Origin: Methanobrevibacter gottschalkii DSM 11977 | GTDB taxonomy: Archaea; Methanobacteriota; Methanobacteria; Methanobacteriales; Methanobacteriaceae | Direction of reading: 5' to 3' | Assembly: GCF_003814835.1 (NCBI RefSeq) | Contig: NZ_RKRG01000001.1 | Span: 372,001 to 436,000 of the forward strand | DNA length: 64,000 nt | Shown here: piece by piece, positions 1-64,000 of the stretch | Position numbering within the stretch: the first letter of the stretch is position 1 | How the letters are laid out: each line of letters begins with the position of its first letter | Notes under the pieces: generated by a model | The model's input: only the letters and a program-made list of their open reading frames with translations | Database searches by the model: none | What the model was told of the DNA's origin: nothing | Translations under genes and position numbers: made by a program

Positions 1-1155
1 TAATCCTCTTTCTTCTATTTGTTTTACAAGTAAATCATGCTGATGAACACGAGTAGCACCAGAAGATAACTCTAAATTATTATACATTAAATCGAAAGCA
101 TGGGAGTATTTTTCATCTCCTTCTTGAGGCATTACATAAAATGGTTTAATTGCAGACGGCCATTCAGTTAAAAAATAAAATCCACCCATTGAATCGCCTA
201 ATGCTTTTTCAGCTTCACGAGATAAATCTTCTCCCCATTCCATTTCAACTCCACGTGAATTTACAATATCAACAGCTTCATCATAAGTTACAACAGGGAA
301 ATTTCCTTTAGGCACATCTAATTCATATCCTAAAATAGATAATTCATCACTACATTTATCGTTGACATCAGTTAATACGTTGATAAGCATGTCATTCAAT
401 ACTTTCATTACATCAACATCGTCCATGAAAGAAGCTTCTGCATCGATGGAAATAGCTTCATTCAAGTGTCTTAAAGTATCATGTTCTTCAGCTCTGAAAA
501 TTTGACCAATTTCAAAGACTTTGTCCATTCCAGCACCCATCATCATTTGCTTGTATAATTGAGGAGATTGACCTAAGAATGCTTCTTTTTCAAAGTAAGT
601 AATTGGGAATAATTCAGTACCTCCTTCAGTAGCGGAAGCTACAAGTTTAGGAGTATTAATTTCATGAAATCCATTATTATAAAAATAATCTCTAATAGTA
701 TGGAACATTTGACCTTTAATTTTGAAAATTGCTGAAACATTTTCTTTTCTTAAATCAATGAATCTTGAATCTAATCTGGTATCAATTCCGGCCTGAACTT
801 TTTCAGTAGGATCCATTGGTAAAGGTTGATTAGATAAGTTTAATACTTTAATTTCATTAGGAATTATTTCAACACCATTAGGTGCTTTTGGAGCTTCTTG
901 AACTAATCCTCTAACAGCAACAACTGACTCTTTTCTGAATTTTCTAATATCTTCTAATATTTCCGCTTCTACTTTTTTACTTGGAGCAGTTAATTGAACT
1001 CTACCAGTAACATCTCGGATAACAACAAAAATAATACCGCCTAAATCACGGATTTCATGTACCCATCCCATGATGGTAACATCACTACCTGCAATATCAG
1101 GGGTAGTTTCTTTAGCATAATGAGTTCTTCTCCAGTCATTTAATAAACCTTGCAA
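1..1155 (-). CDS. aspS: Aspartyl-tRNA synthetase, archaeal type, probably non-discriminating (partial)
   Basis: This gene charges tRNA with aspartate. The C-terminus is cut off by the window edge; about 385 codons are visible of a usual 430-440. An N-terminal OB-fold anticodon domain ([11 protein letters not shown] at about residues 31-41) is followed by the class II catalytic core, and the visible end has the conserved [15 protein letters not shown] stretch. The start is read as TTG at 1155 because GAGGTG lies 6 bases upstream and there is no good ATG. The His in GWVHE and the Pro in APKAPNG match the residues described for non-discriminating archaeal AspRS, which also makes Asp-tRNA(Asn). 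GatA, needed to amidate that product, is at 18.3 kb. Enzyme identity is secure; the specificity is inference. Confidence 0.93.
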
Positions 1156-1290
1156 ATTATTCACCTCGGTTGTAAAAATAAAATAATGATAAAATTTTCA
1201 TTATGAATTTAATTTAGTTTTAATGTTTTATAAAGATATGTAAAAAAATGATTAAAAATAAGAAAGTAAAAAATAGCTAAATAATTTTAG

Positions 1291-2574
1291 CTATTTCCAA
1301 TCATCTTTAAGTCTTGTTTTAAATGAGTTTGCATGTTCAAAGAAACCTTCATACTCAGCAATAGGTACCGAAGTTTTTGATAATTCTTTAAGACCCTCTT
1401 TAGTAATTCGCTGAACAGTGGGTTTTTTAATAAATGCTTCAGTAGATAATCCTGAATACATCTTAGCTCCACCTCCGGTCGGAAGAACATGGTTAGTTCC
1501 GGATCCATAATCTCCTGCTGCTACTGGTGAATAAGAACCTAAAAAGATAGAACCAGCATTATTAATGTGTGATAATGTATCATCATCATCTTTAGTAGAT
1601 ATGATTAAATGTTCAGGAGCATATTCATTTGTGATATAAATAGCCTCTTCAAAAGTGTTAGTGATAATAATTTTTCCACTTTTAGATAATGATTTTTCAA
1701 TAATTTCACGTCTTGGAGCAACTTCAGTTAATTTTTTTACAAATTCATCAACTTCAATAGCTAATTTTTCAGAGTCAGTAACTAAAAAACAAGATGCATT
1801 AGGATCATGTTCTGCTTGTGCTAATATATCAGTTGCTAAAAATTCCGGATTTGCAGTTTCATCTGCTAATATTAACACTTCAGATGGTCCTGCAGGGAAT
1901 TCAATATCAACTTGACCATACACTAATTTTTTAGCTGCAGTAACGAATATATTTCCCGGGCCCACAATTTTTTCTACTTGCGGAATAGATTCAGTTCCAT
2001 ATGCAAGACCTGCAATAGCTTGTGCTCCACCAACTTTGTATATTTCATTAGCACCGGCAATGTCTGCTGCAACCAGTATAGCATCTAAAATTTTACCATC
2101 TTTTTGCGGAGGAGTAACGCATACAACCTTTTTAACACCTGCAATTTTAGCAGGAATGACGGTCATTAAAATTGATGAAGGGTATGCTGCTCTTCCACCA
2201 GGAATATAACAGCCAGCAGAGTTTATAGGCCTTACAATCTGACCTGCAACAATACCCGGATTTACTTCAATTTCCCATTCATGAGGAATTTGTTTTTTAT
2301 GAAATTTTTCAATATTTGATGCCGCTTGTTTTAAAGCAACAAGTAAACTATCATCTAAAGTATCATAAGCTTCCTTTATTTCATCTTCAGATACTTTTAA
2401 ATTTTCTATTGTAACTCCATCAAATTTTTCAGTATACTCACGAATAGCTAAATCATGATTGTTTTTAACATTATCCAAAATATCTGAAACAATACCTAAA
2501 ACTTTATTTACATCTTCTTCTGATCTTTTTATAGTTTCAACTAAATCAATATCAGAATATTTTAATATTTCCAT
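1291..2574 (-). CDS. hisD: Histidinol dehydrogenase
   Basis: HisD catalyses the last two steps of histidine synthesis, oxidising L-histidinol to L-histidine with NAD. The 427-aa length is normal. The metal-binding Gln and His are visible in AQAEHDPNA, a conserved Asp in AAGDYGSGTNH, and the C-terminal His in FFEHANSFKTRL. GPGNIFV and FPAGPSEVL are also typical. It follows ilvD by 7 bases on the same strand, so the two are probably cotranscribed. HisG is far away at 26.4 kb, so histidine genes are scattered here. Confidence 0.97.
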   Translation of the reverse strand: MEILKYSDIDLVETIKRSEEDVNKVLGIVSDILDNVKNNHDLAIREYTEKFDGVTIENLKVSEDEIKEAYDTLDDSLLVALKQAASNIEKFHKKQIPHEWEIEVNPGIVAGQIVRPINSAGCYIPGGRAAYPSSILMTVIPAKIAGVKKVVCVTPPQKDGKILDAILVAADIAGANEIYKVGGAQAIAGLAYGTESIPQVEKIVGPGNIFVTAAKKLVYGQVDIEFPAGPSEVLILADETANPEFLATDILAQAEHDPNASCFLVTDSEKLAIEVDEFVKKLTEVAPRREIIEKSLSKSGKIIITNTFEEAIYITNEYAPEHLIISTKDDDDTLSHINNAGSIFLGSYSPVAAGDYGSGTNHVLPTGGGAKMYSGLSTEAFIKKPTVQRITKEGLKELSKTSVPIAEYEGFFEHANSFKTRLKDDWK

Positions 2575-2581
2575 TTTAAAA

Positions 2582-4231
2582 CTACCTTAAAATAGCACCT
2601 GTGTCAGCAGAGTGAACTAATTTTTGATATAATCTTAACCAGCCATCTAATTCCCTTTCAGGGTGTTTAACTGATTTTAATCTTTTCTCGATTTCGTCAT
2701 CTGAAAGTTCTACATTAATAGATCTATTATTAATATCAATTTCAATAATATCTCCATTTTCGATGGCTGCAATTGGACCATTTTCCATTGCTTCAGGAGA
2801 TACATGTCCAATACAAGGACCTCTTGTTCCACCAGAGAACCTTCCATCTGTTATTAAACCTACATCTTTAATGTTCATACCAGCAAGAGCTGAAGTTGGA
2901 TTTAACATCTCCCTCATACCCGGACCTCCTTTTGGTCCTTCATATCTAATTACAACAATATCCCCTTCTTTAATTTCATGATTAAAGATTGCTTTTGTAA
3001 CATCTTCTTCACAATCATATACTTTTGCAGGTCCCTTAAGATGCATTAAATGATCAGCAACTGCACCTTTTTTAACAACACTTCCATTTGGTGCAAGATT
3101 ACCTTTTAAGATTGCAATTCCACCATCTTCATGGACGGGATTATCCAAAGTATGAATAACATCAGTATTTTTATTTTCAACAGTTTCTAAGTTTTCTTTA
3201 ATTGTCTTACCAGTTACTGTTAATTGATTAATATCAATTTTATCACCTAATGTTTTCAATACCGCTTGAATTCCACCAGCTAAATGTAAATCCATCATTG
3301 AATCTTCACCAGCGGGAGAGATAAGAGCAATATGAGGAACATTTCTTGAAATTTCGTCAAATAACTCTAAATTAACATTTAAATCTTTTACTTCACTTGC
3401 AATAGCAGGAATATGAAGAGCAGTATTAGAAGAACCTCCTAATGCCATGTCAACAGCTATAGCATTGTTGAAAGATTCTTGAGTCAGAATATCAGATGGT
3501 TTAATATTCTCTTCAACAAGTTTAACAATTTGTTTACCAGAATCTAATGCAATTTGATTGTTCTCTTCTGTTCTTGCATGAGTAGTTGCACAAGTTGGAA
3601 GAGATAAACCTAAAGTTTCAGTTATACATGCCATTGTATTTGCAGTAAATAATCCAGAACAGCTACCAGCACCAGGACAGGCACATTTTTCAAGTTCATA
3701 AACTTCTTCTTCAGACATTTTTCCTGCAGAATGAGCACCAACAGCTTCGAACACAGTAATTAAATCAGCACTTTTACCTTTATATTCACCTGAAATCATT
3801 GGTCCGCCAGTTACAACAATAGATGGAACATTAACTCTAGTTGCACCCATAATCATTCCAGGAACTACTTTATCACAGCTTGGAATTAATACAAGTCCAT
3901 CGAAAGCATGACCCTTAGTCATACTTTCAACTGTAGCAGCAATAATTTCTCTTGAAGGAAGTGAATATTTCATGCCTTCATGATTCATACTAATTCCATC
4001 GCAAATTGCCATAGTATCAAATTCAAATGGAATACCACCAGCAGCAATAATACCTTCTTTTACAAATTCAACAAGTTCTCTTAAATGGATATGACCCGGA
4101 ACAATATCTGTAAAACTATTTGCTATACCAATGAACGGTTTTTTAAAATCATCATCATCAAGACCACAAGCTCTTAAAAGAGATCTGTGTGGAGCTCTTT
4201 GAATTCCTTTTTTTACACTATCACTTTTCAT
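2582..4231 (-). CDS. ilvD: Dihydroxy-acid dehydratase
   Basis: IlvD dehydrates 2,3-dihydroxy-isovalerate and 2,3-dihydroxy-3-methylvalerate to the 2-oxo acids of valine and isoleucine synthesis. The 549 aa are full length. The cluster-ligand cysteines are visible in the motifs [22 protein letters not shown] and [10 protein letters not shown], and the N-terminal [13 protein letters not shown] is typical. It is the first gene of a probable ilvD-hisD unit. The 117-base gap upstream is shared with the divergent radical SAM gene and should hold both promoters. Confidence 0.97.
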
Positions 4232-4357
4232 TTAATCACACAATTAAATTATTAACCATTGATATATATTTAATTAATAACTTTTATAATATTGTGTAAA
4301 ATAAACATTGCTTAAATAGAAACATTTTTAAAACTAATAAATAAAATATTGATTACT

Positions 4358-5470
4358 ATGAGTACACTAGAAAAAATGAAAATTTTAACTGATTCGGCTC
4401 AATATGACTTATGTGATTATGTTAGTCATCATAAAAGTTCTCAGATAAATTTACCTGGAATTTATGAAGCAATAGGTCATAATGGATGTAAAATTCCACT
4501 TTTTAAAACACTCATGACCAATAAATGTAAAAATGATTGCAAATATTGTATTAATCAATCCAAAAGAAATTTTACAAGATTAGAACTATCACCTGAAGAA
4601 CTTGCAAGAGCGTTTCTTGGATATTATAATAGAGGATTAGTTAATGGTTTATTTTTAAGTTCAGGAATATCTGATGATGTAGACTCCACTATGGAAAAAC
4701 AAATAGAAACCGTGAGTCTTCTTAGAAAAAAATATGGTTATGATGATTATATTCATCTTAAAGTTATACCAGGAGCAAGCAGAGACTCGATTAAAAGAGC
4801 AATGGCATTAGCTAATAGAGTTAGTATCAATATTGAAGCTGCAACATCTTCAGGTCTTGCAGAATTATCATCAACAAAGGATTATAATAAAGATATATTA
4901 AAAAGATTGTCATGGATAAATTCTCTACAGCATAAAAGTACAACATATCCAAATTCTACACATACAACACAATTAATTATTGGAGCAAACAATGAAACTG
5001 ATAAAGAGATATTAAGTAGAATGGAAAAAATATACAAAAAATCAGATCTGAAGAGAACATATTTCTCAGCATTTACTCCAATTGAAGAAACAGAATTTAA
5101 AAATAAGGAAGCTTGTTCAACAGATAGAACATCAAAGTTATATAATGCAGATACTTTAATTAATTCTTACAAATATAATGTTAAAGAATTAATATTTGAT
5201 GAAAGTGATAAGTTATCTCTTACACAAGATCCGAAGATTCTAGCTGCAAAAAATATGAATATTTTTCCAGTAGAAATAAATAGTGCACCTATTAGAGAAC
5301 TTATCAGGGTTCCGGGAATTGGGGTAAAATCTGCTCATGAAATTGTATCTATTCGTAAGAAAAAACCATTTACGCATAAAGAACAACTTCAAGAATTAGG
5401 TGTTATAACAAATAGAGCAGATCCATATATTAAAATTAATGGAGAATATCAAACAACTTTTAATTTCTAG
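4358..5470 (+). CDS. Radical SAM protein of the putative DNA modification/repair family
   Basis: A 370-aa radical SAM protein. The cluster motif is CKNDCKYC (CX3CX2C) near residues 57-64. The middle holds the TIM-barrel part (LFLSSGISDDVDSTM, HLKVIPGAS). The C-terminus carries a helix-hairpin-helix (VPGIGVKSAHEIVSIRKKKP), usually a DNA-binding element. This matches the family annotated as 'putative DNA modification/repair radical SAM protein', often found beside a uracil-DNA-glycosylase-like partner; no such partner is seen here. ATG 4358 is chosen over an upstream TTG (4349) because MSTLEK is the usual start. A TATA-like TTAAATA lies near 4313-4319. The substrate is unknown. Confidence 0.85.
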   Translation: MSTLEKMKILTDSAQYDLCDYVSHHKSSQINLPGIYEAIGHNGCKIPLFKTLMTNKCKNDCKYCINQSKRNFTRLELSPEELARAFLGYYNRGLVNGLFLSSGISDDVDSTMEKQIETVSLLRKKYGYDDYIHLKVIPGASRDSIKRAMALANRVSINIEAATSSGLAELSSTKDYNKDILKRLSWINSLQHKSTTYPNSTHTTQLIIGANNETDKEILSRMEKIYKKSDLKRTYFSAFTPIEETEFKNKEACSTDRTSKLYNADTLINSYKYNVKELIFDESDKLSLTQDPKILAAKNMNIFPVEINSAPIRELIRVPGIGVKSAHEIVSIRKKKPFTHKEQLQELGVITNRADPYIKINGEYQTTFNF

Positions 5471-5591
5471 ATTGTTTAATAATTTATTTTATTATTAAAG
5501 TAATTTAATTTAATATAAATAAGACTAAAATATAATATAATAATAGATATAATTTTTTACAATATATTTTTAATAAAATCTACTCAGTATT

Positions 5592-5605
5592 ATTTCAAGT
5601 GTAAA
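5592..5605 (-). repeat. Origin-recognition-box-like 14-mer
   Basis: ATTTCAAGTGTAAA is the exact reverse complement of the core box found repeatedly in the origin near 30 kb. It lies in the gap between the radical SAM gene and the 3' end of the ParB-like gene. The second element (AGAGGT) is absent, so it is a core box only. Confidence 0.6.
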
Positions 5606-5648
5606 TAGAATAAAAAATGTAATATAAATATATAATAATAAATAAAAA

Positions 5649-6269
5649 TTAGTAATCATCGAATAATGCCCATATTTCAGGGTATTTTTTAGCAACAGCC
5701 TCTTCAATTAAGTTAGAAGCCTCTTTTGAAATACTAAACTCAGGTTCAGTTTTTCTTAAATATCTGAAAACCGCAGAGGATCTTGAAGACCATAACGTAA
5801 TTCTAGGATTTTTATCAACAATTTCCTTAACTTCAACTATATGTTCCTGAATTTTAGTTTCCTGAGTTGTTGATGTGTTTTTTTCATTATTTTGAATAGA
5901 TATGTTTTCAGATTCTTTAATATTCTCCGATACATCTTCCTTTAAAGTAGTTTCATTTGAATCAATAGACTTTTCTTGATTATTTTTTTCTTCCTCTATC
6001 TCTTCAAATATATTTTTTTGAGTTTCATCATTTCCAGATTCTTCAAGAGTTTCATCTTTAGAAATCTCTTCTTCATTAGAATTATTATTAACATCGTTGG
6101 AAGATTTTTCTTTAGGAGCATTTTTTTCTTCAGAATCCTTAATTTCTTCATTATTTTCAGTTTCATTCATAATATCTTCAAGAGATTGAGTAGAATTGCT
6201 ATCAAAATCTTCATTATAAAAATCTGGAATTAATGAAGCTAATCCTTTACCAAGACTTTTTCTAGCCAT
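5649..6269 (-). CDS. ParA partner with ParB-like N-terminal peptide and acidic linker
   Basis: A 206-aa protein whose start overlaps the end of parA by one base (stop/start at 6269). The first 15 residues (RKSLGKGLASLIPD) match the N-terminal peptide of bacterial ParB proteins (K-x-LG-[RK]-GL-x-x-LIP), which stimulates ParA ATPase. Residues of about 20-150 are a low-complexity Glu/Asn/Ser-rich linker. The last 55 residues form a conserved-looking basic/helical domain (SSAVFRYLRKT, ISKEASNLIEEAV). The ParB CTPase and helix-turn-helix core is missing. I infer a partition adaptor; how it would bind DNA is not known. Confidence 0.6.
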   Translation of the reverse strand: MARKSLGKGLASLIPDFYNEDFDSNSTQSLEDIMNETENNEEIKDSEEKNAPKEKSSNDVNNNSNEEEISKDETLEESGNDETQKNIFEEIEEEKNNQEKSIDSNETTLKEDVSENIKESENISIQNNEKNTSTTQETKIQEHIVEVKEIVDKNPRITLWSSRSSAVFRYLRKTEPEFSISKEASNLIEEAVAKKYPEIWALFDDY

Positions 6270-7111
6270 TATTTACCCCCAGCAACTTCAGAATCTTTTT
6301 TAACTTTGTCAATATTGGTTTTAGCAATATTTAATTGGACATTTTCATCTCTTTGAATGATTTCTTTAGCTAATTTCAAATAAGATTTAGTACCAGTGCT
6401 ATCTGGATCATAAATTAAACAAGGTTTACCGAAACTAGGAGCTTCAGCTAATCTTATATTTCTTGGAATAATAGTTTTAAAAAGTAAATTTGTTTCGCCA
6501 AAGTAATTTTTGAGTTCTTTACGAACATCTTTACTAAGTCTAGTTCTTTTATCGAATAAAGTGAGGAGAATTCCTTTTATAGGAGTTGGACTTCTAAGTC
6601 TTTTTTCAACTAATTTAATAGTATTTATCAAATCAGCTACTCCTTCGAGTGCATAATATTCAGCTTGAATAGGTATTAAGACACTATCTGAAGCTACCAA
6701 GGCATTGACTGTTATGACACCTAATGAAGGAGGCAAATCAATGAATATATAATCAAATAATGGTACAACATCTTTAAGAGTTTCTTGTAAAACAATATGA
6801 TAATTTTCACGTCTAGAAAGCTCCATTCCAGCTCCACTAAGAGATATATTACTTGGGATAATAAATAAATTTTTAATAAACGTAGGAATTGTTGCTTTTT
6901 TAACACTAATATCTCCTATAAGAGCATCGTATATTGTATTTTCTATTTTAGTTTTATCAATCCCAAAACTAGTTGTAGCATTAGCTTGAGGATCCATATC
7001 TACTACTAAAACAGATTTACCCATTACTGCTAGAGATGTTGCAGTATTAACAACAGTAGTTGTTTTACCACAACCCCCTTTTTGATTCATCACTGCTATT
7101 ATTTCACTCAT
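6269..7111 (-). CDS. parA: ParA/Soj-family partition ATPase
   Basis: A 280-aa Walker-type ATPase of the ParA/MinD superfamily. The deviant Walker A motif KGGCGKTT sits at residues 11-18, with the signature lysine. DMDPQANAT and FIDLPPSLGVITVNAL follow, as in chromosomal Soj/ParA. These enzymes move DNA by ATP-dependent nucleoid binding. It is the first gene of a two-gene unit with the ParB-N-like protein, and its promoter region is a dense AAGTTA repeat array. An RBS-like AGGAGA precedes the start. It lies about 23 kb from the predicted oriC. Confidence 0.92.
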   Translation of the reverse strand: MSEIIAVMNQKGGCGKTTTVVNTATSLAVMGKSVLVVDMDPQANATTSFGIDKTKIENTIYDALIGDISVKKATIPTFIKNLFIIPSNISLSGAGMELSRRENYHIVLQETLKDVVPLFDYIFIDLPPSLGVITVNALVASDSVLIPIQAEYYALEGVADLINTIKLVEKRLRSPTPIKGILLTLFDKRTRLSKDVRKELKNYFGETNLLFKTIIPRNIRLAEAPSFGKPCLIYDPDSTGTKSYLKLAKEIIQRDENVQLNIAKTNIDKVKKDSEVAGGK

Positions 7112-7141
7112 TAAAGAATTCTCCTGTTTATGATAAGTTTT

Positions 7142-7486
7142 AAGTTATCAGTTTTACTTATAACTTAAAAATTTAAAGGGTTAAAAGAATAACTTTTACA
7201 TTATTCAGTATAAGTTAAAAGGGTTAAGTTATATCTTTTCAGGAAAAACTTAAATGAAATAAATTATCAGTTTTAACTTCTAAGGGATAGGAATTAAGTT
7301 TTAAGTTAAAACCTCAAAGTTATAAAAAATAAGTTTTAAGAAATAACTTATCATAACTAACTTTTAACAAATAAGTTATATTTTATAACTTCTATCTTAT
7401 AAAGTATTTGTTTTCACAAATAAGTTATTAGTTATTTGTTAATAGTTATAAGTTATAACTTAAATAAAATAATAAGTTATAAGTTA
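7142..7486. repeat. AAGTTA/TAACTT hexamer array upstream of parA (candidate centromere/operator)
   Basis: This gene-free stretch holds ten AAGTTA (starts 7142, 7212, 7226, 7303, 7317, 7373, 7422, 7450, 7474, 7481) and seven TAACTT (7161, 7190, 7274, 7344, 7358, 7386, 7456), plus near-copies such as AAGTTT. A perfect 14-bp palindrome, TAAGTTATAACTTA, is at 7449-7462. No ORF crosses it. Iterated sites next to a parA gene are typical of partition centromeres, which often double as operators. The repeats are seen directly; the role is inferred. Confidence 0.7.
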
Positions 7487-7520
7487 TAATACTAAAAACT
7501 GAAAAAAAAGAAAGACAATG

Positions 7521-8822
7521 TTATTTAGAATTAGGCATTGAACCTTCAAAATAACTTGCATATCCTTTTAAATCTAACATCCCATGTCCTGAAAAGTTCA
7601 TGACAATAGTTTTTTCTTCACCAGTTTGTTTACATTTCAATGCTTCGTCAATAGCAACTTTAATTGCATGAGTAGTTTCAGGAGCAGGCAATACTCCTTC
7701 ATTACGAGCAAATGTAATTCCTGCCTCAAATACATCTCTTTGATGAGCAGATCTAGGTTCAATATACCCTTCTTTAGTTAAAAGAGATACTTGTGGAGAC
7801 ATACCATGATATCTTAATCCACCTGCATGTACAGAAGGTGCAACGAAGTCATGACCTAAAGTAAACATTTTAAGCATTGGAGTAAATCCATTTACATCCC
7901 CAAAATCATATTCATAGCTTCCTTTAGTTAAAGTAGGACAGGCACTTGGTTCAACAGCAATAAATTGAGTATCTGATTTATCCGCAATTTTATCTTTAAT
8001 AAATGGGAATAATGAACCAGCAAAGTTACTTCCACCACCAGCACAAGCAATCATTATATCAGGTTCTTCACCTGCAATTTCCAACTGTTTTTTCAATTCT
8101 TGACCGATAATTGTCTGATGTAGCATTACATGATTCAATACACTTCCTAAAGTATATTTAACTTTTTCATTCTCTAAAGCTTCTTCCATAGCCTCAGAAA
8201 TAGCTACACCTAAAGATCCAGGGTGATTTGGATTTTGAGCTAGAATTTCACGACCAACTTTAGTATTTTCACTTGGAGATGCAAATACATTACCATTATA
8301 AATATTCATGATACTTTTTCTATCAGGTTTTTGCTGGAAAGAAACTTTAACCATATAGACAGTGCATTCTAAATCAAGCAAGTTACATGCAAGAGATAAA
8401 GCAGTGCCCCATTGACCAGCACCAGTTTCTGTAGTTAATCTTTCAATACCTTCTTTTTTAGCAAAATATGCTTGAGGAATTGCAGAATTTAATTTATGAG
8501 ACCCCGTGGGGGAAGTGTCTTCACGTTTATAATATATTTTTGCCGGAGTGTCCAGATATTCTTCAAGTTTTGTTGCTCTAAAGAGGGGAGATGGTCTTCC
8601 CATCTGCATGTAAAGTTTTCTAACATCTTTTGGAATTTTTATGAAACGTTCAGTTGAAAATTCTTGCTCCAAACCTACTTTTGTAAATGCTTTCTGAAGA
8701 GAAGAAATTTGATCATTTCCTTCACTGTTTTTAGGCATTGGAAGTTCGACAGGCAAATCAGCGTTAATATTGTACCATTTTTTTGGTACCTCATTAGAGT
8801 TTAATGTAATTTTATAATCCAT
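7521..8822 (-). CDS. trpB2: Tryptophan synthase beta-like protein, TrpB2 type
   Basis: A PLP enzyme of 433 aa that joins indole and serine to tryptophan. The PLP lysine is in TSPTGSHKLNSA, and the phosphate-binding loop is CAGGGSNFAG. The length and the N-terminal extension (NINADLPVELPMP) fit the TrpB2 class rather than TrpB1, which is about 400 aa and sits in trp operons with trpA. No other trp gene is nearby. TrpB2 proteins often work without TrpA as an indole-salvage enzyme; that role is inferred. The start is a standard ATG facing the divergent DUF1786 gene. Confidence 0.93.
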   Translation of the reverse strand: MDYKITLNSNEVPKKWYNINADLPVELPMPKNSEGNDQISSLQKAFTKVGLEQEFSTERFIKIPKDVRKLYMQMGRPSPLFRATKLEEYLDTPAKIYYKREDTSPTGSHKLNSAIPQAYFAKKEGIERLTTETGAGQWGTALSLACNLLDLECTVYMVKVSFQQKPDRKSIMNIYNGNVFASPSENTKVGREILAQNPNHPGSLGVAISEAMEEALENEKVKYTLGSVLNHVMLHQTIIGQELKKQLEIAGEEPDIMIACAGGGSNFAGSLFPFIKDKIADKSDTQFIAVEPSACPTLTKGSYEYDFGDVNGFTPMLKMFTLGHDFVAPSVHAGGLRYHGMSPQVSLLTKEGYIEPRSAHQRDVFEAGITFARNEGVLPAPETTHAIKVAIDEALKCKQTGEEKTIVMNFSGHGMLDLKGYASYFEGSMPNSK

Positions 8823-8913
8823 AATAATAGTTACTATATTGCACTATTTAAATCTTTGTTGTACTTAAATGTACACTTTAATTATTAATAATATAAAAAA
8901 CAATAAAAAAATC

Positions 8914-9942
8914 ATGAGAATTTTAGCTATTGATGTTGGAACAGGGACACAAGACATAATGATTTATGATACAGAAAAAGAATTAGAAAACTCAATTAAA
9001 TTGGTTCTACCTTCTCCCCATTTATTTATTTCTCAACAAATAAGAGATATAGAAAACGACATTTACTTCGAAGGAGAAATAATGGGAGGTGGAAAAATAA
9101 AAAAAAGCATTATAGAACACATCGAAAAAGGATACGAAGTAGTTATGGAACCTACATGTGCTAAAACAATACGTGACAATTTAGAACAAGTTAAATCATT
9201 TGGAATTAAAATAGCTGATGAATCAAAAAAGTATAGAAATTATACAAAAATCAAAATGGGTGATATAAACATAACTAAATTATCTAAATTACTATTAGAT
9301 TATGATTTAGAATTTGATTTTGATAAAATTGCAATTGCAGTACAAGATCATGGGTATAGCGAAAATATGGGTGATAGAGATTTTAGATTTGAAAAAATAA
9401 GAGAAAAAATTTCCAAACCAATGTCTCCATTGGAATTCGGATTTACTGATGATTTACCTGAATACTACACAAGAATGAATGCAGTAAGAAGAATTGTTAA
9501 ACATGAAGGAATAGATGAAATTCCTTTAATTATGGATACAAAATTCGCTTCAATAGCTGGAATGTGTTTTGATGAGGTTGCAGAAAAATTAGAAAGTTAT
9601 ATTGTAATAGATATTGGAAATGGACATACAACAGCAGCATCTATAGATGAAGGTAAAATTCAAGGAGTATTCGAACATCATACATCTAGTTTAACTGGAG
9701 AATCACTTGAAAGATACATTAAAAGATTAGCAGATGGAATAATCACCAATGAAGAAGTTTATAACGATCATGGACATGGGGCGCATGTTTTAAATCCAAT
9801 ATCAGAAATTGAAAAAGTAATTGTAAGTGGACCTAAAAGAGAACTAATAGAAAAAACAAATCTTGATTGGCATCATGCTGCTCCCGGTGGAGATGTAATG
9901 ATGACAGGCACTGTTGGTTTAATAAAAACAATATTAGGATGA
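8914..9942 (+). CDS. DUF1786 family protein, ASKHA-type fold
   Basis: A 342-aa protein with two nucleotide-binding-like loops typical of the actin/sugar-kinase fold: AIDVGTGTQDIMIYD at the N-terminus and VIDIGNGHTTAASI near residue 230. This matches DUF1786 of methanogens, sometimes annotated as pyruvate formate-lyase activating-enzyme-like; the function is unknown. I choose ATG 8914 rather than ATG 8869, because a TATA-like ATTTAAAT near 8848-8855 would place the transcript start at or after 8869. A PHP-domain gene follows after 4 bases, suggesting an operon. Confidence 0.8.
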   Translation: MRILAIDVGTGTQDIMIYDTEKELENSIKLVLPSPHLFISQQIRDIENDIYFEGEIMGGGKIKKSIIEHIEKGYEVVMEPTCAKTIRDNLEQVKSFGIKIADESKKYRNYTKIKMGDINITKLSKLLLDYDLEFDFDKIAIAVQDHGYSENMGDRDFRFEKIREKISKPMSPLEFGFTDDLPEYYTRMNAVRRIVKHEGIDEIPLIMDTKFASIAGMCFDEVAEKLESYIVIDIGNGHTTAASIDEGKIQGVFEHHTSSLTGESLERYIKRLADGIITNEEVYNDHGHGAHVLNPISEIEKVIVSGPKRELIEKTNLDWHHAAPGGDVMMTGTVGLIKTILG

Positions 9943-9946
9943 TTAT

Positions 9947-10606
9947 ATGTTTAAAATGGATTCGCATATTCATAGTGAATACTCCTCCGATTCAAATTCA
10001 AAAATTGATGATATTTTAAAAAAAGCAAACAAAGAAAATATTAATATAATATCCATAAGTGACCATGATACTGTAGATGGAACTAGTGAAGTTATGAGAA
10101 AAACAAGAAATACAGATATACTTGCCATCCCCTCTATAGAAATCTCTTCATCAAAAGGCCATATTCTTGGTTTTGGGTGTGAGGAAAAGATACCTAAAGA
10201 CTTACCACCTCAAGAAACAATAGACAGAATTCATGATTTAGGAGGTCTTGCAATTATCCCTCATCCATACTGTTTTTACAGACATGGATTATTGTGTAAA
10301 AGTGACAATGAAAAATTAAAAATAGATGCTATTGAAACAAAAAATGCTAGATTCATTGTTGGATATTGTAATAGAAAAGCTAGGAAATTATCTATAAAAA
10401 AAAATCTACCAGCATTGGGTGCAAGTGATTCACATTATTGGAAATTTGTAGGGGATTGTTATAGTTTAATTGATTGTGAAAAAGATATCGATAGCGTTTT
10501 AAAAGCAATCCTAAAAGGAAAGGTTAAAGCATGCGGAAAAGGCACTTCAAATATTTTACTTTCCAAATACCTACTTGAAAAAAATCTTTTAAAGAAATTT
10601 AAATAA
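9947..10606 (+). CDS. PHP-domain metal-dependent phosphoesterase
   Basis: A 219-aa polymerase-and-histidinol-phosphatase domain protein. All four PHP metal-binding motifs are visible: HIHSEYS near the start, ISDHDTVDG, IPHPYCFYRHG and ASDSHYWK. It spans a single PHP domain and is not fused to a polymerase. Small PHP proteins of this type hydrolyse phosphomonoesters or nucleotide phosphates; the substrate is not evident. It lies 4 bases after the DUF1786 gene and converges on alba. Confidence 0.88.
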   Translation: MFKMDSHIHSEYSSDSNSKIDDILKKANKENINIISISDHDTVDGTSEVMRKTRNTDILAIPSIEISSSKGHILGFGCEEKIPKDLPPQETIDRIHDLGGLAIIPHPYCFYRHGLLCKSDNEKLKIDAIETKNARFIVGYCNRKARKLSIKKNLPALGASDSHYWKFVGDCYSLIDCEKDIDSVLKAILKGKVKACGKGTSNILLSKYLLEKNLLKKFK

Positions 10607-10616
10607 AAAAGAGCAA

Positions 10617-10892
10617 TTATTCACCCTTTTCAATTAAAATTTCAATAATAGATACATTTGTTTTTTCTTTATTATAATTTTCAACTTCTTCTGTGGAAAT
10701 TTTAATATCTGTAACATCGGAAGCAGGAACAAACCTATTTCTGACTATTTCAGCAGCATCAACAGCACGACTAATAGCTTTACCCCTGGCTCTGAGAACA
10801 ACACTATCAGATCCTTCATTAAATTGTGTGACCACAGCTAAAACATAATTCATAACGGGTTTGCTTCCAACAAAAATTGTATTATTCTCCAT
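10617..10892 (-). CDS. albA: Alba, nucleoid DNA/RNA-binding protein
   Basis: Alba is a small dimeric chromatin protein of archaea. The 91 aa carry the family pattern: [21 protein letters not shown], then [24 protein letters not shown], where the basic loop and lysines contact DNA, and a C-terminal strand ([11 protein letters not shown]). It is a single gene facing the PHP gene with a 10-base gap. The roughly 195-base AT-rich leader region (10893-11088) separating it from leuA presumably holds its promoter. Confidence 0.95.
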
Positions 10893-11088
10893 TTAATGTC
10901 ACCATATATTATATTAGTTATTAGATGTATATAAAATTTTACATATATTTGCATATTATTTAAACAAAATATTAAAAATAATAAAAATCCAAAAAATAAT
11001 TAATAATTAAATAAATAAAAATAAAACATAAGTAAGAAAATTAATAAAAAAATTAAAAAAAATATAAAAAATTGAAAAAAATTGAAAT

Positions 11089-12630
11089 TTATAAAATTGA
11101 CCTATTAATTAACAATAATTTATTAATTGAATCTAAAACAGCCAATATACTTGCCATTACAATATCTTGATTAGTTGAACGGCCAGTTGATTTGTTACCA
11201 TCAGAATCAGAACTGATAACAAACACTTCAGCTAATGCATCAGTACCACCAGTAATAGCTTCTAAGTTATATTCTTCCAATTCAATATCCATTGTATCCT
11301 GAATCAATTCACGAATAGCATTTAAAGCTGCATCAACAGGCCCAACTCCAGTACTTGCAGTTTCTTTTTCAACACCATCAATTTCTAGTTTAACAGTAGC
11401 CGTAGGAGAAACATTAGCTCCCATTGAAATACTCAAACCTTTAATAACAATTGGAGTTTCACGTGCAGAAGCAAGTTCTGTAATAGCAATAGCTATTAAA
11501 TCATCATCCGTAACACATTTACCATTATCCCCTAATGATTTAATATTTTTAAATACCTTGTCAAACTGTTTTTCATTCAAATCTATGTGATGTTCTTTTA
11601 ATTTAGCCTTAACAGCATTAGCTCCAGTGTGTTTACCTAAAACGATTTTTCTTGAGTGACCAACCATTTCAGGGGACATTGGTTCATAAGTAGAAGCATT
11701 ATTTAAAATTCCATGAACATGAATTCCGGATTCATGAGCAAATGCATTGTCCCCTACAATTGGTTTATTAACCGGCATTTTAACTCCTGTTAAACGACCA
11801 ACCAAATTAGATAAGCTGTATAATCTAGTAGTATCTAATCCTAAATCAATATTATAAGCAGATTTAAGAGCCATTACCAATTCTTCTAAAGAACAGTTAC
11901 CAGTCCTTTCACCTAATCCATTAATTGTTACATGGGCCTGATTGGCACCACATTCAATAGCGGTTAAAGTATTAGCTGTAGCAAGTCCAAAATCATTATG
12001 AAAATGAACACTAATCGGAGTTTTAAAATTATTTTTAATATCTGTGATTAACTCACGAGTAACAATGGGAGTTAAAACACCGACAGTGTCGGGAATATCT
12101 AAAAAATCAGCACCAGCATCAACAACTTCATTGAATATTTCAAATAGAAAATCTCGTTCAGTTCTTGTTGCATCTTCAGCTGAAAATTCAACAGTAAGGC
12201 CATGATCCTTTGCATAGTCAATAGCCACAACTGAAGAGTGAATAATGTCTTCCTTAGATTTTTTAAGTTTATAATCACGATGCAATGGGGAAGTACCAAT
12301 GAATGTATGAATATAATCCAAATCAGCATCAATGACTGCATCAATGTCTCCTGTTAATGAACGGGCCAAACCGACAAGTCTAGAATCCAGTTCTCTATTT
12401 TTAATTCTTTTTGCAGATTCCATTTCTCCAGGAGATGATGCCGGGAACCCAACTTCAATCTTATCTACACCCAAATTATTAAGTTTCTGTGCGATTTGAA
12501 TTTTTTCATCAACAGTTAAGGCAACACCAGGAGTTTGTTCACCATCTCTCAAAGTAGTATCGAAAATATAAATTTTTTCAGCAAGATTCATATTTTCCTT
12601 TTTTAAAGTTTCAATATTTTTTGCATTCAT
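11089..12630 (-). CDS. leuA: 2-isopropylmalate synthase (LeuA/CimA family)
   Basis: A 513-aa alpha-isopropylmalate-synthase-family enzyme condensing acetyl-CoA with a 2-oxo acid. The HMGL-like barrel carries [21 protein letters not shown] (metal His) and NGLGERTGN. The linker has [16 protein letters not shown], and a C-terminal LeuA allosteric domain ends in [10 protein letters not shown]. The C-terminal domain rules out AksA (about 400 aa). FPASSPGE and IPDTVG point to LeuA rather than citramalate synthase, but CimA cannot be excluded. ATG 12630 is used; ATG 12591, with AAGGA just upstream, is an alternative. leuC, leuD and leuB are at 54-57 kb. Confidence 0.87.
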
Positions 12631-12704
12631 AGTAATTACTTCCCTATACTAATAAATTGATTAATAAATTATTAAATTTTTCATTTTTAAAATATATAGA
12701 AAAA

Positions 12705-13910
12705 TTATTTTCTACCTTTTACTTTATGAACAATAACAAGAGCTACAATAACAATAATTATTAAAACAGAAATGGAAAAATACATTTGAGTTGATCCCGG
12801 TACCTCATGTTTATCAATATTTAAAGAATATACATTGCCAGAATCATCTCCAAATATCAAACTGTTACCATTAATTACAGGTGATGAATTAATAGCTGAA
12901 TTAAATAATATTGTTCCTGGATTATATGTAAATTCTTCACTACCAGTATATTTATTCAAAACATACAGATTACCATTATCCGAACCAAAAACAACTAAAT
13001 TATCCTTAATGGCAGGAGTTGATTGTATTTTACCACCAACTGAATGACTCCATTTTATAGTCCCATCCCTATTATCAATACAAGTTAAATTACCTTCATC
13101 AGAACCTATAAAAATATTATTGTCATGATTATCAACAGTAGGTGAAGATAGAACTTTATTATTTAAATCAACTTTCCAATTTAAGGCACCATCCGATTCA
13201 TTTAAACAATAAATATTGCCGTCATTTGATCCGAAAACAATAGTGTCATTGATAAAACTAGGAGAAGATAAAATTTCATCACCAGTAGTGAATTCCCAAT
13301 TTTTATCTTTGTCAGTTCCGATACTATACAACTTACAGTTTGTAGATCCAATATAAATTGTATCATCAACTACAATTGGGGAGGATTTAAGTTCTCCATC
13401 TAATTTTTTATTAAATACAACTTTTCCATTATCCTTATCAAGTCCGTATAAATGACCATCATCACTTCCAAAGTAAATTGTATCTTTATATAAAAAGGGA
13501 GTAGATTCAACATCATCACAATCATAATCCCATATTTCATTATGATTATTTATATTAATAGCTTTAATACCATCTTCAGTTCCAATGAATAATTTATTTG
13601 AGTTAATTATTGGTGAAGAATTAGTATTTGATTCTAAATCAAAATCCCAATCTTTTTCTCCTGTTTCCATATTAATAACTTTCAAAATACCCTGGGTAGA
13701 AACCACATAAATAAAATCTTTATAAACTGCAGGAGATGAATGAATAGGTGATTCCATATTAAAAGTCCAAAGATTAGTTACAAAATCCGAACTTTCTTCT
13801 CTAAATGCATTGTGATCAACTCCACCAGCAAATGAATTCCAATTTGCAGCAGCAATTGGAGAGATTACTAAAAGACAAATCAATATTCCAATAAATAATT
13901 TTTTATACAT
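12705..13910 (-). CDS. Membrane-anchored PQQ-like beta-propeller protein
   Basis: A 401-aa extracytoplasmic protein. An N-terminal signal sequence (KKLFIGILICLLVISPIAAA) is followed by about seven to eight repeats of the type 'SSPVI-N-TIYIGS-DGN-Y-LN', characteristic of PQQ/BamB-like beta-propellers. It ends in a transmembrane helix (YFSISVLIIIVIVALVIV) and a basic tail. It is the last gene of the padR-ABC ATPase-permease unit, 11 bases after the permease, with a strong GGAGG site before its ATG. It may assemble or sense something at the cell surface with the transporter; this is inference. Confidence 0.85.
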   Translation of the reverse strand: MYKKLFIGILICLLVISPIAAANWNSFAGGVDHNAFREESSDFVTNLWTFNMESPIHSSPAVYKDFIYVVSTQGILKVINMETGEKDWDFDLESNTNSSPIINSNKLFIGTEDGIKAININNHNEIWDYDCDDVESTPFLYKDTIYFGSDDGHLYGLDKDNGKVVFNKKLDGELKSSPIVVDDTIYIGSTNCKLYSIGTDKDKNWEFTTGDEILSSPSFINDTIVFGSNDGNIYCLNESDGALNWKVDLNNKVLSSPTVDNHDNNIFIGSDEGNLTCIDNRDGTIKWSHSVGGKIQSTPAIKDNLVVFGSDNGNLYVLNKYTGSEEFTYNPGTILFNSAINSSPVINGNSLIFGDDSGNVYSLNIDKHEVPGSTQMYFSISVLIIIVIVALVIVHKVKGRK

Positions 13911-13921
13911 GTTGAAACCTC

Positions 13922-15076
13922 CTATACGTCCCTATTAAATCTTTTAACACCAATTATAAAGAATAACAATGTAAATCCTAAAAGAACAGCTAAATCTAAC
14001 CATACATCCCCTAATGTTTGACCTTTAAGCATAATTCCCCTCATTGCATCATTTAAATAAGTAAGAGGGAATATATATGCTAATTTCTGTAGAATCCATG
14101 GCATTGTTTCAATAGGATAAAATACACCAGAAATAAACATCATAGGCATTGAAAATGGCATGACCATTTGAACATAATCTTCTTGAGTAGATGTTCTTGC
14201 AGACAACATCATTCCAAATCCAACAAAACATAAAGCTCCAACTACAAGGACTATAAAAGTTTGAAGTATACCTCCTTTTATACTAACATTGAAAAGTAAT
14301 ACAGCCATGAAAATTAATATTAAAGCTCTTAATAACTCAATTAGAAGCTTAGCAGCAATTTTACCTCCAATTACAGTTGAAACAGATGTTGGTGTCATGA
14401 ATAATCTTGCAAGTTCGCCAGTTTCACGTTCACCAGCAATTGTTGCACCCATTCCCATCATACAACTCATCATTACAGTCATACCTAAAATTGCAGGAAC
14501 TAAAAAGTCAATATACTTAATATTACCATAAATTCTATTAATATGTAAGCTAATATCATCTTTAAAGTTATTAAATGAATTTGATATTGATGGATTAATA
14601 TTAGCATCTTTATTTTCAACATTAGTTTGGGAAGCAACCATATTTGAGAGTCTAGAGAATATAGCTTGTGTTGATGAATCTAAAATCTGAGAAGCCATTT
14701 GATCTGATGAATCCAAATACAAAGTAACCGATTTTTGTTGTGTTGAATTATCGTCATAATCAGATGGCAGTATTATAGCTGCTTTAACTTCACCCGAATC
14801 AACACGTTTTTTACCCTCATCCAAATCATCAATAACCTCAATAACCTTATAAGTTTCAGTTGTTTTAATAGTATCTAATGTTAAATCTGTTAAATTACCA
14901 TGACTTTGTGAAACAACAAGAATTGGTAAATCTGTCATTTCGCCACCCATTCCGTAACCAAAAAGTAAAATCATAATTATAGGAAATGCAATAATAGAAA
15001 CTAACCTAGCAGGATGTCTTTTAAGACTAAGTACCTCTTTTTTAATCATCCACCAAAATTTTTTAAACTCTAGCAT
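13922..15076 (-). CDS. ABC-2 type transporter permease
   Basis: The membrane partner of the adjacent ATPase. The layout is the long ABC-2 exporter form: one N-terminal helix (LVSIIAFPIIMILLFGYGMG), a large external domain of about 150 residues, then five helices with the signature IAGERETGELARLFMTPTS. ATG 15076 is chosen over 15118 because GAGGTGG precedes it by 7 bases. It overlaps the ATPase stop by 14 bases, implying translational coupling. The substrate (drug, lipid or polysaccharide) cannot be told. Confidence 0.9.
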   Translation of the reverse strand: MLEFKKFWWMIKKEVLSLKRHPARLVSIIAFPIIMILLFGYGMGGEMTDLPILVVSQSHGNLTDLTLDTIKTTETYKVIEVIDDLDEGKKRVDSGEVKAAIILPSDYDDNSTQQKSVTLYLDSSDQMASQILDSSTQAIFSRLSNMVASQTNVENKDANINPSISNSFNNFKDDISLHINRIYGNIKYIDFLVPAILGMTVMMSCMMGMGATIAGERETGELARLFMTPTSVSTVIGGKIAAKLLIELLRALILIFMAVLLFNVSIKGGILQTFIVLVVGALCFVGFGMMLSARTSTQEDYVQMVMPFSMPMMFISGVFYPIETMPWILQKLAYIFPLTYLNDAMRGIMLKGQTLGDVWLDLAVLLGFTLLFFIIGVKRFNRDV

Positions 15077-16109
15077 TTTCATCCACCTCGGCAGTTGCTT
15101 TAATAAATACATCTTCAAGTGAAGGTTCTTCAGTATAAATAGATTTAATTACACCACCAAAAGAATTAATATCCTTTAAAACATTTTGAACAGCCATGTC
15201 ATCATAACTATCAATTCTTAAATTAATACGACCATTGTGAGCAATCTCAACAGTTTTCACAAAATCAGATGTTTTAATAGCTTCAATAATTTCTTCATTT
15301 TGATTTTTTAAAAGAATAGACATTTTTCTTAAACCAAGATTTCCAATATCTTCTTTAGTAGAAGTTGATATTTTAGTTTCATCAGAAATCTTTCCTAAAG
15401 CTTCTGTCATTTTTTTCTTATTAGCTTCTAAAAGAGAATCTTTAAGACCTTGCGGTGTATCATAAGCCACAAGATTACCTGTATTAATGATTCCAACATT
15501 ATCACAAAGCATATCTACTTCATGCATATCATGTGAACATAAAATTATTGTATGGCCTTCATCATTCAAATCGCGAATTAAATCCCATAAAGTACGTTTA
15601 GTAGTAGGGTCTAGGCCAATAGTAGGTTCATCCAAAAATAAAATATCTGGTCTGTGGACTAAACTAGCAACAAGAGATGCTTTTTGCTTTTGACCACCTG
15701 AAAGTTGACCAACTCGTTTATTCTTAGCATATTTAATATCAACCAATTCCATTAAATCTTCAATACGAGCATCTCTCTCATCTGATGGAATCCCATAATA
15801 GTCAGCGCACATCTGTGAATTTTCCATAACTGTTAAATCCTTGTACAAACTAACTTGTTGAGGAACCATGCCTAAGAGATTTCTAACTTCATCAGGATTT
15901 TTTTCTACATCATATCCCCCAACAACAGCTTTGCCAGAAGTCGGTTGGATTAAACAAGTAAGCATTTTAATTGTTGTTGTTTTTCCAGCACCATTTGGAC
16001 CTAACATTCCGAAAATACTATTATTTGGAATTTTTAAATTAAGAGAATTAACCGCAGTGAAGTTACCGTAAACCTTAGTAAGATTATTAGTTTCAATTGC
16101 GTTTTTCAT
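15063..16109 (-). CDS. ABC transporter ATP-binding protein
   Basis: The ATPase subunit for the ABC-2 permease. Walker A is GPNGAGKTT, the signature is LSGGQKQKASL, Walker B is DILFLDEPTIGLDP, and the switch His is in LCSHDMHE. The C-terminal third (about residues 215-348) is the extension seen in DrrA-type ATPases. ATG 16109 is preferred to 16133 because it matches the usual MKNAIETNNLTKVYG start and has GGGGG about 9 bases upstream. It overlaps the end of the padR gene by 17 bases, so the two are coupled. Confidence 0.93.
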   Translation of the reverse strand: MKNAIETNNLTKVYGNFTAVNSLNLKIPNNSIFGMLGPNGAGKTTTIKMLTCLIQPTSGKAVVGGYDVEKNPDEVRNLLGMVPQQVSLYKDLTVMENSQMCADYYGIPSDERDARIEDLMELVDIKYAKNKRVGQLSGGQKQKASLVASLVHRPDILFLDEPTIGLDPTTKRTLWDLIRDLNDEGHTIILCSHDMHEVDMLCDNVGIINTGNLVAYDTPQGLKDSLLEANKKKMTEALGKISDETKISTSTKEDIGNLGLRKMSILLKNQNEEIIEAIKTSDFVKTVEIAHNGRINLRIDSYDDMAVQNVLKDINSFGGVIKSIYTEEPSLEDVFIKATAEVDENARV

Positions 16110-16500
16110 TAATTTCAACCCCCATATCCCCATAAAAATTTAACCATGCGGGATTATTTGAAATAAAATTAATAATAGAACGAATTTTATCTAAGATTAT
16201 TAATCCTTCATCAGTAATAGAGTAATATTTTACTCTTTTATTATTTTCATTAATATCCCATTCTCCAATGATAAGTCCATTTTTCTCCATTTTTCTCAAA
16301 ATTGGATAGACTTTACTTGAAGTATTTTTAATTTCATAATTAACATCTTCAAAGTTAAAAAATTCATCTAATTTTTTCATTATCCCATAACCATGAATTT
16401 TTTCTTTTGAAATAATCCAAAGAATTAAATTACGGGTTAAACCATTGGAATAATGTTTAATTAACATTGTTTGAGTATCATAAATTTCTTTATCTGTCAT
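16093..16500 (-). CDS. PadR-family transcriptional regulator
   Basis: A 135-aa winged-helix protein. The typical PadR N-terminus is visible (LTRNLILWIISKEKIHGYGIMKKL), with the recognition region NTSSKVYPILRKMEKNGLI and wing KRVKYYSITDEG. It is the first gene of a four-gene unit with the ABC ATPase, permease and PQQ-propeller protein. PadR proteins commonly repress their own efflux operons and respond to exported compounds, so autoregulation is likely but not shown. A short gap to the divergent TIM-barrel gene contains the promoter. Confidence 0.9.
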   Translation of the reverse strand: MTDKEIYDTQTMLIKHYSNGLTRNLILWIISKEKIHGYGIMKKLDEFFNFEDVNYEIKNTSSKVYPILRKMEKNGLIIGEWDINENNKRVKYYSITDEGLIILDKIRSIINFISNNPAWLNFYGDMGVEINEKRN

Positions 16501-16567
16501 ATTTCACCATATGTAAAAATTTGATATATGTTAATATTTATTATATAAATCATACTTATATATAAAC

Positions 16568-17281
16568 ATGAAGTTAGGTTTTACAACTCTTGCATTATTC
16601 ATGGAAGATAACAATAAAATAATAGAACTAGCAAAACAGCACGGATTTGAAATAATTGAAATTCTCGGAGAAGATCCATTTTATGAAAAAGATAAAGGAG
16701 AATTTAAAAATTGTGGAATAGACATGCGAATTCATGCAGCAACAGTAGACATTAATATTGCAAGCCTAAATAAAGGAATAAGAACTGAAAGTATAAAACA
16801 AATGATTCAATGTGGCCATTATGCAGAAAGTATAAATGCAAATACAATAACGCTACATCCCGGAATAATTGGACGTAACGAACCCCGCCTTAGAAAATGG
16901 GCACTTGAAATTGCAGTTGAAAGTATTGGAAAAATAATTGATAACACAAATATTGAAATATCAATTGAAAATATGCCAGTTAGAGGTAAATTTTTAGGAA
17001 ATAAAGTTGAAGAAATTGAAATGATTCAAGAAGAAACAGGTTGCAGCTTAACAATAGATACTGGGCATGGAAACACTTGTGGAAACTTAGAAGAAATGTT
17101 AAATTTAAAAAATATAAGTTATTGTCATTTAAATGATAATAATGGTGTTAAAGACCAACACATTACATTAGGTGAGGGTACACTTGATTTAAATTTACTT
17201 AAAAAAATAGATACAGCAATTATTGAGCTAAATAATTTTAATAATATTTTAAAGAGTAAAAAAGTTATTGAAAACTTATAA
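16568..17281 (+). CDS. Sugar phosphate isomerase/epimerase-like TIM barrel (AP endonuclease family 2)
   Basis: A 237-aa xylose-isomerase-like TIM barrel. Metal-ligand motifs typical of the fold are visible: ITLHPG, ISIENMP, LTIDTGHGN and the late CHLNDNNG...HITLGEG. The protein is shorter than endonuclease IV (about 280 aa) and resembles the IolE/epimerase branch. The specific reaction is unknown. It is probably monocistronic and converges on the HAD gene; the gap between them has a perfect AAGTTA-type palindrome. Confidence 0.82.
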   Translation: MKLGFTTLALFMEDNNKIIELAKQHGFEIIEILGEDPFYEKDKGEFKNCGIDMRIHAATVDINIASLNKGIRTESIKQMIQCGHYAESINANTITLHPGIIGRNEPRLRKWALEIAVESIGKIIDNTNIEISIENMPVRGKFLGNKVEEIEMIQEETGCSLTIDTGHGNTCGNLEEMLNLKNISYCHLNDNNGVKDQHITLGEGTLDLNLLKKIDTAIIELNNFNNILKSKKVIENL

Positions 17282-17315
17282 AATTATTTTTTTAAAGGTT
17301 ATTAGTTATAAATTA

Positions 17316-17329
17316 TAACTTATAAGTTA
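17316..17329. repeat. 14-bp palindrome of AAGTTA type
   Basis: TAACTTATAAGTTA is its own reverse complement and combines the two hexamers of the array upstream of parA. It lies between the convergent TIM-barrel and HAD genes. It could be a transcription-end hairpin or a binding site. Confidence 0.5.
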
Positions 17330-17350
17330 AATTATTATAAAAAATAATCA

Positions 17351-18145
17351 TTAAAAATCAATCATAGTAACTTCAAAAATATCCTCAATGATATGGTCAG
17401 TTTTATCCATTACTTTAGGAGATATCTCTTCCTGTTGTTCTATTGTTAATACGCTAACATCAGCATTTTTAAAAGCTAATAAATCATTAATACCATCCCC
17501 AACCATCATGACTTTATATCCACTATCTTTTAGGATAGAAACAACTTCACATTTACCCCTTGTTGAAACAGTTCCAAAAGCATTATCTTCTGGAATATCA
17601 AGCAGGTTAGCCAGTCTATTAATAGCTCCTTTTCGATCACCTGAAGCAATAAATATTTCAATTCCACGTGATTTTAAAGTTTCAATTGTTTCAAAAACCT
17701 TAGGAAAAAATTTACCAGCAGACGTTATAGTATATGCAATAACCCCTAAATCCATATCAACGATTAATGCAGATCCATTGCATAGTTCCATATTAGGAAC
17801 TTTATCTCTTAAAATATCAAAACCATCAGTAATATCTGCTATGGTAGCAGATTTTTCATTATCAATAATCTCTTTAACTTCAGCTTTAGAAATAGGATTT
17901 GTTGAAAAGCTGACATCAAAATCAATGTTATATTCTCTAATAACACCAGAAATTAAGGTATTCTGATCTAAATCTAATAATTTATTTGTATTAAACTGAA
18001 GTACAACTAAAGCTAAAGCATCAGCAGCATCAATTAAATCTAATGAATTAATATCTGTGAATAAATTACCATTTAAAACATCTTTAATAACTCTATACCT
18101 TTCAATTAATGTTCCAGAATTATCAAATACAACAGCTTTCTTCAT
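17351..18145 (-). CDS. HAD-superfamily hydrolase, soluble P-type ATPase-like
   Basis: A 264-aa haloacid-dehalogenase fold protein. Motif I is VFDNSGTL, motif II is FIASGDRKGA and motif III/IV is MMVGDGINDLLAFKNADV. The DGIND motif and the DxSGT form resemble the phosphorylation domain of P-type ATPases rather than small-molecule phosphatases, which have DxDGT. No transmembrane helix is present. Methanogens have such stand-alone ATPase-like HAD proteins; the substrate is unknown. Confidence 0.82.
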   Translation of the reverse strand: MKKAVVFDNSGTLIERYRVIKDVLNGNLFTDINSLDLIDAADALALVVLQFNTNKLLDLDQNTLISGVIREYNIDFDVSFSTNPISKAEVKEIIDNEKSATIADITDGFDILRDKVPNMELCNGSALIVDMDLGVIAYTITSAGKFFPKVFETIETLKSRGIEIFIASGDRKGAINRLANLLDIPEDNAFGTVSTRGKCEVVSILKDSGYKVMMVGDGINDLLAFKNADVSVLTIEQQEEISPKVMDKTDHIIEDIFEVTMIDF

Positions 18146-18254
18146 GATTAATTATAGTTAGAAAATAATATTTAAAATTATTTAAAAAAAGCAAGTTTAT
18201 TAACCTTAAAAAATAAATTATTAATATTACAAATTACGATTATTAGGTGTTTTA

Positions 18255-19625
18255 ATGAATGTTATTGAAAAGTTAAACTCCATTAAAAATGGAGAAATAA
18301 CAGCTAAAGAAAATGTTGAAAACTTCATTAAAGTTATTGACGAAAATAACGAAAGTATTAATGCATTTATTGAATTAAACTATGAAAATGCGTTAAAACA
18401 AGCAGATGTTATTGACGCAAAAATAGCTAACGGAGAAGATGTTGGTGCTTTAGCTGGAATAGTATTTGGTATTAAAGCAAACATTAATGTTGAAGATTTA
18501 ATCATTTCAGCAGCTTCAAAAACTTTGGAAAATTACATTGGAAGTTACAATGCAACTGTTGTTAAAGAAATTTTAGATGAAGATGGGATTATCATCGGTA
18601 TTTTAAATATGGATGAATTTGCAGCAGGAAGTTCAACTGAAACTTCATACTACGGACCTACACAAAACCCAGCGGCAATGGGAAGAATTCCAGGAGGTTC
18701 ATCTGGAGGATGTGCAGCAGCAATTGCAGGTAAAATGTGTGATATTTCAATTGGATCTGATACTGGCGGATCTATAAGAAATCCAGCATCTCATTGTGGT
18801 GTAATTGGATTTAAACCAACTTATGGTGCAGTTTCAAGACAAGGATTACTTGACTTATCCATGAGTTTAGATCAAATTGGACCTCTCTCAAATGACGTAA
18901 GTGGTATTGCACTCACATTAAATACTATTGCAAAATACGATGAAACTGAATGTACTACCTTAAACTGGGATAAACCAGATTTTACCAATGTATTAGATGA
19001 TACCAGCTTAAAAGGTATGAAAATTGCAGTATGTAAAGAATTCATTGATGTAACTGATGATGAAATTAACAAAACTGTAAACCAAGCTATCAATAAATTA
19101 GTTGAAGCAGGTGCTGAACTTGTTGAAGTAAGCTTTGATTACATTAACTTATGTTTACCAACATATTACTTAATTAACTATGTAGAATTCTTTTCTGCAA
19201 CTAGAAAATATGATGGAAGAGAGTATGGTTCTAGAATCGAAGAAGTGTGTGGAGATGAAGTACTTAGAAGAATAAAAATAGGTTCTCACATTGCAGAAGC
19301 TGAGTTTAGTGGTAAATACTACAAACAAGCATTAAAAGCAAGATCTGTAATCAGATCTGAAATTACCTCAATGCTTGAAAATGTGGATTTAATTGTAGGA
19401 CCAACTGTGCCTAAACTTCCTCATGAAATTGGTGCTGAATTAGAACCAATGGAAATGTATGCTTACGATATTTTAACTGTAATTGCTAATTTAGCCGGTA
19501 TTCCAGCAGCAAGCATACCTGCAGGTGAAGTAGATGGTATTCCTGTAGGATTACAATTACAAGCAAAACCATTAGATGATTTAAAAATTATTAAAGCAAT
19601 GAGTGTTTTCGAAAACACTCAATAA
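18255..19625 (+). CDS. gatA: Glutamyl-tRNA(Gln)/aspartyl-tRNA(Asn) amidotransferase subunit A
   Basis: GatA is the glutaminase/amidase subunit of GatCAB, which converts mischarged Asp-tRNA(Asn) or Glu-tRNA(Gln) to the amide form. The 456 aa carry the amidase signature GGSSGGCAAAIAGKMCDISIG and SDTGGSIRNPASHCG, with the catalytic serines. The C-terminal LPVGLQLQ-type motif is present (GIPVGLQLQAKPL). GGTGTTTTA precedes ATG. gatB and gatC are not in the window. In archaea GatCAB mainly serves Asn-tRNA, consistent with the aspS reading above. Confidence 0.95.
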   Translation: MNVIEKLNSIKNGEITAKENVENFIKVIDENNESINAFIELNYENALKQADVIDAKIANGEDVGALAGIVFGIKANINVEDLIISAASKTLENYIGSYNATVVKEILDEDGIIIGILNMDEFAAGSSTETSYYGPTQNPAAMGRIPGGSSGGCAAAIAGKMCDISIGSDTGGSIRNPASHCGVIGFKPTYGAVSRQGLLDLSMSLDQIGPLSNDVSGIALTLNTIAKYDETECTTLNWDKPDFTNVLDDTSLKGMKIAVCKEFIDVTDDEINKTVNQAINKLVEAGAELVEVSFDYINLCLPTYYLINYVEFFSATRKYDGREYGSRIEEVCGDEVLRRIKIGSHIAEAEFSGKYYKQALKARSVIRSEITSMLENVDLIVGPTVPKLPHEIGAELEPMEMYAYDILTVIANLAGIPAASIPAGEVDGIPVGLQLQAKPLDDLKIIKAMSVFENTQ

Positions 19626-19929
19626 ACTCTTTTTTAAAAAATGAATTCAAAAGAAATATACGATAATTATTAGTGATATTGTAACTGGAAATCCACAATA
19701 TCAAAACCTAATCTATTAACTATTTTAAAAAATATTAATCTACAATTTCTGTTTTTGATCAGGGTCTTTAAAAGTTGAAGAAAGTAAAAGAAGATAAACG
19801 GATTTGCATAATGATGTTTGTAAATTATGCATTGCAGAACAATTAGATTCTTAAAATAATTACACTTGAAATGGACCTCTAAAAATATAATATTTATAAA
19901 GTACAATAGATTATCAAGAGGTTATTTTT
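19626..19929. other. Intergenic region between gatA and the amidotransferase-like gene
   Basis: About 300 bases without a convincing gene. It starts with a T-run after the gatA stop, which could end transcription. A full origin-recognition-type box is at 19860-19880, and AT-rich TATA-like sequence (ATAATATTTATAAAG) lies at 19889-19903, followed by AAGAGGTTATTTTT before the next ATG. A 78-codon reverse-strand reading frame here looks random. Confidence 0.6.
19860..19880 (+). repeat. Full origin-recognition-type box, remote copy
   Basis: TTACACTTGAAAT, two bases, then ACCTCT: both parts are identical to the best boxes in the origin at 30.4 kb. It lies 50 bases upstream of the ATG at 19930, just before the TATA-like element, so it could also affect that promoter. 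Confidence 0.7.
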
Positions 19930-21435
19930 ATGACAAGAATTGGGCTTGTTTATGTTAATGGAGCTGTTCCGGGATTTGAAGATTTTGGAAATTTACCAAC
20001 AGATATTGTTAAAGAAAATGGACTTATTGATGGATTTAAAGCTAGTAATGAATTAGATGCATTAATTATTCCTGGAGGAACACTTATTGAGTCAAATGAC
20101 ATCAACATGGATCTAAATACTGAAATTAAAAAAATGGCTAGTGATGGAAAGCCAGTTATTGGAATTTGTGCTGGTTTTCAGCTATTATCAAATCAAATAG
20201 ATATTGGGAGAAAATCACCAGTACCAATTGTTAAAGAAGGTCTTGGAATAATTGATGTTAACTTTTCACCATTAATTACAAGTGATCGTGTTAAAGCCAA
20301 AGTATTTAATAACTCTTTTTTAGTTAAAGGTCAAAAAGAAGATGTTGATGGTTTTCATACTCACACTTATGGTAAAGTTGAAGGAGATGCTAAACCATTG
20401 TTTTATTCACAAGTTCAAAGAATGAATTATGGTGATACAAACAAAAATGGAGAATACAATATATTTTCAGGTGCTTGTAATGATGATGGCAATGTTATTG
20501 GCACAATGATTCATGGAATATTAGATGAAAATCCAATTCTTATAAAAAACCTATTAGAACAAATAGATGCTGCAAATATTGATGACATATACAGTAGAAA
20601 CATTGAAATTAAAAAATATTTGCAAAGTGAAGTTGGAATTAACACTAACATTAAAGTTCCTAAATTAGATATAAAATGCAAAAAACCTAAATATTTAATG
20701 ATTGGAAGTAACGGATCCGATTCTGGAAAAACATTTATTGTAACTGGCCTTGCAGGAGCTTTAAGAAGAAGAGGATATAAAGTTGCACTGCTTAAGATAG
20801 GTCCAGATGTACGTGATATTATACCAGGATTATATTTGACAAAAGGAAAAATGGAAAAATTTTCATCTATAAAGATTGGTCATTTAGGTTGGAGTGATAT
20901 TGAATCTACAATATCAAAACTTAATTCATCAAACTATGATATTGTTTTAATTGAAGGAGTAATGAGTGTATTTACTGGCCTTTTAAATGAAAAAGTACCA
21001 TTTTCAGCAGCAGAAATTGCAATGTCTTCAAAAATACCAATGATATTGATTTCAGGTGTTAATAAAGGTGGAATAGAATCTGCTGCAGTTGATTTAGTTT
21101 CTCATTCTAATATGCTTGAAAAATTTGGAATTCCTGTAAAAGCAATATTACTCAACAAAGTATACAGTGAAGATATTTTCAACGAAGTAATACCTTATAT
21201 TAAGAATAACACCACTGTTGATACAGTTTTAAAATTACCAAAAATAAAATCAGCAGATATGAGGGGATTTATTCCAGAAGTTGAGATAAGATATGAATTA
21301 TTTACCAATCATGCAATGGATTTGATTGAAAATAACTTAAATATTGATGAAATAATAAATATGGCTCGTGAAGTAGAATTTGAAAAAATATACAATTTTA
21401 ATGAAATTAAAAATAAAATGGTTAATGGTTCTTAA
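19930..21435 (+). CDS. Glutamine amidotransferase-CobB/BioD-like ATPase with permuted domain order
   Basis: A 501-aa two-domain protein. Residues of about 1-215 form a class I glutamine amidotransferase of the CobQ/CobB type, with nucleophile Cys in IGICAGFQLL and a late His in TMIHGILDEN. Residues of about 250-450 form a dethiobiotin-synthetase-like ATPase, with Walker A GSNGSDSGKT and VLIEGVMSVFTG. In CobB/CbiA, CfbB and CobQ the ATPase comes first, so this order is reversed. It likely amidates a carboxylate on a cofactor, but which one is unclear. AGAGGT precedes ATG. Confidence 0.8.
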   Translation: MTRIGLVYVNGAVPGFEDFGNLPTDIVKENGLIDGFKASNELDALIIPGGTLIESNDINMDLNTEIKKMASDGKPVIGICAGFQLLSNQIDIGRKSPVPIVKEGLGIIDVNFSPLITSDRVKAKVFNNSFLVKGQKEDVDGFHTHTYGKVEGDAKPLFYSQVQRMNYGDTNKNGEYNIFSGACNDDGNVIGTMIHGILDENPILIKNLLEQIDAANIDDIYSRNIEIKKYLQSEVGINTNIKVPKLDIKCKKPKYLMIGSNGSDSGKTFIVTGLAGALRRRGYKVALLKIGPDVRDIIPGLYLTKGKMEKFSSIKIGHLGWSDIESTISKLNSSNYDIVLIEGVMSVFTGLLNEKVPFSAAEIAMSSKIPMILISGVNKGGIESAAVDLVSHSNMLEKFGIPVKAILLNKVYSEDIFNEVIPYIKNNTTVDTVLKLPKIKSADMRGFIPEVEIRYELFTNHAMDLIENNLNIDEIINMAREVEFEKIYNFNEIKNKMVNGS

Positions 21436-21470
21436 TAAGTCAACAGCCCATTTATAATATATTGCAGAAA

Positions 21471-21490
21471 AAGCTAATAAAAATTAGCTT
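21471..21490. terminator. Hairpin at convergent gene ends
   Basis: AAGCTAAT and ATTAGCTT form a perfect 8-bp stem with an AAAA loop between the amidotransferase-like gene and ribB, overlapping the ribB stop codon. It could mark the 3' end of one or both transcripts. Confidence 0.4.
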
Positions 21491-22172
21491 AATCCTCTAA
21501 ATATTTATTAATGATGTCTTCGCCTTTAAGTAATATTAATCCATTTTCTTGTGCAAATTTACGAGCATCAGCAACAGATGTAGCTTGTCCAGTTTCACCA
21601 TCCATCATTTCACAAACTACACAAACTGGAGTAACACCAGCCATTTCACATAAAGCCAGACCTATTTCAGTATGTCCTCTTCTATTTTTAACAAGTCCAT
21701 CTGCTCCTCTTAAAAGACATACATGACCCGGTGATCTGAAAGTAGATCCGAATTCATCAAATCTTCCTTCTTTCATCATTATAGCACATTCACTAATTGT
21801 CATTGCTCTGTCATGATCTGTTACACCTGTGAATGATTTTCTGTGATTCACCCAAATTGAAAATGAAGATCTTTCATCATACGGAATGTCATTTGGTGCA
21901 AGTTTAGCTAATTCTGGGTATTTTTCACTTGCAGCTTCCATAATATCAACCATGAAAGGTAAATGAATTTCATCACAAAAATCAGAGTGTATGCAATTAC
22001 AGATTAATCCACCTGCATTATCTCTCATTGTAGCAATAGATTTAGGGGTTACAAATTCAGAAGCGATAATCATATCCACTTCTCCTTCCCTATCATCATC
22101 ATCAAAAACTAGTACGAATTCACCATTTCTAATAGCTTCTAAAGCTTTATCTAAATTTGTTTCTTGATTCAT
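21489..22172 (-). CDS. ribB: 3,4-dihydroxy-2-butanone 4-phosphate synthase
   Basis: RibB converts ribulose 5-phosphate to the four-carbon precursor of the riboflavin xylene ring. The 227 aa match the stand-alone enzyme: FVLVFDDDDREGEVDMI holds the acidic metal-binding loop, then GGLICNCI, SFSIWVNHRKSFTGVTDHDRA, and RRGHTEIGLALCEMAGV. There is no fused RibA domain, as usual in archaea. AAAGGAG is 8 bases before ATG. The 5' leader contains an FMN riboswitch, so expression is probably lowered when FMN is plentiful. ribK lies upstream on the same strand and ribH at 53.5 kb. Confidence 0.96.
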   Translation of the reverse strand: MNQETNLDKALEAIRNGEFVLVFDDDDREGEVDMIIASEFVTPKSIATMRDNAGGLICNCIHSDFCDEIHLPFMVDIMEAASEKYPELAKLAPNDIPYDERSSFSIWVNHRKSFTGVTDHDRAMTISECAIMMKEGRFDEFGSTFRSPGHVCLLRGADGLVKNRRGHTEIGLALCEMAGVTPVCVVCEMMDGETGQATSVADARKFAQENGLILLKGEDIINKYLED

Positions 22173-22230
22173 AGTAATATCTCCTTTATAATACTAGAAC
22201 CAGGGCTAAAAATAACTAATTGCTTATTTC

Positions 22231-22352
22231 TTCTCTTTCATCCGGACTATAACCGTCGGTTTTGGAATCTCACCAAATCAACACAGATGTGCTCATGGAC
22301 TTATTTTTTTAAAAAATCACCACCGGTGGAGAATTTCACTCCGCCCTGAGAA
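22231..22352 (-). promoter_or_regulatory. FMN riboswitch (RFN element) controlling ribB
   Basis: Read on the minus strand, the conserved RFN blocks occur in order: TTCTCAGGG, GGAGTGAAATTCTCC, ACCGGTGGT, AGTCCATGAGC, GGTGAGATTCC, AACCGACGGT, AGTCCGGATG and AGAGAA. The P1 stem is TTCTC (22352-22348) with GAGAA (22235-22231). A TATA-like ATATATAA sits just upstream (about 22375-22382), so transcription would begin near the first base of the aptamer. The ribB start is 58 bases after the aptamer. Confidence 0.95.
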
Positions 22353-22396
22353 CGTGATTGATAAATATATAAATTATATATAAAAAGTTTTACTAT

Positions 22397-22777
22397 TTAA
22401 TTTTGAAATTCAAGAGATACAATATCCCCATCATTTAAAGCTAATTCATCTCTTAACTTATTTTTTGAAATAAATTCTAAATAATTCTCTTCATGGGTAG
22501 TTTTTGCAGGAAATACAATAGCTCCATCAATATTATCATTCAATTTAGCTTTAATATATTTTACAGCTCCAAATCCTTTATCTGGCTTAATTAAATTTTT
22601 ACAATTATTTTTTATTTCATTTATTTCATCTAAATAATTATCACTAACAATAACATTTAATGTTCCTGGGAAAGGAACAAAACCTAAATTTTTCTTAAAT
22701 TCATTTGTATAAAATTCTTGTGATAAAAAATATGCTGCTTTTCCTAAACCAGTTGTAACTTCACCATCAATTTTCAT
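22397..22777 (-). CDS. ribK: CTP-dependent riboflavin kinase
   Basis: This archaeal enzyme (DUF120 family) makes FMN from riboflavin using CTP. The 126 aa fit the stand-alone kinase domain: IDGEVTTGLGKAAYFLS, FVPFPGTLNVIV, GFGAVKYIKAKL, GAIVFPAKTTHEENYLEFIS and a C-terminal ELALNDGDIVSLEF. ATG 22777 with AGAGG upstream is chosen over a TTG at 22810. No N-terminal helix-turn-helix domain is present, so it is not the bifunctional regulator RbkR; FMN control here instead seems to run through the riboswitch on the next gene. Confidence 0.92.
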   Translation of the reverse strand: MKIDGEVTTGLGKAAYFLSQEFYTNEFKKNLGFVPFPGTLNVIVSDNYLDEINEIKNNCKNLIKPDKGFGAVKYIKAKLNDNIDGAIVFPAKTTHEENYLEFISKNKLRDELALNDGDIVSLEFQN

Positions 22778-22952
22778 GAAATAGCCTCTAATTAAATTAC
22801 ATAATATCAAATACTATTTAAATAATATTGAAATAAATTAATCTAATTCAATATTATAACTTAATATATTTTTACTTTATAAATATTTTCGAAGTAATTT
22901 ATTTAACAATTGAAAAATAAATTACTAATTATTAAATTTGCAGGGTAATAAA

Positions 22953-24596
22953 ATGAAAATAAAAACTATTTCAACAGATGTATTAATTATAGGATCTGGT
23001 GGAGCAGGTTCAAGAGCAGCTATTGAAGTTGATAATGCTGGATTAAAAGCAATAATTGTATCAAAAGGTCTTTCATTTAGATCTGGTTGTACTGGAATGG
23101 CGGAAGGTGGATACAATGCAGTATTTAAAACAGTGGATAAAGATGATTCAAAGGAAGCTCATATTTATGATACACTTAAAGGTGGAAGTTATCTTAACGA
23201 TGAAAAACTTGTAGAAATTCTTGTTAATGAATCACCACAAAGATTAATAGATTTAGAAAATTATGGTGCTTTATTCGATCGCCAAGAATCAGGTGAAATA
23301 GATCAAAGACCTTTTGGTGGACAAACCTACAGAAGAACTTGTTATCAAGGAGATAGAACTGGTGCTGAATTATTAAATGCTCTTAAAGAAGAAATCATTA
23401 AAAGAGATATTGAATGCATTGAAGAAGTGATGATTACATCCCTCATAACTGATAAAAATCAGGTTATTGGTGCAACTGGTCTTGATTTAAAAGATTCTAG
23501 TTTAATTTACTTTAAAGCAAAATCAACAATCCTTGCTAGTGGAGGTGCTGGACAATTATACCCTGTAACATCAAATACCTTCCAAAAAAATGGAGATGGT
23601 TATGCAATAGCTTACAAAGCTGGAGCTAAATTAATTGATATGGAACAAGTTCAATTCCATCCAACTGGTATGGTTGCTCCTGAATCCAAAAAAGGAGTAC
23701 TAGTAACAGAAGCTGTAAGGGCTGAAGGTGGAAAATTATTAAATAAAGACGGTGCCAGATTTATGAGAAAATATGCACCTGAAAAAATGGAATTAGCTAC
23801 CCGTGATATTGTTGCCCGTTCAATTTACCAAGAAATAATTGAAGGTAGAGGAACTGAAAAAGGTGGAGTATATCTTGATATTTCACACTTAGATGATGAC
23901 TATATAGATGAAAAACTTGAAACAATGGTTTTGCAATTCAATAATGTCAGTATTGATATTAAACATGAACCAATTGAAGTGGCACCAACTGCACATCACT
24001 TTATGGGCGGTTTGAAAATAAATACGGATGCATCTACATCACTAAGGAACTTATTTGGTGCTGGTGAAGTTTGTGGAGGAGTCCATGGTGCAAATCGTTT
24101 AGGTGGAAATGCATTAGCTGACACTCAGGTATTTGGAAAAATTGCTGGTGAAAGTGCAAGTAAAGCATGTGCAGATACAGAAATTAAAACAGATTATGAA
24201 CAAGTCAAAAGAGAATCTTCCAGAATTGAAAATTTGATTAAAAAAGGTAATATCAAACCACAAAAATTCAAAGAGAATATTAAAAACTTAATGTGGGAAA
24301 AAGTAGCTATAGTAAGAGATGAAAAAACATTGAATGAAGGTTTAAAAGATCTCCAAGATATGCAAAAAGAATTAAATAACTTAGATGTTAGCGATAAAAA
24401 GCAATACAACACCGAATTAGTGACTGCACTTGAAGTAATAAATATGGTTGAAATTTGTATTTTAATTGTAAAATCTGCAATATTACGTAGAGAAAGTAGA
24501 GGATCACACTTTAGGTCTGATTTCCCTGAAAGTAAAGATGAATGGAAAAAAAGTATTATATTTAATAAAGACAAAATAGAATTTGAAGCTAGATAG
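22953..24596 (+). CDS. tfrA: Thiol:fumarate reductase subunit A (CoM/CoB-dependent fumarate reductase)
   Basis: A 547-aa flavoprotein of the succinate dehydrogenase/fumarate reductase family. The FAD site is VLIIGSGGAGSRAAIE; substrate and flavin residues include HPTG and the C-terminal half of the FAD domain (HFMGGLKIN, GAGEVCGGVHGANRLGGNALADTQVFG). In Methanobacteriales, TfrAB reduces fumarate with coenzymes M and B, giving the heterodisulfide and succinate. TfrB, the Fe-S subunit, is not nearby. The start is ATG 22953 with GGG about 8 bases upstream, rather than TTG 22938. The 3' end overlaps the convergent deaminase gene by 8 bases. Confidence 0.9.
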   Translation: MKIKTISTDVLIIGSGGAGSRAAIEVDNAGLKAIIVSKGLSFRSGCTGMAEGGYNAVFKTVDKDDSKEAHIYDTLKGGSYLNDEKLVEILVNESPQRLIDLENYGALFDRQESGEIDQRPFGGQTYRRTCYQGDRTGAELLNALKEEIIKRDIECIEEVMITSLITDKNQVIGATGLDLKDSSLIYFKAKSTILASGGAGQLYPVTSNTFQKNGDGYAIAYKAGAKLIDMEQVQFHPTGMVAPESKKGVLVTEAVRAEGGKLLNKDGARFMRKYAPEKMELATRDIVARSIYQEIIEGRGTEKGGVYLDISHLDDDYIDEKLETMVLQFNNVSIDIKHEPIEVAPTAHHFMGGLKINTDASTSLRNLFGAGEVCGGVHGANRLGGNALADTQVFGKIAGESASKACADTEIKTDYEQVKRESSRIENLIKKGNIKPQKFKENIKNLMWEKVAIVRDEKTLNEGLKDLQDMQKELNNLDVSDKKQYNTELVTALEVINMVEICILIVKSAILRRESRGSHFRSDFPESKDEWKKSIIFNKDKIEFEAR

Positions 24597-25893
24597 CTTC
24601 TTTTAATTCTTTTATTGCTTGTCTAGCTTTTTGATAAATTTCACCTTCATCTAAAACAGTTAATTTCTTATTTTCCATTAATATTTTACCATCACAAATA
24701 GTTGTATCAACATTCAAACCATTTGCGGAGTAAATAATGTTTGAACTTAAAGAAGAACTGTCTGGAATCATATTAGCTGAATTAGTGTCAATTAAAATAA
24801 TATCTGCTTTTTTACCAACCTCTATAGAACCAATTTCAGATTCAAGACCTAACGTCTCAGCACCTTTAATAGTTCCCATAGATAAGGTTTCATCTGAAGT
24901 CAAAACTTTAGGATCCAAAGTAGAAACTTTTTGAAGTAAGGAAGCTGTTTTTAATTCTTCAATTAAATCTAAATTATTATTTGAAGAAGCACCATCAGTT
25001 CCAATGGAAACACAAATATCATTTTCAATTAATTTTGAAACTGGAGCAATTCCTGAAGCTAATTTCATGTTACTACATGGATTATGTGAAATTTTTACAT
25101 TATTTTTCTTAATAATTTCAATTTCATTATCACTTAACCATACACAATGTGCAGCAACAACATCAGGGCCTAAAAATCCAATTTTATCCAAATATTCAAA
25201 AGGTCTTAAACCTTTTTCAGATGAAATATCTACAATTTCTTTTTGAGTTTCAGAAACATGAATATGAATACCCATATCATATTCATCGGCCAGCTCACGT
25301 ACTTGGATTAATAACTCTTCAGAAGCAGTGTAAGGTGAATGTGGTCCTAAGAAAACTTTAATTCTCCCATTTCCCATTCCCTCGCAAGATTTAAATAATT
25401 CTAAATTTTCATTTATTTCATTTTTTCTTTTATCTTCATCACCAAAATCAATCATACCATATGATAAAACAGCCCTAATTCCTGATTCATCAACAGCACG
25501 AGCAACATCTTCCATGTAGAAATACATATCAGAAAAAGTAGTTGTTCCTGATTTAATAAGTTCAACAGCACCTAAAAGAGCCCCAATATAACAGTAATCT
25601 CCATTAAGATTAGCTTCCATCGGCCATATATAATCATTTAACCAACTATCCAAACTTAAATCATCAGCTAAACCTCTAAATAATGTCATGGACAAATGAG
25701 TATGAGTATTGATTAATCCCGGAAGTAAAATTTTACCAGTTGCATCTATAATTTTACTGACATTACTCTCATCAATATCTGGTGAAATTTCAGCAATTAA
25801 ATTATCTTTAATTAAAATAGACTGTTTATTTTCAAAATTTGTATTTGGACTTAAAATTAATGCATTTTTAATTAAAATAGTATTATCATTCAT
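24589..25893 (-). CDS. dadD: 5'-deoxyadenosine/methylthioadenosine/SAH deaminase
   Basis: A 434-aa amidohydrolase. The metal motif NTHTHLSMTLFRG, the second HIHVSETQKE, the HCVWLSDNE histidine, and the SIGTDGASSNNNLD aspartate are all present. This is the MtaD/DadD family; in methanogens it deaminates 5'-deoxyadenosine, methylthioadenosine and S-adenosylhomocysteine, recycling radical SAM and methyltransfer by-products. The exact preference cannot be read. It converges on and slightly overlaps tfrA. Confidence 0.9.
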   Translation of the reverse strand: MNDNTILIKNALILSPNTNFENKQSILIKDNLIAEISPDIDESNVSKIIDATGKILLPGLINTHTHLSMTLFRGLADDLSLDSWLNDYIWPMEANLNGDYCYIGALLGAVELIKSGTTTFSDMYFYMEDVARAVDESGIRAVLSYGMIDFGDEDKRKNEINENLELFKSCEGMGNGRIKVFLGPHSPYTASEELLIQVRELADEYDMGIHIHVSETQKEIVDISSEKGLRPFEYLDKIGFLGPDVVAAHCVWLSDNEIEIIKKNNVKISHNPCSNMKLASGIAPVSKLIENDICVSIGTDGASSNNNLDLIEELKTASLLQKVSTLDPKVLTSDETLSMGTIKGAETLGLESEIGSIEVGKKADIILIDTNSANMIPDSSSLSSNIIYSANGLNVDTTICDGKILMENKKLTVLDEGEIYQKARQAIKELKEAI

Positions 25894-25934
25894 AATAACA
25901 CCTAAAAAATAAAAAAAGAAAGCTATAAAACTAT

Positions 25935-26141
25935 TTATAAGTTTTTGATAGCTAATTTGATATCTTCTGCTTTTACAGTTTTACGTTTAGCGATTTTAGC
26001 TACAGCATTTGCTTCTTTAGCTACATTACGAGCAACATCTTCTAAGTATGCTGCTAATTCAGCTTTAGCATCTTCACTAACTCTTTCTGCACCAGATTCT
26101 TTAATGATCCTTGCAACAGGAGCTTTTGGTATTTCAGACAT
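25935..26141 (-). CDS. Archaeal histone
   Basis: A 68-aa HMf-type histone: a single histone fold with PVARIIKESGAERVSEDAK, LAAYLEDVARNVAKEA and a final KRKTVKAEDIKLAIKNL. Dimers stack to wrap DNA in the nucleoid. The GAGGTG site before ATG is strong, as expected for an abundant protein. The leader region carries an 11-bp perfect inverted repeat. Confidence 0.97.
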   Translation of the reverse strand: MSEIPKAPVARIIKESGAERVSEDAKAELAAYLEDVARNVAKEANAVAKIAKRKTVKAEDIKLAIKNL

Positions 26142-26169
26142 ATTATTTCACCTCACAATAGTTCATTAA

Positions 26170-26201
26170 AACTTATGATTATAAATCTAAAATCATAAGT
26201 T
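26170..26201. promoter_or_regulatory. 11-bp perfect inverted repeat upstream of the histone gene
   Basis: AACTTATGATT and AATCATAAGTT are exact complements separated by 10 bases, 29 to 60 bases upstream of the histone ATG. An ATTTAAAT box (about 26228-26235) would place the histone transcript start near 26205, so the repeat would be a hairpin at the 5' end of the mRNA or an operator overlapping the start. Confidence 0.55.
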
Positions 26202-26366
26202 AAATAACAATATAAGATAACTTAATATTTAAATATTTGGTATAAATTAAGGTATTATCTTAAAATAAGAATTAATTATTAAAATAAATAAGAAAATAAT
26301 AATAAAAAAATACTTATTTATAAAATAAATTTATAAAATAATATAAGAAAAAAAATTTGAGAAGAT

Positions 26367-27230
26367 ATGATGAAAATTAAAATTGCAATACCATCGAAAG
26401 GAAGAATAAGTGAACCTTCTATAAACATTTTAGAAAAAGCAGGTTTAGGGTTAATTGATAAAAATAATAGAAAACTAATTTCAAAAACATTTAATGAAGA
26501 TATAGAAGTTATGTTTGCAAGAGCATCTGATATTCCAGAATTTGTCAATGATGGAGTTGCAGATATGGGAATAACAGGTGTTGATTTAATTAATGAAAAT
26601 GAAGCAGATGTTATAGAATTACTTGACTTAAGATTTGGTCAAACAAAATTAGTTTTAGCAGCTCCAGAAGAATCAAATATAAATTCAGTTGATGATATTA
26701 CAGAAGAAATGAAAGTCGCTACTGAATTTCCAGTATTAACTAAAAAATACCTAGATAAAAAAGGTTTAAGTTTAAAAATTGTTAAACTAAGCGGATCAAC
26801 AGAAGCTGCACCATTTATTGGAATTGCTGATTTGATTACTGATTTAACAAGTACTGGAACAACTTTAAAAATGAATCATCTACAAATAATTGATAATATT
26901 TTAGATAGCACAATTAAACTTATTGGAAATAAATATAGTTTAAAAAATAAAAAAGAATTAATTGAAGCCGTTAGTACAAGTATTAAAGGAGTTCTTGACG
27001 CTGAACGTAAAAAATTAATTATGATGAATGTGAAAAATGATGATTTGGATAAAGTTAAAGAAGTAATGCCTTCCATGGGAGGTTTAACAATATCTGAAGT
27101 ATTATCAAATGAAAAAACTGTTGCTGTTCAAGCAGTTATTGATGAAAAAGAAGTATTTGAACTTGTAAACTGTTTAAGGAATGCTGGTGCAAAAGATATT
27201 CTTGTAGTACCAATTGAAAGAATAATATGA
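26367..27230 (+). CDS. hisG: ATP phosphoribosyltransferase, long form
   Basis: HisG joins ATP and PRPP in the first step of histidine synthesis. The 287 aa are the long form, with a C-terminal ACT-like regulatory domain (about 210-287, GGLTISEV and KDILVVPIERII), so no HisZ is needed. The N-terminal IAIPSKGRISEP and the PRPP-binding region DLITDLTSTGTTLKMN are typical. The next gene overlaps its stop in an ATGA, implying translational coupling. ATG 26370 is an equally possible start. Confidence 0.96.
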   Translation: MMKIKIAIPSKGRISEPSINILEKAGLGLIDKNNRKLISKTFNEDIEVMFARASDIPEFVNDGVADMGITGVDLINENEADVIELLDLRFGQTKLVLAAPEESNINSVDDITEEMKVATEFPVLTKKYLDKKGLSLKIVKLSGSTEAAPFIGIADLITDLTSTGTTLKMNHLQIIDNILDSTIKLIGNKYSLKNKKELIEAVSTSIKGVLDAERKKLIMMNVKNDDLDKVKEVMPSMGGLTISEVLSNEKTVAVQAVIDEKEVFELVNCLRNAGAKDILVVPIERII

Positions 27231-27721
27231 AAATTGGAATAATATATTCTACTTCAAAAAAATCTACAAAAAAAGCTTGTAAAATATTAGCTAGTAAAAT
27301 TAACACTGATGTACAATTAATACCTATTGAAAAAGCAAAAACAACATGCATTTTAAAATATAATTTCATCATATTCATTGCTTCTGCATATAACGGTAAA
27401 TTTCAGAGTAGTTTAAAAAGATATATTATTAGAAATATTAAAACAATAAAAGAAAAACCAATTGCACTGGTCATTAATAGTGAAGAAAATATTAATACAG
27501 AAGACATATTTAATAAAATATTTACAGAAGAATTAGTAAATTCATCATGTATTAACTCAAATTTTGGATATGAATTAAATATTAATGAAGGAAATTTTTT
27601 TGAAAAAATAAAAACAAAAAATAAAATTAAAAATAAAGAAAACCTTCCAAGTTTAAACATTGATGAAATCAATAAATTTAGTGATTATATAAACAATTTG
27701 ATTGAAAAAAGGGTTGATTAA
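27227..27721 (+). CDS. Flavodoxin-domain protein
   Basis: A 164-aa protein with a flavodoxin-like beginning (KIGIIYSTSKKSTKKACKILAS), a central strand-loop (FIIFIASAYNGKFQSSLKRYI) and KPIALVINSE. This pattern resembles the HemG/flavodoxin_5 group. The FMN-binding loop is not canonical, so cofactor binding is uncertain. It overlaps hisG by 4 bases and pyrB by up to 20, so the three form one unit; its role there is unknown. Confidence 0.65.
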   Translation: MKIGIIYSTSKKSTKKACKILASKINTDVQLIPIEKAKTTCILKYNFIIFIASAYNGKFQSSLKRYIIRNIKTIKEKPIALVINSEENINTEDIFNKIFTEELVNSSCINSNFGYELNINEGNFFEKIKTKNKIKNKENLPSLNIDEINKFSDYINNLIEKRVD

Positions 27722-28649
27722 AATTTTTAGATTAAAAAACATAATTTCAGTGAAAGATTTTGAAAGAAAAGATATTGAATATATACTAGATGAAGCATCA
27801 AAATTAGAAAATATTGCCAAATCTAGAGAAATATCTGAAGAGCTTAAAGGAAAAATTCTTGGATTAATGTTTTTTGAACCTTCAACAAGGACTAAAATGT
27901 CATTTGAAACATCCATGAAACGTTTAAGTGGAGAATGTATTGGATTTGAAAATAGTGGATCTAGTTCCGTGTCTAAAGGTGAAAGTATTGCAGATACGGC
28001 AAAAATGTTTGAAGGATATTGTGACGCATTAGTTATAAGACATGAACTTGAAGGAGTATCAAAATTTATATCAGATATTGTAGATGTACCTGTAATTAAT
28101 GCAGGTGATGGTGCTGGTCAACACCCTACACAAACATTATTGGATTTATATACTATTAAAAATGAAATCGGTGAAATTGATAATTTAAAAATAGCATTAA
28201 TTGGTGATTTAAAATTTGGTCGTACAGTTCATTCATTAACACATGCTTTAGGTTTATTTAAAAATATTAAAATATATTTAATATCACCTCCTGAGCTTAA
28301 AATGCCTCAAGAAGTTCTTCATGATTTGAACAAAACCAATGTAGAATATAAAGAAATCGGTTCAATTGAAGAAATAATTGATGATGTAAACGTTTTATAT
28401 GTAACTAGAATACAAAAAGAACGTTTTGCAGATATTAATGATTATTTAAAAATAAAAGGTGCATATATTATTAATAAAAACATGCTTGAAGGTAAAGATT
28501 TAATTATTATGCATCCTTTACCAAGAATTGATGAAATAGATACTAATGTTGATAATACAAAATATAATAAGTATTTTACACAAGCTGCTAATGCTGTTCC
28601 TGTGAGAATGGCCATTTTAAAAACATTAATAAAAAACAACCCTAAATAG
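27702..28649 (+). CDS. pyrB: Aspartate carbamoyltransferase catalytic subunit
   Basis: PyrB makes N-carbamoyl-aspartate in pyrimidine synthesis. The carbamoyl-phosphate motif [13 protein letters not shown], the [12 protein letters not shown] motif and the late MHPLPR are present; the length is about 308-315 aa. The start is unclear. TTG at 27702 has no ribosome site; TTG 27714 is another candidate. GGGTTGAT at 27711-27718 looks like a good ribosome site for a start at ATT 27723, which would give [12 protein letters not shown] as in relatives. PyrI is not seen nearby. It overlaps the convergent orc1 gene by 8 bases. Confidence 0.94.
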
Positions 28650-29805
28650 AAAATAAGGTTGTTTCAAGTAATGTTTCATCACATTGAAGTTTAATAATAT
28701 TAGTTCTTCCTTTTCCACGACCGCGTGAGATTGTATTAGTGGAAATAATTCCTAACATTTCAAGTTCATTAATAAAGTCAAATATTCTTCTGTAAGTAAC
28801 TGCATCTTTTTTATATAAATCTGTATAAGCTTCATATAATTTACCAGATGTAATTTCTTCTTTTTGTTTTGTTAAATTTAAAATAGATTCTAAAACTCTT
28901 TGTTGTTGAAGTGGTAAAGTGGATATAATTTCAATAACTTTATTGTGTTCTATTTTATCTTTTGCTCTTTTTACATGATTATTTGTAACTTTTTCTGAAT
29001 CTTCATCAAAAGCTAATTCACCAGCATTTTTAAGTAAGTCAAGAGCATACCTTGCATCACCTTCCTCTTTAGCGGCCATTGCTGAACATAATGGAATAAC
29101 ATCATTTTCCAATACATTTTCATTAAAAGATAATTCTGCCCTTTCTTTTAAAATATCAGATAATTGATCTGCACCATAAGGAGGAAATACTATCTCTTTA
29201 TCATTTAAACTACTTGTAACCCTAGATTTAATCAAATTTTTAAAATCTAAATAATTACTTATACATAATACAGAAACATTTTCTGTTCTTGTAAGAGTGT
29301 ATAAAATTCCATCCCCATCTTTATCAAGTAAAATATCAATTTCATCTAAAATAACAATTAAATGTAACTTTTTACCAAATGCATTTGTTTTAAAAATGTC
29401 TCTAAATGTATTTACAACTTCACCTTTTGTCCAACCACGATTTGGAACATCACGTCCAAGTTTATTACATAATTCTGCAATTACCTGATATTCAGTTGTA
29501 TAATCAGTACATCTAATATATTCAACTTTAACAAAAATATTCTTTTTACGAGCAATATCAATTAATTGTTCACGGGCAAATTTTGATGCAGCTGTTTTAC
29601 CTGTTCCTGTTTTACCATATAAAGTAACATTAGACGGAGTTACATTGCTTAAAACATCAATCCAATTTTTTGCAATTTGCCTAATTTGTTCTTCTCTGTG
29701 AACTAATTTATCAGGTAACCATCTATGATCTAAAGGACGTTTATCTTTAAATATAGTAGGCCCTTGTGTTTCATCATTTTCTAAATCTTCAAAAATATTT
29801 GACAT
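28642..29805 (-). CDS. cdc6: Orc1/Cdc6 replication initiator
   Basis: A 387-aa AAA+ origin-binding protein. Walker A is [10 protein letters not shown], Walker B is [13 protein letters not shown], sensor 1 is [10 protein letters not shown], and sensor 2 lies in [16 protein letters not shown]. The C-terminal winged helix is about residues 300-387 ([33 protein letters not shown]). It binds origin recognition boxes and loads MCM. The 650-base region upstream of its start is full of such boxes, as is usual next to an archaeal orc1 gene. Confidence 0.97.
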
Positions 29806-29881
29806 ATATCCACCATAAAAATTTATAAAAAAATTAGAGTATAATTTCCAGTGTTAATAATATAAAATATATCCTAAATAA

Positions 29882-29910
29882 ACATTTTTATTACAATTTT
29901 ATAAAAATGT
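29882..29910. repeat. Inverted repeat in the AT-rich part of oriC
   Basis: Two exactly complementary 10-bp arms with a 9-base spacer. Its position next to orc1 and the surrounding A/T tract suggest part of the duplex-unwinding element, though it could instead be an orc1 promoter feature. Confidence 0.45.
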
Positions 29911-30091
29911 AATAAAATTAATAAAATTATAAAAAATTAAATTGATAAAAATAAATTAAATTAAATAAAACAAAATAAAAATTAATTAAATATAATAATA
30001 ATTATTAAAATTTACTTAAATAAAAAAATATCCTATTAAATAAGATTAAAATTTAAATATGAAATAGTACTATTTCAAATATAATATAACA

Positions 30092-30105
30092 ATTTCAAGT
30101 GTAAA
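30092..30105 (-). repeat. Origin recognition box 1 (core)
   Basis: ATTTCAAGTGTAAA, a perfect core in reverse orientation without the AGAGGT element. A degenerate relative (ATTTCAAATATAA) lies 20 bases to the left at about 30072. Confidence 0.75.
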
Positions 30106-30193
30106 ATTACATGATAAAAAACAAAATTAAAGTATATTCAATGAACTGAACATTATTTTTTAAAAAAATTATCATGATTTTAAATTAAGAGAG

Positions 30194-30214
30194 AGACATG
30201 AATTTCAAGTGTAA
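30194..30214 (-). repeat. Origin recognition box 2
   Basis: ATTTCAAGTGTAA preceded by AGACATGA. The same 8-base prefix precedes box 3, so the two boxes are a 47-base-spaced direct repeat of 21 bases with one mismatch. Confidence 0.8.
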
Positions 30215-30240
30215 CTAAATTTTGCAAAAAACAAAAATCA

Positions 30241-30261
30241 AGACATGAGTTTCAAGTGTAA
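30241..30261 (-). repeat. Origin recognition box 3
   Basis: AGACATGA then GTTTCAAGTGTAA; same orientation as box 2. Confidence 0.78.
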
Positions 30262-30345
30262 AAATTTTAGAAAAATTAAATATAAATTTGAATTAAAAAA
30301 CAAAGAAAAATGAGATTATAGAATAAAAAATCAAGTGCAAAAAAT

Positions 30346-30366
30346 AGAGATAAATTTCAAATGTTT
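30346..30366 (-). repeat. Origin recognition box 4 (degenerate)
   Basis: AGAGAT, two bases, then ATTTCAAATGTTT. It differs from the full reverse box at a few positions and abuts box 5 head to head. Confidence 0.6.
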
Positions 30367-30385
30367 ACACTTGAAATATACCTCT
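30364..30385 (+). repeat. Origin recognition box 5 (full)
   Basis: TTTACACTTGAAAT, two bases, ACCTCT. Both elements are complete. The ACCTCT part, AGAGGT on the other strand, corresponds in position to the G-string of ORBs in other archaea. Confidence 0.88.
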
Positions 30386-30411
30386 TCATTCTTAATATAC
30401 ATTCGGAAATG

Positions 30412-30432
30412 TTATACTTGAAATGTACCTCT
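30412..30432 (+). repeat. Origin recognition box 6 (full)
   Basis: TTATACTTGAAAT, two bases, ACCTCT, one mismatch in the core; followed by CTCTCTTT. It is only 20 bases from the stop of the neighbouring gene. Confidence 0.85.
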
Positions 30433-30451
30433 CTCTCTTTAAATTAGTATA

Positions 30452-30910
30452 TTATTTTATGGGTGAAAAAGAAGGATTATTAAATTTTTTTTCAATTAAC
30501 CAAATACAATGTAATTTTGATTTAAAAACTCTTTTTATAGTTTTAATAAAGTTATCTTTAGTTAATCCATCTTCAAATATTTGATCAGTGATAATAAACT
30601 GTTGTAACATTTCGTCATGAATTTGAAGTTCATAGTCAACTAAAAAATTATTTAATCCAAAATTTAATTCTAAAATAAAATCTTTTTTAGTTTTTAAATC
30701 TGCTGAAACCATCAAATTAATATGTTCTTGTGAAACTTGTGTTGCACATGCAAAAACAATACAATCTTTTTGTTTCGGTTTTACAATATCTATTATATTG
30801 TCTTTTGGAAATTCAATAATAAAATGAAAATCAGCGTTTTCATCAAACTTCATTTCACGTAACATGTCTTCATCAAGTAACCATTTTTCAATTGTTTTTT
30901 CATTAATCAT
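30452..30910 (-). CDS. Conserved hypothetical protein next to oriC, DUF2299-like
   Basis: A 152-aa soluble protein. It starts MINEKTIEKWLLDEDMLREMKFDENADFHF and has alternating strand-like segments (FHFIIEFP, DCIVFACATQVSQEHINLM, FILELNFGLNNFLVDYEL) and a basic C-terminal helix. From memory this resembles DUF2299 of methanogens, whose function is not established. It reads toward oriC and its stop lies 20 bases from the last box. No catalytic motif is visible. Confidence 0.65.
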   Translation of the reverse strand: MINEKTIEKWLLDEDMLREMKFDENADFHFIIEFPKDNIIDIVKPKQKDCIVFACATQVSQEHINLMVSADLKTKKDFILELNFGLNNFLVDYELQIHDEMLQQFIITDQIFEDGLTKDNFIKTIKRVFKSKLHCIWLIEKKFNNPSFSPIK

Positions 30911-30975
30911 AATATCATCATCAATTAAAGAAATATAATAAATTATTTATTTTTTTATATTATATATAATAAATC

Positions 30976-32010
30976 ATGGTGTATAATGAATTAATAAATA
31001 ATATAAATTTAATAAATATAAATAATATTATTTCATTTTATTTATTTCTATTTATAATATTTGCATTATTACTTTCACTTGTAATAGATGTCTTATTTGG
31101 TGAACTTCCAGGAAAAATACACCCTGTTGTAATAATGGGTTCATTGATTAATTTTTTTAAAAAAAAATTTATTAATATTAAAAATTGGGCATCTGGTTTG
31201 ATGCTTGTTTTATGTACTAGTGTTATTTCAAGTGTATTATTATTAATAATTTATACTATTATTAAAAATAATATTATTTTATTATTTTTAGTATTTTCAA
31301 TTCTTTTATCTTCAACATTTTCTGTTAAAATGCTTTTACAAACAGCAATTGATGTTAAAAATGATTTAGATAATGATATTAAAAAAGCAAGAAAATCAGT
31401 TTCATATTTAGTTAGTAGAAACACGGAAGATTTATCTGAATGTTTCATTGTTTCTGCAGTTATTGAAAGTTTAACTGAAAATATAACTGATTCTTATGTT
31501 GCACCAATTTTTTATTATATTATTTTTGCAATATTCATTTTATTTTATCCAGTTCATTTGAAATTGTATTTATTATTGTTAGTACCAATGTTATATAGAC
31601 TTTCAAATACGCATGATGCAATGCTTGGATATAAAACACAGGAATTAATCTATATTGGTTTTTTACCTGCAAAAATAGATGATATTTTAAATTATATTCC
31701 TTCAAGAATCGCAGGTTTATTTATTGTTATGTCTGCATATTTACTTAATTTAGATGGGAAAAATAGTTTTAAAATAATGATGAGAGATGCTAGAAAATGC
31801 CCATCTCCAAATTCAGGTTATACAATGGCATCAACAGCAGGAGCATTAAATATTCAATTGATAAAAAAAGATACATACATTTTAGGAGATAATAATAAAA
31901 TAATCACTGCTAATGACATTTCAAGTGCTGTTAAATTATCTAAATTATCAATTATTTTATTTACATTAACAATTATTTGTTTATTTATATTAATTTATGT
32001 GATATTATGA
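30976..32010 (+). CDS. cbiB: Adenosylcobinamide-phosphate synthase (CbiB/CobD)
   Basis: A membrane enzyme of cobalamin synthesis that attaches the aminopropanol arm to the corrin ring. The signature VIDVLFGELPGKIHPVVIMGSLI is present, followed by SYLVSRNTEDLSECFIVSAVIESLTENITDSYVAP and RDARKCPSPNSGYTMAS. There are about five hydrophobic helices in 344 aa. It overlaps cbiG in an ATGA. A weak origin-box-like match (ATTTCAAGTGTAT, 31225) falls inside the gene. Confidence 0.94.
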   Translation: MVYNELINNINLININNIISFYLFLFIIFALLLSLVIDVLFGELPGKIHPVVIMGSLINFFKKKFINIKNWASGLMLVLCTSVISSVLLLIIYTIIKNNIILLFLVFSILLSSTFSVKMLLQTAIDVKNDLDNDIKKARKSVSYLVSRNTEDLSECFIVSAVIESLTENITDSYVAPIFYYIIFAIFILFYPVHLKLYLLLLVPMLYRLSNTHDAMLGYKTQELIYIGFLPAKIDDILNYIPSRIAGLFIVMSAYLLNLDGKNSFKIMMRDARKCPSPNSGYTMASTAGALNIQLIKKDTYILGDNNKIITANDISSAVKLSKLSIILFTLTIICLFILIYVIL

Positions 32011-33020
32011 AATTAGCGATTATATCTGTTTCAAATAAAGGTCAAAAATTAGCTTTTAAATTAAAAGAAAAATTAAATGAGGATTCAACTATATTGAAAG
32101 TAGATTTATATCATAAAAATGTTAAAAAATATTTTCAAATATTATTTTATGAATATGATGCAATAATAGCAATAATGGCTTCTGGAATTTTAATTAGAAC
32201 AATTGCCCCTTTAATAGAATCTAAAGTTACTGATCCGGCTATTTTAAATATTGATGATAATGGTAATTTTGTTATTTCTACTTTGTCAGGTCATCTTGGG
32301 GGTGCTAATAAATTAACAGATAAAATTGCTAATTTAATCGATGCAATACCTGTTATTACAACATCTACTGATGTTAATAAAAAATTAGGAATAGATATTT
32401 TAGCAAAAGATCTTTATTTGTCAATTAATAATACAAAGGAAATATTGTTTTTTAACAAATCAATTCTTGAGGGCGAACAACTTAATTTTACAATTAATCC
32501 AAATAAAAATTTTGATTATTTATTTAATTATTTGAAAAATATTACACTTGAAATAGATGTCTCTTTTTCTTATTCAAATAATATTAATACAGATGAAATA
32601 CATGTTAAATTAGATAATCATAAAATAATCTTAAAAGAAAGAAAAATTGTTGTTGGAATTGGTTGTAGACGTGGAAAAGAATGTTCTGATATATATAAAA
32701 GTTTAATAAAATCAATAAACGAGTTAAACATTGATAAATCACGAATTAACATGTTTTCATCAGCTGAAATAAAAAAAAATGAACAAGGGATATTAGAACT
32801 TTCAGATAAATTAAATATACCTGTTAATTTTGTTGAATTAGATAAATTAAAACTTTTTGAATCAAATGATATTCAAAAATCGGAATTTGTATATTCAAAA
32901 TTTGGTATTTATGGTGTATGTGAACCTTCAGCATTAATCACGGCAGGTTTTGATTCAAAATTAATATATAAAAAAACATCCTATGATGGTGTTACAATAT
33001 CTATTGCACTTTCAAAATAA
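32007..33020 (+). CDS. cbiG: Cobalt-precorrin-5A hydrolase
   Basis: CbiG opens the delta-lactone ring and releases acetaldehyde in the anaerobic corrin pathway. The 337 aa show an N-terminal domain (IIAIMASGILIRTIAPLIESKVTDPAILNID, FVISTLSGHLGGANKLTD) and the CobE-like C-terminal domain (VVGIGCRRGKECSDIY, GVCEPSALITAG). The start is ATG 32007, which overlaps the cbiB stop. An exact origin-box core lies inside the gene at 32542. Confidence 0.95.
   Translation: MKLAIISVSNKGQKLAFKLKEKLNEDSTILKVDLYHKNVKKYFQILFYEYDAIIAIMASGILIRTIAPLIESKVTDPAILNIDDNGNFVISTLSGHLGGANKLTDKIANLIDAIPVITTSTDVNKKLGIDILAKDLYLSINNTKEILFFNKSILEGEQLNFTINPNKNFDYLFNYLKNITLEIDVSFSYSNNINTDEIHVKLDNHKIILKERKIVVGIGCRRGKECSDIYKSLIKSINELNIDKSRINMFSSAEIKKNEQGILELSDKLNIPVNFVELDKLKLFESNDIQKSEFVYSKFGIYGVCEPSALITAGFDSKLIYKKTSYDGVTISIALSK
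32542..32554 (+). repeat. Origin-box core inside cbiG
   Basis: TTACACTTGAAAT exact; the following hexamer is ATGTCT, four of six matching ACCTCT, then CTTTTT. It is 2.1 kb from oriC and within codons for ITLEID. Confidence 0.5.
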
Positions 33021-33042
33021 GTAATAAAAAATAAAAAAGGAA

Positions 33043-33288
33043 TTAGATTGATTCTAATTTAGACAAAACTTCCCAAATTAATGTTCTTGCATGAACAGGG
33101 ATGTTTGGATCATTACTAATTTCATCTAATTTTCCTAAAACAGTACTTATTTTTACAGATTGATCTTGTTCTTCATCTTTTAATAAAGTACTGGATTTTC
33201 CTGCAGCCTCTCTAATGTTACGAGGTACAGTGTTGTTATCTGCGATATATTCAAGTATTTCACAAACTTCGTCAATTTGACTACTCAT
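33043..33288 (-). CDS. UPF0147 family protein
   Basis: An 81-aa all-helical protein conserved across euryarchaea: DEVCEILEYIADNNTVPRNIREAA and DPNIPVHARTLIWEVLSKLESI are typical of UPF0147. No function is established. A GGAGGG site precedes the ATG. It converges on cbiG with a 22-base gap. Confidence 0.85.
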   Translation of the reverse strand: MSSQIDEVCEILEYIADNNTVPRNIREAAGKSSTLLKDEEQDQSVKISTVLGKLDEISNDPNIPVHARTLIWEVLSKLESI

Positions 33289-33435
33289 AATACTCCCTCC
33301 AAAACGTGTTATTAAAAACAGTTAATAAAATTATTAATATCTATATTTGTTTGTAATCTCTTTAAATATTTTGTGGTAATCATCCCATTTCATTTGTAGA
33401 AAAATATAATAATTAATTAAAAAATAATTATAATC

Positions 33436-33612
33436 ATGTCAGATATAAGTAGAACAACTATAAATCTTCCCGTTGATTTAAAAAAAGAATTAAAAAAACT
33501 TGCTATTGATGAAGATACTTCATTATCTGGATTAATAATTAAAATGATTAATGAAGGAATGGAAAATAGAAAAAATAGTAATATTTCTTATTCAGATGAA
33601 GATAATAGTTAG
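33436..33612 (+). CDS. Small ribbon-helix-helix (CopG/Arc-type) DNA-binding protein
   Basis: A 58-aa protein beginning MSDISRTTINLPVDLKKELKK, followed by LAIDEDTSLSGLIIKMINEGMEN. The strand (TTINLP) and two helices are the ribbon-helix-helix pattern used by CopG, ParG and SegB-like proteins to bind DNA as dimers. It is too short for most gene finders. It lies 3 kb from oriC with no toxin gene next to it; its stop overlaps the end of fucA by 4 bases. Its target is unknown. Confidence 0.8.
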   Translation: MSDISRTTINLPVDLKKELKKLAIDEDTSLSGLIIKMINEGMENRKNSNISYSDEDNS

Positions 33613-34190
33613 TCTTCAACTGAATTTAACATACATGTTACAAATTGTGTTTTAGCACTCTCTTCAACAAAAATTGAGAGTAATTTTGCTTCTTTTAACT
33701 TATCACTAACACAAATCACACCATGATTTTTTAAAATTAAAACATCTTCATTTTTTATTCCCTCACTAGCATTTTTAGCTAATTCGCTAGTACCTGGTTT
33801 AAAATATTCAATTGAATTTAAATAAGGATTTTTTATTTCTCCAAAACCTTCTAATCTTTTAAGTTTTTTTGATGAAAAAGCAAATCCAGTAGCATATGTT
33901 GAGTGAGTGTGAACAATAGCATTTACATCAGATCTTTTTTTATAAATTTCTAAATGCATATTTAATTCTGAAGAAGGTTTTCCTCTAGTTAACAAATTCC
34001 CATCCATATCAACTAATACAATATCTTCTTCTTTTAAATAAGATAATGATTTTAATGTTGGAGTAATAGCAACAATATCTCCAGTACTTCCTTTAATTCT
34101 TTTACTAATATTTCCGGCTTTTCCAGAAACTAATCCTTTGTTATAAATTTCATTAGAAACATTTATAATTTCATTTATATGTTTTTTCAT
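33609..34190 (-). CDS. fucA: L-fuculose-phosphate aldolase-like class II aldolase
   Basis: A 193-aa zinc aldolase of the AraD/FucA family. It shows GLVSGKAGNISKR, the SSELNMHLEIYK catalytic Glu, the zinc pair in VHTHSTYATGFA and the third His in ILKNHGVIC. In methanogens this enzyme makes lactaldehyde from fuculose 1-phosphate as a precursor for coenzyme F420; that assignment comes from the family. It is 9 bases from polB on the same strand. Confidence 0.9.
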   Translation of the reverse strand: MKKHINEIINVSNEIYNKGLVSGKAGNISKRIKGSTGDIVAITPTLKSLSYLKEEDIVLVDMDGNLLTRGKPSSELNMHLEIYKKRSDVNAIVHTHSTYATGFAFSSKKLKRLEGFGEIKNPYLNSIEYFKPGTSELAKNASEGIKNEDVLILKNHGVICVSDKLKEAKLLSIFVEESAKTQFVTCMLNSVED

Positions 34191-34199
34191 TAAATAACC

Positions 34200-35921
34200 T
34201 CATTCAATAAATTTTAAATGTTTATATTTTCCTTTGTGAATTACTGGAACTTGAGCAGGCGTTGGTTCAATATTGTAAATTTTCTGAAATTCAGTTTGAG
34301 TCTGGAAAGTACCAGAATTAATTAAGTGAATTCCTTTGAATTTTTTATATGTATTAATGTGAACATGACCTGTATGGAATATATCTGGTAATTCATCTAT
34401 TACTAAATAATCTTCAAGTTCTGATGCAAGAGGAGTTCTTTCTCCATAAATTGGTGCTAAATGTCTTTTTTTCAACAATTCCTCCATTAATAAATCATTT
34501 CTTTCATGAGTAAATTGTTTAACAGCCATTACCAAATCATCAAAACTTCGGCCATGATATATTAAAACATTAATTCCATCAAGAGACACGACACCAGGAT
34601 TTGATATGAATTCCACATTATCAAGTTCATAAAGTGCTTTTGCATATTCTTCTGGAACAGCAGGTTGTGGTTCTGCTACTCTTGATGCATCGTGATTTCC
34701 AGGTGCAATAATAATCTTAATATCACTTCTAATATTTCCTAAAAATCTAGCTGCTTCGTTATATTGTTCAGTAATATCTTTAATTGCTAATTCCTTATCT
34801 TGATTTGGATAAACACCAATACCATCTACAATGTCTCCACCAATAACAAGATATTTGACATCTTCAGCAATTCTTCTTTGCTCTTCTGATCCATATTCAC
34901 AATTTATCCAATCAATAAATCTTTGGAAAGCATCTTCAAGAAATGTTAAACTACCAATGTGAACATCTGATAAAAATACAATTCCAAAATCCATTTCTTT
35001 ATCTGGAACTCTTAAAACACCCGGATCAATGATTTGTTGGCCAAATGCAAATCCCGGATCATCACTTTTATTTGCAATAACGCCAATAACTTCATCTTTT
35101 ACAAGTTTTTCAGCTTCAGCAAATAGCTCTTCATTATTATGTGAGAACAAAATTGAAATTGTTCCAGTATCATCTTCAAATTCGATAATTTTATGACCAT
35201 TTTTACTGGTTCTTATTTCACGAACCATTAATATTAAACTTAAATTCTCTTGTGAATCATCAATATCAGCTATTTTAGTATAATTCCTAAGTTCTGGTCT
35301 TTTGGATAAGATATTAGATAATTTTTCGTATCTACTTTTAAAATAAGAAATTAAGTTTTCAATTTCACCACTTGTATATGATTTTTTAGAAGTATCTTGT
35401 ATTATTTTAAAATCGTATTTAACATTAGTTTTTTGTTCATTTCTTTTAAATTTAATTTTTTCATCTTTAATTGTTTCAGATGCTTCTAAAATTTCTTTAT
35501 TTATATATTTTTCAGGAGTATCACTTTCTTTTTTTAAGTTATCTATAGTATCTTCTTTTTTGATAATACTTAAATCTTGTTTATTTTCTGCTTTTGTGTC
35601 AACTTTTATTTGTGGCTGTATTTCAGAAGGTGTTTCTTTTATACTTTCTTTTTTAATTTTTATTTCTTCATTATGTGTTATATCTTCTGTTAATGATTTT
35701 TGGTTATTTGACTCTTCTTTTTTAATACCATTAATTTCATCAACCATTTCTCCACTAACAGATATTAAATCTTTTGGTGAAAATTTATCACTTTTTAATT
35801 TAACTATTAATGATGATGCATAATTTATAGGATCTTTAGCATTTATAACCTTATTATATGCTTCAGGTGATAGGTTGATTCCTTTTTTTGCAAATTTTAA
35901 TAGAATTTTATTAGTTGACAT
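34200..35921 (-). CDS. polB: DNA polymerase D small subunit (DP1, exonuclease)
   Basis: The 573-aa proofreading subunit of the euryarchaeal replicative polymerase PolD. A Lys/Glu-rich linker occupies about residues 65-175. The OB-fold ([25 protein letters not shown]) precedes a calcineurin-like phosphoesterase with [26 protein letters not shown] and GHVHINTY. It lies 4 kb from oriC, as PolD genes do near the Pyrococcus origin; the large subunit DP2 is not in the window. It is cotranscribed with fucA. Confidence 0.95.
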
Positions 35922-36078
35922 GTTATTTAAAATTTTTATTTTTTATATTAATAAACTTTGAGAATTTTATTATCAAATTTTTATTTTTTGTTGTTAAATT
36001 TTCATTAATTAGTTATCTTTATTATATATTAAAAATAGAAATTAATGTATTATAAGTTAAAATAATGATTGTGATAAA

Positions 36079-36579
36079 ATGGCGAATAAATTTGTTAGAA
36101 TTATTTTAATAGTTGTTTTATTTGTTATATTTTTTGAAGTAGGCCTCTTTAGTTCATATACTATTGTCACTGCTGAAGCTCCTAATATTCAAGGATTAAT
36201 TGACATGCAAATACAAAAAATATCTTCTATTTTAAATCCTGAAACTGTTAATGAAGCTTTAATAAAAGATCCAACTCCAATCAATATTACTAATAAAAAA
36301 GATGTTGCACTCAAAATGCAAGACTTGTCTAAGGTTGATGGTGTTAATGTTGATTCAATGAATATATCTACACGTGATAATCCAAGTAATGATAAAAATT
36401 TTACTGTAATTATTGAAGCTTTAGGCTATGCTTCCCCTAATTCAACTTCAGGACAAATTATTATTAGTCAAGAACCATCTTATAAGATTATAGCTTCTGC
36501 ACCTGCATCTTATAGAGGTGAAGGAATAATGGCTGATACAAATTCAATGACAATAACTTCAGTTTTAAAATTATATTAG
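36079..36579 (+). CDS. Hypothetical membrane-anchored protein
   Basis: A 166-aa protein with one N-terminal hydrophobic helix (FVRIILIVVLFVIFFEVGLFSSYTIV) and an extracytoplasmic part of about 135 residues with strand-like segments (NFTVIIEALGYAS, GQIIISQEPSYKIIASA). No known motif. It lies 7 bases upstream of cbiH and probably shares its transcript with the cbiH-PhoU/TrkA-MgtE genes. The function is unknown. Confidence 0.75.
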   Translation: MANKFVRIILIVVLFVIFFEVGLFSSYTIVTAEAPNIQGLIDMQIQKISSILNPETVNEALIKDPTPINITNKKDVALKMQDLSKVDGVNVDSMNISTRDNPSNDKNFTVIIEALGYASPNSTSGQIIISQEPSYKIIASAPASYRGEGIMADTNSMTITSVLKLY

Positions 36580-36586
36580 TGGTAAA

Positions 36587-37660
36587 ATGATTTATGTAAT
36601 AGGTATTGGTCAAAATAGAGAAAACATGACATTAGGTGCTTTAAAAGCTATTGAAGAGTCTGATGTAATAATCGGTTATAAAAAATATATTGATCAAATT
36701 GAAGATTTAGTTCAAGATAAAGAGGTCATTAAAAAAGGTATGGGTGATGAGATAGCTAGAGCTGAATTCGCTATTCAAAGAAGTTTAAATGGTCAAAATG
36801 TTTCATTGATTAGTTCTGGAGATCCTGGCGTATTTGGAATGGCAAATGTATTATATCAAATTGTTAGTAAATATGAAGGTGTTGAAATAAAGGTTTATCC
36901 TGGTGTTTCTGCATTAAATTATGCTTCTAGTCATTTAGGAGCACCTTTAAACGATTTTGCAGCAATTAGTTTAAGTAATATTTTAACTCCTTTATCTGAA
37001 ATTGAAAAAAAATTAGAATATGCTCTTAAAGCTAATTTAGTTGTTGCAATTTATAATCCGATTAGTAAAACTTGTAAAGAACCATTTAAAAGATTTAAAC
37101 AATGCGTTTTTAATATTAAAGGTGAAGATGCCTTAATTGGTATTGTTGATAGTACATATGAACCTCCAAAAGCAAGCATTGTTAAAATTAAAGAATTAAC
37201 TGAAGACATGGTTAATATGTCTTGTACTTTAATTGTTGGAAATGATTTAACTTATGTTCAAGATGGAAAACTTGTAACACCAAGAGGATATGTAATTAGA
37301 TCCAAAATTCATGAATTATCACGTAATCATTATGAAAAGTTCTTAAATGGAGAAATTGCCAATGGTCCAAATAGTGAATGTGAATTTTATCCATGTCATT
37401 ATGAAGGTCAATATTGTGATTTCTGTTATTGTCCATTTTATCCATGTGGGGATTCTTCAACTGGTGGGGAGTGGATTAAAGGTAAAAATGTTTGGAATTG
37501 TAAAAATTGTATATGGTTGCATAATAAAGAAAGTATTGAATGTTTACGCCCACCTTTTGAAAATATTTTAGAAGATATTGAAGATTTAAAATCAAAGAAA
37601 AAAACTTTATTAAAGCTTAGAAGAGCATGTTTATTGAAAAATAATCCAAATAATCTTTAG
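36587..37660 (+). CDS. cbiH: Cobalt-precorrin-3 C17-methyltransferase with cysteine-rich C-terminal domain
   Basis: Residues 1 to about 245 are a SAM-dependent tetrapyrrole methylase (VIGIGQNRENMTLGA, LISSGDPGVFGMA, VVAIYNPISKTCKEPF), matching CbiH/CobJ, which contracts the corrin ring. Residues of about 260-325 are a small cysteine-rich domain with about ten Cys (CEFYPCH, CDFCYCPFYPCGD, CKNCIW, ECLRPP), like the zf-like small domain found with archaeal cobalamin genes. It may bind zinc or an Fe-S cluster. It is followed after 10 bases by the PhoU/TrkA-C gene. Confidence 0.93.
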   Translation: MIYVIGIGQNRENMTLGALKAIEESDVIIGYKKYIDQIEDLVQDKEVIKKGMGDEIARAEFAIQRSLNGQNVSLISSGDPGVFGMANVLYQIVSKYEGVEIKVYPGVSALNYASSHLGAPLNDFAAISLSNILTPLSEIEKKLEYALKANLVVAIYNPISKTCKEPFKRFKQCVFNIKGEDALIGIVDSTYEPPKASIVKIKELTEDMVNMSCTLIVGNDLTYVQDGKLVTPRGYVIRSKIHELSRNHYEKFLNGEIANGPNSECEFYPCHYEGQYCDFCYCPFYPCGDSSTGGEWIKGKNVWNCKNCIWLHNKESIECLRPPFENILEDIEDLKSKKKTLLKLRRACLLKNNPNNL

Positions 37661-37670
37661 GTGTATGTAA

Positions 37671-38273
37671 TTGTCAATTAAAAATCTTTTAATAGAAATG
37701 AAAAATATGTCGGAACTTATGGTGGATTTAGCTTACTCGGCTGTTTTATTTAACAGTAAAGATGCAGCAGAAGAAGTGATTACATTAGAAAATGAAGTTA
37801 ATTCAATGAATTATGAAATTAAGAAAGAATCATTAGTTGCAGCACGTTCATATGAAGATGCTGAAAAATTAACCGCATTACTTGAAATTGCTGAAGCTGC
37901 TGAAAGTATGGCTAATGCTGCAAAAGATTTAGCTGATTTAGTAATCACTGGTTTTAAACCACATCCGGTATTTAAAATGGTAATGGAAGAATCTGATAAA
38001 AGTATTGTTAGAGTAACAATTGATGAATCATCAGAATTAGCAAATAATACATTAGGTGATTTACTTTTAGTTAATCGTACTGGTATGAGAGTAATTGCTA
38101 TTAGAAGAGGTGTGTCTTGGATTTATGGTCCAGATAAAAATACAATGCTTTTAGCTAATGATGTATTAATTTTAAAAGGTACTTATGAAGGTGCTGAATT
38201 ATTAGAAAAACTTGCTTCTGGAGCTTGTTCTCTTGAAGATATTCCAGAAGAATTAGAAGAAGAATTAGAGTGA
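37671..38273 (+). CDS. PhoU-TrkA_C domain protein, regulatory partner of an ion transporter
   Basis: A 200-aa soluble protein. Residues of about 1-100 form a PhoU-like helical bundle ([28 protein letters not shown]). Residues of about 112-185 form a TrkA-C/RCK_C domain ([14 protein letters not shown]...[25 protein letters not shown]). Such proteins gate or regulate cation channels. The start is TTG 37671 with AGGTG 7 bases upstream. The next gene is an MgtE-type transporter, so the pair probably acts together. Confidence 0.87.
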
Positions 38274-38300
38274 TTTAAATGAGTATAGGTAGTGATATAT

Positions 38301-39563
38301 GTGAAAAAGCAACAGAAGAAGATACGCAGTTCACTATCTACTCGAACATTTTCTGAATTTTTCAGTGAACATGACTATGTTATAAAAGAAGGATTAATTG
38401 CTCTTTTAATCTGTGCTGTTGGAGATTTAATAGCAGGTATTGTATTAGGTAAGATGACTTTTTTCCTTGAGTCTTTTCCAGGTTTGTTGGTTGTTATTCC
38501 TGGAGCTATTGGAATGAGGGGAAATATTTTTGGATCATTTGCTTCAAGATTATCTACTAGTTTACACATTGGTTTAATATCTCCACATTTTGAATTTTCA
38601 GATGATTTAAACAATAATATATTTTCCTCATTTGTTTTAACATTAGTTTTATCTATATTTTTAGGTATTGTAGCAAAGATTTTTTGTATTTTACTACATT
38701 ATCATTCAATGGATTTAATTGATTTTATATTAATTTGTACAATTGCTGGCTTAATTTCAAACTTAATAATGCTACCAATAACTATGTTTATTTCTTTTAA
38801 AAGTTTTGAACATGGTTGGGATCCAGACAATATTACAAGTCCGATTATTGCAGCATTCGGTGATTTATTTACTTTACCTGCAATCATTGTATCAATTTTT
38901 ATTTTGAAATCTTTAAATTTCAATCTCATTGTTAAGGATGTAATTTTAGCAATTATTTTAATTGCAGTTTTAATGAGTTTTATTCATTGTTATAAATTAT
39001 CTTATGAAACTAAAACTATTTTAAGACAATCTACACCAATATTACTTTTATGTTCTTTTTTAGGAGGATCTGCAGGAGGAATTTTAAATAGTTCTGTTGA
39101 AACATTACTTAGTAATCCTAGTTTACTTACATTAATTCCGTTATTTTCAGGTGAAAGTGGAAGTTTAATTAGTATTTTAGGTGCAAGAATATCATCTGGT
39201 CTTCATTCTGGTTTAATTGAGCCTTTATCTAAACCAGAAGGGGAAACAATCCATAATTTTGGAATTTGTTATATATTAGCTATTGTTATATTTCCATTAA
39301 TCGGAATCCTTGCAGAGACATCATCAATTTCATTTGGAACAATTGGTGTTGGTTTTGATAAAATAATTCTAATTAGTGGATTATCAGGTATTATTTTAGT
39401 TACAGTCATGGTATTTCTTGTTTATTATATATCAACAAGTTCATATAATAATAATTTAGATCCGGATAATATTGTAATTCCGATTTCAACAAGTGTTACA
39501 GATTCAATTTCTAGTTTAATTTTAATTTCCATGTCTTTATTGATATTAGGTACTTTAATTTAA
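38301..39563 (+). CDS. MgtE/SLC41-family divalent cation transporter, membrane part
   Basis: An integral membrane protein of about 420 aa with two homologous MgtE membrane domains, each with GLLVVIPGAIGMRGNIFGSFASRLST- or SGESGSLISILGARISSGLHSG-like repeats. The cytoplasmic N and CBS domains of bacterial MgtE are missing. I prefer GTG 38301, placed after AGGTAGTGAT; GTG 38292 is the alternative. A 25-codon out-of-frame reading frame starts at ATG 38279 just after the PhoU/TrkA gene and overlaps the start. Magnesium or another divalent ion is the likely substrate. Confidence 0.88.
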   Translation: MKKQQKKIRSSLSTRTFSEFFSEHDYVIKEGLIALLICAVGDLIAGIVLGKMTFFLESFPGLLVVIPGAIGMRGNIFGSFASRLSTSLHIGLISPHFEFSDDLNNNIFSSFVLTLVLSIFLGIVAKIFCILLHYHSMDLIDFILICTIAGLISNLIMLPITMFISFKSFEHGWDPDNITSPIIAAFGDLFTLPAIIVSIFILKSLNFNLIVKDVILAIILIAVLMSFIHCYKLSYETKTILRQSTPILLLCSFLGGSAGGILNSSVETLLSNPSLLTLIPLFSGESGSLISILGARISSGLHSGLIEPLSKPEGETIHNFGICYILAIVIFPLIGILAETSSISFGTIGVGFDKIILISGLSGIILVTVMVFLVYYISTSSYNNNLDPDNIVIPISTSVTDSISSLILISMSLLILGTLI

Positions 39564-40429
39564 TACCATACTTTTAGAACAAATTGACATTCGTTTGTTA
39601 TAAAATAATCATAATTTAATTTATTTTTATCAAAATTTTTAGGAACACTTACTAAAACAACCTTAGATTGTGGTTTGTTAAAATGAATAAATACGATTGC
39701 ACTTGTATCATCATAAAAATTAATTTTATCATTTAAATAAATTTTATTTGATATTGCATTTTCCCAATATTTTTCTTTAACAACTCTTGTTGTATCAACA
39801 ATATATTTTAAATCATACTTTTCACTATCCTCGATTAATAAATAGTAATCTGAATTTTTTAGATTTCCTTTAAAAATTTTAAAATAATTACAACTATGAT
39901 ATTTTTGGTCATGATTGTGATTACATTTTCCATCATTTTTAAAGTCTTTTAAAACATATTTTTTGTAAAAATCACATTTTACCAATCTATTAACTGAAAA
40001 TATATTATTTGATTCACTATTAGAACCAATTTTTACACTTGAAATAGTTCTCTTTTGAGGGATTAATTCCATTGATGAATGAAATTTAGATTTGAATAAC
40101 TGATCATCAACAAGTTTTTTATAATTTTCTTTAAGCGAGATTAACTTTGAATATGAAACGCTATTTGGAATAATTTCACCACCCTCATTTATAATTGCAA
40201 GTCCAGGTGTTCCTTTACCATATTCAAACCATTTTTCTGGTACTCCAGGATTGTTGATTAAGTTATCAACAATCTCAGAGGTTAATATTTCCATATTTTC
40301 TTTTTCTTGTGTTTTAATTAGTTTATCTGTTATATTCTCATAGGAGGTAATAGTAACACTAATAATCAATAAAACTATTAATAAAACTACTGTTATTTCT
40401 ATGGTCATATTTCCAGTATTATCCATCAT
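39560..40429 (-). CDS. Pilin-like secreted or membrane-anchored protein
   Basis: A 289-aa protein. The N-terminus is short and polar, then hydrophobic (NTGNMTIEITVVLLIVLLIISVTITSY), like a type IV pilin-type N-terminal helix. The external part has a His/Cys cluster (CDFYKKYVLK, CNHNHDQKYHSCNY). It overlaps the end of its upstream partner by 11 bases, so the two are coupled. No function is recognised. An origin-box core lies inside the gene at 40031. Confidence 0.7.
   Translation of the reverse strand: MMDNTGNMTIEITVVLLIVLLIISVTITSYENITDKLIKTQEKENMEILTSEIVDNLINNPGVPEKWFEYGKGTPGLAIINEGGEIIPNSVSYSKLISLKENYKKLVDDQLFKSKFHSSMELIPQKRTISSVKIGSNSESNNIFSVNRLVKCDFYKKYVLKDFKNDGKCNHNHDQKYHSCNYFKIFKGNLKNSDYYLLIEDSEKYDLKYIVDTTRVVKEKYWENAISNKIYLNDKINFYDDTSAIVFIHFNKPQSKVVLVSVPKNFDKNKLNYDYFITNECQFVLKVWY
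40031..40045 (+). repeat. Origin-box core inside the pilin-like gene
   Basis: TTTTACACTTGAAAT exact core; the next hexamer is TTCTCT, four of six matching ACCTCT. It lies on the non-coding strand of a minus-strand gene. Confidence 0.5.
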
Positions 40430-41357
40430 TTATCAACCCGTATTTCTTTCTATGAGATGAATCTAAAATCAGGCTATTCCAATCATCTGGATTTATTTTT
40501 TCACCGTTATAATGGTCTGCAAATACAACGTGATCTGGGCAAGATAAAGACTCATTTTTTAGAGGTGTATGAGTTTGTATGAATACTTCTAAACCATAAT
40601 GAGGACATTTTCCCTTTCCTTCTAATCTACATAAATAACAACTTCCATCTGCACTTTCATGAAAATATCCATGTTTAAGACAGTCTTCAATTACTCCAGG
40701 GTCTCCATGATGGATATATGGATCATATGGGCATTTTTTAATGTATAATGGTGCTGTTGCTTCAATATATGATTCTGGCGAATCTAAATGATGTAATAAC
40801 ATATATGTAGATAATGCAGTTTTATAATGAATTTGATTATCATAAGTTAGAATTCCAGACATAATGGTTAGTTTAGCTATTGGTAAGGGGTCTCTTAAAC
40901 CTTCAACAGATGCATTTTTTTCAACTATTTTAGAATATTTTTCATCACCCTTTTTGATGTTTAATTTAATTTTAAAAAGTATTTTCCATGGTGATTTGGT
41001 ATTTTCAACAGACAATGTTTCAGAATTAATTTTTACGTCGTATTTTTCTTCATATTCTTTATTTTTTTTATCTAAAATTTTATTTAAGTTCTTTTTAATT
41101 TGGTTTTCACTGTTTGTCACAGGAAGTCCGTTAAAAACTTTTTGGGTTGCTTCATCAATTGCGTCTCTGCAATTAAGTTCTAAGTTTTGTGTATAATCAT
41201 CAATAATATATTTGAAATTATCGTTACTTTCAATGCCGATATTTTTATTTTGAATATAATTTATAGATGTTACAACAAAAATACAAATAAATAATAATGC
41301 TATAATTAAAATAGCTGTCGTTCCTACGATTAAATTTCCTTTAGAGTTGATTTTCAT
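40419..41357 (-). CDS. Pilin-like secreted protein with Cys-rich region
   Basis: A 312-aa protein: MKINSKGNLIVGTTAILIIALLFICIFVVTS is a short basic leader plus hydrophobic helix, as in archaeal pseudopilins. Residues of about 35-145 are Lys/Asn-rich and probably coiled (QIKKNLNKILDKKNKEYEEK). The C-terminal third is rich in Cys and His (KKCPYDPY, EDCLKHGYFHE, CYLCRLEGKGKCPHYG). First gene of the pair with the next protein. The family is unrecognised; a metal site or disulfides are possible. Confidence 0.7.
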   Translation of the reverse strand: MKINSKGNLIVGTTAILIIALLFICIFVVTSINYIQNKNIGIESNDNFKYIIDDYTQNLELNCRDAIDEATQKVFNGLPVTNSENQIKKNLNKILDKKNKEYEEKYDVKINSETLSVENTKSPWKILFKIKLNIKKGDEKYSKIVEKNASVEGLRDPLPIAKLTIMSGILTYDNQIHYKTALSTYMLLHHLDSPESYIEATAPLYIKKCPYDPYIHHGDPGVIEDCLKHGYFHESADGSCYLCRLEGKGKCPHYGLEVFIQTHTPLKNESLSCPDHVVFADHYNGEKINPDDWNSLILDSSHRKKYGLINDG

Positions 41358-41527
41358 TTTTAAAAATTTATGATGAAATTTATAAATTTATTTTGTAAGT
41401 GTGACTAGGTGATTTTGCACAAAAATTATTACTTTTTCTAAAAAAGTTTAAAATTAGTAATAAAAAAAATACTTATTTATATTATTTAGTATAAACTATA
41501 CTTATTAAAAATATATGGAGGATTCAT

Positions 41528-41926
41528 ATGTCTGATACTGTAAGAACATGGCGTCATATTCAACAAAGATATAATCTCATTGGTACTAAATGTAACACCT
41601 GTGGTGAATTATTTTTCCCATCTCGTGTAGTTTGTCCTAATTGTAGAAGAAAAGGAGATCTTGAACCTTTCCAATTTTCAGGAAAAGGTAAAATTTATAC
41701 ATATTCAGTAATTAGATCTGCACCTGATGATTTCAAGAAATCAGCACCATATGCAGTAGCTGTAATTGAGCTTGAGGAAGGAGCAAAATTAACTTCACAA
41801 CTTGTAGACTGTGATGTTGATGACCTTGAAATCGGTGACGATGTTGAAATGGTATTTAGAAAAATAAGAGAAGATGGAAAAGACGGAGTTATCTCTTATG
41901 GATACAAATTCAAAGTTATCAAATAA
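41528..41926 (+). CDS. DUF35 OB-fold/zinc-ribbon protein
   Basis: A 132-aa acyl-CoA-associated scaffold protein. The N-terminal helix is followed by a rubredoxin-like zinc ribbon (CNTCGELFFPSRVVCPNC) and an OB-fold (GKIYTYSVIRSAP...AVIELEEGAKLTSQLVDCD). In methanogens DUF35 proteins bridge acetoacetyl-CoA thiolase and HMG-CoA synthase in the mevalonate pathway; those genes are not beside it here. GGAGG precedes ATG. Its 3' end overlaps the start of the chelatase-like gene. Confidence 0.93.
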   Translation: MSDTVRTWRHIQQRYNLIGTKCNTCGELFFPSRVVCPNCRRKGDLEPFQFSGKGKIYTYSVIRSAPDDFKKSAPYAVAVIELEEGAKLTSQLVDCDVDDLEIGDDVEMVFRKIREDGKDGVISYGYKFKVIK

Positions 41927-42797
41927 TGCTGGTGTGATTTTAGTAAGTCATGGTAGTACTTTACCTTTTGCAGAAGAAGTTTTCACAGAAATTAAAGAAA
42001 AATTCATAAAAAAAAGTGGTTTAGCTACTGAAATTGGATACATGAAAGTATCTGAACCTACTATTGCCGGTGCTGTTGAGATATTAAAAGAACAAGTGGA
42101 TGATTTAGATAAAATTATTGCACTTCCTGTATTTTTAGCTCCAGGAATTCATACTAATATTGATATTCCACAGTTATTAGGTTTAGAACCTTTGGAAGTT
42201 GATCCAAGATGTCCTGATGGAAAGTATCCTGCTGAACACTATTTATCAATAGCTGATGATGTTGATTTTGATGGTGAAATTAGATTATTAACTTCAATTG
42301 GACCTCGTGATGAACTTTTAGATATTATTGATAAAAGGATTAATGAAGCATTATCTGAATCTAAATTAGATGATAGTGCTAAAACAGGTATTTTACTTGT
42401 TACTCATGGTTCTAGATTACATTACAACAAAGAATTTGCCACCGAATTATATGATAAATTCAAAAAAACATGTGATTTACCATCTAGCTTTGGATTTATG
42501 GAATTATGCGGTCCAAGCATACCAGAATCTATTAATAAATTAGCAGATGAAAATAGATTAGAACGATTAGTTGTTGTTCCTGTATTTATTGCTCCAGGAA
42601 TGCATACAACTCATGATATTCCACATATATTAGGATTTTTAGATGATCATGATCATAATCATGAAGATCATGGGCATGACCATACTCATGATTTAACTCC
42701 TGTTGAGTTTGATGGTGAGATTCTTTATCCTGAACCTATTAAATCTGATGATATATTGATTGATATGTTAGTTGCAATGGTAAATGAGGCTTTATAG
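41898..42797 (+). CDS. Two-domain CbiX-type sirohydrochlorin chelatase homologue
   Basis: A 299-aa protein with two copies of the chelatase half-domain: GVILVSHGSTLPFAEEVF near residue 12 and GILLVTHGSRLHYNKEFA near residue 165. Each has its metal-site histidine and a later PVFLAPGIHTNIDIPQLL / PVFIAPGMHTTHDIPHIL motif. A His/Asp-rich loop (DDHDHNHEDHGHDHTHD) sits in the second half. It probably inserts cobalt or nickel into sirohydrochlorin. The start is ATG 41898, with GGAG 9 bases upstream, inside the DUF35 gene. A smaller paralogue follows. Confidence 0.87.
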   Translation: MDTNSKLSNNAGVILVSHGSTLPFAEEVFTEIKEKFIKKSGLATEIGYMKVSEPTIAGAVEILKEQVDDLDKIIALPVFLAPGIHTNIDIPQLLGLEPLEVDPRCPDGKYPAEHYLSIADDVDFDGEIRLLTSIGPRDELLDIIDKRINEALSESKLDDSAKTGILLVTHGSRLHYNKEFATELYDKFKKTCDLPSSFGFMELCGPSIPESINKLADENRLERLVVVPVFIAPGMHTTHDIPHILGFLDDHDHNHEDHGHDHTHDLTPVEFDGEILYPEPIKSDDILIDMLVAMVNEAL

Positions 42798-42890
42798 CTT
42801 CAATATTTTTTTTGAAAAATTATTTTTTCAAGATAACTTAATAAAATTTAATTTTAAATTAATTACAAATAATTATAGGGAGAGTATATT

Positions 42891-43370
42891 ATGTCTGATA
42901 AAAAAACAGGAATTTTACTTTTAAGCCATGGTTCTAGGTTAGAAGAAGGTAAAAAAGTAATTGAAGCTTATAAAAATATGTATTTAGAAGAATTTCCAGA
43001 GGCTATTGTAGATTATGCTTTTATGGAAATCAGAAAACCAGGTATTCCAGAAACAATCAAAAAATTAACCACTGAAAATGATTTAGAAAAAATAATTGTT
43101 GTACCGGTATTTGTTGCTCATGGATTACATACTAAAAGAGATATTCCGGATTTGCTGGGTATTGAAAGTGACTTTGATATTGAAGAAGTATCTTGTCATC
43201 ATCATGATCATGGCCATAGTCATGGACATCATCACCATCATCATGAACACAGTCATGAGGAAGAGGAAGAGGAATTTGAATTTGATGGTGAAATAATCTT
43301 AACAGATCCTCTTGGTGTTGATAAACGTATGTATGAAATTATTAAAGACAGAGTTTCAGAACATTTATGA
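42891..43370 (+). CDS. cfbA: Small sirohydrochlorin chelatase with His-rich loop (CfbA/CbiX-S)
   Basis: A 159-aa single-domain chelatase. The catalytic His is in LLLSHGSRLEEGKKV, and PVFVAHGLHTKRDIPDLLG is the second motif. Residues of about 103-125 are a His-rich run ending in an acidic stretch. This is the archaeal CfbA/CbiX-S type, which inserts nickel for coenzyme F430 (CfbA) and can insert cobalt for corrinoids. Which metal it uses cannot be read; as a methanogen the host needs CfbA. It lies 93 bases after the two-domain paralogue. Confidence 0.87.
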   Translation: MSDKKTGILLLSHGSRLEEGKKVIEAYKNMYLEEFPEAIVDYAFMEIRKPGIPETIKKLTTENDLEKIIVVPVFVAHGLHTKRDIPDLLGIESDFDIEEVSCHHHDHGHSHGHHHHHHEHSHEEEEEEFEFDGEIILTDPLGVDKRMYEIIKDRVSEHL

Positions 43371-43393
43371 TTCTGAAACATTTTTTTACTAAA

Positions 43394-43499
43394 GGGTGTC
43401 CACCAAAAATCTAAAATTAATTTTTGAAACTGATTAAAAATACTTCAATTCAAAAACAAAGAAAAATTTGCATCGAAAAAATTACTTTTGGCGAACAGT
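43394..43499. mobile_element. Possible small MITE-like element
   Basis: The left end GGGTGTCCACCAAAA and the complement of the right end (ACTGTTCGCCAAAA) share TGT-C-CCAAAA. CTAAA flanks both sides (43389-43393 and 43500-43504), as a target duplication would. No coding capacity. Only one copy is in the window, so this is tentative. Confidence 0.35.
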
Positions 43500-43598
43500 C
43501 TAAAATTTAGATTTTGAGTAGATCAATTTGATTTTTTTTAATAACTTTAAAATTTTTTATTTTCATTTCACTTTAAATCAATGAAATCTACTTTTTAA

Positions 43599-43613
43599 TT
43601 TTACACTTGAAAT
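43599..43613 (+). repeat. Origin-box core, remote intergenic copy
   Basis: TTTTACACTTGAAAT, exact core; the ACCTCT element is not present (GACTTA instead). Confidence 0.55.
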
Positions 43614-43747
43614 TAGACTTATATTATAAGGTAATGAATAATTAATATCAAACAAGATGATATTCATTATTTATTTGGTTTATTTTAAAACATTTACATA
43701 TTAGAGATTTTAGTTTGAAATTTAAAATTATTAATTAAAATTTTTGT

Positions 43748-44173
43748 TTAAAGCAAATCTTCTTCTTCAAGTATTTGTTTCATGTATGCAGTATATCCTT
43801 GTAACGTTTCTTCAGTTGGACCTTTACGTTCTTCATTTCTAGATTTGGATTCACTAATCTGATATGTTAATTTAAAAATATTGTCTCTAGCTAATGAAGT
43901 AACTATTTGATTTTTCATACTATCTGGAGTATCACAAATAGTTAAAACAACTTTATCATTTCTAGAAAAGAATTTTCCTCCTTTTCTAGGATAAGCAATT
44001 ATCATATATCTTTGAGTTGCCGGTAAACAGATGTATTTTTCTATGGATAACGGATTTGGTTTTCCTAAAAAGAAAGTATTATATTTTTCTTTATCCCATT
44101 TTTTCTCCATAATTTGATATAATTCTTCAAGCTCTCTACTTTTATTGATGTTTATTGTTTGTCTTCCAATCAC
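43748..44173 (-). CDS. Hypothetical protein of methanogen type
   Basis: A 141-aa soluble, basic protein. It has no signal peptide or membrane helix and shows an alpha/beta pattern (YMIIAYPRKGG, DKVVLTICDTPDSMKNQIVTSLARDNIFKLTYQIS). I do not recognise a family. It stands alone, divergent from thiL. Confidence 0.65.
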   Translation of the reverse strand: MIGRQTININKSRELEELYQIMEKKWDKEKYNTFFLGKPNPLSIEKYICLPATQRYMIIAYPRKGGKFFSRNDKVVLTICDTPDSMKNQIVTSLARDNIFKLTYQISESKSRNEERKGPTEETLQGYTAYMKQILEEEDLL

Positions 44174-44333
44174 ATTTCCACCATCATGTATTTAGTCAGG
44201 ATTAATTAATTCAGTATCTTGTTTTCATGCATATATGTTATTTATATTGTTAGATTATATGATATTATTTTTAAGACAATTAAAATTTATACAAAGACAA
44301 AATTTATTTATTTTAAAAGTTATACTAATATTT

Positions 44334-45260
44334 ATGAGTCTAAAAGTCTCTGATATTGGCGAAAAAGAATTAGTTAGGTATATTATTGCTAATTCAAAGA
44401 AAATTACTCCGGATGATGCTGCAATTACTCCATTTTACAATTCTAATTTAATTTCAACTTGTGACATGCTTATTCAATCAAGACATTTTCCGAAAAACAT
44501 GTCTTATTATGATATGGGATTTAAATCAGTAACAGTTAATGTGAGTGACTTAGCAGCTATGGGTGCAAAACCATTAGGATTTCTTTTATCAATGGCAATA
44601 CCAAAAAATTTGGAGGTGGATAATTTTAAGGAAATTGTTGGTGGAGTTTTAAAAGCTTGTGATTATTATTCAATTCCATTAATTGGTGGTGATACTAATG
44701 AAGCATCTGAAATAATAATATCTGGAACAGCATTAGGGTTATGTGATAATCCATTAATGAAAAATAATTATAAAAAAGATGATTTAATAGCTATTACTGG
44801 AGATATTGGTCTTGCAGCATTAGGTTTTGAAATAGATGATTTGGATAGTATTTATGTTAAGCATGCTCTAAGGCCAAAAGCTAGAATTAATGAGGGGCAA
44901 ATTTTAAAAAAATATGGTGCAACTTCTGCTACGGATATTACTGATGGACTTGCAAGTGAATTATATGAAATTAAAAAAGATGGCTTTGGATTCATGATTC
45001 ATGAAGAGTTATTGGGAATTACAGATGAATATAAAAATTTAGCCAGTAATCTTAATTTAGATTATTTGGATTTAGTCTTTCATATTGGTGAGGATTTTGA
45101 ATTGTTATTTACTATATCAAAAGAGAATTTAGAAAAATTACCAATAGAGTATAAGGTTATTGGTATTGTATCTGATTCTGATGTTATTGAACTTACTTTA
45201 GAAAATGGGTTTGTTGAACAAATTAAAAATAAAGGTTATGAGCACTATGTTGGTGAGTAA
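44334..45260 (+). CDS. thiL: Thiamine-monophosphate kinase
   Basis: ThiL phosphorylates thiamine monophosphate to the active diphosphate. The 308 aa from ATG 44334 (MSLKVSDIGEKELVRYI) match the family length; the open frame upstream of it is not conserved-looking. Motifs: PDDAAITPF, SACDM-like STCDMLIQSRHFP, GFKSVTVNVSDLAAMGAKPLG, IPLIGGDTNEA and ATDITDGLASEL. It overlaps the following radical SAM gene by 14 bases. Confidence 0.95.
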   Translation: MSLKVSDIGEKELVRYIIANSKKITPDDAAITPFYNSNLISTCDMLIQSRHFPKNMSYYDMGFKSVTVNVSDLAAMGAKPLGFLLSMAIPKNLEVDNFKEIVGGVLKACDYYSIPLIGGDTNEASEIIISGTALGLCDNPLMKNNYKKDDLIAITGDIGLAALGFEIDDLDSIYVKHALRPKARINEGQILKKYGATSATDITDGLASELYEIKKDGFGFMIHEELLGITDEYKNLASNLNLDYLDLVFHIGEDFELLFTISKENLEKLPIEYKVIGIVSDSDVIELTLENGFVEQIKNKGYEHYVGE

Positions 45261-46119
45261 TGACTTGTATAAAAAAAGTTCTAAAACACAAAAAATCAGG
45301 TGTGAGATCTGTGCTAATTATTGTAAAATAGATGAGGGTAATGTTGGTATTTGTCATCAGCATAAAAACATTAATGGTGAGCTATTTGATGAATCATATG
45401 GTATTGTTTCATCTTTAAGTCCAGATCCAATTGAAAAAAAACCATTGAATAAATTTTTACCTCACACGTCAACATATTCAATTGGAGGTTTTGGGTGCAA
45501 TATGAGTTGTTTGCACTGTCAGAACTATATAATCTCTCATGAATATGGTAACTATTCAAGAGGTATTAAAATAACACCAGAGGAGATTGTGGAAAATGCA
45601 ATCAATTACAATTGCAAGTCAATTGCTTGGACATATAATGAACCTACTATCCACTTACTCTTCAACAGGAAAACTTCTTTACTTGCAAAACAAAAAAATT
45701 TGAAAGTGATATATGTAAGTAATGGATATTTTTCAGAAAAATCTTTAGAAGAAGTTTTATGTTTTGTCGATGCCTTCAATATAGATTTGAAATCCATGTC
45801 TAGCAATTTCTATAAAAAAGTCTGTGGTGCTGATTTAGACATTGTTTTGGATAATTTAAAAAGGATTTATTTCGAAAATAAACATTTAGAAATTACAAAT
45901 CTTATAATTAATGAATTTAATGATTCTATTGACGAAATTACACAATTGTGTGATTTTGTTGTAAATGAATTAGGTCCGGAAGTTCCACTACATTTTTCAA
46001 GAGCGTTTCCTTATTATAAAATGAATGATATTTCACCAACTAATACAGAAACATTGTTTAAGGCAAAAGAAATAGCTTTAAAAAAAGGAATTCAGAATGT
46101 TTATTTGGGCAATATTTAA
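45247..46119 (+). CDS. amrS: AmmeMemoRadiSam-system radical SAM enzyme (AmrS-like)
   Basis: A 290-aa radical SAM protein. An extra N-terminal cysteine cluster (CEICANYCKIDEGNVGICH) precedes YGIVSSLSPDPIEKKPLNKF and the cluster motif CNMSCLHCQN. This is the AmrS/PflA-like family found with AMMECR1 and Memo proteins; those partners are not in the window. The substrate is unknown, despite common annotation as pyruvate formate-lyase activase. The start is uncertain: ATG 45247 and ATG 45238 both lie inside thiL. Confidence 0.87.
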   Translation: MLVSNDLYKKSSKTQKIRCEICANYCKIDEGNVGICHQHKNINGELFDESYGIVSSLSPDPIEKKPLNKFLPHTSTYSIGGFGCNMSCLHCQNYIISHEYGNYSRGIKITPEEIVENAINYNCKSIAWTYNEPTIHLLFNRKTSLLAKQKNLKVIYVSNGYFSEKSLEEVLCFVDAFNIDLKSMSSNFYKKVCGADLDIVLDNLKRIYFENKHLEITNLIINEFNDSIDEITQLCDFVVNELGPEVPLHFSRAFPYYKMNDISPTNTETLFKAKEIALKKGIQNVYLGNI

Positions 46120-46132
46120 AAATATAATCAAA

Positions 46133-46158
46133 AGTTAGTTTATTCAGAAAAACTAACT
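46133..46158. terminator. Hairpin between convergent amrS and ubiD-type genes
   Basis: AGTTAGTTT and AAACTAACT form a perfect 9-bp stem with an 8-base loop. It spans the stop codon of the minus-strand decarboxylase gene, 14 bases after the amrS stop. Confidence 0.4.
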
Positions 46159-47393
46159 CTTTCAAATTTTTCAAGTGTTTTAATTGATTTTGTTGCATCT
46201 ACTCCAATTTTAGTAGTTGTACCATCACTCTTAGCTACTGGATCAAGAGAAGAACCGCGCACATTAGGAACAATCATAATGTCTCTATCACCTTTTACAC
46301 GTGTGGCTATTGCATATTCAACATCTTCAGCATCGAAGACATTAACATCAGTGTCAACTACAACACAATGTTTCAGTGAGGGATGTGCAGATAATGCTGC
46401 CATAATAGCATTTTTACCGTCACCTTCTGTCTGTTTATCAATTGAAACAACTGAATGTAACCAACAACAACCACCTTCAGTTAAAACAACATTTTCAACT
46501 GTTGGAACTGCATTTTTAACAGCTTTGAATATTCTAGGTTCTTGAGGAAGACCTTGTAATAATTTATGTTCAAATCCAGCTGGTAAAATTGCATGATATG
46601 CGGCATCTTTTTTAATGTGCATTTTTTCTAAGTTAATTATTGGCTGGTCACGAATAATATCATAAGTGTCAGTTAAATCGACAAATGGACCTTCAGCAAT
46701 AGTTTCTGTCACTGAAATTTTACCTTCCAATATAATGTCCGCTTGTGGAACTTCTAGTTCTCCGCATTTAATTAATTCTAATTCACCATTTTTAAATGCA
46801 TTTGCAACATCCATTTCATTATAATCAATAGGTATTGAAGTAGTACTTGCAAGTAAAATAGCAGGATCCATTCCGATAGCTATTGCAATTTGCAAATCTT
46901 CACCTGCTTTCTGAGCATTTTGGAAGTAAGTATAGAGATTTCTTGGAACAATCCTAATAACTAATCGTTTATTGTCAAGGACCATCATTCTGTGTATTGA
47001 TGCATTTTGAATTCCAGTTACCGGATCACGTGCAAATACAACACCTGCAGTAATGTAAGCTCCACCATCTCTTGTATAATGAGTTAAAATAGGAATTTTA
47101 TTTAAATCAATATCTAAACTATCATAATCTGAAAAATCAGTAAATTTGTCTACTTTAATTGGGTTTTCCATAGCTTCGATAATTTTTTCAGTAATTTCAG
47201 ATACTTCACAGTTAATTGATTTTGCGATTTTATCCCTTGTGTTACATATTCCTGAGATAACTGGAATATCGAAACCTTTTACATTTTTAATGAGAACAGT
47301 GTCTTTTGGATATTTTCTTAAAACTTTTGCTACTTCAAACTCACTTGAAAGTTCTTCGGTAATTTCTATAATGTTTTTATCTTTTAATATCAT
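46140..47393 (-). CDS. UbiD-family decarboxylase (probable anhydromevalonate phosphate decarboxylase)
   Basis: A 417-aa prenylated-FMN-dependent decarboxylase. Family segments include [43 protein letters not shown], and a late [22 protein letters not shown]. In archaea without classical mevalonate decarboxylases, the single UbiD homologue acts in the modified mevalonate pathway for isoprenoid lipids; this role is inferred from the family. It follows the purE gene after 7 bases. Confidence 0.88.
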
Positions 47394-47400
47394 AGTATCC

Positions 47401-48426
47401 CTATAAATTAATTTTTTTGTTTTTTATTTTTCCGAGAAGTTCTGTAATAGAAGGATTATTAATTGATAAAATTTCTCCTGCAAGGACTGCCGCATTTTTT
47501 CCGTTGTTTATTCCTACGGTTGCAACAGGAACTCCAGGTGGCATACTAACTGTGGTAAGCATATAATCATCGCCATTTTCATTAGTACAAGGAACGCCAA
47601 TTACCGGTCTATCAGTTAGTCCTACAATTCCACCAGTTACTTGAGAAGAATTGGAGCTAATTCCAATGAATATTTTTGCATTTTTCATTGCTTTTACATA
47701 ATTTGTGAATTTTTTAGTGGACCTAATGGGACAAACAACTTTTGTGTCATGAGAAATTTTAAGTCTGTCTAAAATCACTGCTACTTTTTTAGCAGTTACA
47801 ACATCTGTTTGTCTTCCAACAATTATTGCAACATCAGCATTCTTATTTTTACAGCATGGGTCACTTTCATCCGCTTCAATATCATTAATATTTAGGTCTT
47901 TAATTCTTAAAAAATCATTTTGGAGGAATTTTTTATCTTCAATTTTTTGTATGATTTCCTCATTACTATTTTTAACTTTTAAAGCGTAATTTTTTCTTAA
48001 ATTAATTATTTTTTGACGTATTTCATCATCATGAAGTCCAATAAATTGTGCAGCTAATATTGCAGCATTGTCTCCTCTATCAATTCCTACAGTAGCAATT
48101 GGGGAAGGATAAGGCATTTGGACAATGGATTCTAATGCATCAACACCTCCTGTTTTAACATCTACTGGTACACCAATAACTGGTCTTGGTGTATAAGCAG
48201 CAATTGCACCTGGTAAGTGTGCAGCAAGTCCTGCAATACCAATAAACACTTCAATTCCTGCATTAGTGCCCTGAATAACAATTTCACGTACTAAATCAGG
48301 TGTTCTGTGAGCAGATGCTATTTTTAAACTATATGGAATTTCTAATTTTTCCAATATTTTCATACTTTTTTCAGCTATAGCAATATCCGATCCACTTCCA
48401 AGAATAATCATTATTTTTGGTGTCAT
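47401..48426 (-). CDS. purE: Tandem PurE-domain protein (N5-CAIR mutase, second domain degenerate)
   Basis: A 341-aa protein with two PurE-like domains, instead of about 160 aa for a single one. Domain 1 (1-155) is intact, with GSGSDI and the catalytic SAHRTP, then [22 protein letters not shown]. Domain 2 (about 205-330) has VGRQTDVV and CPIRSTKK in the same places, so the catalytic His is lost, while [16 protein letters not shown] is kept. Domain 1 should perform the purine step; domain 2 may be structural. The linker has a CC pair (DPCCKNK). It is the first gene of a pair with the ubiD-type gene. Confidence 0.9.
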
Positions 48427-48492
48427 TTTAAAATCCTCCTTTTTATCAATTAATTTATTAATTATTAACTATTGATTTTAAAATATATAATA

Positions 48493-50640
48493 TTAAAGTA
48501 TCATTGAAAGATTAATTCTATTTCTTTTCAAATCAACATCTAAAACTTTTACATCAACTATATTCCCAACACTAACGATATCAAGCGGATGTTTTACAAA
48601 TTTATTTTCAACTAACTGTGAAATATGCACTAATCCATCTTGATGAACTCCAATATCAACAAATGCTCCAAAATCCACAATATTTCTAATGGTTCCTTGC
48701 ATTATCATTCCTATTTCTAAATCTTCAATTGACAATACATTTTTTCTAAGCATTGGTTTTGGCATATCATCACGAGGATCACGACCAGGTTTTCTAAGCT
48801 CTTTAATAATATCTTTAAGTGTTTCTTGACCAATATCCAATTCTACTGAAATTTCTTCAAGATTAATATTGTCTAATTTTAAATTTGAACTTCCAATATC
48901 ATCAATGCTATAATTGAGTTTTTCAAGTAGCTTGTAAGCAGCATCATATGATTCTGGATGTATGGTCGTATTATCAAGAGGATATTTAGGGTTATTGACT
49001 TTAATAAATCCTGCGCATTGTTCATATGTTTTTTTACCAAGTTTTTTAACTTTTAATAATTCTTTTCTAGAGTCAAAACTTCCATTTTCTTCTCTATAGT
49101 TTATGATATTTTTAGCAGTCGTATTTCCAATTCCAGATACATAATTAAGTAAACTTACAGATGCAGTGTTTAAATCTACTCCTACTTCATTCACTACTTT
49201 TTCAACAACGCCAGTTAATGTTTCATTTAATTGTTTTTGATTCATGTCATGTTGATATTGGCCAACACCAATTGATTTTGGGTCAATTTTTACAAGTTCT
49301 GCTAATGGATCTTGAAGTCTTCTTGCAATTGAAATTGCGCTTCTTTCACCTTCTGAAAAATCAGGAAATTCTTCATCGGCATATTTTGAAGCTGAATAAA
49401 CTGATGCACCAGCTTCATTTACTATAATGTATTCTACATTAGTGTTTTTAATTATTTTAGCAACAATCTCTTCTGATTCTCTTGAAGCAGTTCCATTTCC
49501 AATAGCTATTACATCAATGCTGTATTTATCAATCAAATCTTTAACAGTTTTAATTGATTCTGTAACTTTATTTTGAGGTTGTGTTGGATAAATTAATTCG
49601 GTATCAAGAACTTTACCAGTTTTATCTATGATGGCTAGTTTACAACCAGTTCTAAAAGCAGGATCCCATCCGAGTATTGTTTTTCCAACTAATGGGCTTT
49701 CCATTAATAGTTGATTTAAGTTTTTAGCAAACACTTCAATTGATTTTTCTTCTGCTTTTTTAGTAAGGTAATTTCTAATTTCTCTTTCAATTGCCGGTGA
49801 AATTAATCTTGTATATGCATCTTCAACAGATTCTTTTATAATTTGGGTTGTATAGGGATTATATTCAATCTTTTCAGGAATTCCAGATATATTTTTCAAA
49901 ACGTGTCTATTTAGATATTTAATTATTTCCTCATTGTCACAATTGATTTTTACTTTAATTATTCCCTCTTTTTCAGCTCTGTTAATTGCTAAAATTCTAT
50001 GGGGAGGTATTTTTTTAATGTTTTCGGCGTAATCATAATAAAGATCATATTCAGTCGATTCATCTTTATTTTTAGTTTTTGTTTCAATTTGCCCAGTATA
50101 GAAATTGTTTTTTCTAATTTTTTTTCTAAATTCAGAATTATTAGAAATTTCCTCTGCAATAATGTCTTGCGCACCCTGAATTGCTTCTTCTAGTGTTTTA
50201 ACTTCATCGGTTATGTAGTTTTTAGCAATATTTTTAACATTTTCTTTAATTTCTTGTTTTAAAATTATGGATGCTAAAGATTCAAGACCTTTTTCACGAG
50301 CTTTTGTTGCTCTTGTTTGTTTTTTACTTTTATATGGACGGTATAAATCCTCAAGTTCAACTAAAGTTTTAGAATTTTGAATTTTATTTTTTAGGTTATC
50401 ATCTAATTTTCCAAGTTCATTTATTCTTTTGATGATTTTTTCTTTTTTTTCTTCTAAATTTCTAAGGTATTTTAATCTTTCATCAAATTTTCTTAATGTT
50501 GCATCATTTAAAGAACCAGTAACATCTTTCCTATATCTTGCAATGAATGGAATGGTATTTCCATCATCAATTAATTTTATTACTTTTTTAACTTGCCAAT
50601 TTGATAGATTCAATTCTTTTTCGAGTGTTTTTGCTATCAT
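48493..50640 (-). CDS. tex: Tex-like S1 RNA-binding protein
   Basis: A 715-aa multidomain nucleic-acid-binding protein. The order is an N-terminal helical region (NWQVKKVIKLIDDGNTIPFIARYRKD), a YqgF-like RNase H fold (GWDPAFRTGCKLAIIDKTG), helix-hairpin-helix motifs (NYVSGIGNTTAKNIINYREENG) and a C-terminal S1 domain (GTIRNIVDFGAFVDIGVHQDGLVHISQL). This is the bacterial Tex arrangement. ATG 50640 gives the usual IAKTLEKEL start; 50682 is too far upstream. Confidence 0.93.
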   Translation of the reverse strand: MIAKTLEKELNLSNWQVKKVIKLIDDGNTIPFIARYRKDVTGSLNDATLRKFDERLKYLRNLEEKKEKIIKRINELGKLDDNLKNKIQNSKTLVELEDLYRPYKSKKQTRATKAREKGLESLASIILKQEIKENVKNIAKNYITDEVKTLEEAIQGAQDIIAEEISNNSEFRKKIRKNNFYTGQIETKTKNKDESTEYDLYYDYAENIKKIPPHRILAINRAEKEGIIKVKINCDNEEIIKYLNRHVLKNISGIPEKIEYNPYTTQIIKESVEDAYTRLISPAIEREIRNYLTKKAEEKSIEVFAKNLNQLLMESPLVGKTILGWDPAFRTGCKLAIIDKTGKVLDTELIYPTQPQNKVTESIKTVKDLIDKYSIDVIAIGNGTASRESEEIVAKIIKNTNVEYIIVNEAGASVYSASKYADEEFPDFSEGERSAISIARRLQDPLAELVKIDPKSIGVGQYQHDMNQKQLNETLTGVVEKVVNEVGVDLNTASVSLLNYVSGIGNTTAKNIINYREENGSFDSRKELLKVKKLGKKTYEQCAGFIKVNNPKYPLDNTTIHPESYDAAYKLLEKLNYSIDDIGSSNLKLDNINLEEISVELDIGQETLKDIIKELRKPGRDPRDDMPKPMLRKNVLSIEDLEIGMIMQGTIRNIVDFGAFVDIGVHQDGLVHISQLVENKFVKHPLDIVSVGNIVDVKVLDVDLKRNRINLSMIL

Positions 50641-50766
50641 TTTTTCACGTAATTTAATTAAGTATATTAATGTTATTTTCAAGACTAATTTAATTTTTCT
50701 ATTAATTATTTATATGTTATAAAAAACAAAATTAGTTACATTATTAACTTGTAATGGAGAATTTTA

Positions 50767-52464
50767 ATGTATTGGTTTTTTGTAATCCTTTCTTTTTTGC
50801 TTGCAGGTATAAAAACTCAAAAACCTAATAAATATAAAAAAGTTTCAGTTATCATTCCAGCATATAATGAGGAAGAGACTGTGGCCAAGGTTGTAAATGT
50901 AGTTAAAAAAGTATCCTTTGTTGATGAGATTATAGTTGTTAATGATGGTTCATCTGATAATACTGAAATGGAAGCTTTAAAAGCTGGAGCTATTGTAATT
51001 AATCATGAGGTTAATAAAGGAAAAGGAGAAGCTTTACAAACCGGATATAGGGAAGCAGAATGTGATATTATTGCATTTATTGATGCAGATATTTATAATT
51101 TGACATCAAGTAAAGTTGAATCAATGATTAAACCTATTTTGGATGGTGGAGCTGATATTACTAAAACTAAATTCTCTAGAGCAAGCGGACGTGTTACTGA
51201 ACTTACTGCTAAACCATTACTTAACTTTTTCTTCCCAGAAATTTCATTTGAACAACCTTTAAGCGGTCAATTTGCAGCACGTAAGGAAGTATTAAAGAAA
51301 ATTAATTTTGAAAGCGATTATGGTGTAGATGTTGGTATTGTTATTGATGCTGATGTTTTAGGAATTTCAATTATGGAAGTTGATATTGGAGCTATTGAAC
51401 ATGACATGTCTCCACTTTCTGATTTAAATTTAATGGCTAATGAAGTTGTAAGAACTATTATAGGTCGTGCAAATAAGTACGGAAGAGTTACAATGATTGA
51501 TGATATTGGGTATTACATTAGAATGTCTATCGTTGGTTTGTCTTTAGTAATTCTTGGTTTATTTACAATATTCTTTGTAAAATTTGTTCCATTAGCTATT
51601 GGAGTTATAATTTCAATTATAGGACTTTTAATTGCAATTTTTTATATTTTTAAAGTTATTATTAAATCAATAGTAATGTTTAAAAAGACACCAGGCCGCA
51701 ATTTATTAAAATCATTTGTTAAAATTCATTTTCCAATGATTATTTCAATTATTATATTGCTTCTTATGATTTCAACATTTCTCGGTGCAGCACATTTTGA
51801 TCATGGAGTTTTATCAATTGAACCCAATTCTAGAAATCTAATTATTTATGCTGATGATTCTCCAAGGGATACTATCTCTGTTAGAGGACCATATACTATT
51901 GATACTGCAATTGAAAATGAATCTGGTCAAATACGTATGCCTTCTGATGCTATGATGACATTAGGAGTCAATATTAATGATACGATTAAATTAGGTGCGA
52001 ATACTTATAAAGTCAATGAAACCAGATTAGGGGAGCCTGATATTTTAAGGTTACCTATTGAAGTTAAAAAGCTATTGCAAGTTGAAAATGGTGAAGTTAT
52101 TCAAAACAGTCGTTTAAAAGATGTTTTTGATGGTTCTTTAATTACTCATGCTTATGAATATAATAATACAACAATTAAAGAAAAATATTTTATTACATCA
52201 AATGAAAAACAATCATCTACATATGAAATATTTTTGGATAATGAATCTATTGTGAATTCATATGGTACTTTTAAGGATAACGGAACTTATGATATTTCTG
52301 TAGATGGGAATTATCTAACTTCTTTTAGTTATAAAAATAATTTGACTAAATCATTTAAATTTGACGGTCATGATTTAGAAATTGTATTTAGGGATACAAA
52401 TTCCACTTCAATTAAACAATTTTCTAGTGGAAATCAAGGTGTTTTCTTAAATTTTAATTTTTAA
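50767..52464 (+). CDS. Family 2 glycosyltransferase with membrane helices and a C-terminal external domain
   Basis: A 565-aa protein. An N-terminal hydrophobic segment is followed by a GT-A domain (VSVIIPAYNEEETVAKV, VVNDGSSDNT, AFIDADIYNL) resembling glucosyl-3-phosphoglycerate synthase/dolichyl-P-sugar synthases. Two to three helices follow (about 250-345), then about 200 residues rich in Asn, Ser and Thr that look extracytoplasmic (TYEIFLDNESIVNSYGTF). The latter part has no recognised family. A role in surface glycan or glycolipid synthesis is likely. Confidence 0.8.
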   Translation: MYWFFVILSFLLAGIKTQKPNKYKKVSVIIPAYNEEETVAKVVNVVKKVSFVDEIIVVNDGSSDNTEMEALKAGAIVINHEVNKGKGEALQTGYREAECDIIAFIDADIYNLTSSKVESMIKPILDGGADITKTKFSRASGRVTELTAKPLLNFFFPEISFEQPLSGQFAARKEVLKKINFESDYGVDVGIVIDADVLGISIMEVDIGAIEHDMSPLSDLNLMANEVVRTIIGRANKYGRVTMIDDIGYYIRMSIVGLSLVILGLFTIFFVKFVPLAIGVIISIIGLLIAIFYIFKVIIKSIVMFKKTPGRNLLKSFVKIHFPMIISIIILLLMISTFLGAAHFDHGVLSIEPNSRNLIIYADDSPRDTISVRGPYTIDTAIENESGQIRMPSDAMMTLGVNINDTIKLGANTYKVNETRLGEPDILRLPIEVKKLLQVENGEVIQNSRLKDVFDGSLITHAYEYNNTTIKEKYFITSNEKQSSTYEIFLDNESIVNSYGTFKDNGTYDISVDGNYLTSFSYKNNLTKSFKFDGHDLEIVFRDTNSTSIKQFSSGNQGVFLNFNF

Positions 52465-52472
52465 AAAATAGC

Positions 52473-52506
52473 ATAAATCTAAAAAAATAATTTCTTTTAG
52501 ATTTAT
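52473..52506. terminator. Perfect 12-bp hairpin between convergent genes
   Basis: ATAAATCTAAAA and TTTTAGATTTAT are exact complements around a 10-base loop, between the glycosyltransferase stop and the mmp11 stop, with A/T runs on both sides. A bidirectional transcription end is likely. Confidence 0.5.
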
Positions 52507-53438
52507 TTATCATATGCTTTCACTGCTTCTTCCACATCATCGTAAAGACCTAAAGCAGCAAGAGCACCAACTTTTCCTTGTTCACCAGTAACAGCAATTA
52601 ATGGTATGTTTAATTCTTTTGCAAGTGATTCTGCAGTTTCAATATCCATCATTCCTGATTTTGTAGCTATTGAATATTTTCTTAATTTTTCAGGAATATC
52701 TAAACCTTCTAAGATAGCAATTGCAGTTTTATCAGATAATGTGTCTCTTTTAAGAATTTCAATAACTCTGTCTATTAATTTTTCTTTTTTAGATTCTTCA
52801 ACAGCGAATGTTAAAGCAATTGATACACAATTTTGAGTTTTATGTGGATTATGAGGATATAATTGGACAATAATATGATCTAAGTATTCAAAACCTTCAT
52901 TTGCAAGTTCAACACCTAAATTATGTGCCATAGTCCAAGTAGCTCCAGCATCTTTAACATCAGTGTCATCAACACCAATTACTATTTTATTAAGTTTTGG
53001 AGTAACAACGGTAGCTTTTCCTGCTTTTGAACCGCCTCCAACTTGAATAAGTTCAATATATTTAACACCTTCACCCATTCCTCTACACATTCCAGCTCCA
53101 ACACCTGCACCGGCAAGTCCGCTGTGAGTTACTTTAACCTCATCATCAGCAACAACAATCTCATCAATTCCTGCTGCATTAAAGCTTGCTTTAAGGTCTA
53201 GTGGTGCTTTACCAACATGACATTTATAAACATGTTTGTTACCGTCACGATAAGCTGAATCAATCAACTCAGAATTATTCAGGTATTGATTTAACAACCA
53301 GTGCGAACCGGATATGCATGGATGATATTCAACGATTTCTACTTTATTTCCGTCCACCATAGTCAATACTTTTTTATATGGTGCAATCCATGGGTCGTTA
53401 AATCTTTCTCTTAATTCATTAGGTTTTAAGATTTCCAT
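52503..53438 (-). CDS. Methanogenesis marker protein 11
   Basis: A 311-aa protein of the methanogen-restricted marker 11 family. It shows RFNDPWIAPYKKVLTMVDG, YHPCISGSHWLLNQYL, and a middle GVDDTDVKDAGATWTMAHNLG resembling tRNA-binding/ATP-binding DUF domains. The biochemical function is not established. It is the last gene of the leuC operon, 8 bases after ribH. Confidence 0.88.
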   Translation of the reverse strand: MEILKPNELRERFNDPWIAPYKKVLTMVDGNKVEIVEYHPCISGSHWLLNQYLNNSELIDSAYRDGNKHVYKCHVGKAPLDLKASFNAAGIDEIVVADDEVKVTHSGLAGAGVGAGMCRGMGEGVKYIELIQVGGGSKAGKATVVTPKLNKIVIGVDDTDVKDAGATWTMAHNLGVELANEGFEYLDHIIVQLYPHNPHKTQNCVSIALTFAVEESKKEKLIDRVIEILKRDTLSDKTAIAILEGLDIPEKLRKYSIATKSGMMDIETAESLAKELNIPLIAVTGEQGKVGALAALGLYDDVEEAVKAYDK

Positions 53439-53446
53439 GTAATCAT

Positions 53447-53869
53447 CTATTCGTCTAATTCACTTAATCTGTCACACATTTTAATAGCTGCTTCAACTGC
53501 ACTTTTTGCATTTTTAACACGTCTGTGAGCATCTAATCTAGTCATTCCAGGACCAGTAATACCAAGTGCTACTGGTGTATCATATTCCAATGCTAAATCA
53601 GCAATTTTACGAGAAGCATGTTGTGCTACAATTTGGTCGTGATCAGTTGCGCCTTCTATTACAGCACCCAAGGTGACAATTGCATCATATTTTTCTGATT
53701 TTAATAATTTTTTAATTATAAGAGGCATATCAAATACACCAGGAACGGCGATTACTTTTGTGATTTCACATCCTCTATTTTTTGCTTCTGCTTTTGCGAG
53801 TTCTAACATCATTTGTGTAATATCATAATTAAATTCTGCAACTACTGCTGCAATTTCATATTTTGCCAT
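53447..53869 (-). CDS. ribH: 6,7-dimethyl-8-ribityllumazine synthase
   Basis: RibH condenses the RibB product with the ribityl-pyrimidine to make lumazine. The 140 aa show VVAEFNYDITQMM, PGVFDMPLIIKKLL, LGAVIEGATDHDQIVAQHASR (catalytic His) and PVALGITGPG, typical of the archaeal form. It lies between a 33-aa membrane peptide gene and mmp11 in the leuC operon; the FMN riboswitch at 22 kb does not cover it. Confidence 0.95.
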   Translation of the reverse strand: MAKYEIAAVVAEFNYDITQMMLELAKAEAKNRGCEITKVIAVPGVFDMPLIIKKLLKSEKYDAIVTLGAVIEGATDHDQIVAQHASRKIADLALEYDTPVALGITGPGMTRLDAHRRVKNAKSAVEAAIKMCDRLSELDE

Positions 53870-53906
53870 TTTATCTAACCTCTATAATTTCTTTTACATA
53901 CTTCCA

Positions 53907-54008
53907 CTAAATAATATAGAGAAGGAATCCTGCAACCCCACTCAGTACCATAATAAATATGATAAAAAGTGCTGCAAATTGTATTTTTGTTAATTTTTTA
54001 AAATCCAT
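53907..54008 (-). CDS. 33-residue single-span membrane peptide
   Basis: A short gene in the gap between leuB and ribH. The peptide begins MDFKKLTKIQFAALFIIF and continues with one hydrophobic helix, ending LLYII. It has a basic N-terminus (cytoplasmic by the positive-inside rule) and no polar C-terminus. GGAGAT lies 8 bases before ATG, as good as those of its neighbours. No family is recognised; coding is inferred from the ribosome site, operon position and composition. Confidence 0.7.
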   Translation of the reverse strand: MDFKKLTKIQFAALFIIFIMVLSGVAGFLLYII

Positions 54009-54027
54009 ACAAATTTATCTCCATTTT

Positions 54028-55035
54028 TTATAAATTATTTTTAACTTCCTCAGCTAGTTCCATAGTGGTTGCAGAACCACCTAAATCACCAGTTAAAATA
54101 TCAGCTTCATTAAGTACTTTTAATATTGCACCATCAAATCTATTAGCCGCTTCATTTTCACCAAGATATCTAAGCATCATGATAGCTGAAAGCATCATAG
54201 CTATTGGATTTGCTTTTCCTTGACCTGCAATATCTGGTGCTGAACCATGAACCGGTTCAAATAATGCAGCATCTTCACCAATATTGGCGGATGGTATTAA
54301 ACCAAGTCCCCCGACAAGACCTGCACCTTCATCGGAGAGAATGTCTCCAAAAAGATTTGTGGTTACAATCACATCAAAGCTTTCAGGTTTTGTAATAAGA
54401 TACATTGCTGTTGCATCTACATAATAATCCTCTGTTGCAATTTCAGGATATCTTTTAGCAACTTCATAGAATACATCTTTGAATAAACCATCACTTTTTT
54501 TTAATACATTGGCTTTGTGAACACCAGTTACTTTACTTTTATTATTTTCTTTTGCATATTTAAATGCATATTCAATAATGCGTTTTTCTGCTTCACGTGT
54601 AATAATGCGTCTAGCTACTGCACCTTCGTCAGTATAACTTTCTTCACCTGCAATGTATAATCCTTCTGTGTTTTCACGCACTATCATGAAATCTATATTA
54701 TCTGACAATGAATTGGTGTTGGGGTATGATTTCACAGGTCTTAAGTTAGCAAACATTTTCATTTCTTGACGTATTTTAACAATTACATCTGCTGCAGTTT
54801 CCCCTGCTGCACCAAATAAGCAAGCATCAGAATTTCTAATAATGTCTAATGTTTCATCAGGCAATGCAGTACCGTTTTTTTCAAGGCATTCATCACCAGC
54901 TTCACCATAAACATAATCAAAATTGATATTTAAAGCATTTAAAACATATATTGCCGCTTCCATTACTTCATTACCTATACCATCACCTGGAATAACAGCA
55001 ATTTTATATTTATCTTTTGTTTTTGAGGTATTCAA
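54028..55035 (-). CDS. leuB: 3-isopropylmalate dehydrogenase family protein
   Basis: A 335-aa NAD-dependent beta-decarboxylating dehydrogenase. Motifs: IAVIPGDGIGNEVMEAA, FMIVRENTEGLYIAGEE, VTGVHKANVLKKSDG, TTNLFGDILSDEGAGLVGGLG and HGSAPDIAGQGKANP. It could act on isopropylmalate, methylmalate, or homoisocitrate in coenzyme B synthesis; methanogens share these enzymes. The start is TTG 55035 with AGGTGG 5 bases upstream, overlapping leuD by 26 bases. Confidence 0.92.
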   Translation of the reverse strand: MNTSKTKDKYKIAVIPGDGIGNEVMEAAIYVLNALNINFDYVYGEAGDECLEKNGTALPDETLDIIRNSDACLFGAAGETAADVIVKIRQEMKMFANLRPVKSYPNTNSLSDNIDFMIVRENTEGLYIAGEESYTDEGAVARRIITREAEKRIIEYAFKYAKENNKSKVTGVHKANVLKKSDGLFKDVFYEVAKRYPEIATEDYYVDATAMYLITKPESFDVIVTTNLFGDILSDEGAGLVGGLGLIPSANIGEDAALFEPVHGSAPDIAGQGKANPIAMMLSAIMMLRYLGENEAANRFDGAILKVLNEADILTGDLGGSATTMELAEEVKNNL

Positions 55036-55489
55036 TTAAACCACCTTGTTCTAATATTTCTAACATGAATGGAGGTAATTTTTTAAATGAGATTATTTCT
55101 CCATTTTGAGATTTTATAGTTGCTTTGTTCATGTCAATTTCAATTTCTTCCCCATCTTCTATAAGTTTATTAATTCCTGGAGCTTCTAATAGGGGAATTC
55201 CAATATTTGTAGCATTTCTATAAAAAATTCTAGCAAAAGATTCAGCAATTACTGCAGATACTCCAGCACCTTTAAGTGCTATTGGTGCATGCTCTCTTGA
55301 AGATCCGCATCCAAAGTTAGTTCCTGCAACAATAAAATCTCCTTTTTTACATTTTTTGTTAAAATCAGGATCTAAACCTTCCATACAATGTTGTGATAAT
55401 CTTTCTTCATTAGTATAAATTAAATATCTTCCTGGAACGATAATGTCTGTATCAATATCATTTCCGAATTTCCATGCTGTTCCTTTCAT
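55010..55489 (-). CDS. leuD: 3-isopropylmalate dehydratase small subunit (LeuD/HacB family)
   Basis: A 159-aa aconitase swivel domain that pairs with Leu[43 protein letters not shown] and [15 protein letters not shown] are present. The loop after [10 protein letters not shown], with TNEE, sets substrate range in this family (YLRT for homoaconitate in one enzyme); here it reads YLIYTNEE, so the substrate is not clear. ATG 55489 after GAGTGAT is preferred to GTG 55498. Confidence 0.92.
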
Positions 55490-55494
55490 ATTAA

Positions 55495-56739
55495 TCACTC
55501 TGGACTTACAATTTTTCCTTCAATTGCTGAAGCAGCGGCAACAGCAGCAGAAGATAAAAATACTTTTCCATCAGGACTACCCTGTCTTCCTCTAAAGTTT
55601 CTATTGGAAGTTGAGAGACTTACTTCATCAGGTCCAATTATTCCTGTGTGTCCTCCGAGGCATGGACCACAACATGGAGCTGATACAAGTGCACCAGCTT
55701 CAACAAATATTTTAAGTAACCCTTCATCTAATGCTTTTAAATAAATTTCTTGTGATGCTGGGATAACTAGCATTCTGGTGTCTTTAGCTACTTTTTTGCC
55801 TTTTAATATTTTAGCAGCATCCCTTAAATCACTTAACCTACCATTAGTACAAGAACCTAAAAATACTTGGTCGATTTCTTGGTCTACTTCACTAATTGGC
55901 TTTACATTATCTACATTATGGGGACATGCTATTTGAGGTTCTAAGTTGCTCACATCAATGTCAATCATGTTAAGCGAAGAGGAATCTAAATCAGTTTTAA
56001 ATATTTCATAAGGTTTGTTAGAATGTTTTTCAACATAATCAATTGTTTTTTTGTCAGGTTCTACTAACCCGGTTTTTCCACCCATTTCAATTGCCATATT
56101 GCATAATACCATTCTATCTGAAATACTCATATTTGATATAGTTTCACCAGCAAATTCACAGGCTTTGTAAGTTGAACCATCAGCACCCATTTCACCGATA
56201 ATGTGCAAAATTACATCTTTTGCATAAACATTTTCTTTTAAATCTCCTGTGATATTAAATCTATTTGTTTCAGGTACTTTTAACCATAAATTACCTTCAG
56301 CAAATACCATTGCCATATCAGTCGATCCGATACCTGTTGAAAATGCTCCTAATGCTCCATGAGTACATGTATGTGAGTCTGCACCTACAATAACTTCTCC
56401 GGGTACTACATGACCTTTTTCTGGTAGAATCTGGTGACACACTCCAGCATTAACATCATAAAAATTTTCAATATTGTATTTTTTAACAAATTCTCTCATT
56501 ATTATATGATTATTGGCGGAGTCAATAGAATCTGCGGGAACTTGGTGATCGAAAGGAATAACAATTTTTGATGCATCCCAAACATTTTCAGCTCCAATTT
56601 TTTCAAAAGATTCCACTGAAAGAGGCCCAGTCAAATCATGTGTCATCGCTACATCGATATTTGCAATAACTATATCTCCTGCTTCTACCTTTTCTTTTCC
56701 GGAAGCTTTAGCTAATATTTTCTCTGACATTGTTGGCAT
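55495..56739 (-). CDS. leuC: 3-isopropylmalate dehydratase large subunit (LeuC/HacA family)
   Basis: The 414-aa Fe-S aconitase-like subunit. [55 protein letters not shown] and [13 protein letters not shown] supply the three cluster cysteines; [27 protein letters not shown] ends the domain. First gene of the leuC-leuD-leuB-peptide-ribH-mmp11 operon. GAGGT is 8 bases before ATG 56739. Isopropylmalate or homoaconitate may be the substrate. Confidence 0.93.
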
Positions 56740-56860
56740 ATTATAAAACCTCTTTATTAGTGATAGATATATATTGATTATAAAATATATAATGATTGCT
56801 TTATTTTTAAAAATTTAATTTTTATATATTTATATAATATGTTTATCAAAAATATACAAT

Positions 56861-58069
56861 ATGAGTAACTCAATTTTTAAAAGATTTAAAAAAAAAGAAA
56901 CTCCTATAATTGAAGAAAAACTTCCTATTTTGGAGGATAGGATTTTTTGGGTTTCAACTTTACAAAAAATTGCTTTTCCGGTATTGAATAATTTAGCAAG
57001 AGATTCTCTTAGTAAAAACATGCCCGTTGAATCAATTTCTGCTGAAGGTCATTCGTCTGCTTATTTTGATGCTTTTGTAAGAATATTCAATGGAATTGCA
57101 TCTTGGTTGGAACTTGGTGCGGATAATTCTGAAGAAGGTAAAATTCGTGAGAAATATATTTATTTAACATTAAAAGCTATTTCTAATGCTATTAATCCAA
57201 AAAGCAATGATTATATTTTTGTTGTTGAACCTAAACAATCTTTGGTTGATGTTGCTTTATTTGCTGAAGGATTACTCAGAGCTAAAAATCAAATTTGGCT
57301 TAATTTACCTATTAAGGTTCAAGCTAGAATAATCAGAGACCTTAAAAGTACAAGAATCATTGCCCCTTATGAAAATCATTGGTTGTTATACACTTCTATG
57401 ATTGAAGCTGCTCTTTTAGAATTCACTGGGGAATGTGATAAAGAACGTTTAGTTTATGGTGTCCGTAAATTTAGGGATGAATTATATATCGGAGATGCAA
57501 TGTATTCTGATGGCGAAGATTTTGAGTTAGGTTACTATAATAGCTTATTTATTCATCCTATGCTTAATGATATTTTAGGTGTAATGAGAAAATATGGTTT
57601 GGAAGATGGTGAATTCTTAGATGTTCAATTAATGAGGTCTTCAAGATTAGCATCTCAACTTGAAAGAGTTATTTCACCTGAAGGAACTTATCCATTACTT
57701 GGAAAATTCTTATCTTATAGGTGTGGTGTTTTCCATTTGATGTCTCAAGCCTCTTTACTTAAAATATTGCCAAAAAATATTCATCCGGCTCAAGTTAGGT
57801 CCGCTCTTACAAAAGTTTTAAAAACTCAATTTGAATCTTACAATAACTTTAATTCAAATGGATGGTTAATTATTGGCTTGGAGGGATCACAAACTGATAT
57901 TTCTGATGAAACTACTAATACAGGTACTCTTTACTCATGTTGTTCAATATTTTTACCATTAGGTTTAGATAGGAATGATATGTTCTGGAAAGCACCTTCT
58001 GCAGAATGGAGTAGTCTTAAAGCATGGAATGGGCATCCAATTCAAAGGGATCAGCCTATTAATTTTTAG
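56861..58069 (+). CDS. DUF2264-family protein, alpha/alpha-barrel type
   Basis: A 402-aa soluble protein. It contains the DUF2264 features GIASWLELG, YENHWLLYTSMIEAALL, DAMYSDGEDFELGYYNSLFIHPM, LMRSSRLASQLERVISPEGTYPLLGKFLSYR and a C-terminal FLPLGLDRNDMFWKAPSAEWSSLKAWNG. The family resembles glycoside-processing toroids, mostly in bacteria, and lacks a confirmed activity. No signal peptide. It lies between the leuC operon and the nucleotide-sugar genes and overlaps the UDP-ManNAc dehydrogenase gene by 4 bases tail to tail. Confidence 0.8.
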   Translation: MSNSIFKRFKKKETPIIEEKLPILEDRIFWVSTLQKIAFPVLNNLARDSLSKNMPVESISAEGHSSAYFDAFVRIFNGIASWLELGADNSEEGKIREKYIYLTLKAISNAINPKSNDYIFVVEPKQSLVDVALFAEGLLRAKNQIWLNLPIKVQARIIRDLKSTRIIAPYENHWLLYTSMIEAALLEFTGECDKERLVYGVRKFRDELYIGDAMYSDGEDFELGYYNSLFIHPMLNDILGVMRKYGLEDGEFLDVQLMRSSRLASQLERVISPEGTYPLLGKFLSYRCGVFHLMSQASLLKILPKNIHPAQVRSALTKVLKTQFESYNNFNSNGWLIIGLEGSQTDISDETTNTGTLYSCCSIFLPLGLDRNDMFWKAPSAEWSSLKAWNGHPIQRDQPINF

Positions 58070-59304
58070 TTTAATTCATATAAGTTCCCATAATTATATA
58101 ATTTAATTTCAGATGGAACTTCTTTTATTATATTTTTTGTATCGAATATTACTGGATTTTTCATACTTTTTTTTATTAAATTATAATCTAAATCTTTAAA
58201 TTCGTTATGGTCACAGAGCACTAAAATTAAATCACTATCTTTCACTGCTATATCAAAGTTTACATAATTAGGATTTTCAACATGAGGGTCATGAATTTGA
58301 ATCTCATAATCATTACTTAATTTATCTATAATTTCATAAGCCGGACTTTCCCTATCATCATCAGTATTTCCTTTATAAGAAACACCTAAAACAGCTATTT
58401 TACCTTTTTTAATGATTTTTCTAATATTATCGCAAACAAAATCTGGCATGGAGTTATTTGTATCCCTTGCTAATTTAATAATTTTTGCAGTTTCAGGAGC
58501 TTTTGCATAAATAAAGTAAGGATCAATTGCAAGGCAATGTCCTCCAACACCTGGTCCTGGGGAATGAAGGTTAACTCTTGGATGTTTATTTGCCATTTCA
58601 ATTACATCAAGTGCATTTACTCCAATTTCAGCACAAATTTTTGTAAGTTCATTAGCAAGTGCAATATTTACATCTCTAAAAGTATTTTCCATACATTTTG
58701 ATAATTCAGCTGTCTTTGCTTCAGTAAGTATTAATTCACCTTCTACGAATTCTCCATAAACTTCACTAGCTTTTTTAGCACATTCTTCTGTAACTCCACC
58801 AATAATACGGTTATTGTTGACTAATTCATACATTATTTTTCCTGGAAGAACTCTTTCAGGACAATGTGCAAGATATAAATCTTTTCCAATACTAAAACCT
58901 GCTTCTTCAAATATTGGTTTTATTTGTTCGTCAGTTGACATTGGTGCAACTGTGGATTCAATAATAACTATATTTCCTTTTTCTAAGTATGGTAATATTG
59001 AGTGACATGCATCAATAACATAACTTAAATCGCAACTATAATTTTCAGCAATGTATGGTGTTGGCACAGTAATAATAAATGCATCAGCTTTTTGCGGAGT
59101 TAAACTGGCTGAATATGATTTTTTTTCCACTGCATTTTTAATTAGGTCACCTATTCCCGGTTCTTCAATGTGAACAATTCCTTTGTTTAAATTATTAATT
59201 ATTTTTTCAGAAATATCTACTCCAACAACTTTGCAATGATTTTTTGAAAAAAGTGCTGCAGTTGGAAGTCCAATATAACCTTGACCTATTATACACACTT
59301 TCAT
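58066..59304 (-). CDS. wecC: UDP-N-acetyl-D-mannosamine dehydrogenase
   Basis: A 412-aa UDP-sugar dehydrogenase. The N-terminal NAD site CIIGQGYIGLPTAALF, the catalytic segment GPGVGGHCLAIDPYF with Cys, and the C-terminal domain ISYKGNTDDDRESPAYEI-like (GVSYKGNTDDDRESPAY) are all present. In archaea this makes UDP-ManNAcA for glycan synthesis. It faces rfbD across a 74-base gap that holds both promoters. Confidence 0.92.
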   Translation of the reverse strand: MKVCIIGQGYIGLPTAALFSKNHCKVVGVDISEKIINNLNKGIVHIEEPGIGDLIKNAVEKKSYSASLTPQKADAFIITVPTPYIAENYSCDLSYVIDACHSILPYLEKGNIVIIESTVAPMSTDEQIKPIFEEAGFSIGKDLYLAHCPERVLPGKIMYELVNNNRIIGGVTEECAKKASEVYGEFVEGELILTEAKTAELSKCMENTFRDVNIALANELTKICAEIGVNALDVIEMANKHPRVNLHSPGPGVGGHCLAIDPYFIYAKAPETAKIIKLARDTNNSMPDFVCDNIRKIIKKGKIAVLGVSYKGNTDDDRESPAYEIIDKLSNDYEIQIHDPHVENPNYVNFDIAVKDSDLILVLCDHNEFKDLDYNLIKKSMKNPVIFDTKNIIKEVPSEIKLYNYGNLYELN

Positions 59305-59378
59305 AATGTTAACTCCGTCTCTTTTAAATATAAATATAATATTTGTTAAAACTAATATTAAAAAGTTTAAGTGGTAAT

Positions 59379-60218
59379 ATGAAGATTTTAATAACTGGTT
59401 CTAATGGGATGCTGGGTTATGATTTGCAGGAAGTTTTAAGGAGGACTCATGAATTAATACTTACAACTTCTGAAACATTAGATATCACTGATAAAAAACA
59501 TACAATGGAGTTTATTTCAAATAAAAAGCCGGACATTGTTATAAATTCAGCAGCATATACTGATGTTGATGGTTGTGAGGAAAATCAAGATATTGCTTAT
59601 ACTGTAAATAGTGAAGGAGTTAAGAATCTTGCTATTGCATGTAAGGAGATTGATTGTCCTCTTGTTCATATAAGTACTGATTATGTTTTCAATGGTAAAA
59701 GTGATAAACCATGGATTGAGGAGGATAATGTTGATCCAATAAGTGTTTATGGTAAAAGTAAACTTAGGGGAGAAAAATATATTCTTGAAATCCTTGATAA
59801 ATTCTTTATTGTAAGGACTGCATGGTTATATGGTATTAATGGCCGAAATTTTCCTAAAACAATACTTGAACTTGCAAAAAATCATTCTGAAATTACTGTT
59901 GTTTATGATGAAATAGGAACACCTACATATACTCAAGATTTAGCTAAAGCTATTTCTGAATTAATAAAAACTGATTTTTATGGTATTTATCATTTAACTA
60001 ATTCCGGAAGTTGCTCTTGGTGTGAGTTTGCAAGATATATATTTGAAGTGGCCAATGTTGATGTCAAAGTGATTCCAGTTACCGCATCTGAATTTGCTCG
60101 TTCTGCTTCACGTCCAAATTATTCAGTATTGAAAAATAAAAACTGGATTAAAAATGGATTTAATCCACTTAGAAATTATAAAGAAGCTATTAAAGAATAT
60201 ATTGAGTTAATCATATGA
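59379..60218 (+). CDS. rfbD: dTDP-4-dehydrorhamnose reductase
   Basis: A 279-aa short-chain dehydrogenase that makes the final product dTDP-L-rhamnose. NAD site MKILITGSNGMLGYDL, active-site region STDYVFNGKSDKPW and YGKSKLRGEKY with catalytic Tyr/Lys, then RTAWLYGINGRNFPKTI. The start is ATG 59379 after GTGGTAAT. It overlaps the barnase-like gene in an ATGA, and the other rhamnose genes lie beyond the RNase/inhibitor pair. Confidence 0.95.
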   Translation: MKILITGSNGMLGYDLQEVLRRTHELILTTSETLDITDKKHTMEFISNKKPDIVINSAAYTDVDGCEENQDIAYTVNSEGVKNLAIACKEIDCPLVHISTDYVFNGKSDKPWIEEDNVDPISVYGKSKLRGEKYILEILDKFFIVRTAWLYGINGRNFPKTILELAKNHSEITVVYDEIGTPTYTQDLAKAISELIKTDFYGIYHLTNSGSCSWCEFARYIFEVANVDVKVIPVTASEFARSASRPNYSVLKNKNWIKNGFNPLRNYKEAIKEYIELII

Positions 60219-60664
60219 ATAAAAAATTAATTTTAATAATTGCATCTATTGTCGCATTGTTTAGTATCGCCTCTGTAAGTGCGGGATTTTTTGATTTCTT
60301 ACATTGGGATGACGATTCAGATAATATTAATGTAGTTGAGGATGGCCAATATTGCACAGTGAATCAGGTTTCAGCTTATATTAAAGAATTTCATAAACTT
60401 CCAAGTAATTATATAACTAAAAAAGAGGCTCAAAGTTTAGGTTGGCATGGCGGGCCACTTAAAAAATACGCTCCAGGAAAAAGTATAGGTGGAGATACAT
60501 TTACTAATAGGCAGCATATACTTCCAGATAGTGATTATAAATACATTGAATGTGATATAAATGCTAATGGAACATTTCGTGGTGCTGAAAGGATTGTTTA
60601 CAATACTGGCAACTATAAAGTATACTATACTGATGATCATTACAACACATTTACAGAGGTATAA
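60215..60664 (+). CDS. Secreted barnase-like ribonuclease
   Basis: A 149-aa protein with a signal peptide (residues 1-23, IIASIVALFSIASVSAG) and a barnase/N1-type RNase domain. The match to Bacillus barnase is direct: EFHKLPSNYITKKEAQSLGW, YAPGKSIGGDTFTNR, and DDHYNTFTEV at the end. The catalytic residues are present: Lys61, Glu112 (general base), Arg122, Arg126 and His142 (general acid), equal to barnase K27, E73, R83, R87 and H102. It overlaps rfbD by 4 bases and is followed after one base by a barstar-like inhibitor. Confidence 0.92.
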   Translation: MNKKLILIIASIVALFSIASVSAGFFDFLHWDDDSDNINVVEDGQYCTVNQVSAYIKEFHKLPSNYITKKEAQSLGWHGGPLKKYAPGKSIGGDTFTNRQHILPDSDYKYIECDINANGTFRGAERIVYNTGNYKVYYTDDHYNTFTEV

Positions 60665-60665
60665 T

Positions 60666-60896
60666 ATGCTAATTGATGGTAAATTGATTAAAACAGAGGG
60701 GCATGATTATTTAATAAAAATATTAAATCTGCCGGACTATTATGGTAAAAATTTAGATGCACTTTATGATTGTTTGTGTGAAATGGATTGTGAAATTCAA
60801 TTAATTAATCCAAAATATGTTAATAAGGATATTATTGATACTTTTTTGGATGCATCTATCGAAAACGAATTTCTAAAATTTGAAATATTATATTAA
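60666..60896 (+). CDS. Barstar-like ribonuclease inhibitor
   Basis: A 76-aa cytoplasmic protein starting at ATG 60666 after AGAGGTATA. The barnase-binding helix is conserved: YYGKNLDALYDCL, with Asp31 and Asp35 equal to barstar D35 and D39, the residues that plug the RNase active site. It lacks a signal peptide, as an immunity protein should. It lies one base after the RNase gene and 31 bases before rfbA. Confidence 0.92.
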   Translation: MLIDGKLIKTEGHDYLIKILNLPDYYGKNLDALYDCLCEMDCEIQLINPKYVNKDIIDTFLDASIENEFLKFEILY

Positions 60897-60927
60897 TTAT
60901 AAAAAATATAATTAAGTAGTGATTATT

Positions 60928-61794
60928 ATGAAAGGTATAGTGCTTGCAGGTGGTTCTGGAACTCGTCTTTATCCTATCACAAAAGCAGTTTCAAAACAAT
61001 TATTGCCGTTATATGACAAACCAATGATTTATTATCCTATATCTGTACTGATGCTTGCAGGAATTAAGGAAATATTGATTATTTCAACTCCTCGGGATTT
61101 ACCAATGTATAAAGACCTTTTAGGTAGTGGAGCAAGTTTTGGAATTAAATTATCTTATGCTATTCAAGAAAATCCTAATGGCCTTGCAGAAGCGTTTATA
61201 ATAGGTGAAGATTTCATTGGAAATGATAATGTTGCTTTAATTTTAGGAGACAATATATTTCATGGTCATAGATTTACAGAAATTCTTGAAAGAGCAACTA
61301 AACTGGATGAAGGTGCAATAATATTCGGTTATTACACAAATAATCCAGAAGCTTTTGGTGTTGTTGAATTTGATGATAATTGGAATGTACTTTCTGTTGA
61401 GGAAAAACCAAAAAATCCTAAATCAAATTATATTGTTCCGGGTCTTTATTTTTATGATAATGATGTTATAGAAATAGCAAAAAATGTTAAACCTTCTGAC
61501 AGAGGAGAAGTTGAGATTACTTCTGTTAATGGGGAGTATTTAAAACGTGGAAAACTTAAAGTTGAACTTTTAGGAAGAGGTATGGCTTGGCTTGATACCG
61601 GAACTCATGAAGGACTTTTAGAAGCAGCAAATTTTATTGAAACAATTCAAAAAAGGCAGGGATTATATATTGCTTGTCTTGAAGAAATTGCCTATCTCAA
61701 AGGATATATTAATAAAAAACAATTGTTAAAGACAGCTGAGGAACTTAAAAAAACAGATTATGGTCAATATTTATTTAATTTAGCTAAAATGTGA
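60928..61794 (+). CDS. rfbA: Glucose-1-phosphate thymidylyltransferase
   Basis: RfbA makes dTDP-glucose from dTTP and glucose 1-phosphate. The 288 aa carry the nucleotide-binding signature [37 protein letters not shown], then [22 protein letters not shown] and [21 protein letters not shown] 60928 is chosen over GTG 60919. It leads the rfbA-rfbC-rfbB run, with gaps of 4 bases. Confidence 0.96.
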
Positions 61795-61798
61795 TTTT

Positions 61799-62359
61799 AT
61801 GGGAAAGTTTAATTTTATAGAAACTGGTATTGAGGAAATGTTTGTAGTAGAACCTGCAATCTTTGAAGATAATAGAGGATATTTTATGGAAACATACAAT
61901 GAAAAAGATTTTAAGGATGCGGGACATGATTTGACCTTTGTTCAGGATAATCAATCAAAATCAAGAAAAGGAGTTTTAAGAGGCTTGCACCTACAAGTTA
62001 AATATCCTCAAGGAAAATTAGTTCGTGTTATCAATGGTGAAGTATTTGATGTTGGAGTAGATTTAAGAGCTAATTCCCCCACTTATGGTAAATGGTTTGG
62101 AACTATCCTATCTGATAAAAATAAAAAGCAGTTATTCATCCCACCAAAATTTGCTCATGGATTTTTAGTATTATCCGATGAAGCCGAATTTGTATATAAA
62201 TGTACAGAATTTTACCATGGTGAAGATGAAAGTGGAATTAAATGGGATGATGAAGATATAGCTATTGATTGGCCATTGAATGATATTGATGAGATAATTT
62301 TATCTGATAAGGATAAGAAATGGTTAGGCTTTAAAGAATCTCAAATTAAATATAAGTGA
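61799..62359 (+). CDS. rfbC: dTDP-4-dehydrorhamnose 3,5-epimerase
   Basis: A 186-aa cupin-fold epimerase. FEDNRGYFMETYNEKDF, QDNQSKSRKGVLRGLHLQ (catalytic His), GKLVRVINGEVFDVGVDLR and FIPPKFAHGFLVLSDEAEFVYKCTEFYHGEDE are all present. It acts between RfbB and RfbD in rhamnose synthesis. Confidence 0.96.
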   Translation: MGKFNFIETGIEEMFVVEPAIFEDNRGYFMETYNEKDFKDAGHDLTFVQDNQSKSRKGVLRGLHLQVKYPQGKLVRVINGEVFDVGVDLRANSPTYGKWFGTILSDKNKKQLFIPPKFAHGFLVLSDEAEFVYKCTEFYHGEDESGIKWDDEDIAIDWPLNDIDEIILSDKDKKWLGFKESQIKYK

Positions 62360-62363
62360 TTAT

Positions 62364-63371
62364 ATGTCAAAAATACTTGTTACTGGTGGAGCAGGATTTA
62401 TTGGAAGTAATTTTGTTAGGTATATGGTTAATAAATACTCTGAATATGAAATTGTTAACTTGGATGCTTTAACATACTGCGGAAACCTTGAAAATTTAAA
62501 AGATATCGAAAAAAATGATAATTATTCATTTGTTAAAGGCGATATTAGGGATAAGAACATCGTTGATGATTTAGTTCAACAATGTGATTATGTTATTAAT
62601 TTTGCAGCTGAAAGTCATGTAGATAGGAGTATAACCGACCCTGAAATATTTATTAAGTCAAATGTTTTAGGAACACAAGTTCTATTAAATGCTGCTAAAA
62701 AATATGGTGTTGATAAATACATACAAATTTCAACTGATGAAGTTTATGGTACTCTTGGAAAAACAGGATATTTTAAAGAAAATACTCCTTTACAACCTAA
62801 TAGTCCTTATTCGGCTTCAAAGGCTGGTGGAGATTTAATTACTCGTGCTTATAGTGAAACATTTGATTTGCCGATAAATATTACTCGTTGTTCTAATAAT
62901 TATGGTCCTTATCAATTCCCTGAGAAATTAATTCCCTTGATGATCTCAAATGCTTTGGAAGATAAAAAATTACCGGTTTATGGTGACGGTAAAAACATTA
63001 GGGATTGGCTGCATGTTTATGATCACTGCCGAGCTATTGATTTGGTGTTGCATGAAGGTAAACTTGGTGAAGTTTATAATATTGGTGGAAATAACGAAAA
63101 ACAGAACCTTGAAATCGTTAAATTAATATTAAATCAATTAAATAAGGATGAATCTTTAATTAAATTTGTGAAAGATAGGTTGGGTCATGATAGGCGTTAT
63201 GCAATTGATTCAAATAAAATTCAAGAGGAATTAGGATGGTCTCCTAAATATACATTTGAAATTGGGATTAAAGAAACAATTCAATGGTATCTGGACAATC
63301 AAGAATGGACTAGTAAGGTTAAAAGTGGTCAATACAAAGATTATTATAATAAAATGTATTCTGGCAGATAA
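62364..63371 (+). CDS. rfbB: dTDP-glucose 4,6-dehydratase
   Basis: A 335-aa extended SDR. NAD site ILVTGGAGFIGSNFVRYM, ESHVDRSITDP, STDEVYG and the catalytic YSASKAGGD with Tyr/Lys, then RCSNNYGPYQFPEKLIP and GDGKNIRDWLHVYDHC. It starts the dTDP-rhamnose pathway on dTDP-glucose. It is the last gene of the operon; an origin-type box lies directly downstream. Confidence 0.97.
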   Translation: MSKILVTGGAGFIGSNFVRYMVNKYSEYEIVNLDALTYCGNLENLKDIEKNDNYSFVKGDIRDKNIVDDLVQQCDYVINFAAESHVDRSITDPEIFIKSNVLGTQVLLNAAKKYGVDKYIQISTDEVYGTLGKTGYFKENTPLQPNSPYSASKAGGDLITRAYSETFDLPINITRCSNNYGPYQFPEKLIPLMISNALEDKKLPVYGDGKNIRDWLHVYDHCRAIDLVLHEGKLGEVYNIGGNNEKQNLEIVKLILNQLNKDESLIKFVKDRLGHDRRYAIDSNKIQEELGWSPKYTFEIGIKETIQWYLDNQEWTSKVKSGQYKDYYNKMYSGR

Positions 63372-63374
63372 TTT

Positions 63375-63396
63375 TTTACACTTGAAATCAACCTCT
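63375..63396 (+). repeat. Full origin-recognition-type box, remote copy
   Basis: TTTACACTTGAAAT, two bases, ACCTCT, then GTTTTTTTAC; identical in both elements to origin box 5. It starts 3 bases after the rfbB stop codon, 33 kb from oriC. Confidence 0.72.
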
Positions 63397-63603
63397 GTTT
63401 TTTTACATAATCATTCATATATTTTTTATTTTTTTTATAATACTGTTCATATTTATTAATATTTTAAGTGTATAATATTGATTTATTTTTAATTTTTAAA
63501 ATAAGATTTTTAGTTTAATTAAGATAATTTTATATATTATAATCTAATTAAAATGATTATTGTATACGGTAAATATTCAATATATTTATTGGGAGGAATG
63601 GAA

Positions 63604-63870
63604 ATGTTAGAACAATATTTGCCTTTTGTTGGGTTAATAATTTTTGGAAACATTGAAAACTTAGTATTATCTTCACAAGGTGTAGTTGCAGGCGTCAATC
63701 CGGTTAAATTAGGGATTGTAAGTATCTTATTTGTTATGGGATGGTTATTCATAGGTACAGTTGGTACTTCAATGTTAATGCAATATGTCGATTTCATTGA
63801 TTTTATTGGTGGTTTAGCTATTTTTATTTTGGGTTTACAAGCAATGGTAGAATCTATTAGAGGTGTTTAA
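63604..63870 (+). CDS. Small multi-span membrane protein, first of a tandem homologous pair
   Basis: An 88-aa protein of three hydrophobic segments: FVGLIIFGNIENLVLSSQGVV, LGIVSILFVMGWLFIGTVGTSM and FIGGLAIFILGLQAMVESI. ATG 63604 is chosen because GGGAGG is 7 bases upstream; ATG 63598 is too close. It shares FGNIENL-L--QGV with the next gene, which starts on the base after its stop. I do not recognise the family. Polar Asn and Glu residues inside the first helix suggest a transport role; this is inference. Confidence 0.7.
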   Translation: MLEQYLPFVGLIIFGNIENLVLSSQGVVAGVNPVKLGIVSILFVMGWLFIGTVGTSMLMQYVDFIDFIGGLAIFILGLQAMVESIRGV

Positions 63871-64000
63871 ATGAAAGAACTAAAACCATTTTTAGCATTA
63901 TTAGTTTTTGGAAACATTGAAAACTTAATTTTAGCAGCTCAGGGTGTTGCTGCTCATGTAGATCCTATTATTTTAAGTATCTTAAGTTTAATTGCAGTTG
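63871..64000 (+). CDS. Small membrane protein, second of the tandem pair (partial)
   Basis: The gene is cut by the window end after 43 codons. MKELKPFLALLVFGNIENLILAAQGVAAHVDP aligns with the previous protein (FGNIENL, QGV). The start abuts the previous stop (TAAATG), so the two are probably translated together and may assemble as a heteromer. Confidence 0.7.
   Translation, partial: MKELKPFLALLVFGNIENLILAAQGVAAHVDPIILSILSLIAV

Follow-up and report, generated by a model that had tools for sequence, protein, structure and literature searches.

A SegAB-type partition operon with a candidate heptad centromere near the replication origin of Methanobrevibacter gottschalkii

What DNA would a ParA ATPase partition when the protein encoded beside it is not ParB? 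The question is raised by a locus of Methanobrevibacter gottschalkii DSM 11977 in which, on the minus strand, trpB and a repeat array precede parA, followed by an overlapping partner gene. The locus lies in a 64,000-nucleotide stretch, here called the window (contig NZ_RKRG01000001.1, positions 372,001 to 436,000). The original prediction took the locus for a segregation system with a new DNA adaptor. SegAB orthologues in Euryarchaeota are already known (PMC5120986, PMC12284271), and their variation in that group, like the form of archaeal chromosomal centromeres, is an open question (PMC5120986). We favor, at a probability of about 0.83, reading the locus as a SegAB-type operon for chromosome partition, of a euryarchaeal subtype and with a heptad centromere/operator.

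The adaptor domain is already known, and the main discovery is the heptad array. A literature search of sources other than subscription papers and preprints found no paper joining SegB with Methanobacteriales, which is not proof of novelty. Conserved in gut and hyperthermophilic methanogens, some of them cultivable, the array offers a concrete centromere sequence that can be tested. It also brings plasmid heptad centromeres and the ParB peptides of bacteria together with archaeal SegAB under a single proposed mechanism.

A Soj-like ATPase and a SegB-type Partner

The operon comprises the following features:
6269..7111, minus strand: parA, a soj-like Walker-type ATPase gene (280 aa; Pfam AAA_31) in the segA position of the operon
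5649..6269, minus strand: segB-like partner gene (206 aa), its first codon overlapping the parA stop
6222..6269, minus strand: putative ParA-binding N-peptide of ParB type, MARKSLGKGLASLIPD (motif LG[KRM]GLxxL)
5835..6221, minus strand: low-complexity acidic linker of segB, poorly conserved (54-70% DNA identity among congeners)
5652..5834, minus strand: C-terminal SegB-type ribbon-helix-helix domain, predicted to bind DNA (matches to PDB 7DV2 and 7DUV)

The parA product is a standard deviant-Walker ATPase, with a Walker A motif KGGCGKTTT and a Pfam AAA_31 match at E 7e-62. It scores 245 bits against bacterial ParA (8RAY) and 215 against Soj (6IUB) versus 67 against Saccharolobus solfataricus SegA (7DUT), and on these scores its similarity to bacterial Soj/ParA far exceeds that to SegA. 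The partner has no ParB domain and no other Pfam domain, falling below every Pfam and NCBIfam cut-off; its description as an acidic linker and a short C-terminal domain (61 aa) without a ParB core has held up. A canonical ParB encoded elsewhere was rejected as well, since ParB_N (PF02195) has no match in the organism's own genome; the same search gave nothing above cut-off in 18 genomes.

When a profile of the last 61 residues was compared with the PDB, the best matches were S. solfataricus SegB structures (7DV2, 1.5e-10; 7DUV, 3e-10), aligned end to end, and a single-sequence phmmer comparison with SegB gave 1.2e-7. By sequence homology, the C-terminal domain is the SegB ribbon-helix-helix domain, and the operon is therefore of SegAB type. 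This bears out the prediction of a ParA partition operon but not that of a new adaptor, as the domain is a known archaeal one. A histone-fold reading was discarded, its weak H2B matches having E above 0.02 against 1.5e-10 for SegB. Of the two proposed routes to identifying the domain, profile search thus led to SegB, and structure prediction gave an AlphaFold model of low confidence (pLDDT 63). Foldseek with that model again ranked SegB 7DUV and 7DV2 first, only at E 0.15-0.24, and these matches are not counted as evidence.

Within the phylum, 136 of 152 genomes encode the partner domain, as do 85 of the 91 good-quality ones; all 20 genera tested have it, usually in one copy, and many of the 16 genomes in which it was not detected are fragmented drafts. 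With parA directly upstream in the same order in nearly every locus examined, the pair is conserved in relatives as foreseen, and the objection that it might lack synteny fails. In a second, larger phylum the domain is sporadic (8 of 295 genomes); four of these carriers, G055 among them, belong to a family (f10) that may be Archaeoglobaceae. It is also found in two genomes whose SegB resembles that of Sulfolobales.

The partner begins with MARKSLGKGLASLIPD, continues as an acidic linker, and ends in the 61-aa domain. As proposed, the ParB-type peptide is a regular feature: LG[KRM]GLxxL precedes the C-terminal domain in 61 of 64 distinct partners, with a consensus of LGKGLxSLI, and two of the three partners without it appear truncated at contig or locus ends. 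The likeness to the bacterial ParB peptide is by motif only; the partner N terminus presumably resembles Spo0J N termini letter for letter. Searches of the PDB and of plasmids with the 22-aa N-peptide, too short a query, found no ParB. In bacterial ParB, a ParA-binding N-peptide motif with a central Lys/Arg is at work (PMC12462528). Two Sulfolobales-type SegB proteins that were examined start with MSELDFLLNRKK instead, so the ParB-type peptide goes with the Soj-like ParA subtype. Among congeners the linker has 54-70% DNA identity versus 76-89% for the C-terminal domain.

A Strict Heptad Array Upstream of parA

The repeats upstream of parA form one further feature:
7134..7486, no strand: contiguous array of heptads TAA(C/G)TTA, ∼47 units in the main register, the proposed SegB-bound centromere and operator (periodicity, score, conservation)

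The AAGTTA repeats that first drew attention are real: the 365 bp at the array contain AAGTTA/TAACTT 17 times, nowhere else in the window do 365 bp contain more than five copies, and dinucleotide shuffling of the array stretch, repeated 2000 times, gave a mean of 2.2 and a maximum of 8. What had been missed is that these are not loose repeats but units set strictly in a 7-bp register. Lags 7, 14, 21, 28, and 35 are the only autocorrelation peaks (z 5.2-7.3, versus 0.5 for the next best lag), Tandem Repeats Finder reports periods of 7, 14, and 28, and the heptad score is 118.7 over 7134-7462 (∼47 heptads in the main register) versus a shuffle maximum of 19.2. Given the shuffles, autocorrelation, and heptad score, neither chance nor low complexity explains the array. 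The heptads are pseudo-palindromes around C/G, and the same consensus, TAA(C/G)TTA, emerges from six Methanobrevibacter arrays (308 heptads) and from nine Methanothermobacter-type loci (72 heptads).

Array DNA of the window is 85-92% identical to that of eight congeners, with few gaps, and 71-77% identical to that of two more divergent ones; third codon positions of trpB in the same congener comparison are 45-61% identical. On these identities the array is under strong purifying selection. As anticipated, it recurs in relatives: heptads number 22-76 in the majority of Methanobrevibacter loci (the longest array, in locus L069, running to 76 without a slip) and 7-10 in Methanothermobacter relatives. 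By eye, the gene upstream of the array differs, being trpB in one case and a prolyl-tRNA-synthetase-like gene in Methanothermobacter relatives; the array is still present and hence goes with the operon. Two exceptions speak against the favored reading: no scored array was found near segAB of M. stadtmanae (G147), and none directly upstream of parA in Methanothermus fervidus (G049), whose 5-heptad sites are dispersed. The strict heptads, their conservation, and the proximity to the origin described below all favor the centromere proposal, and the array is very probably the long-sought centromere of the Methanobrevibacter group.

Five draft contigs (L018, L022, L042, L045, and L052) end at a point ∼105-120 bp upstream of the parA gene. 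Assemblies seem to break at the array, and part of the operon absences may stem from that. One genome, G159, has a second, divergent parA-segB pair (L148:5530-6753), possibly on an integrated element. It is preceded by an 8-bp-phased TAA(C/G)T array of its own upstream of parA, which suggests that each segAB pair carries its own array.

Satellite Sites and the Origin

Four further features relate the operon to the replication origin:
17295..17329, no strand: secondary site of five heptads, flanked by two convergent genes and 10 kb away from the operon (score 29.6 versus a shuffle maximum of 19.2)
28663..28932, minus strand: C-terminal domain of the single orc1/cdc6 (PF09079, E 8e-26)
30093..30423, no strand: oriC, clustered origin-type repeats TTTCAAGTGTAA/TTACACTTGAAA beside cdc6 (repeat matches)
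5593..5604, plus strand: origin-type element TTTCAAGTGTAA, 45 bp downstream of segB, kept in many Methanobrevibacter loci

Measured by the positions of cdc6 and the origin-type repeats, the array lies ∼22.6 kb from oriC, close to the ∼23 kb first estimated. Most closed or near-closed genomes, this one included, have cdc6 and segAB 10-41 kb apart, and in M. ruminantium (G079) the distance is 85 kb, these genomes being related rather than independent samples. There are two outliers. In G038 the distance is 310 kb, yet five heptads form an array 4 kb from cdc6; in M. fervidus segAB is 203 kb from cdc6, at which no origin-type repeats were found. Perfect copies of TTTCAAGTGTAA number 10 in the window versus 0.07 expected, and six are outside the oriC cluster (5593-5604, 19860, 32542, 40033, 43601, and 63376).

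Genome-wide counts of heptad sites come from pattern searches with three heptads, for which reversed-pattern controls gave 0-1 matches at two mismatches. In closed genomes the satellite sites concentrate at or around segAB. The genome under study has sites at 371, 379, and 389 kb, those at 371 kb within a gene, and a few elsewhere. In M. ruminantium (2,937,203 bp) they span 2847.6-2851.5 kb, and segB is at 2853 kb. All matches in M. fervidus (1,243,342 bp) are six near-identical 5-heptad sites at 1073.6-1136.5 kb, within 63 kb of one another and 30-94 kb from segAB at 1043 kb. Five of the six share flanks and are therefore not independent copies; the sixth has other flanks. In the M. fervidus stretches examined (L110/L111, 1073573-1098067) there are five perfect copies of TTTCAAGTGTAA, elements 30-55 kb from segAB, each ∼20-30 bp from one of the six arrays. 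A composite origin-centromere element or a relocated origin is possible.

These sites bear on what the array does. The array and the operon's promoter overlap, and SegB should autoregulate its own genes. The array might then be an operator and nothing else, through which SegB represses its operon while the true centromere lies elsewhere, the more so as the heptads of plasmid pSM19035 also overlap promoters (PMC9499535). Yet ∼47 tandem heptads go far beyond the need of repression, intergenic satellite arrays lie near the origin at genes unrelated to segregation, and the M. fervidus sites are away from the segAB promoter, which together make a purely regulatory role improbable.

Relation to Known Partition Systems

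Like the SegAB systems of Sulfolobales, the operon has overlapping segA-segB order, a homologous C-terminal ribbon-helix-helix domain, and sites both upstream of segA and dispersed. The geometry is also alike. ChIP-seq of S. solfataricus SegB gave a consensus of TCTAGA-S-TCTAGA (PMC12284271), which, read in register, is an AGA-S-TCT heptad flanked by a half heptad on each side, that is, 7-bp-spaced and C/G-centered. Unlike in Sulfolobales, the ParA is by its scores Soj-like rather than SegA-like, the partner has a ParB-type N-peptide where the two Sulfolobales-type SegB proteins have MSELDFLLNRKK, and the sites form a long contiguous TAASTTA array, where Sulfolobales have a single 13-bp palindrome or a few. 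As a counterpoint to the favored reading, the heptad letters differ from the Sulfolobales site, which by sequence search is absent near the array: TCTAGASTCTAGA is not matched near the operon even with three mismatches allowed, and in the window it does not exceed chance level, its consensus being one from Sulfolobales only that is expected to differ in Euryarchaeota. No site was found near segAB of Thermococcus sibiricus either, where the motif was judged degenerate and different sequences were expected in Euryarchaeota (PMC12284271).

The delta/omega/parS system of pSM19035 likewise pairs a ParA with a small ribbon-helix-helix partner that has a free N terminus, and its parS consists of contiguous 7-bp repeats, in either orientation, over promoters. 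One dimer binds each repeat with low affinity for a single one, and at least four contiguous heptads are needed for ParA activation (PMC9499535). The ∼47 heptads at 7134-7462, upstream of the ParA gene, exceed that threshold. In contrast to pSM19035, the Pfam scan detects no omega family in the partner, the repeats are TAASTTA rather than WATCACW, the setting is a chromosome rather than a plasmid, and up to 76 repeats are found rather than 7-10. With bacterial ParABS (Soj/Spo0J) the operon shares a Soj-like ParA, the ParB-type peptide, and an origin-proximal position, but the partner lacks the ParB CTPase/helix-turn-helix domain. Bacterial parS (TGTTTCACGTGAAACA) has no match near the operon; the window holds one match with three mismatches, at 54589, which is chance level.

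The array might instead be bound by some other protein, such as a chromatin protein, a replication initiator, or a regulator, and adjoin segAB incidentally. The link between SegB and the array is one that we infer here, and the M. fervidus heptads are accompanied by origin-type elements. However, the array follows segAB across genera despite different flanking genes, its 7-bp phasing suits tiling by ribbon-helix-helix dimers, and the second segAB pair of G159 has its own array, so that this account is less probable still than an operator alone. ParA/MinD proteins position other cargo in some systems (PMC12462528), but a partner with a SegB DNA-binding domain next to a conserved array near the origin leaves only a negligible chance that it is an adaptor for non-DNA cargo.

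A Proposed Mechanism

In the favored SegAB-type partition operon, ATP-bound ParA would coat the nucleoid. SegB dimers would bind TAA(C/G)TTA through their ribbon-helix-helix domains, one dimer per 7 bp, so as to tile the 330 bp of array that precede the operon as well as the smaller satellite sites near the origin. Long acidic linkers could then hold out many LGKGLxSLI peptides to ParA dimers, and binding of these ParB-type peptides would trigger ATP hydrolysis, such that the origin-proximal partition complex would follow a receding ParA gradient. SegB on the array would also autoregulate the operon.

A wider proposal stands at about even odds. The SegB proteins of archaea and mobile elements may share one centromere grammar of contiguous C/G-centered 7-bp pseudo-palindromes (AGA-S-TCT, TAA-S-TTA, and TGA-S-TCA) whose letters diverge by clade, with the array placed inside segB linker DNA in some loci and, in M. 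fervidus, fused to Orc1/Cdc6-type origin elements. A 7-bp period is present in SegB-linker DNA at L138:1692-2468, L137:4728-5162, and L143:6354-7394, with z up to 10 in L138, where the repeat is TGASTCA-like; L137 and L138 are presumably viral contigs. Amino-acid repeats give multiples of 3 and are thus not sufficient to account for this period, and L137 and L138 lack a 7-bp periodicity in parA. It is as if the centromere array sat within the segB gene at these three loci.

Other Observations

In genome G594 (L140:6489-7298) the SegB linker consists of identical 14-aa (42-bp) repeats, 42 being a multiple of 7. Heptads are not claimed for such Metallosphaera-type linker repeats, as the lag-7 peak is modest (z 4.7) and non-7 peaks are comparable. 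In the window, positions 4349-5470 encode a radical SAM and helix-hairpin-helix protein, TIGR03916-like (6.6e-88, under the family cut-off), with a putative role in DNA modification or repair.
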